Shown here: piece after piece, positions 1-30,878 of the stretch
Numbering within the stretch: position 1 is the stretch's first letter
Layout of the letters: the number at the start of each line of letters is the position of its first letter
Origin: a virus
DNA: 30,878 bases
Virus record (IMG/VR): IMGVR_UViG_3300050033_000072
Coordinates: 1 to 30,878 of that record
Strand: one strand, 5' to 3'
The notes under the pieces: model-generated
What the model saw: the letters and a program-made list of their open reading frames with translations, nothing else
The model's database searches: none
What the model was told of the DNA's origin: nothing
Translations under genes and position numbers: made by a program

Positions 1-21
1 CTTGAGCACCAGGAAAGACAA

Positions 22-228
22 ATGGCACAGCTTCGTATCGACCTGGAGGCCGGCAAGAAAGAGCGACTCGCGCAGTACGCGGAGATCACGTCCAGACTTG
101 CCGCGATTTCTGGAGCGCAGGACACGAGTCAAGCTTTGATAAACGGCAAACTGGATACCTTGAAGCAGATGCTTTTGGACCATGAAAACAACACGGGCAC
201 CGGCCCCGGGGCAAGTACAGACAAATAA
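22..228 (+). CDS. small protein upstream of large terminase
   Basis: A 68-residue, charged, mostly helical protein (MAQLRIDLEAGKKERLAQYA at the N-terminus). The reading frame is open to the left edge of the window, so it could be the end of a longer gene, but AGGA seven bases before the ATG supports a start here. Its stop shares one base with the terminase start (TAATG), so the two are probably translationally coupled. Position immediately before the large terminase would suit a small terminase subunit or a remnant of one. No helix-turn-helix or other recognisable domain is visible, so the function is not assigned. Confidence 0.6.
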   Translation: MAQLRIDLEAGKKERLAQYAEITSRLAAISGAQDTSQALINGKLDTLKQMLLDHENNTGTGPGASTDK

Positions 229-1886
229 TGGAACTGACACCTGAACAACGTATTGTCTGTGCCTGCGACACAAGCGTGTGGGCGATTCTTTCGGAGATTC
301 GGCTGCAAGCCAGTCTGTTTACGTTCTTAGGACGAGAGGATCAGATCGAGCCTATGCACTCTCAGGCCCGCCGCCGGTGCTATATGAAGGGCACGCAAAA
401 GGGCGTCACGGAGTTGGAAACAGTCTTGCGAACTTTGCACGACATGATCTACCAACGGTTCAAGCGAGGCGTTCTGATTCTGTTCCCCACCGCCGACAAC
501 GTTCAGGACTTTTCCAAGTCCAGATTTGGACCGATCATTGATGCCAATCAAAACAGCATCGGCAAGTACGTCAAACAGGGCGGCAAGGGCACGGACACCG
601 CAGGACTAAAGAAGATTGGCGATGCGTTCCTGTACCTGCGCGGCGCCACCTTGTCGCAATCGGCGGGTAGTGGGCAGACGACAGATAAGGAATCTGCTGT
701 TCTGCGCTCTGCGCCCGTTGACTGTGTTAAGTTCGAGGAAATGGATTTGTTCGATGACGATGTTGTCGCCAAGGCTAAAGGCCGAATGGCTGATTCAAAC
801 GTCGCCGAGGAAGTCTATATCTCCAACCCAGTCATTCCGGGGCGCGGCATACACAAGATTTTTCTTCAATCCGATCAGCGGCATTGGCACCGGCGCTGCG
901 GTTGCGGGCAGTGGGTGTCAGCGGAACTGACATTCCCCGATTGCGTCAAACTGCGTCCTGACGGCACGGGCTACATCGGTTGCCCTAAGTGCGGCAGTGA
1001 CGTTGGTGCTCGTTCTGGAAGACAGGGCAAGTGGATTCCCGCCTGTCCTGAAAAGTCAGATTACATGCACGGCTATCGCATGAGCCACTTGACATCATGC
1101 GCACTGATGAACGACCCGGCAGAGATACTTAAGGATTTCCAGAATCCACCGCAGGGCAACATATCCGACGTGTACCGGCTTCGGCTTGGCCTGCCGCACG
1201 TCTCGGTTGAGGATCAGTTATTGCATGGCATGGTGCAGGAGTGCATGGGCAACGATATCATGCCGATGCACGACGAAGGCCCGAACTGCATGGGTGTGGA
1301 CATCGGCAAGATGAAGCACATAGTCATTGGTCGGCGTGACGGCGCTAACCATTACCAGATACTCAAGGCTGTGCGAGTTTCGGACTGGAACGACATCCAC
1401 GATTTGGCGCAGAAATACAACGTCCGCAATGGTGTTATCGACATACGTCCGTATGAGGATGAGGCACATAAGTTCCAGAAAGCCGAACACTACCGAATCT
1501 TCCTGTGCCAGTACGTTGAGACGGTCAAGCAGGAGCCGGAGTTTAGCGATGTCACGGGAATAGTTAAGGCATACCGTACTGGCATCATGGACGCCACGCA
1601 CAAGTTGTTTTCTGAACGCAGAACTACCTTGCCGCGCATGTGCGACGAAATGAAGATATTCACCGAGCAGGTGTGCAACCCCGCAAAGGTACTGGAAACG
1701 AATAAGCGAACTGGCATTGCCGTGTACCGCTACATCAGCGATGATGGCTATGACCACTACCGACATGCGATGAATTACTTTCTTCTGGCAACGCAGGGCA
1801 CCAGAATTGTCCGGTCGGGTTCGTCTGGCGAAAGAGGTTCAGTACTTGAATTTGCCGACAACGATTACGATTTGGCGGCTTTATAA
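228..1886 (+). CDS. phage terminase large subunit (GpA-like)
   Basis: 552 residues. This is the DNA-packaging motor, ATPase plus nuclease. A deviant Walker A (KGTQKGVTE, K54) replaces the classic GKT, in the style of lambda GpA, where the lysine comes first. A Walker B-like strand follows (VDCVKFEEMD, about 164-173). A CxC...CxxC zinc-binding knuckle sits at C224/C226 and C252/C255. The C-terminal nuclease half shows acidic residues expected of an RNase H-like fold: D358 (GVDIG), D405 with E410/E412 (GVIDIRPYEDEAHKF) and D509 (DHYRHAMNYF). Length fits the family. It starts on the stop codon of the small protein before it and opens the head-assembly operon. Confidence 0.9.
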   Translation: MELTPEQRIVCACDTSVWAILSEIRLQASLFTFLGREDQIEPMHSQARRRCYMKGTQKGVTELETVLRTLHDMIYQRFKRGVLILFPTADNVQDFSKSRFGPIIDANQNSIGKYVKQGGKGTDTAGLKKIGDAFLYLRGATLSQSAGSGQTTDKESAVLRSAPVDCVKFEEMDLFDDDVVAKAKGRMADSNVAEEVYISNPVIPGRGIHKIFLQSDQRHWHRRCGCGQWVSAELTFPDCVKLRPDGTGYIGCPKCGSDVGARSGRQGKWIPACPEKSDYMHGYRMSHLTSCALMNDPAEILKDFQNPPQGNISDVYRLRLGLPHVSVEDQLLHGMVQECMGNDIMPMHDEGPNCMGVDIGKMKHIVIGRRDGANHYQILKAVRVSDWNDIHDLAQKYNVRNGVIDIRPYEDEAHKFQKAEHYRIFLCQYVETVKQEPEFSDVTGIVKAYRTGIMDATHKLFSERRTTLPRMCDEMKIFTEQVCNPAKVLETNKRTGIAVYRYISDDGYDHYRHAMNYFLLATQGTRIVRSGSSGERGSVLEFADNDYDLAAL

Positions 1887-1896
1887 GGAACGTACA

Positions 1897-2085
1897 ATGA
1901 CAGGACTTTTTGGGAAACCATCGACGCCGAAGTTGCCGCCTGTGCCACCGCCACCTGCGGTTCCACAGGTAGGCCCGGAAACGGGCGAGTTCGCCATGAA
2001 GGAAGCCAAGCGGCGGGCGGGTTTCCAGAACACTATCCTGGCCGGCAACGTGTCGCCGGGCGGGAAGAAGGCGACCCTTGGGTAA
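1897..2085 (+). CDS. small proline-rich phage protein
   Basis: 62 residues starting at an ATG preceded by AAGGA right at the terminase stop. An upstream start at 1807 would overlap the terminase and lacks this signal. The N-terminus is a proline run (KLPPVPPPPAVP). The C-terminal half (AKRRAGFQNTILAGN then KKATLG) matches a pattern I recognise in short proteins next to portal or terminase genes of podoviruses, which carry a basic patch, STIL.G-like and ending in TLLG-like. The family has no established function that I know of; a minor head or head-tail role is an inference from position. Confidence 0.7.
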   Translation: MTGLFGKPSTPKLPPVPPPPAVPQVGPETGEFAMKEAKRRAGFQNTILAGNVSPGGKKATLG

Positions 2086-2182
2086 TTCTTGTCCCATCCC
2101 GCTGGATGAAGTTGGCCCCGGCGAGGACTGGGATGGTTCGACCGATGATGCAATGAGTTGGAGCGACGAAGGCGAATGAAGT

Positions 2183-2635
2183 TCATATTGATTTACCATG
2201 AATGATACAATGACATCTACGGCACAATGGAATAACATTCAAGCGATGTTCTCTCCTGTAACTTACATGGTGATATTCCAATGCTGTGTCATTGCAGTGC
2301 GCACATTGCAATGTTGTGACTTTGGGCAATTTGCCTGTCTTGACGGCATACAATACCGCCTTATTCGCACTATAAATGTCGGGATGCGCCCGTTGTCTTT
2401 GGATGGCGTTTCTAAGAGTGTACGCTTTACCGGTGGCAGTCTGTTTCCAAGTTCTTGCGTTTTTACGTCGTACTTCTTTGCCATGAAAAGATCGTCGGTA
2501 CGTTTGCTGTCGCGTGCGTACGCATTCCTTGCATTCAGACTCATAATGCAATCGTGTTTTATGAAATCTGAATTGAGAAATGTCTTTGAGTTGATTGCAC
2601 ACAGTGCATGTCTTTGCTACCATAACTTTAGCCAT
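2183..2635 (-). CDS. HNH endonuclease, probable homing type
   Basis: 150 residues on the strand opposite to the surrounding operon. The N-terminus carries a zinc knuckle, C10xxC13 and C35xxC38. The C-terminus is an HNH nuclease: C111xxC114, the double histidine H122-H123, N133, C138xxC141 and H146. This two-zinc-site arrangement is typical of free-standing phage HNH endonucleases. It lies alone in a gap between the terminase block and the ATP-grasp gene and does not break either, which fits an intergenic homing-endonuclease insertion. The base composition is more AT-rich than its neighbours, also suggesting separate acquisition. The target is unknown. Confidence 0.85.
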   Translation of the reverse strand: MAKVMVAKTCTVCNQLKDISQFRFHKTRLHYESECKECVRTRQQTYRRSFHGKEVRRKNARTWKQTATGKAYTLRNAIQRQRAHPDIYSANKAVLYAVKTGKLPKVTTLQCAHCNDTALEYHHVSYRREHRLNVIPLCRRCHCIIHGKSI

Positions 2636-2662
2636 GTTCGTTCCTTTGCAATGAACTGGTTA

Positions 2663-2697
2663 GAGTCAGTTGCAGACTACACATCTGCTGCTGACTC
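2663..2697. terminator. stem-loop between HNH gene and ATP-grasp gene
   Basis: Inverted repeat GAGTCAG (2663-2669) with CTGACTC (2691-2697), continuing inside as GCAGA/TCTGC around a 7-base loop. It is followed by an AT-rich stretch and then the AGGAGAAG ribosome-binding site of the next gene. It may be a terminator isolating the HNH insertion or a regulatory hairpin. No proper T-tract follows, so the role is uncertain. Confidence 0.45.
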
Positions 2698-2729
2698 GTC
2701 CTATTCTATAAATCTATCAGGAGAAGTCA

Positions 2730-4022
2730 ATGTCTAAATTCCTGATAGTTTCCAAAAGCGGCGACGAATTAGGATTAGCCCACCGCCTTCATTTGGAAGG
2801 GCACGAAGTTAAATTCTTCCTCGCAGACAAGGATGGCCCGCACCTCTATGAAGGCATTTTGCCTCGCGTTGCTGATTGGGAAACTGCCGCCAGCAAAGAT
2901 ACGGTCTTAGTCTTTGGAATGGTAGGCCTGGGCAAGAAGGCCGACGAGTTTAAGGCCAAGGGTTTCAAGGTCGTTGGTGGCTCTGTACTTGGCGATCAAC
3001 TTGAGTTAGACCGGATGTTCGGACTGTCTGTCGCCGAGAACCACGACATAGCGGTACCCGAATCCGAGGACTTCCAGGACTTCGGAAAGGGCATAGAGTA
3101 CCTCTCTGAGCAGGATGATGACACCGGCTTCGTGTTCAAGCCTGAGCACAACAAGGAAGGCGTCCGCACGTTCGTCGCGTCCAGCACCGAGCAGATGGTA
3201 GCCATGCTCGAACACGCTAAGGAAGTGTGGAAAGGCAAGGTTGACTTTGTATTACAAAAAGTCGTGGACGGGGTGGAAATATCCTCCGAAATTTGGTGCG
3301 TTAATGGAAACGTCGTCCCCGGTAGCTATAACAACACTCTTGAACAAAAGCGATTCCTCAATGGTAATCTGGGGCCAAACACGGGATGTATGGGATCAAC
3401 TGTTAAGTTCAACTTATGCCCTCGATTGTATGATGAAACTTTCGCCAAACTGAAGCCGTGGTTAAAGCAGGTGAAGTTCAATGGACCGCTCGACATTAAC
3501 TGCATCATCGACGCGGACGGAACGCCCTTCATGCTGGAATGGACCGCTCGGTTTGGGTATTCAGCGGTCTACGCTATGCTTGAAGGAATCAACATGCCGC
3601 TGGGCGAGTTCCTGTCTGCACTCGCGTCAGGTGCAGTTCCCAGCCTACAGCCGAAAGACCAATGGTGCGGAGCCTTGCGATTGACAATGCCGCCGTACCC
3701 GCACGTAGAGAACGCCCCGGAGTGCGAGGGCTTGCCGATCATCGGCCTGGACATGGAATCAGAGCACGTATGGCCGTTAGATGTGATGGAACGGGACGGC
3801 AAGATACTCTGTTCCGGCTTCGATGGCATCGTGTGTGAGTTATCCGATTCCGCCGATGACCTGGACAACCTCTGGGGCCAACTATTCGATAGCGCCAAAC
3901 AGTTGCAGGTGCCGGAAATGCAGATGCGCACGGACATATGCATGGACGTGCAGCAGCGTGTTGATGAGCTTATCGACCTTGGCTATGCCGATTCCGCCGA
4001 GGCCCTTGAAGGATCGGAGTAG
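2730..4022 (+). CDS. ATP-grasp enzyme, PurD-like
   Basis: 430 residues, the usual length of PurD (phosphoribosylamine-glycine ligase). The ATP-grasp signature of that family is present in order: an N-terminal Rossmann-like part, the nucleotide-binding lysine in FVFKPEHN (K137), VDGVEIS (about 180-186), the glycine loop GPNTGCMGS (215-223) and the metal-site block PLDINCII...FMLEWTARFG (E270, R274). In PurD the last block reads E.NARFG, so N is replaced by T272 here. ATP-grasp enzymes join a carboxylate to an amine using ATP; the substrate here is unknown. A complete purine pathway is not near it. It sits between terminase and portal and has its own strong AGGAGAAG site. Confidence 0.8.
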   Translation: MSKFLIVSKSGDELGLAHRLHLEGHEVKFFLADKDGPHLYEGILPRVADWETAASKDTVLVFGMVGLGKKADEFKAKGFKVVGGSVLGDQLELDRMFGLSVAENHDIAVPESEDFQDFGKGIEYLSEQDDDTGFVFKPEHNKEGVRTFVASSTEQMVAMLEHAKEVWKGKVDFVLQKVVDGVEISSEIWCVNGNVVPGSYNNTLEQKRFLNGNLGPNTGCMGSTVKFNLCPRLYDETFAKLKPWLKQVKFNGPLDINCIIDADGTPFMLEWTARFGYSAVYAMLEGINMPLGEFLSALASGAVPSLQPKDQWCGALRLTMPPYPHVENAPECEGLPIIGLDMESEHVWPLDVMERDGKILCSGFDGIVCELSDSADDLDNLWGQLFDSAKQLQVPEMQMRTDICMDVQQRVDELIDLGYADSAEALEGSE

Positions 4023-4027
4023 ATTGT

Positions 4028-5746
4028 ATGAGTGAAATCGCTCAAGAGATTATCAAAATGCGGGACAAAGAGAAGCAGAAGGCACAGGGTTTTTGGTACA
4101 ACCTCTGGCAACCTGCCGCTGATCTATTCTGCCCGCGCGAAGATCAGATCAACACAACCCGTACGCCAGGTGAGGACAAGTCCGCGAGATTGACTGACAA
4201 CACTGGTGTGCGTTCCGCCAAGAAATGTGCCTCTGGCATGTTTGGCGTCAATTTCCCGTTCGGGATCAGGACGATAGGCGTCAAGGTAAAAAACCAGCGA
4301 ATCGGGGAACTGCCCAAGGTTAAGGAGTGGCGAAGGCTGGCCAGCGAGTTGCTATACGAGGACATCTTCGATTCCAACTTTTCGAAGCAGGCAAACGAGG
4401 CGCTTCTATCTGAAATCGTGTTCGGCACGGGCAACCTGTTTTCGGAGTGGGACGCCAAGGCTGGATGTCTCAATTTTAAGGAACACGCTATCTCGACGTA
4501 CACCATGAAGGAGAACAATCATGGCGACGTTGACACGATGATCTTGACGTTCAAATATACCACCCGCCAGGCGATTCAGCAGTTCGGCGCGGAAAATCTG
4601 GACTCGAAGATCGTCACGGACGCCAGTGAACTGAAGGGCGAATCCAACAAGTACGAATTCATCTACGTGGTTCGCCCCCGCACGGAATTAAATCCGCTCA
4701 TGGGCGACAACAAGAACTGGCCGTTCGAGTCGGTTTACGTGGATGTCAAGGCCGAGGAAGTCATTAAAGGCGTCAATCCAGCCGGGGACGAGAATGAGGC
4801 CGGCTTCAAGGAATTCCCGTTCCATGTGGCGCGATGGGAAAAGGGCAGTAACGAGAAGTGGGGCCGTGGTCCTGGCACCGACAATCTGGCCGATTGCCGG
4901 ATGCTTCAGAAGATGTTTGCCGACTTCATCCACATGTGCAACGTCGCCGGACTTCCGCCGACAGAGGTTCTTGAGGCGTTCGAGGGCAAGCCGAACATGC
5001 AGCCCGGCGGTGTCAACCGCGTTCAGCAAATGGGAAGTATACGAGGCATAGACAAGACCGCCCTTGGCGACATACGTGCGGTCTGGGAAGCCATAATCGA
5101 ACAGCGTAAGCGGCTCGAAGAAGCGTTCTATCTCAACGTTTTCCAGCCTATAACACAGGTTGAGGGTACGCACCGGACAGCGTTCGAGATGCAACAGCGG
5201 GCACAGGAAGCCATGAAGCAGCTTGCGTTGCCACAGGCCAACCTTGTAAGCGACTTCTTTTCGCCGTGCTTCATCAGGTGCTTACTGTTGGAAATCCGCT
5301 GGGGTCGCATCCCTTACCCGCCGATGGAGTTGATGAAGGTCGTTAGAAGGACCAAGACGGAAGTTGAAATCGATGTGGATGCTGACCAGCTTGGCATCGA
5401 GTACACCGGCCCGATTACCCTTGCCCTACAAAACCAGCAGGCCACCGGATTCCAGCAATGGCTTGAGATTATGGTGCAAGCCGTTCAAGGAACGCAAGAC
5501 CCGTCCATCATGGATAATGTCAATCTTGACGATGGATTCCAAACGCTCGGTGAGGCGCTCGGCGTGAAGTCAACCACGATAGCGACCGCCGAACAGATCG
5601 CCGCGAAGAGGGCGGCAAGGCAAAAGCAGCAGCAGACCCAGGCCGCGTTGCAGCAGGCCGAAGTCGCGGCTAAGGCGTACAAGAGTGCTAGTGGAGCACC
5701 CGAGCCCGGAAGCCCGGCTGAAGCGTTGATGGGAGCTAAGCAATAA
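4028..5746 (+). CDS. portal protein (T7 gp8-like head-tail connector)
   Basis: 572 residues, close to T7 gp8. It forms the dodecameric ring at the capsid vertex through which DNA is packaged and ejected. Recognisable stretches are the N-terminal LWQPAADLFCPRED with a following TDNTGVRSAKKCASGM, the central FHVARWEKGSNEKWGRGPG with LADCRMLQKM, and the C-terminal THRTAFEMQQRAQEA helix. The C-terminal 60 residues are rich in Q and A, as often in this family. GGAG at the end of the upstream gene provides its ribosome-binding site. The stop shares a base with the next start (TAATG). Confidence 0.92.
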   Translation: MSEIAQEIIKMRDKEKQKAQGFWYNLWQPAADLFCPREDQINTTRTPGEDKSARLTDNTGVRSAKKCASGMFGVNFPFGIRTIGVKVKNQRIGELPKVKEWRRLASELLYEDIFDSNFSKQANEALLSEIVFGTGNLFSEWDAKAGCLNFKEHAISTYTMKENNHGDVDTMILTFKYTTRQAIQQFGAENLDSKIVTDASELKGESNKYEFIYVVRPRTELNPLMGDNKNWPFESVYVDVKAEEVIKGVNPAGDENEAGFKEFPFHVARWEKGSNEKWGRGPGTDNLADCRMLQKMFADFIHMCNVAGLPPTEVLEAFEGKPNMQPGGVNRVQQMGSIRGIDKTALGDIRAVWEAIIEQRKRLEEAFYLNVFQPITQVEGTHRTAFEMQQRAQEAMKQLALPQANLVSDFFSPCFIRCLLLEIRWGRIPYPPMELMKVVRRTKTEVEIDVDADQLGIEYTGPITLALQNQQATGFQQWLEIMVQAVQGTQDPSIMDNVNLDDGFQTLGEALGVKSTTIATAEQIAAKRAARQKQQQTQAALQQAEVAAKAYKSASGAPEPGSPAEALMGAKQ

Positions 5747-6006
5747 TGGACGAAAAGATAAAAGTTATCCAGGCTTATCAGACGTGCTTCTCGACGGACG
5801 CCGGCAAGAGCGTGTTGGAGCACCTGAAATGGCTCGTCCATTACAACCGTTGCCATATAACAACCGATGGCCCGATTGACCCGAACAGACTCATTGCCGA
5901 CGAAGCAAGGCGAGGTCTTGTGCTTGGAATCATAACCAAGGTCGAGGCGAACCCCGACGAGTCCAAGCCAGAATTCGCCATAACAGAGGATATGAATAAT
6001 GGTTGA
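5746..6006 (+). CDS. Bbp19-like small phage protein
   Basis: 86 residues. It resembles the Bbp19-like family of short phage proteins, with a pattern of a phenylalanine-containing start, GKSVLEHLKWLV, then a D/P-rich turn and EARRGLVLGIIT. Such proteins regularly sit just after the portal gene. Bbp19 was described as a structural protein of Bordetella phages, but its exact role is not clear. The start codon overlaps the portal stop by one base and the 3' end overlaps the scaffold gene by eight bases, so it is translated as part of the head operon. Confidence 0.7.
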   Translation: MDEKIKVIQAYQTCFSTDAGKSVLEHLKWLVHYNRCHITTDGPIDPNRLIADEARRGLVLGIITKVEANPDESKPEFAITEDMNNG

Positions 6007-6886
6007 TGCAATTGAGACACCCGCAGCCGCTCCCGCACCGGAAGTGACACCTGCGGCCTCGCCCGTAGCCGCAGCTACCGCACCAGATGTTGTGTCGTTC
6101 CTGAACTCGGACGGAACGTTCAAGGAAGGTTGGCAAGAGGCTCTTGTGCCAGAGGACTTCCGTGGACTACGCGCCTATGGCACGTTCACTGACCTGAAGG
6201 GCTTGCTCAAGCAAGTCGGCAATCAGGACAAGGTATTGTCCAGGAACGGGCGAACCATCGTACCACCTTCCGATGACGCCACGCCGACCGAGAAGGATAT
6301 GTTCTACGAAGCCCTTGGTCGCCCCAAGGAGGCTAGTGGCTACAAGATCGAAGTGCCGCAAGGCATGGAAGTCAACAAGGAAAACTTGGCGGATATGCAG
6401 GCGCGGGCATACAAGGCCGGGCTGACACAGGCGCAGTTTAAGGAATTAGTATCCTACAACAATGAGATCGTGGCAAAGAACGCCGAAGCCGCCAAGACGC
6501 AACAGGAAGCCCAGCGGGTTGCCACCGAAAACGACCTCAAGAAGGAATGGGGCGCGGCATTCCCAGAAATGATGGCGATAGCGAACCAGATGATTGCCCA
6601 CAACGTCCCGGAAGCCGAACAGCCTGAATTGCTGGCCGCAATAGGCAACAGCAAGGCGGCGGCTAAGTTCCTGGCGACCATCGGAAGGAAGTTTACCGAG
6701 GCCAAGGGCGTCAACCTGGACGGAGCCAGCACGGTTGCCATGACGCCGGCAGAGGCCAGCGCCAAGGCTGATGAACTGATTGCGGAGCAAGTCAATGATC
6801 CCAAGATGCGAAGTATGAACCCGGCGAAGTACGAAAGACTTAACGTGGAGATACGACGGTTGAAGGAAATGGCAATCGTCAAGTAG
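5999..6886 (+). CDS. capsid scaffolding protein
   Basis: 295 residues. An Ala/Pro-rich N-terminus leads to a D..FKEGWQEAL...EDFRG block, a GRPKEASGYKI segment and a long charged helical C-terminal half ending in EIRRLKEMAIVK. This architecture, and the location directly before the major capsid gene, are typical of podovirus scaffolding proteins. These direct procapsid assembly and leave before or during packaging. No protease domain is visible. The start overlaps the preceding gene by eight bases. The 149-base gap after it holds a short perfect stem-loop (6936-6952) and the AAGGAAA site of the capsid gene. Confidence 0.85.
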   Translation: MVDAIETPAAAPAPEVTPAASPVAAATAPDVVSFLNSDGTFKEGWQEALVPEDFRGLRAYGTFTDLKGLLKQVGNQDKVLSRNGRTIVPPSDDATPTEKDMFYEALGRPKEASGYKIEVPQGMEVNKENLADMQARAYKAGLTQAQFKELVSYNNEIVAKNAEAAKTQQEAQRVATENDLKKEWGAAFPEMMAIANQMIAHNVPEAEQPELLAAIGNSKAAAKFLATIGRKFTEAKGVNLDGASTVAMTPAEASAKADELIAEQVNDPKMRSMNPAKYERLNVEIRRLKEMAIVK

Positions 6887-7035
6887 CAGATACGACCGAC
6901 ACGCCGTAAGGCCCGGCACTGGCGAGTGAGAACGCAGCGTCCAGCAGACGCTAAATGCAGCGACGGCCCCTTGTGGATAACCAGAGCGAAACGTGTTGCA
7001 CATGACAAGTAAACACTCACACAAGGAAAAGAATT

Positions 7036-7992
7036 ATGCCACAAGTGTACAATCTGGACGAGGCTTTCGCTTCGGAGTATAGCAGCAGGCTGTATCTGAC
7101 AGCACAACAGAAGGGCAACGTTCTTCGCCCTTACATGGACTTCGAGCCACTCAATTCCGCCGCGAGTCTGTTTTACGACACACTCTCGCCGTCCGAGGCA
7201 CCGACCCCTGGAGTGACCCTGCACGGTGATACGCCAGTTGTCGAAAACAACTTCGGAGTGCGCATGCTGACACCGGCACTCTGGGAAACCGGGCACCTAC
7301 TGGACAAGGACAGGTACGCCCGCCTCAAGATCAACCCGCAAGGCAGCATCCTGTCCAACGACGCCGAGGCGTTCGGGCGGTTCGTGGATTCGCAAATCAT
7401 CGCTGCCGCTCTGGGTATCGCCTACACAGGCAAGAACGGCACTGGCCCGCAAGTCACCCTATACCAGGGTTCGCAGGGTATCAATGGCGACGGTACGACT
7501 TCCGCCGTTGGTACGTTGCCAGCCGTGGCGACTGTAGCACCCATGACTCTGAACAAGATTCGCTCCATGTCTCTCTTGTGCGACAGGGCCAACATGGGCG
7601 GGAATCGTATCTGGGTTGTTGACCCAGGCGACATCATCGCTATGTTGGGAATCCTGCAAATCACGAATAGTGACTACAACACCGTAAAGGCGTTGGCGCA
7701 GGGCGAGATCGACACGTTCATGGGCTTCAAGTTCGTCAAGCTGAACGGCCTGCCGCTGGACGCTGCAACTGGCACGGCAACCAGGACGTTCGTGTTTGAG
7801 GCGAACAAGGCCCTCAAGATGGTCGAACTGTCGAAGATGACCACGGATATCGCCCCTGACCCCACCAAGAGGTTCAACACCCGCATCTACTCCAAGATCG
7901 ACTTTGGGGTGGGCCGGACGGAAGAGGCCATTGTCCATGAGTGCCTGAACACCTACGCGTTCACGGCAGCCACGGCGATTGCCAGCCAGTAG
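7036..7992 (+). CDS. major capsid protein
   Basis: 318 residues. It forms the icosahedral shell, presumably with the HK97 fold used by all tailed phages. Supporting features are the acidic N-terminal region, the middle block around LLDKDRYARLKINPQGS, the strand IWVVDPGDIIAML followed by QGEIDTFMGFKFVKLNGLP, a pattern widespread in podovirus capsid proteins, and a C-terminal DFGVGRTEEAIVHE. It is preceded by an AAGGAAAA ribosome-binding site in a spacer long enough for a promoter, although none is obvious. It is followed by a stem-loop that could adjust downstream expression. Confidence 0.88.
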   Translation: MPQVYNLDEAFASEYSSRLYLTAQQKGNVLRPYMDFEPLNSAASLFYDTLSPSEAPTPGVTLHGDTPVVENNFGVRMLTPALWETGHLLDKDRYARLKINPQGSILSNDAEAFGRFVDSQIIAAALGIAYTGKNGTGPQVTLYQGSQGINGDGTTSAVGTLPAVATVAPMTLNKIRSMSLLCDRANMGGNRIWVVDPGDIIAMLGILQITNSDYNTVKALAQGEIDTFMGFKFVKLNGLPLDAATGTATRTFVFEANKALKMVELSKMTTDIAPDPTKRFNTRIYSKIDFGVGRTEEAIVHECLNTYAFTAATAIASQ

Positions 7993-8008
7993 TTCTGACG
8001 CAATGAGT

Positions 8009-8040
8009 ACCCCGTTCCATGCTATGGGCTTGGACCGGGT
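8009..8040 (+). terminator. weak stem-loop after capsid gene
   Basis: CCCGTTCCA (8011-8019) pairs with TGGACCGGG (8031-8039) with one mismatch and an 11-base loop, just after the capsid stop. Only a few T residues follow. A partial terminator or mRNA-stability hairpin is plausible for a highly expressed gene. It was not folded computationally. Confidence 0.35.
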
Positions 8041-8079
8041 TTCGATAAAACGTAAACCGTTTTTTGAAAGGAATGTATC

Positions 8080-8991
8080 ATGGCAGTACCAGTAGGACTC
8101 GCAATGCCGATGTCGTTTTACGCGCCATCTCCGTTACCGGGCGGAACGATTGACGCCAACCTTGGCGGGCAAGTTACTAACCAAGGCATCTACGTGGCGA
8201 GTGCCACGCAGAATTACATGCTCGGCACTCTGTACAAGAGTAAAACGGGCAAGTGTTTCCGTTACTCCTACAACGGCGCAGTAGCAATTCCCTTGCTTGA
8301 CGCGACGCACGGAAATCTTCAGCAGTCGTCCGTGAACGCATCGACCCTGAACGCCTTGTTCGTCAACAAGGCGCAGACGGTAAACTACGCGACCGCCGCT
8401 GTGGGCAATACCGAGATCACCGTGGACTGCACCACGGGCGGTATCGCCGCCGGATTGGTGGACAACTACTTCGCTGGCGGCAGGATGTCTGTCAAGGCCG
8501 GTGCGGGCATCGGCGATGCTTATGACATCGTGGCGTCCAAATTGGACTGCGCATCCGGTACGGCGACGGATACCAATCTGCACCTTCTGTTGGCGACTCC
8601 GATTCGCACGGCGTTGGCCGCGACGTCTTACATTACGCTGCGTCCGAACGCCTGGAACGGCACCATCATCGCGCCGACCACGATCAGCGGCAAGGTGGCC
8701 GGTGTGTGCGTGGCGCCGTACCCGTTCAGCACAACCAGCGCCACTGTTGTACCCGTCAATTACTACTACTGGGCACAGACCAAGGGCGAAGCCCCTGTTC
8801 TGATCGACGGTACTGTAGTTGTCGGCCAGTCAGTTGTTCCATCCGGCAGTATTGCCGGTGCGGTTGCCGCGTCCGCACAGACGGTTGTTGGCACGACCAG
8901 CGCAGTGACGGCCATGTTGCAGATCGTGGGTATCGTCCGTGACATCGGAGCGACCCAGAACATCGGCCTGATCGACTTGATGCTTGAGTAG
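8080..8991 (+). CDS. probable head decoration/virion protein
   Basis: 303 residues, rich in Ala, Thr, Gly and Val with alternating beta-like segments and no enzymatic motif. The N-terminal region includes TLYKSKTGKCFRYSYNGAVA and the C-terminal half is low in charge. Its place directly after the major capsid gene and its strong ribosome-binding site (GAAAGGA) point to an abundant virion component, most likely a capsid decoration protein. This is inference from composition and position; I do not recognise a named family. A stem-loop (caggca/tgcctg, 8999-9028) follows its stop. Confidence 0.6.
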   Translation: MAVPVGLAMPMSFYAPSPLPGGTIDANLGGQVTNQGIYVASATQNYMLGTLYKSKTGKCFRYSYNGAVAIPLLDATHGNLQQSSVNASTLNALFVNKAQTVNYATAAVGNTEITVDCTTGGIAAGLVDNYFAGGRMSVKAGAGIGDAYDIVASKLDCASGTATDTNLHLLLATPIRTALAATSYITLRPNAWNGTIIAPTTISGKVAGVCVAPYPFSTTSATVVPVNYYYWAQTKGEAPVLIDGTVVVGQSVVPSGSIAGAVAASAQTVVGTTSAVTAMLQIVGIVRDIGATQNIGLIDLMLE

Positions 8992-9030
8992 TATTTGGAC
9001 AGGCAGAGGGACACCTTTGCCTGCCCTTTG

Positions 9031-9708
9031 ATGGAAAATAACATACATTTTATCGTGCTCGGCGATCATAGGCCCGATTGGGCTGACGCCAATATCGAGC
9101 TATTTCGTAGGTTGAATCCAGACTGGGTAGCGATGGTTCACGCCGAAGATTTCGATATGCACGAGTCGTACCGCGAAGCGCTTAAGGTGGCTCGAACTGT
9201 CGGCGGTCAATCTGACATTCTAAGATTTGCCGTGCTGGAAGCCTTTGGCGGTTGGTACTTCGATTGGGATGTGTACCCTATTCGCCCAATTGAGGACACG
9301 CAAAGCAACGCCATGATCGACAACAAGCTGTTGCTTTGGACTTGTCCGCAAACGAACGGAATGTTAATGTCGTCTATTTGTGCCGCCGGGCGGGACTCAA
9401 TTGCATGGCCAATCATTCACGGATTGATGGACGATATATCGCAGGGCAAGTCTCCTGACCCGGACGTGTTCGATCCGAATTATTACGAGATGTTTATTTG
9501 CACTACCATGAGAAAACTGCACTCGGACAAGATAACTTCTGGTGTGTTCGAGGAGTTCACTATTACCGAACGTTACGAACCTGACAAGGAGTTGTACCGG
9601 AAGTTGCTGGCCGGTGCAGTAGTGGACACAAAACAATGCGCCTTCCTGCACGGGTGGGCAACAATGTCTAAAGGTCCAGCAATCAGGGTGAACCATGACC
9701 GAAAATGA
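9031..9708 (+). CDS. glycosyltransferase with DXD motif (GT32-like)
   Basis: 225 residues from the ATG at 9031; a TTG at 8995 would add 12 residues with little family resemblance. The pattern IHFIVLGDHRPDW, then SDILRFAVLEAFGGWYFDWDV with the DxD at D78/D80, matches the sugar-nucleotide binding region of the Gly_transf_sug/GT32 type. These enzymes transfer a sugar from a nucleotide donor with a divalent metal bound by the DxD. Neither start has a good ribosome-binding site and a stem-loop occupies the leader, so translation may be restrained. The gene overlaps the tail adaptor by 14 bases, which places it inside the virion operon. Target unknown; virion protein glycosylation or modification of a host surface sugar are both possible. 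Confidence 0.8.
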   Translation: MENNIHFIVLGDHRPDWADANIELFRRLNPDWVAMVHAEDFDMHESYREALKVARTVGGQSDILRFAVLEAFGGWYFDWDVYPIRPIEDTQSNAMIDNKLLLWTCPQTNGMLMSSICAAGRDSIAWPIIHGLMDDISQGKSPDPDVFDPNYYEMFICTTMRKLHSDKITSGVFEEFTITERYEPDKELYRKLLAGAVVDTKQCAFLHGWATMSKGPAIRVNHDRK

Positions 9709-10261
9709 CATCGTGAATCAGGCTCTTGGCCGGATAGGTTCGGCGGGTGCGAACAACTACGCCACCGACAATACGCCGCAGGCTAAACAGGCCAGGCTGT
9801 TCTACGCATCGACGCGGGACGGCCTTCTGCGCTCGCATATGTGGGGTTTCGCTAAAGGCGAGGCCAGTTTAACGGCAAGTGGGACGGCACCTTTGTTCAA
9901 GTGGGGTAAGCAGTATCCGTTGCCCACTGACTGCCTTCGGGTTGTTACTGTGTACCCGACCCATTCACACGAGATTCAGGGCAACATGCTTCTGACGTAT
10001 TCCAATGTCGCCAACATCATCTACATCAAACGGATCACGGACGTGTCATTGTTTGATTCCTTGTTCACCGAGGTGCTGGTGTTGGCCATGGCGTCCAAGT
10101 TATGTATCCCGCTTTCGCAGGACAAGAACCTGAAGATGCAGATCGACCAGGAACTTGAAGGCAGGCTATCCCACGCCCGGCTCGTCAATCTGGATGAAAC
10201 GTCCTTTGACCGAGTACCGCCAACGTGGTTACAGTCACGCTGGCATTGGAGAGGTGAATGA
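9695..10261 (+). CDS. tail adaptor protein (T7 gp11-like tail tubular A)
   Basis: 188 residues, close to T7 gp11 in size. The N-terminus NDIVNQALGRIG, a short spacer with a D..PQAKQARLFYASTRDGLLRSHMWGFA block, and the later QYPLPTDCLRVV are the usual landmarks of the head-tail adaptor family, which forms a ring between portal and nozzle. AGGGTGA precedes the start. The stop overlaps the start of the next gene (ATGA). Ordering with the nozzle gene matches T7. Confidence 0.9.
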   Translation: MTENDIVNQALGRIGSAGANNYATDNTPQAKQARLFYASTRDGLLRSHMWGFAKGEASLTASGTAPLFKWGKQYPLPTDCLRVVTVYPTHSHEIQGNMLLTYSNVANIIYIKRITDVSLFDSLFTEVLVLAMASKLCIPLSQDKNLKMQIDQELEGRLSHARLVNLDETSFDRVPPTWLQSRWHWRGE

Positions 10262-10458
10262 ACGTATCTACACTAAGCTTCAATAATGGCGAAGTCACTC
10301 CGATGATCTTTGCTCGGAGCGACATCGAGAAATACTCTTCCAGTTGCCGCATCATGGAGAACATGCTGCCGACAGTCTGGGGACCGGCGACTCGAAGACC
10401 CGGTACGCGGTTCATCAAGGCGGCGAAATACTCACCGACCATTATGATAGGAGAATGA
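10258..10458 (+). CDS. N-terminal fragment of a split tail nozzle gene (T7 gp12-like)
   Basis: 66 residues. STLSFNNGEVTPMIFARSDI, then EKYSSSCRIMENMLP and ATRRPGTRFIKAAKYS, are exactly the opening landmarks of T7 gp12-like nozzle (tail tubular B) proteins, which normally run on for about 700 further residues. Here the frame stops after 66 codons, and the missing continuation resumes about 1.18 kb downstream inside the 1049-residue gene. The start overlaps the adaptor stop (ATGA) and has a GGAGAGGTGA site. Its last codons contain the ribosome-binding site of the next gene, so the 3' end probably belongs to the inserted segment. It may be a dead remnant or one half of a protein made in two pieces. 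Confidence 0.75.
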   Translation: MNVSTLSFNNGEVTPMIFARSDIEKYSSSCRIMENMLPTVWGPATRRPGTRFIKAAKYSPTIMIGE

Positions 10459-10459
10459 C

Positions 10460-10876
10460 ATGGCTAGCGGCATATATAATATCCTTAAAACACAGTTTAT
10501 GTCCAAGTTGGTCGATCTGGCAACTGGCGGCGACACCCTGGAAATTGCCCTGTACGACGACTCGTTTACGTTCGACCCCACGGCGACGACGTATTCGACT
10601 ACGAACGAGATTGCGACCGCCAGCGGCTATACCCGTGGCGGCGTGACACTCACTGGGCAAGCCCTGGCCGGCACCAGTGACGTGACGTTCAGTGCGGACG
10701 ATCCAGCGTGGACTGTGACAGATACCGGCTTCACTGCCGCCTTTGCGGTGATCTACGACAGCACGAATTCCAATTCGCTCGTATGTGCTATCGACCTCGG
10801 CGGCGACCTGACGGCCATTGCTGGTAACACGTTCACCGTGCAGTTCCCGTCCGATGGCCTGTTTGACTTGGCTTAA
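10460..10876 (+). CDS. virion-type beta-rich protein in nozzle insertion
   Basis: 138 residues. The pattern MASGIYNILKTQFMSKLVDL followed by LEIALYDDSFTFDPTATTYS, ASGYTRGGVTL, ...FSADDPAWTVT, AVIYDSTNSNSLVCAIDLGG and TFTVQFPSDGLFDLA recurs in small structural proteins of many tailed phages, usually near tail genes. Its precise role is not established to my knowledge. AGGAGAATGAC gives its ribosome-binding site, formed within the end of the nozzle fragment. It is the first of two coding pieces lying between the two parts of the nozzle. Confidence 0.75.
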   Translation: MASGIYNILKTQFMSKLVDLATGGDTLEIALYDDSFTFDPTATTYSTTNEIATASGYTRGGVTLTGQALAGTSDVTFSADDPAWTVTDTGFTAAFAVIYDSTNSNSLVCAIDLGGDLTAIAGNTFTVQFPSDGLFDLA

Positions 10877-10888
10877 CCGGAGAACCGT

Positions 10889-13800
10889 ATGGCGTTCTCG
10901 TTTATAAACTCGTTGCGGCTTACAGGCAGCGCGGCCTTGAGCGGTTCATTGGCGATCGCTAATGCCCGAACGGCTATTATCCTCCACGCCTACAGTACGT
11001 CCGGGCCGATATCTGGAACGCCGACCTACAACGGCAAGAACATGACGCTGTTGCAAAGAGGTACGGCAACCCTGCTGAACGTCTACACATGGTACATGTT
11101 CAACCCGGACGTGGGTGCGTATACACTGGCAATTCCTAACTCGTCAAGTAAGACGATTGTTTCGCTGGCGGCGACATTCCAGGCACAACTAGGTTATGTC
11201 CCGATCCTCGACACAACGCACATCAATCAAGAATCGCCAAGCTCGTCAAATCCATCCGTGTTACAGACAGCCCCAACGACGGCGGGCAATGCTATCTTTG
11301 CCGCCGTTTGCTGCGATAGTGCTACAGTGCCGACAGGCTCAACCCTGACGGAGATTAGTGCGTACCATGATGTTTCCGCATGGTCAGATGCCTACCAGTT
11401 CATAACGGACGCGGCTACGGACACAACCGTCGGGTGGACGGAGCCGGAGTGCAACTGGGTTATCCTAACGGCGGCACTTAGCGAGACAGCGGAAGTTGTT
11501 GGTTACGCTACTCACATGCACATGACGTTGACTATGCATGAAGGTTTCGGCGGTGGGGTTGACGTAAACACCGTCGTTGGCTATGCAACGCACATGAGCA
11601 TGAAGTTGACCATGCACGAATCGCGGGTGTTTGTTCGCATGGTTGGTTTCATATATTCGGCGGACATCGCCTACATGATCGAGTTCGGTCACAAGTACGC
11701 ACGGTTTTACTGGGACGGTGCGCCGCTCATGGCAAGCAGCACGCACGTCGAAATCGCAACGCCATATGACGCCGCGGACCTATTACAGGTACAATTCCGG
11801 CAACTTGGCGATACCATGTGGTGCCTGCACCCGTCATATCCGCCGCAGAAGCTTACTCGAACGACGGCTACGGCGTTTACAATCGCCCCCATCGCGTTCG
11901 AGAAAGGCCCGTTCCTAACACGAAACGACATCGAGCACCAGAAAAAGACGGACGCCTTGTACGGTGCTTCTGTAACTCCTAGCGTTATTGAAGCTGGCGA
12001 CACCGGAACATTGTCCGCGTCTTACCCGATCTTCTTGCCGGGCAACGTTGGTTCGATATGGCAGTTGACCTACCCGCGAACGAATCTGACTACGAATGGG
12101 CAGGTATCTGGCACAGCTACAGGCCAAATCGGGGCCACAATCACAATTGTCGGTGATTGGACATTTGCCGTCAATCCGCCAACCAGGACTTCGTTATACG
12201 GAACGGTTCGACTCGAAAAGAGTTCAGACGGTACAACATGGACACCTGTATCAGGCACAACATTCACGAGCAAGCACACGATTAGTCAGACGCAAGCCGA
12301 CGATGGCGTAGATTGGCAATATCGCATCTACTGCACGGCGCACACCAAAGGCATCATACTGGCGTCACTTACGGTCAAGTCAGAATCGGTCGATGGTAGC
12401 AAGGTTGCGCCGTCAACCGGTGTTATCAAATACCCCATCGCGATCAAGGGCGACTTCACGTTTGTCACACACGGCACATGGAAGGGCACTGTTGTTCTCG
12501 AACGCGAAGAGAACGGAACTGGCTGGGACGCCTACCGGACGTACACCAGCGACAACGACTTCAACGTGTCCTTATCGGCAACGGAAGATGCAGATAATGT
12601 GCTCTATCGCATCAACGTCACTCAATTGACTTCTGGTTCCGTTCGCGGAACGCTGACATCGAATACAGCGACCGAATCAGGAATCGTGCAGATCGACAGT
12701 GTAGTTTCTTCAACACTGGCAAATATAACCGTGCTGACCGATCTGCCCCAGGCGACATCGACCTTGCGGTGGTCTGAAGGCGCTTGGAGCGACGTCCAGG
12801 GCTACCCGTGTTCCATGTGTTTCAAGGACGATAGGAGCGTCTATCTTGGTCAGACCAAGGGTGCAGTTACGGTGTGGTTCTCCGAAACGAGCAATTACGA
12901 AAACTTCGTTACGGACGTTAAAGACGCGGATCCGTTCACGCTCGTTATCCCATGCACGGGCGAGTCAAGGTGGGTTGACTCCCTCGACACCGTGCTTGCC
13001 GGAACTTCTGGCGATGAGTGGATTATCAGATCAAACAAACTCGATTCGGCCCTAACGCCAACGAACTACTCCGTCACGCAACAGACCAGCTACGGCTCTG
13101 CGCCCTTGCAGTCTATCAGGGTGCGGGACGTGGTTTTGTTCGTGGATAGTCTTGGCCGGCGGGTGTACGAGACAGTGTTCCGTTACGACCAGGACAAGTA
13201 CGTTTCGGTTGACCTGACGGAATTCGCCGAGCATATAACCAAAACGGGAATAACCAGTATCGCATTCCAGCGGGCGCCAGACCCGATCCTGTGGTGCACC
13301 CTAACGGACGGTTCATTGGTTTCCCTGACCTACAACCGCGAGCAGAACGTAGTGGCCTGGGGCCGGCACCCAATAGACGGCAAAGTTCAATCGGTATCGA
13401 CCATCCCCGGCGACGGAGAGGATGAAGTGTGGATTTCCGTCCAGCGCCAGATCGACGGCAAGATCGTGGTTTACGTGGAACAGATGGCTTCGCGGAGTTT
13501 CGCTGCCCTTTCGGACGCCTTTTTTGTCGATTCCGGCCTGACGCTGACCTATGCTACGCCCGAAACGTCCATAACGGGCCTGGATCACATCGAAGGCGAA
13601 GAGGTACAGATACTCGCCGACGGGGTAGATATTGGCCCTGCAACCGTGTCTGGCGGTTCTGTGACCCTTGCGGACGCTGCCAGTGTGGTTCAGGTAGGCT
13701 TGCCGGTTGTATTCCATGTAGAACCGATGCGAGTGTCTTTCCGGTCGCCAGGCGGCGATATCGAAGGTAGTATCGTGAAGATTACCGAAGTCGTGGTCAA

Positions 13801-14038
13801 TCTCGTAAATTCCGCAGATGTTCAATACGGCAAAGATATGAAGAATCTCATTGACGTGGATACGGCAAGCGTGGACTGGCTCAATACCAGCGAGATTGAC
13901 GGCTTGTTCAGCGGCGACGTGGTTCTGGGCTTCGATGGCGGGTTCAGCCGGGACAATCCGATTCACTTCACCGGCGATAGCCCCATGCCATGCACCATCC
14001 GGGCGATCGTGGCCCGTGCGGAGAAGAATTCCAGATGA
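10889..14038 (+). CDS. fusion of adhesin-like domain and nozzle protein (T7 gp12-like)
   Basis: 1049 residues. Residues 1-200 are a beta-rich, low-charge domain (TPTYNGKNMTLL, YTWYMFNPDVGAYTLAI) of the kind found in phage tail and surface proteins. Residues 203-244 hold two copies of a 16-residue repeat. From about R250 the sequence is the nozzle protein picking up where the 66-residue fragment stops: RMVGFIYSADIAYMIEFG then ARFYWDG. The rest has the family landmarks: an internal Ig-like stretch (about 365-610), GYPCSMCFKDDRSVYLGQT, WFSETSNYENF, the block DTVLAGTSGDEWIIRSNK, GSAPLQSIRVRDVVLFVD, VDLTEFAEHI, ILWCTLTDGSLVSLTYNREQ and VAWGRHPIDG. GGAG lies nine bases before the ATG. It forms the tail tube through which DNA leaves. 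Confidence 0.88.
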   Translation: MAFSFINSLRLTGSAALSGSLAIANARTAIILHAYSTSGPISGTPTYNGKNMTLLQRGTATLLNVYTWYMFNPDVGAYTLAIPNSSSKTIVSLAATFQAQLGYVPILDTTHINQESPSSSNPSVLQTAPTTAGNAIFAAVCCDSATVPTGSTLTEISAYHDVSAWSDAYQFITDAATDTTVGWTEPECNWVILTAALSETAEVVGYATHMHMTLTMHEGFGGGVDVNTVVGYATHMSMKLTMHESRVFVRMVGFIYSADIAYMIEFGHKYARFYWDGAPLMASSTHVEIATPYDAADLLQVQFRQLGDTMWCLHPSYPPQKLTRTTATAFTIAPIAFEKGPFLTRNDIEHQKKTDALYGASVTPSVIEAGDTGTLSASYPIFLPGNVGSIWQLTYPRTNLTTNGQVSGTATGQIGATITIVGDWTFAVNPPTRTSLYGTVRLEKSSDGTTWTPVSGTTFTSKHTISQTQADDGVDWQYRIYCTAHTKGIILASLTVKSESVDGSKVAPSTGVIKYPIAIKGDFTFVTHGTWKGTVVLEREENGTGWDAYRTYTSDNDFNVSLSATEDADNVLYRINVTQLTSGSVRGTLTSNTATESGIVQIDSVVSSTLANITVLTDLPQATSTLRWSEGAWSDVQGYPCSMCFKDDRSVYLGQTKGAVTVWFSETSNYENFVTDVKDADPFTLVIPCTGESRWVDSLDTVLAGTSGDEWIIRSNKLDSALTPTNYSVTQQTSYGSAPLQSIRVRDVVLFVDSLGRRVYETVFRYDQDKYVSVDLTEFAEHITKTGITSIAFQRAPDPILWCTLTDGSLVSLTYNREQNVVAWGRHPIDGKVQSVSTIPGDGEDEVWISVQRQIDGKIVVYVEQMASRSFAALSDAFFVDSGLTLTYATPETSITGLDHIEGEEVQILADGVDIGPATVSGGSVTLADAASVVQVGLPVVFHVEPMRVSFRSPGGDIEGSIVKITEVVVNLVNSADVQYGKDMKNLIDVDTASVDWLNTSEIDGLFSGDVVLGFDGGFSRDNPIHFTGDSPMPCTIRAIVARAEKNSR
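11495..11620 (+). repeat. two copies of a 16-residue repeat at the fusion joint
   Basis: VVGYATHMHMTLTMHE (residues 203-218) and VVGYATHMSMKLTMHE (229-244) repeat with a 26-residue period, that is 78 bases. They lie between the adhesin-like domain and the point where nozzle homology resumes, only six residues before the joint. Methionine- and histidine-rich repeats are unusual in a nozzle. They may be a linker brought in with the inserted segment. Confidence 0.8.
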
Positions 14039-14451
14039 TAACGCTTCGGCCCGCGACAATTGATGACCTGAAGGCTGTGGCCGCACGGAACATATCAGGT
14101 GGTATCAAAGAGTACCCCGATGACGTAAACGAGCTTGCGGCAATGGAGTACGAAGGCAAGATCATTATGGTGGGCGGCGTGAAGCTTATTACGCAGACGA
14201 CGGCTTGGTGCTGGCTTTCGCAGACGCCAGAAGCCCTCGGTCATATCCGGGAGTGTTACGCGATAACTCGCGCGTGGTTGGACGACATGCAGAAGAACAA
14301 AGGCATCATACGACTCATGGCGGCGGTTCGGCCTGACTTTGAAGAAGCTGTAAGACTGGTTGAACATCTTGGCTTTCAGCAGGAAAGCATCATGTTGGAC
14401 TTCTTCGGACGGCAACCTGGCTTGATGTTCGTTCGGATTAAGGAGAAGTAA
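14035..14451 (+). CDS. T7 gp13-like protein (GNAT-like)
   Basis: 138 residues from the ATG at 14035, which overlaps the nozzle stop (ATGA); a more upstream start at 13990 would add unrelated residues. T7 gp13 is also 138 residues and lies in the same place. The opening MITLRPATIDDLKAV, the GGVKLI strand, and the ending RLVEHLGFQQESIM give the look of a GNAT acetyltransferase fold, which is how this family is often annotated. An intact acetyl-CoA loop (Q/RxxGxG/A) is not visible, so catalysis is doubtful. A minor internal virion or assembly role is likely. Confidence 0.8.
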   Translation: MITLRPATIDDLKAVAARNISGGIKEYPDDVNELAAMEYEGKIIMVGGVKLITQTTAWCWLSQTPEALGHIRECYAITRAWLDDMQKNKGIIRLMAAVRPDFEEAVRLVEHLGFQQESIMLDFFGRQPGLMFVRIKEK

Positions 14452-14452
14452 G

Positions 14453-14977
14453 ATGGAACTGATTTCACTTGGCGGTATGATTTCCGGCACCGATATTGCG
14501 GTGGCTGGTCTTGGTCTTGGCGCCGCTGGCATGATCGGGCAGGGCAACGCCGCGTCTGCCGCCGCAAAAGGTCAGCAGGCAGTCAGTGAGTACAACGCCA
14601 AGGTTGCACAGCAACAGGGCAAGGCCGAAGAGCAGGCGACGTTATTCAAGCAGGGCCAGCAGGAGCAGGCGGCTGCGCGGCAGGCAAGTTCGCTTCAGGC
14701 GGCTGCCGGCGCTTCCGGCGCTGTCACTACCGAGGGCGCACCGTTGCAGATACAGGGCGTACAGGCTCAGCAGTCGGAAATGGACAATCTTATGCTGGGT
14801 TATCAGGGACAGATTGCGCAGCAACAGTCGCTGAACCAGTCGCAACTTGACGAACTCCAGGCTGGAATATACGGCCAGCAAGCGTCCAATGCGCAAACTG
14901 CTGGATTGATGGGTGCGGGAACGAGTTTGCTTACTGGGTTTGGCAAAATGGCAATGGCCCAGAAATATGGATATTAG
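14453..14977 (+). CDS. internal virion protein (T7 gp14-like)
   Basis: 174 residues; T7 gp14 has 196. The N-terminus carries a Gly/Ala-rich hydrophobic segment (DIAVAGLGLGAAGMIGQG), then a long Q/A-rich helical region (QQGKAEEQATLFKQGQQEQA) and a C-terminal Gly-rich stretch. In T7 this protein leaves the core on infection and forms a channel in the outer membrane. Order gp13-gp14-gp15-gp16 is conserved here. GGAG at the end of the preceding gene is its ribosome-binding site. Confidence 0.82.
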   Translation: MELISLGGMISGTDIAVAGLGLGAAGMIGQGNAASAAAKGQQAVSEYNAKVAQQQGKAEEQATLFKQGQQEQAAARQASSLQAAAGASGAVTTEGAPLQIQGVQAQQSEMDNLMLGYQGQIAQQQSLNQSQLDELQAGIYGQQASNAQTAGLMGAGTSLLTGFGKMAMAQKYGY

Positions 14978-14984
14978 GTGAAAT

Positions 14985-16544
14985 ATGCCCGTAATGCCGA
15001 TCCAGTATAGCCAAGAACAGCCGCCAGCCAAGGGCCCGAACGTCAGTGCTCATCTGGACACCGACACTGGCTCTGGCATGGTGTGGAAACAAGTCGCCAA
15101 CGCCGGCAACGAGATGGCCGACATGGGGATGAAGATTGCCGCGAAGTTGCAACAGGCAAGCGACCAGACCGAATACAACACGATCATGCGCCAGTACGCC
15201 GAACAGGAACAGGCGGCGCATACGCAGATTGCTACGTCGCTAGACCCGGTGGCGAATCAGGCCGTGTTGGATAAGTTCAAGACCGACTGGCAGGCACCCA
15301 AAGCGTCAAATCCCCGCGTTCAGCAGATGGTGAATGGCGATCTGGCAATGCGATTGCCAAACTCTTACGCGATGTTGAACCTTGCAAATCTAAAGACGCA
15401 GCGGGATCAGATAGACGTGCAAGACCAAGTGAACGAGAACCACTTCTACGCTTCGGGCGATCAGAAGTCTTTTGAGGCATTGCAAGATTCCAGACAAACA
15501 AATGGACTACAGACTAAACTTGAAACTGCCGTGAAGAAGGAAGCCTTCAGTAATATGTCCGCGATGACGAAGGCGGGTATCGCCCTTGCTAACAATAAGC
15601 CGTTGGATGCTGAAGCGATGTTGCAAGCGAGTGACCCTAAAACCATGACGCCAGAACTAGTGGGCCACTACAATGCCCTGGAGCGAACTATCCGCACGGC
15701 CAAGGAAGAACAATCCCAGCAGACGCAATCGCAACTCGTGGCCGATTCCTACAAGGCGTCTAATTTGCCGGCGAACCAGCAAATACAGGCGTTTGACGCT
15801 ATCCACAAGCAAGCATTGTCTGCCCCAATGACGGCGGCAGAACGGCGGGAAATGCTCAATTGGATCGACAAGATGCAGAACGGCAAGGCTGATGCGCCGG
15901 ACGATGCGATGGTGTCTGACGGCTGGAGGAGCGTCTACGCCCTGAACGCCGATTCCCCGAAGTCGCAATGGGATACCGCACGATCGAGCATCGCCGCCAA
16001 TCTGACCAAGACTGGCAGTAAGGGCGTGGAGCAACTCAAGATACTGGACGAGCGTAAGGCCGCGAAAGAGGAATCAAATCTCAAAGGCGCTATCAATGGT
16101 GTTGGCGGGGATAGCGATGGTGAATTCGTCCATGAGATGCACGTGAAGTACGGCAACCAGCATCTCGACTCTGCCGACGTTTTCCCAAAGGTTGCTTCTG
16201 ACTGGGCAACGTATCAGGCGGCACATCCGCAGTCTGCAAATAAGCCGATGCTGACTCCAAAAGAAACCGAGAAGTTGCAAACAGATATTCGAATCTTGCA
16301 GATTGAATACAAGATCGCTCATGAAGACCTTGAGGAAGACATGAGTCAAAAAGCACAGGATAAGGCCGCGTTAGCTCGCGTAAAACTATACGCCAAACAG
16401 CAAGAACTGGACGACTTGACAAAACCACAGCCCGCGCCGACCAACCAGTTAGTGAATCCGCAAGATAAAGAAGGCGACACCGCCACAAATAAAACTACCG
16501 GCGAAAAGATGATGTTCCATGACGGTAAGTGGGTGCAACAATGA
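14985..16544 (+). CDS. internal virion protein (T7 gp15-like)
   Basis: 519 residues, shorter than T7 gp15 (747), mostly helical and rich in A, Q, K and D. The N-terminal GSGMVWKQVANAGNEMADMG followed by KIAAKLQQASDQTEYNTIMR is typical of the start of this family. In T7, gp15 joins gp16 to form the periplasmic conduit and DNA-translocating machine. Starts after AGGTG; its stop overlaps the next start (ATGA). Assignment rests on composition, size and conserved gene order more than on single residues. Confidence 0.75.
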   Translation: MPVMPIQYSQEQPPAKGPNVSAHLDTDTGSGMVWKQVANAGNEMADMGMKIAAKLQQASDQTEYNTIMRQYAEQEQAAHTQIATSLDPVANQAVLDKFKTDWQAPKASNPRVQQMVNGDLAMRLPNSYAMLNLANLKTQRDQIDVQDQVNENHFYASGDQKSFEALQDSRQTNGLQTKLETAVKKEAFSNMSAMTKAGIALANNKPLDAEAMLQASDPKTMTPELVGHYNALERTIRTAKEEQSQQTQSQLVADSYKASNLPANQQIQAFDAIHKQALSAPMTAAERREMLNWIDKMQNGKADAPDDAMVSDGWRSVYALNADSPKSQWDTARSSIAANLTKTGSKGVEQLKILDERKAAKEESNLKGAINGVGGDSDGEFVHEMHVKYGNQHLDSADVFPKVASDWATYQAAHPQSANKPMLTPKETEKLQTDIRILQIEYKIAHEDLEEDMSQKAQDKAALARVKLYAKQQELDDLTKPQPAPTNQLVNPQDKEGDTATNKTTGEKMMFHDGKWVQQ

Positions 16545-19500
16545 CAGCAGTTAGCGCACTTCCAGAAGGCTTCACGCGGGATTCTGAATCAGGCCAATTG
16601 CCTGAAGGATTCGCAAGGGATAGTGCCCCACAACCGGCCAACTCGGCTGCGTCGCCCAGCGTTGCCCTTCCTCAAATGTCGATGGTTGGAATGGCACAAC
16701 GGCGGCAGGACGCGGGCAAGGCCGCTTCTGAAGCTCTTAATTGGGCAGCGAAAACCGGCCTACCTATCCGGGATGGCATGGCCCGCGAACAGCGCAAGAT
16801 CGAACAGGCCAGAGAAAACGAACGCTTGCTTGCCGCCGACAAGCAGATTGCCGACGCACACAAGGCACAGCAGCAGCCGACCGTTTCGGCGTTGCCCGCA
16901 AGTATGACAACCGGGGCAGGTGTGGCCGGTATGTATGCCAAGGGCAACGGGATTGATGTTGTAGAACCCGCCAAAGAAAAAGGCGGCATTATTCAGCCTA
17001 CGTTGTCATGCCTGGAGTCAATGGGTACTACATTGGGTTCTGGTATCGCCAGTCTGGGAATAGGTATTGGATACGCAGGCGAACATTACCTAGCCCGTCC
17101 GATTCGAGACACCATTACGGATATTTGGAAAAATGTCGCTGGGCCGGAAATACAGATGAAGCCCGAAGCGCTCGCGAAGTGGCGAAGTGAACAAGGGCAA
17201 GATAAAGGCGTGCTAGAAAGCGATGTTGCTGAATCCGAGGCGTCAATGGGCGTTAAGGCTGGCCAACAGGCACTTGCCGCGAATCCGCAATCCATACCTG
17301 TCGAGATTGCCAACAAGCTGCTCGGTATTGCTCCGTGGATGGCCGAAGCCGCTATCCCCGTCATTGGCCTGCCGCTGGTGGCTGCAACAGCAGCGGGCAG
17401 CACAGCACAGGAAACTAAGGAACGCGGACGGGCGGCGGGCTGGTCAGACCAGCAAGCAGAGAATGCTTCGCTTGCCGCCGGCATCGCCGGTGCGGCGCTC
17501 ATGGTTATCCCGATGGGGAGTACGTTGCGATTGGCGCAAGGCGCTGAAGTCCGGCTTGGTGAATATATAGGTGAGGGCATCTTTCGGCAGATTTCGGCTG
17601 GTGTGCAACGCGCCCCAGCGGCGATTACAAAGAACGCATTGACTTTTGCGCTGGCCAACGGTGTGCAAGAGGGCATTGTGGAAGTGGCCTCTGGCGAACC
17701 CATCGACCTGGCAAGCATTTCGTCTTCGGCTATTTCAGGTGCGGAACAGGGCGGCTTACTTGGTGCCGCTGGCCACGCTCTTGGCACCATCGCCGACATA
17801 ACAAGGTTCCGTAAGGAAGTGAATGCGCCGAAGCCCGAAGTTCCCAAAGCAGAACCCGCCCCACCTGTTTCCAAAACGGAGACACCTGCCAAACCCGATA
17901 CGCCGGACGTCGTGATTGCCGCAACTGGTAACAAAACGAAACCGGTTGAAGGCGAAGCGAAGCCGAGTCTTACGTCTATCAAGAACCGCGTAGTCGACGA
18001 GGAACGCGCCCAGCGCGGCCTGCCGCCGATGGAAACGCTCTTGCGTCAAAAATGGGAAGATGCGAACGACAAGGCCGCTTCCGAGATGGACGCCAATCCG
18101 GCAAGGCTAAGCGGACTTATCCAGGAGCTTATCGACAAGCCAAGGCCGACCAGCGATGTTGAAGGAGCGATGCTTGACCGCGCACGGGTTGACCTAAACC
18201 ACACTCGAAGCAAGCTTTTGGAATCAGGCATTGCCGCACATGAAGCTGGCGACACTGGCGCCCTGGTACAAAACCGAATTCAACTATCAATAGTAAATGC
18301 AGACCTTGAAGCGGTCGATCAGGCGGGCAAGAATGCGGGGTCGGAACTTGGCCGAGGACTTGCTTTCCGCCGGGCAATGATGGCCGAGGACTACTCGCTT
18401 GTCTCCGTGGAACAACAGTGGCGAGCAGCGAACAGGTTTGAGCCGTTGCCCGAAGCGAAAATCGCCGAAATCAAGAGGCTCACAGATGAATTGACCACGC
18501 TTCAGGCGAAGTATGACGAGCATGTACGCCAGACCGAAGCCAATCAGCGAGCCGCCGCGATGCTTACGATCAAGGCTAGAACGCAAACGCCGCGAGCAGC
18601 AAACCCATCTGAACCGGCGTTTGGCGGGCGAAATCGAATCTTTACTCGCGAGCGAGCCGATGCTGCTAAGGCGGTGTTGGCGGAAAAGTTATCACAGTTG
18701 AATCTTGGCCTCGATCCAACATTACTGAAACCGCTCACAGAAGTTGGCGGGTATTATCTCGAAGCCGGCCTGCGTGAATTTGGAGCGTGGTCTAAGGCTG
18801 TCATGGAATCGCTTGGCGAACACGGCAAGAAGATCGAGCAATTCCTGCCAAGGATATTCGAGGAGGCCAGCAAAACTGAAACGGACACAAAACTGGCCGC
18901 AATAGGGGCCAAGATGGACAAGGCTAGTGCCGCTGGTAGGGTGCTGTTGGAACAGACAGGAAACTTACGCGAACTGGAACGCATGTTCGCCGAACAGGGC
19001 ATTACCGAACCTGGCCCGATGATAGATGCAGTCCACGATTTCCTTAAGGGCATTGAACCAGAGATAACCAAGCGCGATGTCTCTGACGCGCTTTCGGGTT
19101 ACGGCAAGTTCCGGCAGTTGAGCAAGGACGAGATTTCGGCCAGGATCCGGGATATCAATGGCCGGTTGCAGCAGATGGCGAAGCTTCAGGACATGGCCGA
19201 AGGAACCGCACCCGCCAAAACTGGGTTTGAACGGCGAACGCCAACCGACGCGGAACGCGAACTCATCAAGATGGTGAATGACGCCAAACGACAAGGCGGA
19301 TACAATACCCCCGATCCGGCTACGCAATTGAAATCGGCGCTCCAATCCCTCAAGACGCGGTGGACAAACCAACTTACCGACTTGACCAAGAAGCTTGACG
19401 AAGGTGATTTCTCTCGCAAGCCGCCCAAGTCGCCAGTTGAACTGGATAAAGAAGCCCAATCCCTAAAGGTAGCTGTCGAAGATGCTAAATCCAAAATTAA

Positions 19501-20863
19501 ACGTGGTGAACTGGAAATAGCGGCCAAGAACCGCACCAAGGCGGAAAAGACGCTCGATACTATCGTCAAGTGGCGGCGAGGTTTCGTTCTGTCAAGTCCT
19601 ATCGTTTTGGCCAAATTGACCTCGGCGGCTATAGAGCGCATGGTGTTTACGCCAATGGAACAGGTTGTTGGCGCTGGCCTGCGCAAATTGCCGGGCGTTC
19701 GCGATATTGCCGCTCGCGCTCCAAGTGAAGGCGGCGCTAGTATCCGAGTTGAGGCGAACGCAATAGCCGAGGGATTTTCCAAGGCCATGACAGATATCAG
19801 CAGTATGCTCAAGCATGGCGAAATGGATATCGGCAAACTCTATGGCAAGGAGCATTTTGACGTTGCGCCAAGCTTCATGGACTATATTGGCCGGTTGCAC
19901 GGTGCCTTAAAGACCGTGCCTAAACGCGCCGCATTTACTCGTTCGATGGCCTATCGAACAGAGGCGGCAATCCGCATGGGTCTTGATCCAACCGACCCAA
20001 TGGTTCAAGTTCGGCTATCCATTGAAGCCTACAAGGACGCCAACAGGTCAATCTTCCTTCAGGACAACTGGCTGACACAGCGATGGAAAAAGTTTACGTT
20101 GCCGACTATTGACAAGGCAACCGGCAAGGAGAAACTTGGCAGTAAGGTGTTCACAACTGCCGCGCGAGTCGCGTTGCCTATTGTCAGTATTCCAACCAAT
20201 ATCGTTGCCGAAACACTAACGTACACGTTTGGCACATTCACCGGCTCCGCGCGACTGGCCGCGGCCTTCATAAAGGGCATTGACACACTGAAGCCCGAAG
20301 AGGCCGATCTTATCATGCGACAACTCAAGAAGGGTTCGCTTGGCCTTGCGGCAATGGCGATAGGGTATTTCAATTCAGAGAACATTGGAGGCTATTATCA
20401 GCCTGGCGAGAAGCGGAAAGAAGGCGATGTCGCCGCCGACGAGGCCCGCGTGTTTGGCGTAACGATCCCGCGATATCTCATGCACCATCCTTTATTGATG
20501 ACGATGCAGATTGGTGCTACCGTTAAGCGGATAATGAATTCTAAATTGCGCAAGAGCGACGCGGAAAATCGGAGCGTTGTTGACGCTGGCGCTTCGGCGT
20601 TGTTAGGTTTGATTCAAGAAGTTCCGCTTGCCAAGGAAGGCGTTGATCTTGCCAAGCTTTTTGGCCCCGCCGCACAACGGGATCAGGTAGCACAAGACAC
20701 TATCAGATCGTTGTTGATTCCGGCAGCGTCGCAATGGACTGCCGGCAAACTCGACACGGACGCTCAAGGTAAGCCCATCAAGCGAAAGGCTACAACACTC
20801 AAACAAGCACTAGAAGAAGGCATACCCGGCCTTCGGTCGAATGTGCCAAGAAAGAAGCCATAA
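16541..20863 (+). CDS. large internal virion protein (T7 gp16-like)
   Basis: 1440 residues from the ATG at 16541, which overlaps the upstream stop; a GTG at 16529 would add four residues. Two tandem LPEGFxRDS motifs open the protein. Hydrophobic segments lie at about 161-180, 262-284 and 310-327, and a further set near 1180-1240 (RVALPIVSIPTNIVAETL) and 1260-1275. Long charged helices fill the middle. The C-terminal AYKDANRSIFLQDNW and following hydrophobic block resemble the end domains of large polyvalent phage proteins. T7 gp16 carries an N-terminal transglycosylase; I see no such active-site motif here. Expected role: ejection of core proteins and DNA across the cell envelope. Confidence 0.8.
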   Translation: MTAVSALPEGFTRDSESGQLPEGFARDSAPQPANSAASPSVALPQMSMVGMAQRRQDAGKAASEALNWAAKTGLPIRDGMAREQRKIEQARENERLLAADKQIADAHKAQQQPTVSALPASMTTGAGVAGMYAKGNGIDVVEPAKEKGGIIQPTLSCLESMGTTLGSGIASLGIGIGYAGEHYLARPIRDTITDIWKNVAGPEIQMKPEALAKWRSEQGQDKGVLESDVAESEASMGVKAGQQALAANPQSIPVEIANKLLGIAPWMAEAAIPVIGLPLVAATAAGSTAQETKERGRAAGWSDQQAENASLAAGIAGAALMVIPMGSTLRLAQGAEVRLGEYIGEGIFRQISAGVQRAPAAITKNALTFALANGVQEGIVEVASGEPIDLASISSSAISGAEQGGLLGAAGHALGTIADITRFRKEVNAPKPEVPKAEPAPPVSKTETPAKPDTPDVVIAATGNKTKPVEGEAKPSLTSIKNRVVDEERAQRGLPPMETLLRQKWEDANDKAASEMDANPARLSGLIQELIDKPRPTSDVEGAMLDRARVDLNHTRSKLLESGIAAHEAGDTGALVQNRIQLSIVNADLEAVDQAGKNAGSELGRGLAFRRAMMAEDYSLVSVEQQWRAANRFEPLPEAKIAEIKRLTDELTTLQAKYDEHVRQTEANQRAAAMLTIKARTQTPRAANPSEPAFGGRNRIFTRERADAAKAVLAEKLSQLNLGLDPTLLKPLTEVGGYYLEAGLREFGAWSKAVMESLGEHGKKIEQFLPRIFEEASKTETDTKLAAIGAKMDKASAAGRVLLEQTGNLRELERMFAEQGITEPGPMIDAVHDFLKGIEPEITKRDVSDALSGYGKFRQLSKDEISARIRDINGRLQQMAKLQDMAEGTAPAKTGFERRTPTDAERELIKMVNDAKRQGGYNTPDPATQLKSALQSLKTRWTNQLTDLTKKLDEGDFSRKPPKSPVELDKEAQSLKVAVEDAKSKIKRGELEIAAKNRTKAEKTLDTIVKWRRGFVLSSPIVLAKLTSAAIERMVFTPMEQVVGAGLRKLPGVRDIAARAPSEGGASIRVEANAIAEGFSKAMTDISSMLKHGEMDIGKLYGKEHFDVAPSFMDYIGRLHGALKTVPKRAAFTRSMAYRTEAAIRMGLDPTDPMVQVRLSIEAYKDANRSIFLQDNWLTQRWKKFTLPTIDKATGKEKLGSKVFTTAARVALPIVSIPTNIVAETLTYTFGTFTGSARLAAAFIKGIDTLKPEEADLIMRQLKKGSLGLAAMAIGYFNSENIGGYYQPGEKRKEGDVAADEARVFGVTIPRYLMHHPLLMTMQIGATVKRIMNSKLRKSDAENRSVVDAGASALLGLIQEVPLAKEGVDLAKLFGPAAQRDQVAQDTIRSLLIPAASQWTAGKLDTDAQGKPIKRKATTLKQALEEGIPGLRSNVPRKKP

Positions 20864-20890
20864 CCGCCTCGCAAGGGCAAAGGAGATACG

Positions 20891-21697
20891 ATGAAACTTT
20901 CAGGAATCGGATTCATTGGCGCGGCGATCATGCTGTGCATCCTGCTCGCGGGGTGCTCCGGCCTATCCGCCAATTCAGCCATGACGACGCAGATTCAGGC
21001 CGTCGCCTCTACCGCCGGGGCGAACGTTGCGACGACTCAACCGGCCAGTGGGCTGGCCGTGAACGCCGCCGGATTCGCTGCCATCTACGCCAACACCACG
21101 GCTAACATTTTCGCCAGCAAGGGCGTCCACGCTGACGCCACGTTCTACGTTGGAATCATGGCCAATTCCGCAATCGCCGATGCGATTCTGGCCGACGCGC
21201 AGGCGGGCAAGCTGACCGCCGATCAGATGCAGACGGACTTGACGCTGGAGGCCCGGCTTGCGGGCAACATGGTCTACCAATTGAACGCTGTGGCAATCCC
21301 CGCTGCGTCGGCCAAGAGCCTGCCTAAGGCGAAGGTGAAGGTTATCCTGCCGCCGCTGAAGGCCAGCACGGGGGCCGACATCAACTCGATAATCGCGTCC
21401 CTGCCCTCTGCGCTGCGCCCCTGGGCCACCGAATACCTGCCCGTTCTGCTGCGACTGGGTGCGTCCGAGACTGACGCCATGATTGCTCTGCTTATTTCCG
21501 GCGATGAGAACACGCCCTACCGGGTGGCCCTGTCAGCCATGACGGTGACGGAGCGGCAGGCGGAATTGTCAAATCGTGTCGTGGTTGACGTGGCAAACAC
21601 GAACGTAAATGCCCAGAACGTGCAGGCTGAACGGGCGGCGGCTACGGCGCTTGCGAGCCTTGGCCTGTCGCTGGTGCTTGGATTGATTGGACTATGA
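20891..21697 (+). CDS. lipoprotein with C-terminal hydrophobic tail
   Basis: 268 residues. A clear lipoprotein signal peptide ends in LLAGC, giving lipidation at C22, with Ser at +2, which in Gram-negatives favours the outer membrane. The mature part is Ala-rich and helical. The last about 18 residues (ASLGLSLVLGLIGL) are hydrophobic and could insert in a membrane. A lipid anchor at one end and a membrane segment at the other is the layout of phage u-spanins, with about 225 residues between, enough to cross the periplasm. A host-surface or superinfection-exclusion lipoprotein is an alternative. AAAGGAGA precedes the start; its stop overlaps the next gene. Confidence 0.7.
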   Translation: MKLSGIGFIGAAIMLCILLAGCSGLSANSAMTTQIQAVASTAGANVATTQPASGLAVNAAGFAAIYANTTANIFASKGVHADATFYVGIMANSAIADAILADAQAGKLTADQMQTDLTLEARLAGNMVYQLNAVAIPAASAKSLPKAKVKVILPPLKASTGADINSIIASLPSALRPWATEYLPVLLRLGASETDAMIALLISGDENTPYRVALSAMTVTERQAELSNRVVVDVANTNVNAQNVQAERAAATALASLGLSLVLGLIGL

Positions 21698-22020
21698 GAA
21701 CCGCCAACGACAACATGATCGACCTGGCCTGCTTCGCCTTCGCCGTGCTGATTGTGCTGGCATTGGCGGGCTGCCAGGGCGTCCAGGTTGGCTCCAAGAA
21801 CGCTCCGGCGGTGCAGGTAGGCTCAACGTCCCGCCCCGTGCTCGAAATGGCAACCACGCAGCCCCTGGTGGCCGTGACAACCCCTGTGGCAGTCAATATC
21901 CCGTCGATGGCCATCCCCGCCGCCCTGTTCGGCGGCATATTCGGCAGTCTAGTACTCGTCGGAATCGTCCTGGGCGTCCAGCGGCAACACTCGCTGGCGA
22001 TGAAAAGAGGAAGATTATGA
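21694..22020 (+). CDS. second lipoprotein with C-terminal membrane segment (u-spanin-like)
   Basis: 108 residues. A hydrophobic leader ends in the lipobox LALAGC (C27, Gln at +2). A second membrane segment follows at about 72-95 (AIPAALFGGIFGSLVLVGIV), then a short basic tail (QRQHSLAMKRGRL). This topology, outer-membrane lipid plus inner-membrane segment in one small protein, is that of unimolecular spanins such as T1 gp11, which fuse the two membranes in the last step of lysis. The spacer of about 45 residues is short for that task. The start overlaps the preceding stop (ATGA) and the stop overlaps the next start, so it is part of one tight operon. Confidence 0.65.
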   Translation: MRTANDNMIDLACFAFAVLIVLALAGCQGVQVGSKNAPAVQVGSTSRPVLEMATTQPLVAVTTPVAVNIPSMAIPAALFGGIFGSLVLVGIVLGVQRQHSLAMKRGRL

Positions 22021-22778
22021 ACCCCATGAAGCTATTCAAGCGCGGTCTGAAACCCCACAGCATTTGGCACCGCCGCCTATTCATGTCGCGGTACATGGAC
22101 GTGCGGACGGCGCTTAACACGCTGCCGGTCGCCCCACCGTCGCTAGACCTGGGCAAGGGCGTCGAATACGATATGCAGGACAACGACGTAGTGGGCGATT
22201 GCGGCCCCGCAGCATACGTCCACGCAAGCCAGACGTGGAAGGCCCGCAACGGCAATATGACGCTGCCGGAACTTGACGAGGCATTGCACCTCTACATGTT
22301 GTCCACCGGTTACGACCCGACCCAGATCGACGCCCACGGCAACAACCCCACCGATCAGGGTGTTGACCCGTTCACCTTCTGTGATTGGCTCAAAACCCAC
22401 GGATACATCGCGGCCTGGGCGGAAGTCGATCACTCCCAGCTTGTGCCACAGTGCATCAACACCTTCGGCGGCCTGCTGACGGCGGTTCACCTGCCCGACA
22501 ACGCCGATCAGCAGTTCACCGAGATTCACGCCTGGCAATATGTCGGGATGCACCCCGACCCCAACGATGGCCATTTCATCTACGAGGCCGGCTACGACGC
22601 CAACGGCGACGGGCACGTGGTGACCTGGGGTGCGGAGATACCCGCCGACGCCGCCTGGCTGAAGCATTGCGTCATTCTGCGCATCGCGGTATTCTCGGAC
22701 GATCAGTTGAACGAAGAGGGCTTGAACGTCCTGGGTTTGAACGGCGCGCAACTCCTGGCCGACAACGCGGCACTGTAG
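22017..22778 (+). CDS. papain-like (C39-like fold) protein, possible cysteine peptidase
   Basis: 253 residues from the ATG overlapping the previous stop, with AGAGGAAG upstream. The block NDVVGDCGPAAYVHA places a cysteine (C62) at the start of a helix, as in papain-like folds. The later DGHFIYEAGYDANGDGHVVT supplies a histidine (H186) followed by strands, and TWGAEI closes it. I recognise this pattern (NDxxGDC...H.VxxxGYD...TWG) from a widespread family of papain-fold proteins in bacteria and phages with no settled function. Position between lipoproteins and a holin-like gene makes a role in peptidoglycan or envelope cleavage at lysis attractive, but this is inference. Confidence 0.65.
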   Translation: MNPMKLFKRGLKPHSIWHRRLFMSRYMDVRTALNTLPVAPPSLDLGKGVEYDMQDNDVVGDCGPAAYVHASQTWKARNGNMTLPELDEALHLYMLSTGYDPTQIDAHGNNPTDQGVDPFTFCDWLKTHGYIAAWAEVDHSQLVPQCINTFGGLLTAVHLPDNADQQFTEIHAWQYVGMHPDPNDGHFIYEAGYDANGDGHVVTWGAEIPADAAWLKHCVILRIAVFSDDQLNEEGLNVLGLNGAQLLADNAAL

Positions 22779-22812
22779 GTTATCAGGTAGCTTGTCAGGT
22801 AGGTTATCAGGT
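22776..22812 (+). repeat. three tandem 12-bp direct repeats
   Basis: TAGGTTATCAGG (22776), TAGCTTGTCAGG (22788) and TAGGTTATCAGG (22800) lie head to tail, starting on the stop codon of the papain-like gene and ending just before the next ribosome-binding site. They may bind a regulator or be the product of slippage. Confidence 0.8.
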
Positions 22813-22826
22813 TTGAAAGGACGATC

Positions 22827-23003
22827 ATGGATAACGTAGGCTGGATTTGCCCAAAATGCGGTGCGAGTAATTCGCCAAGCGTACAACAATGCGCGTGCAG
22901 CACGATTCAGGTTGTCCCGTGGAAACCGAGTCCGTGGGAAGTGGTGCCAAGGCAACCAACCACGACGACGCCGTTGCCGGAGTGGCCGATTATTACCTGC
23001 TGA
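22827..23003 (+). CDS. small zinc-ribbon protein
   Basis: 58 residues. C8xxC11 ([10 protein letters not shown]) and C22xC24 form a likely zinc-binding knuckle at the N-terminus, followed by a proline/tryptophan-rich tail. The ribosome-binding site and leader TGAAAGGACGATC are identical to those of the next gene, where the 16 bases up to and including ATG are the same. The zinc fold suggests binding of nucleic acid or protein; no specific family is recognised. Confidence 0.65.
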
Positions 23004-23013
23004 AAGGACGATC

Positions 23014-23244
23014 ATGCAAAACGCATTCGACTGGCTGAAACTGAACGGCCCCCGAATCTACGGGGCGATGATCGCAGCAGACTTTGCCGCCCGCTCCCAG
23101 GGCTGGCATGAGCCTGTCTGGGTTGCAGCTACGCTGGCTGGACTGGGCGTCCTGCTGGCGGGTACTGCGGCAACCGTCGCCGGCGTGAAGTACGGCGTGC
23201 GCCTACTGTCGCCCCCGAAACTGGCCCGCAAGCGAACCAAATAG
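23014..23244 (+). CDS. small membrane protein, holin candidate
   Basis: 76 residues. One clear membrane segment at about 35-58 (VAATLAGLGVLLAGTAATVAG) follows an amphipathic N-terminal region, and the C-terminus is strongly basic (LARKRTK). Size, basic tail and position at the end of a cassette with lipoproteins and a papain-like enzyme suit a holin, which makes the timed hole in the inner membrane. Single-segment holins exist, but small membrane proteins of other function look the same. Starts after the duplicated GAAAGGACGATC leader and is followed by a strong terminator. Confidence 0.55.
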   Translation: MQNAFDWLKLNGPRIYGAMIAADFAARSQGWHEPVWVAATLAGLGVLLAGTAATVAGVKYGVRLLSPPKLARKRTK

Positions 23245-23252
23245 TATTCCCC

Positions 23253-23323
23253 GCGCCGTGCCCCCGGCGCTTACCCGCCCCTGCATCGGGTTCGTCCCCT
23301 TTCCCGGTGCAGGGGTAAATTTT
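23253..23323 (+). terminator. tandem hairpins with rho-independent terminator
   Basis: First a perfect GCGCCG/CGGCGC hairpin with a 6-base loop (23253-23270). Then a 13-bp stem, CCCCTGCATCGGG (23278-23290) with CCCGGTGCAGGGG (23303-23315), broken only by one T-G pair, followed by TAAATTTT. This closes the late operon. Confidence 0.85.
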
Positions 23324-23333
23324 CGGAATTTCC

Positions 23334-23362
23334 TTGACGAATTGTCGGGGGCGTGATTAAAT
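23334..23362 (+). promoter_or_regulatory. sigma70-type promoter of the non-coding region
   Basis: TTGACG (23334-23339), a 17-base spacer and TTAAAT (23357-23362), preceded by TG one base before the -10 (extended -10). Five of six bases match consensus in each box. It sits just after the late terminator, so it begins a separate transcript at about 23369. Confidence 0.75.
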
Positions 23363-23369
23363 AGCTTCA

Positions 23370-23903
23370 GGTGCGGCTAGTTACCGCGCCAGAAGTGTTT
23401 AGGAACTATGACGACAATTAAATACAATCTTGACAGCTTCAACCGGCCCGTCATGGCCGCTAGCGCTTCTGATCAAACTAGACTACAGCCAGGGAAACCT
23501 GGCTGTTTGTCTATTCAGGCTGAACGGCACGTCGGTTCAACTCCGGCGACAGCCTATCCAAGTTGCAAAGCCCATAGGAGCGTAACAACCCGTGGTGGGA
23601 TTGGTGGAGCGGCCTTCACGGACGCCAGTTTAGCACACAGAGTCTCCTTGGGAACGCCCACAATGACTACCTTACCGCCGTGTGCGGTCCATCGTCAAAG
23701 TGGTGTCCTTCCGACCGTGGCTCCTTTACGCTGCATATCTTGTAGGCAAACTCCAACTTTTCGTGTTTTTGCTTGCACAAGCTTCTTGCGCTCGGACTCG
23801 TCATCCTGCACCCAGTTGACAAGAGCCTAGAGACAACGTAGCCGGCATGATGCAGACAATGGTGAACGGGATGGTGGACAGAGAAGGGTCTTGTTGTTTC
23901 TTA
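23370..23903 (+). ncRNA. candidate large structured non-coding RNA
   Basis: About 530 bases with a strong promoter in front and no convincing protein. Structure is visible by eye. A 5' hairpin GGTGCGG/CCGCGCC lies at 23370-23387. A long hairpin at 23479-23513 has an 8-bp stem closed by a GAAA tetraloop plus a 5-bp outer helix. An element at 23517-23556 has a T-arm with loop TTCAACT and 5-bp stem, closed by AGGCTG/CAGCCT. Further pieces are a small hairpin ACCGC/GCGGT near 23673, a long-range pairing AGCGTAA (23579) with TTACGCT (23726), and a closing helix ACAAGAGCC (23819) with GGGTCTTGT (23886) followed by TTGTTTCTT, which may be the terminator. Size and phage context resemble GOLLD/ROOL-class RNAs; identity is not established. 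Confidence 0.55.
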
Positions 23904-23981
23904 AGGTTGAGGTTCCCTGAAGCTTAGCCACTTCTATTCTTACTCCAGCAGCCCGGCGGCGCGGATCAGCGGGCCGGTCGA

Positions 23982-24254
23982 TCATTCGCCTTTCGCCGCC
24001 GCGATGGCGGCGTCAGTCAATTCAAGGGCGGGGGATAATCCCCTATTGCCATTGAGTGCCGCCGTGCGCATGGCCTCCAGTGCCGCCAGCATCGCGTCGA
24101 AGTTGTTCCAGCAGTGGGCCAAGCCCTTCGCGTCGGCGGGCCTGCCGAACATACTATCGTTATCGCGGTCAATGATCGGCGGATTGAATGCCACGGTCGC
24201 CCAGCCCAGGCGATTGGGTTTGCCTACGATTACTTCGATTGGTGTGTGTTCCAT
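23982..24254 (-). CDS. small phage protein of unknown function
   Basis: 90 residues on the minus strand from the ATG at 24254, with GAAAGGAAA as ribosome-binding site; an upstream start at 24305 lacks one. The C-terminal half (FDAMLAALEAMRTAALNG then PALELTDAAIAAAKGE) has the pattern of short early-region phage proteins seen in many genomes without known function. It is one of only two minus-strand genes in the window, has its own promoter, and points toward the structured RNA region. After its TGA stop the same frame continues for 12 sense codons to a TAA, reading STGPLIRAAGLLE. Confidence 0.6.
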   Translation of the reverse strand: MEHTPIEVIVGKPNRLGWATVAFNPPIIDRDNDSMFGRPADAKGLAHCWNNFDAMLAALEAMRTAALNGNRGLSPALELTDAAIAAAKGE

Positions 24255-24277
24255 GATTTTCCTTTCGGTATGCCAGC

Positions 24278-24305
24278 ATTGTACCGCCGCCGGGCGGGGA
24301 CGCAA
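24278..24305 (-). promoter_or_regulatory. promoter of the minus-strand gene
   Basis: On the minus strand TTGCGT (24305-24300), a 16-base GC-rich spacer and TACAAT (24283-24278). The -10 box is close to consensus and lies about 24 bases before the start codon. Confidence 0.5.
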
Positions 24306-24310
24306 GGGGG

Positions 24311-24322
24311 AAATAATTATTT
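24311..24322. promoter_or_regulatory. 12-bp palindrome between divergent promoters (operator candidate)
   Basis: AAATAATTATTT is a perfect palindrome lying between the minus-strand promoter and the promoter of the ribbon-helix-helix-like gene. It stands out as AT-only in a GC-rich genome. Binding by the adjacent regulator is an inference. Confidence 0.4.
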
Positions 24323-24344
24323 TACCGAAATTAAAGAATTACGC

Positions 24345-24372
24345 TTGACGGGCCGATAAGATGTGGTAAGGT
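24345..24372 (+). promoter_or_regulatory. promoter of the ribbon-helix-helix-like gene
   Basis: TTGACG (24345-24350), a 16-base spacer and TAAGGT (24367-24372), with TG one base upstream of the -10 as in the promoter at 23334. The predicted transcription start falls almost on the ATG at 24380, so the message may be leaderless or nearly so. Confidence 0.45.
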
Positions 24373-24379
24373 GACAAGC

Positions 24380-24565
24380 ATGAGTAAGCCAAAACATAGC
24401 AAAAAGGCCCACAAATACGTATCGGTGACAATCACTAACGCCGTCCTTGCAACCGATCTTCTCCGCGAAATGAAGACGGGCCGCGTGAAGAAAATGTCCG
24501 ATGTGGTAACGAACCGCCTGTTGGACTTGCAGGCCATCCAGGAACAGAACGCCGATACGGAGTGA
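24380..24565 (+). CDS. ribbon-helix-helix-like DNA-binding protein
   Basis: 61 residues starting at the ATG at 24380; a GTG at 24371 would add three. A basic N-terminus (KPKHSKKAHK) leads into a short strand with alternating residues (YVSVTITN) and two helices (AVLATDLLREMKTGR, then MSDVVTNRLLDLQA), the plan of Arc/CopG-type repressors that bind DNA as dimers through the strand. It has a divergent partner gene and a perfect palindrome in the shared upstream region, which would suit an autoregulating repressor. Stop overlaps a GTG of the following gene. Confidence 0.55.
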   Translation: MSKPKHSKKAHKYVSVTITNAVLATDLLREMKTGRVKKMSDVVTNRLLDLQAIQEQNADTE

Positions 24566-24567
24566 AC

Positions 24568-24744
24568 ATGAGCCAATACTGCGAAAACTGCAAGAGGTTA
24601 GCTGATGATCTTGCCGCCGCGAACGCCATGATTGTGGAACTGACTACAGCGTATGAGGATTGGCTAAGATCGGACGGCATTTTTCCTAAGGCACTATGTG
24701 ATCTTGTTCGCAAGATTCGCACCGAACCCCACCAGCCGGGCTGA
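24568..24744 (+). CDS. short helical protein with CxxC
   Basis: 58 residues from the ATG at 24568; a GTG at 24562 overlapping the preceding stop is the alternative start. It has C5xxC8 near the N-terminus (YCENCKRLADDLAAANA) followed by a heptad-like helix, a pattern seen in many small early phage proteins. No second cysteine pair is present, so zinc binding would need a dimer. The 3' end runs into a hairpin that may be part of the terminator. Function unknown. Confidence 0.5.
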   Translation: MSQYCENCKRLADDLAAANAMIVELTTAYEDWLRSDGIFPKALCDLVRKIRTEPHQPG

Positions 24745-24788
24745 AGTCCGGCTGATAACCGCCGCCCGGTGCCTCCACGCCGGGCGGC
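24734..24788 (+). terminator. tandem hairpins, terminator candidate
   Basis: AGCCGG/CCGGCT (24734-24753) overlaps the end of the preceding gene. A perfect 9-bp stem GCCGCCCGG/CCGGGCGGC with a 10-base loop (24761-24788) follows. Only ATTT comes after, so the terminator is weak or acts in another way. Confidence 0.5.
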
Positions 24789-24846
24789 ACATTTGAACTA
24801 AAGGAACAGGGACGTAGGAACCTCGTTTAGCAGGCGCACGGACGCA

Positions 24847-24892
24847 GGGCCGGGTTGGCCGGATATGTTCGGACGTAAGCCCAACCCGGCCC
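24847..24892 (+). promoter_or_regulatory. 12-bp GC-rich stem-loop in the leader of the next gene
   Basis: GGGCCGGGTTGG (24847-24858) pairs perfectly with CCAACCCGGCCC (24881-24892). The 22-base loop contains an inner CCG/CGG pair. It lies 19 bases before the ATG at 24912, just ahead of the AAAGGGA site. No T-tract follows, so a leader-regulatory structure is more likely than a terminator. The rest of the 120-base gap shows nothing clear. Confidence 0.5.
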
Positions 24893-24911
24893 GGCACAGA
24901 AAGGGAATGAA

Positions 24912-25148
24912 ATGATTGATACAGGCGGCAATGCGTTTCCAAGCGAAGCACAATACAGGACAGTTAATGGAGATTGGAGCGACGAGCCAGAACGCGGCAT
25001 GTCGTTGTTGGACTGGTTCGCTGGACTAGCAATGCAGGGTATGGTTTCTGATCCTAACTGCGTGGCGGGCGACGGCCAGGTGGCCACGTACGCATATGAG
25101 TATGCCAGACAGATGCTTGTCGAGCGAGAAAGGCTTGGTGCCAAATGA
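24912..25148 (+). CDS. small phage protein (GMSLLDWFAGLAMQG type)
   Basis: 78 residues. The pattern TGGNAFPSE at the start, then GMSLLDWFAGLAMQGMVS and a C-terminal AYEYARQMLVERE, is a very common small early-region phage protein, often encoded many genes before recombination functions. No biochemical role is known to me. AAAGGGA precedes the start and the stop overlaps the next start (ATGA). Confidence 0.75.
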   Translation: MIDTGGNAFPSEAQYRTVNGDWSDEPERGMSLLDWFAGLAMQGMVSDPNCVAGDGQVATYAYEYARQMLVERERLGAK

Positions 25149-25366
25149 ACAACATCACCTCCAGCCCCTACGCGATTCAGACCGGCCCGGAAAATTTAAT
25201 GGACCACAACACCGCTGGCGACCTTGCCCTGCTCGTCCTAAGGCGCGCCGGCAGGTCGATGGAGCTAGCCGCCGCCAGTGCGCCGAAGCCGATGTTGCAG
25301 CACGCGGTGCGCCTGCTGGACGTGGCCCGGCTGGCGCTGAAACTGAAGACAGGAGCCTCGAAATGA
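25145..25366 (+). CDS. hypothetical small protein
   Basis: 73 residues, starting on the stop of the preceding gene and ending on the start of the next (ATGA both times), which supports its being translated. The central part is helical and Ala/Leu/Arg-rich (DLALLVLRRAGRSMELAAAS, then LLDVARLALKLK). I recognise no family. A role linked to its operon neighbours is likely but cannot be named. Confidence 0.55.
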   Translation: MNNITSSPYAIQTGPENLMDHNTAGDLALLVLRRAGRSMELAAASAPKPMLQHAVRLLDVARLALKLKTGASK

Positions 25367-25599
25367 ACCAACTGGAATATCTATCGAAAGTGCTGGACAT
25401 GACCTACGCCGCGATGATTCGCCCGCCACGTGTGCGGATATCGACCGAGGAGCAGCGGGCGGCGCTGGGACTACCCCCGCCAGCGGAAGTGACGCGGGCG
25501 GTCGATGCGATGCTCGGCGGCAAGCCAAACGGTTTCGCCGTCCACGATCAGGAAGATCAGCACGAACAGGACGAGCAGCACAACACTTGCGGAGATTAG
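25363..25599 (+). CDS. hypothetical small acidic-tailed protein
   Basis: 78 residues from the ATG at 25363, which overlaps the previous stop; the open frame continues far upstream but that part overlaps two other genes. The middle reads RVRISTEEQRAALGLPPPAE and the C-terminus is a hydrophilic His/Asp/Glu/Gln stretch (HDQEDQHEQDEQHNT). No recognised domain. Confidence 0.5.
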   Translation: MNQLEYLSKVLDMTYAAMIRPPRVRISTEEQRAALGLPPPAEVTRAVDAMLGGKPNGFAVHDQEDQHEQDEQHNTCGD

Positions 25600-25600
25600 C

Positions 25601-25822
25601 ATGAAAATATTCCAGAATTGCCAACGAGTACGAGTGATGAGCGGCGTCCGTGCCCTAATTGGAAAAACGGGGCGCATAGAGAGATTAGGGGTTGCCGACA
25701 GTGGGGCATGGGTCACGATGGATGAGCCCCTCTCAGAGGAGATCGCCAGCTTCCCCGTTGGCGACACCCACCGAAACAGTATCTTTCTATATCCCGAAGA
25801 ATGCGAACCGGCTGGCGCGTGA
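25601..25822 (+). CDS. small phage protein with SH3-like beta fold
   Basis: 73 residues from the ATG at 25601. The pattern VRVMSGVRALIGKTGRIERL, then AWVTMDEPL, FPVGDTHRNSIFLYPEECE, recurs in small early phage proteins and has the strand spacing of a KOW/SH3-like barrel, where the GKTGRI turn resembles a KOW motif. Function is not known. It starts one base after the previous stop. Confidence 0.65.
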   Translation: MKIFQNCQRVRVMSGVRALIGKTGRIERLGVADSGAWVTMDEPLSEEIASFPVGDTHRNSIFLYPEECEPAGA

Positions 25823-25890
25823 CCAGTGGCGTACACGTCCGCCTTGGCCAGGGCACAAGCGAGACGACAATCGAAGAAAGGGACTGCTAA
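25819..25890 (+). CDS. possible 23-residue peptide
   Basis: A GTG overlapping the preceding stop (GTGA) opens a 23-codon frame that ends two bases before the next ATG. The spacing is suggestive of a translated link in the operon, but the peptide is too short to judge and shows no known motif. Confidence 0.2.
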   Translation: MTSGVHVRLGQGTSETTIEERDC

Positions 25891-25892
25891 TA

Positions 25893-26648
25893 ATGTGCAA
25901 TTTCAAATCAGCCATCGTGACGAAATCCGGCGAAGTCTATCACCATCCGCTGACGGACTCGCACAATGACATTATCGAATTATTCAATCTACACAATGGC
26001 GAGAATCCGCAATTCACCCCAGTCGAATTAGTGCCGGACACAGACTGTTTTGACGTGGACACCTACAAGTTCCGGTTTGACGCCGAACGTCCGGGATGGG
26101 CAACGGACGAATGGGTTGAGCGAGTTACAAAGAAGATGCGAGCCATTGTCCGCGAAATGATATTTACGAAAAAGGCCAAAATACTGGTTGGCGGCGCGTA
26201 TCTTTTGGGCGCCGGGGCAAAGGTCGGCAAGATCATCCAAGGGCGCATAGTGGCCATTAGCAAGGATTTGAACCTTGCCTATGCGGACCTTGCCGGTGTG
26301 AATTTTGCCCATGCGAACCTTGCCCATGTGAACCTTGCCTATGCGAACCTTGCCCATGCGAACCTTGCCGGTGTGAATTTTGCCCATGCGAACCTTGCCG
26401 GTGTGAATTTTGCCCATGCGAACCTTGCCGGTGTGAATTTTGCCCATGCGTACCTTGCCTATGCGAACCTTGCCGGTGTGAATTTTGCCCATGCGTACCT
26501 TGCCGGTGCGTACCTTGCCGGTGCGTACCTTGCCTATGTGAACCTTGCCTATGTGAACCTTGCCGGTGTGAACCTTGCCGGTGCGATACGTTACGTCGAT
26601 GCCCCTGCCGGGTGGAAGATCGAAAACAGCTTTTTAGTCAAAGAATAG
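25893..26648 (+). CDS. pentapeptide-repeat protein with phage N-terminal domain
   Basis: 251 residues from the ATG at 25893, preceded by AAAGGGA. Residues 1-125 (MCNFKSAIVTKSGEVYHHPL, FDAERPGWATDEW, ILVGGAYLLGAGAKVGKII) match a domain I recognise from bacterial and phage proteins that usually continue into short tandem repeats such as QVGEM. Residues 127-231 are 21 pentapeptides of the type [NYD][LF]A[HYG][AV], the pattern of pentapeptide-repeat proteins that fold as right-handed beta-helices. A short unique end (DAPAGWKIENSFLVKE) follows. Some such helices mimic DNA, for example gyrase-protecting Qnr, but this one is not noticeably acidic. Function unknown. Confidence 0.75.
   Translation: MCNFKSAIVTKSGEVYHHPLTDSHNDIIELFNLHNGENPQFTPVELVPDTDCFDVDTYKFRFDAERPGWATDEWVERVTKKMRAIVREMIFTKKAKILVGGAYLLGAGAKVGKIIQGRIVAISKDLNLAYADLAGVNFAHANLAHVNLAYANLAHANLAGVNFAHANLAGVNFAHANLAGVNFAHAYLAYANLAGVNFAHAYLAGAYLAGAYLAYVNLAYVNLAGVNLAGAIRYVDAPAGWKIENSFLVKE
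26271..26585 (+). repeat. 21 tandem 15-bp coding repeats
   Basis: Units such as AACCTTGCCGGTGTG and AATTTTGCCCATGCG repeat without interruption for 315 bases. The 30-bp pair NLAGV-NFAHA is repeated three times in a row (units 7-12). Near identity at DNA level, beyond what the protein pattern needs, implies recent expansion or copying by slippage or recombination. Each gain or loss of a unit keeps the reading frame. Confidence 0.95.
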
Positions 26649-26728
26649 GCCGGGATGTTCCCAGCCTGCCCCGCTGCCTGTAATCGGCGGGACGAATGTG
26701 CCCCGGCTGCGTTTAGCCACCAGCCGGG
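26648..26728 (+). other. two mutually exclusive stem-loops at the start of a 546-base non-coding gap
   Basis: CCCGGCT at 26702-26708 can pair with GGCCGGG-type bases upstream (26648-26654) or, perfectly over seven pairs, with AGCCGGG downstream (26722-26728). An inner CCCGC/GCGGG stem lies within the first option. Such a switchable pairing is seen in attenuators, but chance in GC-rich DNA is possible. Confidence 0.3.
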
Positions 26729-26733
26729 ATTAT

Positions 26734-26828
26734 GGGATGGCGGCGATGGCGGGCAAGTTGTCACCAGCCGCACATGGAAACGCTTGAGGAAATGCGAGCG
26801 CTGCAAGGTTCGACTCCTTGCCATCCCG
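26734..26828 (+). tRNA. tRNA-like element A
   Basis: GGGATGG (26734-26740) and CCATCCC (26821-26827) form a perfect 7-bp acceptor-like stem. Directly before the 3' strand is a canonical T-arm, CAAGG-TTCGACT-CCTTG (26804-26820). Two other arms fit inside: GCGG/CCGC with a 15-base loop, and CGCTTG/CGAGCG with an 8-base loop. A normal 7-base anticodon loop with U33 could not be fitted, so it may be a diverged tRNA, a tRNA pseudogene or a tRNA mimic. Confidence 0.45.
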
Positions 26829-26830
26829 AT

Positions 26831-26898
26831 GGACTCGTGGAACTGTGGCTCTACTGGAGAGCGGGGCCAGAGGCGGCGAATGCCAGCCCGCGAGTCCG
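26831..26898 (+). ncRNA. tRNA-like element B (short)
   Basis: GGACTCG (26831-26837) pairs perfectly with CGAGTCC (26891-26897), starting two bases after element A. Inside are GCTCT/AGAGC around a 5-base loop, GGGC/GCCC, and a GGC-GGCGAAT-GCC arm with a 7-base loop resembling a T-loop. At 68 bases it is too short for a standard tRNA. Confidence 0.35.
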
Positions 26899-26902
26899 AT
26901 AC

Positions 26903-26989
26903 GCGGCGGTGGCGTGAAGCCTGCAAAACTTCACGTCGCAAATGGTTAAGGTGCTAGCGCCAAGTAGGGTTCAAATCCCTTCCGCCGCA
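26903..26989 (+). tRNA. tRNA-like element C with GCA-anticodon-like loop
   Basis: GCGGCGG (26903-26909) pairs perfectly with CCGCCGC (26982-26988), followed by A. A T-arm AGGG-TTCAAAT-CCCT lies just before the 3' strand. The first internal arm is CGTGAAG/CTTCACG; its loop contains CTGCAAA, the usual sequence of a cysteine (GCA) anticodon loop. Yet it precedes, rather than follows, a D-loop-like AAATGGTTAAGG, and a GGTG/CGCC variable-arm-like hairpin comes next. The parts are those of a tRNA but the order is wrong for one. Confidence 0.45.
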
Positions 26990-26990
26990 A

Positions 26991-27089
26991 TAGTGACGTG
27001 AACGCTGCTGGCGACCGGGCCGGGAGCGTGTTCGAGGGCCGGAATATGCAACCCTCGGACTGGTGCGGAATCCGCCCACGTCACTACCA
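26991..27089 (+). ncRNA. tRNA-like element D with encoded CCA
   Basis: TAGTGACGTG (26991-27000) pairs perfectly with CACGTCACTA (27077-27086), and CCA follows at 27087-27089. Three arms lie inside in cloverleaf order: ACGCT/AGCGT, a TCGAGGG/CCCTCGG arm with a 13-base loop, and GGTG/CGCC with loop CGGAATC. It begins one base after element C. The 10-bp acceptor and large middle loop are not those of an elongator tRNA. Confidence 0.4.
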
Positions 27090-27105
27090 ATGTAGCACCG
27101 GCGTT

Positions 27106-27176
27106 GCCGCTGGCAGCCGTGTGGTGAAATGGGAGTAGCCTACCACACGTGATTGGCCCTGCCAGCGGCGCGCCGC
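27106..27176 (+). promoter_or_regulatory. long nested hairpin and palindrome before the next gene
   Basis: GCCGCTGGCAG (27106-27116) pairs perfectly with CTGCCAGCGGC (27159-27169), and inside it CGTGTGGT pairs with ACCACACG. The 3' arm runs into a 12-bp perfect palindrome GCGGCGCGCCGC (27165-27176). It ends 18 bases before the ATG at 27195, so it could control that gene or end the tRNA-like transcript. Confidence 0.45.
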
Positions 27177-27194
27177 TAAATTGAAAGGGACACA

Positions 27195-27908
27195 ATGAAA
27201 CGCGACGTCTACCGATGGGATTCTGAATCCCATTATACCGAATTAAGGACGGGCATTAGTGGCGACAATGGCGTGCTTAGTGTGTTGTCAGACAACGAGA
27301 TCACCGCCGACGAAGCGGCTCGGCTGACGAAGCCCGCCGAAGAGTGGCCACAGTATTATGTGCCCGTATTGTGGCTTGGGTACGAGCGATCATTGATGGA
27401 GTTTATGGATGCTACTGCTCCAGTTATTGTTTACAACCACACGCCTAGCGAGACTTATAATCTTTCGTTGCACCAAGTCCGCCTGGACCACACATTCCAG
27501 CGTCTCACCCTCGCCGAAGGTCAGGCACTCAAAGCCCAGCTGATGCAGCCCCAGCTGCGATTCCGCGTCGGGCAGTATGTGACACATGTAGGGTATCCTT
27601 GGCAAATCAAATCACGACATGAGGGCGGGGCTCGGATATCGTGGAACCTCGCTCGTCCAGATGGTAAGACGGGGGTTCTGTTCGATGACGACGCCGACTG
27701 GCAACCCTACCCTGAGGGCGAGATACCGCCAGAGTTCAAGCCGAAGCCGAAGCCGAAGCCGAAGCCGAAGCCGAAGCCGAAGCCGGAAATCATCTGCGGG
27801 CGGTGTGGGTTGGAAGGTAAGGAAACCGAAACAGCGGGAATTGGCCGATGCCCGCAATGTGGCTCTCGCAACTGGGACTTCGCCGACACCCGAAAGGAAG
27901 CGGAATAA
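27195..27908 (+). CDS. protein with (Lys-Pro) linker and C-terminal zinc ribbon
   Basis: 237 residues. The first 180 residues form an unrecognised domain, including an EPxxW-like RFRVGQYVTHVGYPWQIKS barrel-like stretch that resembles small SH3-type modules. Then come eight Lys-Pro pairs (about 182-197), and a zinc ribbon with CGRCG and CPQCG about 20 residues apart. Lys-Pro runs are stiff, extended linkers and would hold the ribbon away from the body. GAAAGGGA precedes the start. Its stop shares a base with the next start (TAATG), linking it to the recombination nuclease. A nucleic-acid-related role is likely but not shown. Confidence 0.65.
   Translation: MKRDVYRWDSESHYTELRTGISGDNGVLSVLSDNEITADEAARLTKPAEEWPQYYVPVLWLGYERSLMEFMDATAPVIVYNHTPSETYNLSLHQVRLDHTFQRLTLAEGQALKAQLMQPQLRFRVGQYVTHVGYPWQIKSRHEGGARISWNLARPDGKTGVLFDDDADWQPYPEGEIPPEFKPKPKPKPKPKPKPKPEIICGRCGLEGKETETAGIGRCPQCGSRNWDFADTRKEAE
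27738..27785 (+). repeat. 8 tandem 6-bp repeats coding (Lys-Pro)8
   Basis: AAGCCG is repeated eight times without change. Identical codons throughout point to slippage, and unit number may vary without loss of frame. Confidence 0.95.
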
Positions 27909-28750
27909 TGGAAACGCCAGCACCGAGAATCTATTTTGGAGTGCCCCCGGAAGTCTATCATTCATGGCCCGCACTGTCTAATTCATGGATGAAACAACTT
28001 TCGCGTTCGCCAGCACATCTGCTAGACGTTATGGAAAATGGCAATGGCGAGTCGAGCAAGGATCAGGTATTTGGCACCGCCGTGCATTGCAGACTGTTAG
28101 AACCGGCGTTGTATTGGAACAGGTTTGCTGCCCGGCCCGAAGGTCTAAGTGGCGTAACTAAGGATGGCAAGGCATTCAAGGCCGATGTGGAAGCTGTTGG
28201 TAAGACAATGTTGGACCACAAGACTGCCAGGTGGGTTGATGCTGTGGCAAGACGGGCTAAGGAGAATGCGACCGTTCAGGCATGGTTTGATGCCGAGCAC
28301 CAGACCGAAGTGAGTCTACTGTGGGAACGGGACGGCTACTTGTGCAAGGCCCGCGCTGACCTGTGGATACCCGGTATTTGCACCATCGCGGATATTAAGA
28401 CCACTACAACGGCCAGCCCGCAAGGCTTTACATACCAGATCATGAAGTACGCGTACCAGCGTCAGGCGGCGTGGTATGCCGATGGTGCGCAGCGGCTAAC
28501 AAATAAGGTTTGGGATTTCTGGTTAATAGCTTGTGAGAAGTCCAGGCCATTTCTTGTCACGGCTTACAAAATTGACCCAATATCCCACCAGCGAGCAGTA
28601 GACGAGAACGACAGATTGTTCAGTCTCTACAAACAATGTATGGTAAGCAGACGCTGGCCCGGTTACGGCGATCAGCACGAAGTGATGTTACCCGAACGAG
28701 ATGGACTCGCTGTTGCGGACAACGGCGATGATGAAACTCCCTTTGAATGA
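27908..28750 (+). CDS. RecE/Exo8-like PD-(D/E)XK nuclease
   Basis: 280 residues from the ATG at 27908 on the previous stop. The family landmarks are the opening Y..WPALSNSWMKQLSRSPAH, FGTAVHCRLLEP (H60), then the catalytic core: D151 in CKARADLW, D162-x-K164 in TIADIKTT and the YAYQRQAAWY helix with its glutamine. This is the pattern of the putative exodeoxyribonuclease VIII PDDEXK-like family in phages, which resects duplex ends 5' to 3' to leave single strands for annealing. Its neighbour resembles an SSB, which fits a two-part recombination module; no recognisable Bet/RecT annealase is seen nearby. Confidence 0.85.
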   Translation: METPAPRIYFGVPPEVYHSWPALSNSWMKQLSRSPAHLLDVMENGNGESSKDQVFGTAVHCRLLEPALYWNRFAARPEGLSGVTKDGKAFKADVEAVGKTMLDHKTARWVDAVARRAKENATVQAWFDAEHQTEVSLLWERDGYLCKARADLWIPGICTIADIKTTTTASPQGFTYQIMKYAYQRQAAWYADGAQRLTNKVWDFWLIACEKSRPFLVTAYKIDPISHQRAVDENDRLFSLYKQCMVSRRWPGYGDQHEVMLPERDGLAVADNGDDETPFE

Positions 28751-28763
28751 AAGGACGTGCAGT

Positions 28764-29333
28764 ATGGGACTTACAAGAGCCAGTGTTTTTCCGAGCAGGT
28801 ATTTAGGCAAAGACGATGTGTTAACGCCTGTCCGAGCTATAGTTTCCGATGTACGCATGGAAACGTTGAAGCAAGAGAATGTGGACGAAGAAAAGGCGGT
28901 TATGCTGTTTACCGACGCGAATATCAAGCCGATGATCGTGAATTCAACCAACTGGGACACGCTAGAGCTATCCTACGGCAAGGACACGGACTTGTGGATC
29001 GGTAAACCCGTGGAAATCTATGTTGATCCCGGTGTCAGTTTTAGCGGGCGACGTGTCGGCGGTGTCCGGGTCCGCATCCCCGCCGGTAGCAACATCCAAC
29101 CCGTCGCGTCTCTGTTAACATGGGAACAGGCGCAGCAAGTGGCGATGAACGCGGGCATCGACAAGCCCTCGCTGGTTGCTGCAATGAAGGCCGCTGGCAA
29201 GACTGGGTACAGCCCAACAAAAGATACCGAGTTCATACGCAAACTCATCACGGACAAGATCAGTCCACCAGCACCAGGTGAGGCGAAATTTGATGATGAC
29301 CCGCCGCCGACAGACGAGAGTATTCCATTTTAA
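28764..29333 (+). CDS. SSB-like OB-fold protein with acidic tail
   Basis: 189 residues from the ATG at 28764 with AAAGGA upstream. The block MFTDANIKPMIV-type strand, VNSTNWDTLELSYG, DLWIGKPVEIYVDP and GGVRVRIP follows the plan of phage proteins annotated as single-stranded-DNA-binding or OB-fold partners of recombination nucleases. The C-terminus is a flexible Pro/Asp stretch ending DESIPF, very like the DDDIPF tip through which bacterial SSBs recruit other proteins. It follows the RecE-like gene and probably coats the single strand that nuclease makes. Direct proof of DNA binding is lacking. Confidence 0.65.
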   Translation: MGLTRASVFPSRYLGKDDVLTPVRAIVSDVRMETLKQENVDEEKAVMLFTDANIKPMIVNSTNWDTLELSYGKDTDLWIGKPVEIYVDPGVSFSGRRVGGVRVRIPAGSNIQPVASLLTWEQAQQVAMNAGIDKPSLVAAMKAAGKTGYSPTKDTEFIRKLITDKISPPAPGEAKFDDDPPPTDESIPF

Positions 29334-29365
29334 TTTGTTCGGCGTGTGGCAGCGGCCTTGCCGCG

Positions 29366-29575
29366 ATGATAAAGGAGCGTGACGATATCCAAAAAACTTT
29401 GACCAACGTAGAATCTTCGGTCGCGAAGGTCTACTGCCACGTAACGAATGGGCAAATCTCAAAGTGCAACATAGCCCCAGGAGTCGTCATAGCAGTCACA
29501 GATGATTGCCTTGACACCCTCTGCCTGTTTGTGTGGTGGTTCACGGCGTACATCAACAAGGATTATCTACTATGA
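29366..29575 (+). CDS. small protein of unknown function
   Basis: 69 residues. The segment VAKVYCHVTNGQISKCNIAP then GVVIAVTDD looks like short phage proteins with a V.V.gG...dV pattern followed by a D-rich strand. The stop overlaps the next start (ATGA), which supports translation. No clear ribosome-binding site precedes the ATG; a small GCGGC/GCCGC hairpin does. The C-terminal CLFVWWFTAYI is hydrophobic. Function unknown. Confidence 0.45.
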   Translation: MIKERDDIQKTLTNVESSVAKVYCHVTNGQISKCNIAPGVVIAVTDDCLDTLCLFVWWFTAYINKDYLL

Positions 29576-29736
29576 GCGAACATGATGACAAACAAGTTGA
29601 GGCCTGGTTCAGACGTGGAGTGTACTTTCTTGGCCTGATAATAGTGGGCGGGGCAGGTAACGCACTTTGGAATAACGCTGGCACAGCAGCGGTTGGTTTG
29701 ATACTCATTATCACTACTATGAGGCGTTCTAAATGA
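29572..29736 (+). CDS. small membrane protein
   Basis: 54 residues from the ATG that overlaps the preceding stop. Two hydrophobic stretches (VYFLGLIIVGGAGNALW and TAAVGLILIITTM) are separated by a short polar turn, and the ends are charged, so it likely spans the inner membrane as a hairpin. It has the look of a phage inner-membrane protein of unknown role. The stop overlaps the next start. Confidence 0.5.
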   Translation: MSEHDDKQVEAWFRRGVYFLGLIIVGGAGNALWNNAGTAAVGLILIITTMRRSK

Positions 29737-30149
29737 AAATGGAAGAATTATCAGCCAGCGTCCAGCGGCGCATCGCGATCCAGAAGCCGCAATCACCACA
29801 GCACGCCATGTACGCCCTAGGCAGGCTCAAAACGGGCGCGATGAACAAGACCGAGGCGGCATACGCCCTGCACCTTGAGTCGCTTAAACAGGCAGGGGAA
29901 GTCGTGTTCTATAAGTTTGAAGGTCTTACCTTCCGACTTGCCGACAACACACGTTTTACGCCAGACTTCGTGGTCATGTTGCCGGATGGCATGATAGAGT
30001 TACATGAAGTAAAAGGAGCGAGAGCAATATTCCGAGACGATGCCAAGGTCAAGATTAAGGTGGCATCCGCTCTATATCCTTTCCTATTCAAAGCAGTATT
30101 TCCTATTGCAAAAAAACATGGTGGCGGGTGGGAAATCGAAGAGTTTTAA
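29733..30149 (+). CDS. DUF1064-type PDDEXK-like nuclease
   Basis: 138 residues. The middle reads LKQAGEVVFYKFEGLTFRLA, then TRFTPDFVVMLPDG, and IELHEVKG followed by a lysine-rich helix (DDAKVKIKVAS). D in TPDF and E-x-K in HEVKG match the PD-(D/E)XK-like core of the DUF1064 family, small phage proteins often found next to recombination genes and suspected of acting on DNA branches or ends. The start overlaps the upstream stop (ATGA). Catalysis is an inference. Confidence 0.75.
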   Translation: MKMEELSASVQRRIAIQKPQSPQHAMYALGRLKTGAMNKTEAAYALHLESLKQAGEVVFYKFEGLTFRLADNTRFTPDFVVMLPDGMIELHEVKGARAIFRDDAKVKIKVASALYPFLFKAVFPIAKKHGGGWEIEEF

Positions 30150-30166
30150 CCATTGAGGAGATTGAC

Positions 30167-30289
30167 ATGTGCGAAGCGAAAATGGACCTTGAGCATGTAG
30201 AAAAAGAGTTCGCTGCCTACAAAAAGAAACACACCATGCCCGACGAGAATACGTACCGGGACCAGGTGCAGTCGCTGCTGTGGCTGTGA
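30167..30289 (+). CDS. small helical protein (40 residues)
   Basis: A strong GAGGAG site seven bases before the ATG makes translation likely. The 40-residue product is a charged helix, MDLEHVEKEFAAYKKKHTMP in its core. No family is recognised. Short charged helices in early phage regions often bind a host protein, which is speculation here. Confidence 0.45.
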   Translation: MCEAKMDLEHVEKEFAAYKKKHTMPDENTYRDQVQSLLWL

Positions 30290-30296
30290 CCGGGAA

Positions 30297-30389
30297 GTGT
30301 CACTGGTGGTTTCGGCAATCAAATGGCCATGCGTAGATTGCAAAGTCCACTACCCACGTAGCGCGAAAGAGAAGATCGGCAAGCGATGA
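30297..30389 (+). CDS. possible 30-residue CxxC peptide
   Basis: A GTG-started frame whose stop overlaps the next ATG (ATGA). It contains KWPCVDCKVHYP, a cysteine pair with a nearby histidine, followed by a basic end. The start is uncertain because the frame stays open upstream inside the preceding gene. Confidence 0.3.
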   Translation: MSLVVSAIKWPCVDCKVHYPRSAKEKIGKR

Positions 30390-30667
30390 CACCCATCGAC
30401 CCCAAACAAATCCCGCCAGACTGCCCGCGAGCAGGCTGCGGCATGGCCGGTAAGCATATGTGCCGGATGCTGACTTTGGTGCGCAGGAACAGTGGCACTC
30501 CAACGTGCGGTGCACCTGCAGCGCCAGCCCCGCGAGCAGAAACCACCCTTGACGCCATTGCCGGATACACGGCGACGCAGCCCAAGAAGCACCGCGCCCC
30601 GCCGGCAGAATACCAAACGAAACCCACGATGTTTGACCCGGCCCCAGAGGCCAAGAAAGGCGAATAG
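30386..30667 (+). CDS. hypothetical Pro/Ala-rich protein
   Basis: 93 residues. It has several cysteines in the first 45 residues (PPDCPRAGCGMAGKHMC), possibly a metal site, then a proline/alanine-rich tail. It starts on the previous stop and ends sharing a base with a GTG start. No family is recognised. Confidence 0.4.
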   Translation: MTPIDPKQIPPDCPRAGCGMAGKHMCRMLTLVRRNSGTPTCGAPAAPAPRAETTLDAIAGYTATQPKKHRAPPAEYQTKPTMFDPAPEAKKGE

Positions 30668-30855
30668 TGAGCTACCGGCGAAGCAACAAAGACAACAAGA
30701 AGACCCAAACTCGGATTCGTCGCGGCTATGACATGGGCAAATCCATGAGCCAAAAGGCCAATGAATTCCAGCGGCTAATTGATCGCGTCCAAGCCGAACT
30801 TCTCAGCTCGCTCGATGACGCGATGGACAAATTGAAGGACAGATTCTCGGAGTGA
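30667..30855 (+). CDS. small basic helical protein
   Basis: 62 residues from a GTG that shares a base with the upstream TAG; internal ATGs at 30728 and later are alternative starts. The N-terminal 20 residues are basic (YRRSNKDNKKTQTRIRRG), and the rest forms an amphipathic helix (FQRLIDRVQAELLSSLDDAM). No family is recognised. Confidence 0.45.
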   Translation: MSYRRSNKDNKKTQTRIRRGYDMGKSMSQKANEFQRLIDRVQAELLSSLDDAMDKLKDRFSE

Positions 30856-30878
30856 TTCTCTTGCTGTTAGCGGCGGAA

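Follow-up and report, generated by a model that had tools for sequence, protein, structure and literature searches.

A promoter-proximal structured segment of an unclassified short-tailed phage as a possible lineage-specific small noncoding RNA

Small regulatory RNAs of phages and prophages include P4 CI RNA and HK022 put RNA, the latter of which acts in cis on the polymerase in antitermination. IsrK of Gifsy-1 is likewise a prophage small regulatory RNA (PMC4825925). GOLLD and ROOL are structured noncoding phage RNAs of no known function (PMC12286853). Here, we analyzed a phage intergenic stretch (23334-23905, + strand) that a first-pass annotation had proposed to be a large structured RNA of about 530 nt under its own promoter. 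Our tentative reading is that it may encode a small noncoding RNA, about 150-190 nt long and specific to this phage lineage. Such an RNA would share with GOLLD and ROOL that it is phage-borne, structured, and noncoding, but those RNAs measure 500-800+ nt, whereas approximately 190 nt are structured here, and neither model matches; unlike in the GOLLD/ROOL setting, no tRNA island was recognized by ARAGORN in this phage. It would resemble P4 CI RNA, put RNA, and IsrK in being short, structured, located between phage genes, and preceded by a promoter, although a sequence relation to these RNAs is not established. If real, it would be an orphan without a known family and with a role assigned by inference only, one more orphan structured RNA beside the many phage small RNAs that belong to no family.

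The window, by which we mean the whole stretch of DNA analyzed, is a 30,878-base IMG/VR virus record and a linear contig. Its left two thirds hold the structural module of a short-tailed phage, including a terminase large subunit (phrog_675), a head-tail adaptor (phrog_332), a major head protein (phrog_3437), and tail proteins. The phage is unclassified, and the closest relatives of its portal in annotated phages are those of Pelagibacter podoviruses, with approximately 28% identity. The right third contains small genes together with an exonuclease VIII-like protein and a Holliday junction resolvase-like protein. Terminase alignment revealed about 30 IMG/VR contigs with terminases 42-55% identical, which have the structural module in common with the window and nothing in common with it to the right of about 16.5 kb. 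A 1444-aa protein (16529-20863, + strand), part of which resembles DarB-like antirestriction proteins (phrog_10089, E 1.5e-17), is perhaps carried in the virion.

Upstream of the stretch, a long hairpin CCCCTGCATCGGG/CCCGGTGCAGGGG followed by TAAATTTT (23278-23315, + strand), read directly from the sequence and recovered as a self-match, is probably the terminator of the late operon. It is followed by a promoter-like site (23334-23362, + strand) composed of TTGACG (23334-23339), a 17-nt spacer, and TTAAAT (23357-23362) with a TG extension (23354-23355). The site had been described as a near-consensus promoter with an extended -10 element; the arrangement TTGACG-17-TG-A-TTAAAT is present after the terminator hairpin, but the -10 box is poor, with 4/6 consensus matches and without the key A at position 2, and a stricter (standard) promoter scan listed no site, 23334-23362 included. 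Four sites of equal score were found in the window, compared to 1.5 +/- 1.0 in shuffles; both promoter-like and terminator-like sites are available to the proposed RNA, and neither kind clearly exceeds shuffles. The sequence TTTTCGGAATNTCCTTGAC upstream of the site is common to a related phage, G039, in which 19/20 bases upstream of and through the -35 element recur before a better -10 (GATAAT). The promoter-like site gains weight from its position, with a strong hairpin on one side and a noncoding stretch on the other, and from this match in G039. When the upstream motif was searched in all viral contigs, most matches were, by eye, coding-sequence coincidences, and the sole intergenic match in a related phage was that in G039. 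Downstream of the matching promoter of G039 (L167, 8985-9650) is a reading frame resembling an HNH endonuclease, with a 12-bp GGAGATAGCGAT/ATCGCTATCTCC helix in its leader.

Folding analysis located the structure in the 5' part of the stretch. The whole 559-nt fold was not unusually stable (z -1.36; 9/100 shuffles equally stable) because structure is confined to this part: 150-nt tiles gave z of -3 to -4 within 23360-23640 and a mean of +0.1 in 23640-23920. The segment from the inferred transcription start to the end of the GAAA-capped hairpin (23368-23514) had a z of -5.88, and that extending to the end of the T-loop hairpin (23368-23556) a z of -5.45, with 0/200 dinucleotide shuffles as stable in either case. 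The minus strand was less stable than the + strand over the same segments (z -3.44 and -2.92, respectively). No folding signal was observed in 23515-23905 (z +0.78) or 23557-23905 (z +0.96). Of the large RNA of about 530 nt, then, the first approximately 190 nt are supported as structured, noncoding, and promoter-proximal, but 23515-23905 lies at or above shuffle energy. The z values of -5.5 to -5.9 are somewhat flattering because the boundaries of both segments were taken from the promoter and from the fold themselves; when the window was covered on a fixed grid, the top value elsewhere, in coding stretches, was -5.3, and the nearest grid window here (23408-23554) reached only -3.5.

The structured segment (23368-23556, + strand), delimited by z values and pair probabilities, is predicted to form four hairpins. 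H1, GGTGCGG-CTAGTTA-CCGCGCC (23370-23390), is located at the inferred 5' end and is abutted by H2, a long irregular hairpin (23391-23470); both were indicated by folding z and pair probabilities. H3 (23479-23513), a GAAA-capped ACAGCCAGG/CCTGGCTGT hairpin with a T-rich tail, was found by the terminator scan and pair probabilities, and H4 (23517-23555), a T-loop hairpin GTCGG-TTCAACT-CCGGC on AGGCTG/CAGCCT, by the T-arm scan and pair probabilities. In the context of approximately 190 nt, pair probabilities were 0.7-1.0 in all four hairpins, and the GAAA-capped hairpin of the first-pass annotation was confirmed with a predicted probability of about 1. That of H2 fell to 0.36 when the RNA was extended to 23905; a short RNA fits better, since H2 would form in only about one third of molecules if the RNA reached that far. 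H3 was listed as terminator-like, at a type of site no commoner than in shuffles, and its T tract is weak (TTTGTCTATT); it is a candidate intrinsic terminator. Two pairings that had been suggested for the large RNA, both located in the unstructured part, fared less well. The long-range 7-bp pairing AGCGTAA/TTACGCT does occur, but by our own estimate 700 nt would contain about 15 such 7-mer pairs by chance, and the domain it would close does not exceed shuffles in stability (z -0.7). The terminal helix with a T-rich run received no support from the fold of 23557-23905.

The coding potential of the stretch agreed with the earlier statement that it contains no believable protein. ORF 23408-23830 had a codon log-odds of -0.186, the same as random antisense DNA (-0.17 +/- 0.11); most small genes of the same phage scored 0.03-0.17, and one uncertain 58-aa ORF scored -0.12. 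The frames tested gave no Pfam, PHROG, or tblastn match. The remainder of the interval (23557-23905, + strand) is unstructured and carries no + strand gene. It is followed by a convergent small gene (MEHTPIEVIVGKPNRLGW...AKGE; 23982-24254, - strand; codon score 0.128). On the minus strand, a frame running from 23985 to 23557 has only two internal stops, with an ATG start overlapping the stop codon of the minus-strand gene upstream of it, and is possibly a decayed gene; the codon score of its 23557-23826 portion, -0.003, lies between random DNA (-0.16 +/- 0.12) and real genes (0.13 +/- 0.07).

These features bear on a plainer explanation, namely that nothing more than intergenic spacer separates the late-operon terminator from the convergent gene, its hairpins having arisen by chance and its minus strand possibly carrying a decayed gene. 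The lack of structure in the greater part of the interval, the single hairpin-rich windows of comparable z held by coding genes, and the intermediate codon score and overlapping ATG of the minus-strand frame are all consistent with it. However, four adjacent hairpins begin at the expected transcription start, with z about -5.5 to -5.9, and a search for protein homology of the minus-strand frame (23557-23985) found none. We regard the spacer explanation as rather unlikely. The small-RNA reading, which is somewhat better placed without being secure, draws on the predicted folding, the promoter context, and the absent coding signal.

Known RNA classes were examined across the window. Rfam searches of the flagged interval at E <= 10 yielded nothing relevant, the sole match being a chance one of a microRNA model on the upstream terminator hairpin, and a search of the whole window placed no known family in the flagged stretch. 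In single-model searches of the window, GOLLD (RF02032), ROOL (RF03087), tmRNA (RF00023), and the catalytic core model of the group I intron (RF00028) gave no match at E <= 10; the control genomes of the same search were also without ROOL. Membership in GOLLD or ROOL, suggested earlier for the stretch, was thus contradicted: neither model matches, the structure ends after approximately 190 nt, and a GOLLD/ROOL-type structure over about 500 nt or more is absent. A giant ornate RNA of this class, or a new class that large, would suit a phage-borne noncoding interval of comparable length, but with no Rfam match and no folding signal beyond 23556 it is extremely improbable. ARAGORN found 0 tRNA genes, and RF00005 had no match in 23200-24100; relaxed thresholds and the intron and mitochondrial modes of ARAGORN yielded merely low-quality overlapping candidates, and tmRNA candidates appeared solely at the relaxed 50% threshold, with tags of no recognized identity. 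A split or permuted tRNA was also rejected, as no 5' half with both a D arm and pairing to GACAGCC was found in the window.

The flagged RNA shares with tmRNA and tRNA a perfect T-loop hairpin (GTCGG-TTCAACT-CCGGC), but differs from them in having no model match, no recognized tag ORF, no D or anticodon arm, and an acceptor that is outcompeted. Alternatively to H4, GACAGCC could serve as an acceptor strand with GGCTGTT (23501-23507), giving a 55-nt mini tRNA-like element. The predicted probability of this pairing (23501-23507/23548-23554) was 0.00 because H3 occupies the same bases. We therefore took H4 as a T-loop hairpin and not as a tRNA-like element; of the earlier description of a T-loop arm on an acceptor-like helix, the arm stands and the tRNA-like acceptor does not. 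If the mini element did form, the stretch could encode one of a set of aberrant tRNA-like RNAs, possibly released by RNase P and RNase Z cleavage or serving as a tRNA decoy. The canonical T arm, the 7-bp acceptor pairing, and the presence of tRNA-like elements elsewhere in the lineage (see below) are in line with this possibility, but given the occupation of the acceptor bases by H3 and the failure of both RF00005 and ARAGORN to see the flagged element, we judge it distinctly improbable. A T arm followed by an acceptor-like strand could also be the 3' end of a host tRNA gene lying within a phage attachment site. A search of 84,980 bacterial and archaeal genomes for exact matches to the T-arm/acceptor sequence GGTTCAACTCCGGCGACAGCC (21 nt) found it in none, which makes an attachment site unlikely, and no integrase was recognized among the proteins examined; we assign this explanation hardly any weight.

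Under the small-RNA reading, transcription would start near 23368, and most transcripts would end at H3 with its T-rich tail, near 23514. Read-through past H3 would give a form of approximately 190 nt ending in H4. The 5' hairpin and the T-loop hairpin might protect the RNA ends, and the RNA might act in trans, or on RNA polymerase or translation, as a phage regulatory RNA; both suggestions are of low certainty. The last approximately 350 nt up to the convergent gene would be spacer or what is left of a former gene. Alternatively, the segment could form the structured 5' leader of the + strand genes beyond and, like put RNA, promote antitermination for them by acting in cis on the polymerase. 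The structure begins at the inferred +1, and the terminator scan listed no strong terminator from 23515 to the + strand genes at 24371, as such a leader would have it; those genes, however, are preceded by a promoter-like site of their own near 24343, and the convergent gene intervenes before them. A cis-acting leader is accordingly very unlikely in our estimation.

Searches for homologues covered several collections, from which records very close to the window may have been absent. BLASTN against 32 + 36 related records yielded no homologue of the flagged stretch, nor did BLAST and a covariance model, built from one sequence and its predicted fold, in about 36 IMG/VR relatives found via the terminase. 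DNA patterns, including that of H1, had no match in 2.9 million viral contigs, and phage and plasmid DNA collections gave just chance matches of 23-47 nt. The flagged stretch showed no similarity to the second noncoding stretch of the window.

RNase P, RNase Z, and the CCA enzyme read a tRNA through its acceptor stem and T arm. Scanning for a T arm combined with a 7-bp acceptor revealed three places in the noncoding DNA of the 31-kb window versus one in 1.4 Mb from related phages. One element in the window (26903-26989, + strand) has the acceptor GCGGCGG/CCGCCGC and the T arm AGGG-TTCAAAT-CCCT; it scored 22 bits with RF00005, under the cut-off of 29. The loop of its long arm, CCTGCAAAA, resembles a Cys(GCA) anticodon loop and precedes the D-arm-like CAAATGGTTAAGG, as though the two arms had changed places. 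A second element (26734-26829, + strand), with the acceptor GGGATGG/CCATCCC and the T arm CAAGG-TTCGACT-CCTTG, carries two non-canonical hairpins between acceptor and T arm. Both have fully Watson-Crick acceptors and three-arm folds with intact acceptor and T arm and abnormal other arms, both were missed by ARAGORN and the Rfam cut-off, and they are far more tRNA-like than H4. The hit in a relative, G062 (L178, minus strand 6640-5800), lies in a noncoding array of approximately 800 nt whose units are tRNA-like but aberrant: GGTGGCAG/CTGCCACCACC ends recur, T loops contain small insertions (TACATCGAAT, TATCAAAT), and one mini unit has a length of approximately 58 nt; Rfam and ARAGORN detected none of its units. 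Together with this array, the two elements are stranger than the flagged RNA. Since several such elements escape ARAGORN and the Rfam cut-off, standard annotation would miss such RNAs in environmental phages. The lineage might even encode a new class of tRNA-mimicking RNAs, in arrays and singly, in which the acceptor stem and T arm are kept, the D and anticodon arms are replaced or rearranged, and the flagged RNA is a member, with a role as processing signals or decoys in infection; we consider this a long shot.

Further structures were observed on the + strand of the window. The noncoding stretch that holds the two tRNA-like elements also contains further strong hairpins (26992-27195). Among them are a three-hairpin element closed by AGTGACGTG/CACGTCACT, with ACCA after it, and a long hairpin around 27105-27175; the 120-nt fold at 27081-27200 had a z of -4.2. 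A short intergenic stretch (24681-24900) contains very stable GC-rich hairpins (z -5.0 for 24681-24800), which are probably terminators or structured RNA.

Follow-up and report, generated by a model that had tools for sequence, protein, structure and literature searches.

A phage tRNA-like gene with exchanged anticodon arm and D-loop, and a probable class of permuted tRNAs in several phage families

In a normal tRNA the chain runs through the acceptor stem, the 5' strand of the D-stem, the D-loop, the 3' strand of the D-stem, the anticodon arm, the variable region and the T-arm. To our knowledge, every mature tRNA described has this same order of parts, even the armless mitochondrial forms. 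In circularly permuted tRNA genes the 3' half lies before the 5' half and bulge-helix-bulge processing restores the normal tRNA (PMC3218864). Phage tRNAs are known to counter tRNA-degrading defences, an example being the tRNA-Tyr of T5, which acts against retron-Eco7 (PMC11555353). A search of open-licence PMC papers, which is weak evidence of novelty, gave no description of tRNAs with an exchanged anticodon arm and D-loop. The phage element described here, E3, has the chain order acceptor, D-stem 5' strand, anticodon arm, D-stem 3' strand, D-loop and T-arm.

The window, that is the whole stretch of DNA analysed, is record IMGVR_UViG_3300050033_000072 of 30,878 bases. Since it encodes a terminase large subunit (phrog_675), a head-tail adaptor (phrog_332), a major head protein, a tail protein, an exonuclease VIII-like protein with a PDDEXK domain and a Holliday junction resolvase, we assign it to a tailed phage, which is probably podovirus-like. 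The array is flanked by a pentapeptide-repeat protein gene (25692-26648) and an unassigned gene at 27195. The former, directly upstream of the array, contains near-perfect DNA repeats. Five abutting segments tile 26734-27168, every one with a perfect closing stem. The closed segments span 26734-26827, 26831-26897, 26903-26988, 26991-27086 and 27108-27168; the elements are listed here with the folding-energy z of the + strand:

26734..26828, + strand: E1, tRNA-like, with a perfect acceptor stem and T-arm by fold and by T-arm/acceptor scan; closed by GGGATGG/CCATCCC; z -2.3
26831..26898, + strand: E2, closed by 7 bp (GGACTCG/CGAGTCC), with two inner hairpins and no canonical T-loop; z -5.37
26903..26989, + strand: E3, a tRNA-like gene whose anticodon arm and D-loop are swapped, anticodon GCA; closed by GCGGCGG/CCGCCGC; MFE fold, z -3.57, 22 bits to RF00005
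26991..27089, + strand: E4, closed by 10 bp (TAGTGACGTG/CACGTCACTA, then CCA), cloverleaf-like, ending in ACTACCA, with no canonical T-loop; z -4.88
27106..27170, + strand: E5, a long stem (CCGCTGGCAG/CTGCCAGCGG) with one inner hairpin (loop region GAAATGGGAG); z -4.40

An earlier sequence-only reading had reported four segments with perfect closing stems of 7-10 bp, one of them ending in CCA. The four are real, E5 is a fifth, and the CCA is that of E4; the gaps among the first four measure 2-5 bases instead of the 1-4 it gave, and E4 and E5 are spaced by about 20 bases. When non-overlapping closed segments of 55-110 nt were counted, 26730-27175 held five, whereas 0 of 3000 dinucleotide shuffles reached five and 7 of 3000 reached four. 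The same test slid over the whole contig found four segments at just one other site, near 12.5 kb. Folding was weaker on the - strand than on the + strand for E1-E4, and the 561-nt block as a whole had a folding z of -6.0. The strongest stretch of RNA structure in the window was seen at 23201-23600, with a mean z of about -3 over eight 120-nt windows.

ARAGORN found no tRNAs in the window, and Rfam gave no match at the gathering score, including none to tmRNA. In a permissive Rfam search E3 matched RF00005 with 22 bits (gathering score 29) and E1 matched tRNA-Sec with 17.2 bits. A 7-bp acceptor stem and a T-arm with a TTCRA loop in the normal position are present in both E1 and E3, whose T-arms, next to the acceptor 3' strand, are of textbook form; E2, E4 and E5 are without a T-loop. 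A third such T-arm, unlisted in the earlier reading, lies at 23501-23554 in a separate, shorter element:

23501..23555, + strand: E6, a mini element of 54 nt with acceptor stem, T-arm and short middle, from the T-arm/acceptor scan

E1 and E6 are probably tRNA-derived. The interior of E1 consists of a long first arm (outer stem CGGC/GCCG), then CACATGGAAA, a hairpin like a variable arm and the T-arm. This build is like that of E3, yet it has no anticodon loop meeting our parse rules, which returned neither a permuted nor a canonical parse for E1. E4 was rejected as a tRNA: it has the CCA and a cloverleaf-like fold, but it lacks a T-loop and carries a 13-base loop at the anticodon position. The earlier proposal of strongly diverged tRNAs suits E1 and perhaps E4, but neither yielded a relative. 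Mini elements resembling tRNAs (49-57 nt), laid out as an acceptor, one short hairpin with GG and a T-arm, were also seen in L053 (minus strand, 5587-5643) and L115 (minus strand, 4937-4985), alongside the one at 23501-23555 in the window.

E3 can be read in the following parts:

26903..26909, + strand: acceptor 5' strand GCGGCGG, 7 of 7 pairs with 26982-26988, probability 0.98-1.0 at 6 of 7
26911..26915, + strand: D-stem 5' strand GGCGT, pairing with 26933-26937, probability 0.99 at 5 of 5
26916..26932, + strand: anticodon arm GAAGC-CTGCAAA-ACTTC, anticodon GCA at 26923-26925, U33 and A37 in the loop
26933..26937, + strand: D-stem 3' strand ACGTC, following the anticodon arm, from pair probabilities
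26940..26949, + strand: D-loop-like single strand AAATGGTTAA, following the D-stem 3' strand and GC, by direct reading
26950..26961, + strand: hairpin GGTG-CTAG-CGCC in the variable-arm position, then AAG, from the MFE fold
26965..26981, + strand: T-arm TAGGG-TTCAAAT-CCCTT, with a T-T mismatch at the outer pair

The MFE and centroid folds are both the permuted fold, and its nine D-stem and anticodon-stem pairs have probabilities of 0.98-0.99. In the anticodon stem 4 of 5 pairs are at a probability of at least 0.98, with a C-A mismatch adjoining the loop, which reads CUGCAAA. The D-loop (AAAUGGUUA) is placed between the D-stem 3' strand and the T-arm, and the earlier observation of a GCA anticodon-like loop adjoining a D-loop-like sequence in the wrong order was correct. 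Under parse rules that were set after E3 had been seen, its permuted-parse score was matched by 1 of 20000 dinucleotide shuffles of the interior, and the same rules gave E3 no canonical parse. Two other accounts of the order were rejected. Removal of the first hairpin as an archaeal-type intron leaves no anticodon, and a circular permutation is at odds with the acceptor strands, which are in normal order and position.

Relatives of the array itself were not found by several routes. A blastn search of 26500-27300 against phages gave just four matches of 30-35 bases, which were taken as spurious; the 3' end of E1 had no exact match among viral contigs; and neither the exonuclease nor the head-tail adaptor, each used as a single-sequence protein query, had a relative among viral contigs. 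The terminase search gave 5 relatives and the terminase alignment 64. Among the terminase relatives, 10 of 40 records matched RF00005 at E <= 1, 4 of them above the cut-off, and 814 kb of terminase-related contigs held 10 acceptor plus T-arm sites (3 in the window) against a shuffled mean of 0.33. None of the T-arm/acceptor or RF00005 sites of these relatives was a homologue of E1-E5; the elements of L044/L045 (one base apart) and of L076 are alike in kind only, and a structure z-scan of the terminase relatives did not single out the array. A tmRNA was considered and rejected, the sole match being an element of a distant relative (L081/L089) that scored 28.1 bits to RF00023, below the cut-off of 47, with none in the window. 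In L076 we noted an apparently non-coding stretch of 1.26 kb (4833-6095) about 4.3 kb upstream of the terminase, which is where the array would fall if the contig were circularly permuted; it includes a tRNA-like element of 60 nt (5066-5125), seemingly without a D-arm.

The arm order of E3 was found in a set of tRNAs from unrelated phages. A first pattern for the wrong order, specific for Cys, gave six loci, which were rejected as normal tRNAs and coding sequence. A second gave at least 119 loci, mostly canonical tRNAs with Ser/Leu variable arms, together with the first permuted tRNAs, which were recognised when the T-arm/acceptor elements of the fetched phage arrays were sorted by arm order. 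In seven hand-found members, aligned with MAFFT and not fitted to structure, all three D-stem pairs around the anticodon arm are formed in 7 of 7 and are changed on both sides. A third pattern, which was confined to the D-loop, the T-arm and the final part of the D-stem and was silent on the anticodon arm, the D-stem 5' strand and the acceptor, gave at least 126 matches in at least 120 viral contigs. In 106 of the 126 third-pattern matches listed, both an acceptor stem and an anticodon arm carrying U33 and R37 are present at the predicted places. A side observation concerns L106, where two phage tRNA genes of 120-122 nt (minus strand, 7248-7369 and 7493-7612) carry inserts in or near the anticodon arm that share AACAGCAATT motifs and are possibly small tRNA introns.

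Covariance-model alignment brought together 95 matches at E <= 1e-7 only, from 100 sources (74 of the 120 third-pattern loci, 7 of 73 cellular-contig loci, 11 named phages, 7 earlier loci and the window). In this alignment, which was fitted to the model structure and so favours pairing, 96.5% of cells are paired overall and 96.6% in the D-stem enclosing the anticodon arm. Compensatory changes occur at 3 of 3 D-stem pairs; two-sided changes are seen in 708 cells, compared with 225 in shuffles, and the whole-structure covariation score is 0.935 against 0.214 for shuffled and at most 0.156 for slid alignments. This recurrence and covariation support for E3 the earlier suggestion of rearranged tRNAs. 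By our own reading, energy folding alone reproduced the complete permuted structure for 4 of 8 further members. A shift of the whole D-arm to behind the anticodon arm was rejected, as by eye the strands flanking the D-loop do not keep their pairing across members, whereas the D5' and D3' strands keep theirs across the anticodon arm. The tRNA-Ser-ACT of Salmonella phage S124, in which the D-loop adjoins the T-arm but no valid anticodon arm is present, was left uncounted.

Matches were also found in cellular genome contigs, where 20 of 73 parse as permuted, several of them within dense tRNA arrays. Permuted Ile(UAU) elements lie in Bacteroidota contigs (L284 2335-2411, L285 5451-5527 and L321 3620-3696) with ordinary bacterial genes as neighbours (PhyH, histidine kinase, C45 hydrolase), and are possibly either integrated phage cassettes or cellular. 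Beside the one in L285, within the stretch 5450-5620, is a cloverleaf-ordered element (GGAGATT...AATCTCC) whose anticodon loop has GAA, whose D-loop has no GG and whose T-loop is AGCATTA instead of TTCRA; it is perhaps a tRNA with a changed elbow.

At least 138 distinct permuted elements without an overlapping ARAGORN call were collected from loci of up to 18 kb, and almost all are Arg or Ile, a dominance that the search pattern may itself favour. The anticodons of the 138 listed are UCU (39), ACG (31), UAU (30), GAU, CCU and UCG (10 each), CAU (3), GCG (2) and CCG, GUA and ACA (1 each); all but GUA, ACA and perhaps CAU belong to Arg and Ile, and such pattern-derived frequencies describe the matches listed and are not prevalences. 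The permuted Tyr(GUA), at 1330-1422 of L165, whose locus has 20 further isoacceptors but lacks a canonical Tyr, shows that the class extends beyond Arg and Ile.

A20 is the main Arg determinant in bacteria and A73 is among the determinants for Ile (PMC9976931). Identity bases were counted in 136 of the 138 elements (93 Arg, 40 Ile and 3 CAU, with GTA and ACA left out). Among the matches listed, position 20 of the displaced D-loop, after the GG, reads A in 92 of 93 permuted Arg and in 0 of 40 permuted Ile, of which 39 of 40 have U. In the canonical tRNAs of the same loci A20 is found in 112 of 115 Arg, other isotypes having mostly U or C. A73 is present in 40 of 40 permuted Ile among the matches listed; the discriminators of permuted Arg vary (G 37, U 28, A 25, C 3) and are a poorer fit. 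The pattern at base 20 is the strongest sign that the moved segment may still be a D-loop and may still be read by the synthetase.

The permuted elements also appear to occupy the places of ordinary tRNAs. The Streptomyces phages Jay2Jay (viewed outside 50001-66242) and Mildred21, both Samistivirus, have collinear tRNA arrays, and the canonical Arg(UCU), Arg(UCG) and Arg(ACG) of Jay2Jay are permuted, with the same anticodons, in Mildred21, where the permuted Arg loci are at 86379-86453, 91367-91442 and 94857-94933; the exchanged sites share their neighbours, which are Gly and Ala, Lys and Met, and a preceding Thr. Among the listed matches in loci with at least 8 canonical tRNAs, the permuted anticodon was also canonical in 2 of 70 cases, compared with 94 of 357 cases for the same set of anticodons when no permuted one was present. 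Counter to this, a canonical double exists for 3 of 13 permuted tRNAs across nine phage genomes (GAU in Jay2Jay, where the permuted Ile is at 75237-75313, and in Mildred21, ACG in Zooman). Pseudomonas phage PA11 carries a permuted Arg(UCU), and ARAGORN finds no tRNA in it. From the arrangement of these arrays it seems that permuted tRNAs stand in for ordinary Arg and Ile tRNAs. Jay2Jay (KM652554) also encodes a T4-like RNA ligase, a polynucleotide kinase and a Ro-like protein, and has a nucleotidyltransferase gene directly beside a permuted tRNA; together these are possibly a tRNA-repair kit.

By BLAST an Ile query matched 100 records, 81 of them Streptomyces phages and 78 covering at least 80% of the query, and an Arg query matched 298 Vibrio and 4 Caulobacter phage records; 12 named loci were checked by eye, and for the remaining records the count comes from BLAST alone. 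Named carriers include the crAss-like tikkala and cr130_1, Microbacterium phage Zooman, the Pseudomonas phages PA11 and Bitten, Alishewanella phage Slicko01 and Maribacter phage Panino. With the covariance model R1 at E <= 1e-6, permuted elements were found in 16 of 18 whole records, those of Vibrio phages D260 and PG07 being missed though found by alignment. ARAGORN calls overlap 7 of the 126 permuted elements among the matches listed, and in the named phages examined the permuted loci are mostly unannotated, one in EGole being labelled tRNA-Leu and one in Slicko01 tRNA-Ser.

How firmly E3 itself belongs to this class has to be weighed. Its D-loop AAATGGTTAA matches the displaced D-loop of the class in place and form, GG included. 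E3 has T8 but G9, the class having T8 in 135 of 136 and A9 in 135 of 136, and its anticodon is Cys, outside the usual Arg and Ile. The discriminator is A73, and U73 is a determinant for bacterial CysRS (PMC9976931), so that a Cys anticodon without U73 makes charging doubtful. Against R1 it scores 21.0 bits, within the range of canonical phage-array tRNAs (up to about 33 bits; range taken from 97 of the 119 second-pattern loci, L127-L223). It could be argued that E3 resembles the class by chance, as a T-arm/acceptor element with an inserted hairpin, since it is no sequence relative of the Arg and Ile members and its score is one that canonical tRNAs also reach. We regard this as unlikely, given how rarely shuffles reached its parse score under those post hoc rules, that its anticodon loop and D-loop are both of consensus form, and that a permuted Tyr exists in L165. 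By architecture alone E3 would probably be a true member. The explanation as a whole, in which E3 is a tRNA gene of permuted topology and the class shows this architecture with its covariation, its identity bases and the replacement of Arg tRNAs, we likewise judge probable.

A further possibility is that the array, including E3, consists of decaying pseudo-tRNAs that were once canonical, were rearranged or received insertions and lost their function. ARAGORN recognises no canonical tRNA in the window, E1, E2, E4 and E5 lack a decodable anticodon loop, E3 lacks U73, and neither blastn, exact matching nor the terminase relatives yielded a conserved relative of the array. Decay would not be expected, however, to leave perfect 7-10 bp stems on five abutting elements, far above what shuffles give, or folds of this strength, and the order of E3 recurs elsewhere as a conserved class, so that this explanation appears improbable. 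About as improbable is that 26650-27170 is one structured non-coding RNA, or a series of tRNA-like signals for RNase P/Z to cut a longer transcript. The folding z of the 561-nt block, the abutting of the elements and the lack of a T-loop in several of them would suit such an RNA, but E1 and E3 have the exact geometry of T-arm, acceptor and discriminator, the anticodon loop of E3 is a textbook one, and no Rfam family matched. It is very unlikely that the elements serve as bait, or as the decoys that the sequence-only reading had proposed, for host nucleases acting on tRNAs or for defence enzymes that modify them: phage tRNAs do counter tRNA-cutting defences (PMC11555353), and E3, with GCA and without U73, could mimic tRNA-Cys while itself staying uncharged, but the decoy reading finds no support in the wider class because its members keep isotype-specific synthetase identity bases and take the places of canonical tRNAs one for one, and nothing points to a particular defence in this phage.

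We return to E3 as a permuted tRNA gene and to the class that it would belong to, whose members, as judged from their sequences, are very probably functional tRNAs. With the anticodon arm closing the D-stem, the D-stem and the anticodon stem would become one hairpin, and the D-loop would form the link from this hairpin into the T-arm, beside the T-loop that it must touch. There the displaced D-loop could still offer G18-G19 for docking with the T-loop and base 20 for the synthetase. In such a three-dimensional reading the parts needed by the synthetase and the ribosome could sit at their usual places under a different connectivity. The mature RNA would then retain the permuted topology, fold into the L, be charged and decode. 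The gain may be that host enzymes which cut or check tRNAs by their core geometry fail to recognise a permuted tRNA. We hold with good confidence that phages of several families carry a second tRNA chain topology, used in decoding for mainly Arg and Ile, occasionally Tyr and, in the window, Cys, which replaces canonical tRNAs and whose likely gain would be escape from host enzymes that recognise the ordinary core.

If the class is natural in this sense, it would be the L-shape and its contacts, and not the connectivity of the cloverleaf, that synthetases, the ribosome and the processing enzymes require. The canonical and permuted Arg pairs at the same array sites of related Streptomyces phages make this idea directly testable. 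It would also give a new angle on why phages carry tRNAs, namely the evasion of tRNA-cutting defences. Since standard finders miss most permuted tRNAs, phage tRNA repertoires would have been undercounted, and a systematic gap in tRNA annotation is exposed.

Compared with the canonical tRNA (RF00005), the class shares the acceptor stem, U8-A9, the T-arm, an anticodon arm with U33 and R37, a D-loop with A14, G18G19 and base 20, and isotype-specific identity bases; it differs in that the two D-stem strands enclose the anticodon arm, while the D-loop is found between the D-stem 3' strand and the T-arm. The tRNA-like domain of tmRNA (RF00023) has an acceptor and T-arm without a normal anticodon arm, whereas E3 has an anticodon arm. 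Phage tRNAs that counter defences are, like the permuted ones, phage-encoded and found in dense arrays, but they are apparently ordinary in order (PMC11555353). The D-armless or minimal mitochondrial tRNAs of nematodes and mites also depart from the cloverleaf and are functional, but they reportedly lack an arm, whereas the permuted class keeps all parts in a new order (PMC2797822). The gene order is non-canonical both here and in the circularly permuted tRNA genes of red algae and Thermofilum pendens; unlike those genes, the class has its 5' and 3' ends in place and its inner segments exchanged, so that no single cut and circularisation would give back the cloverleaf (PMC3218864).
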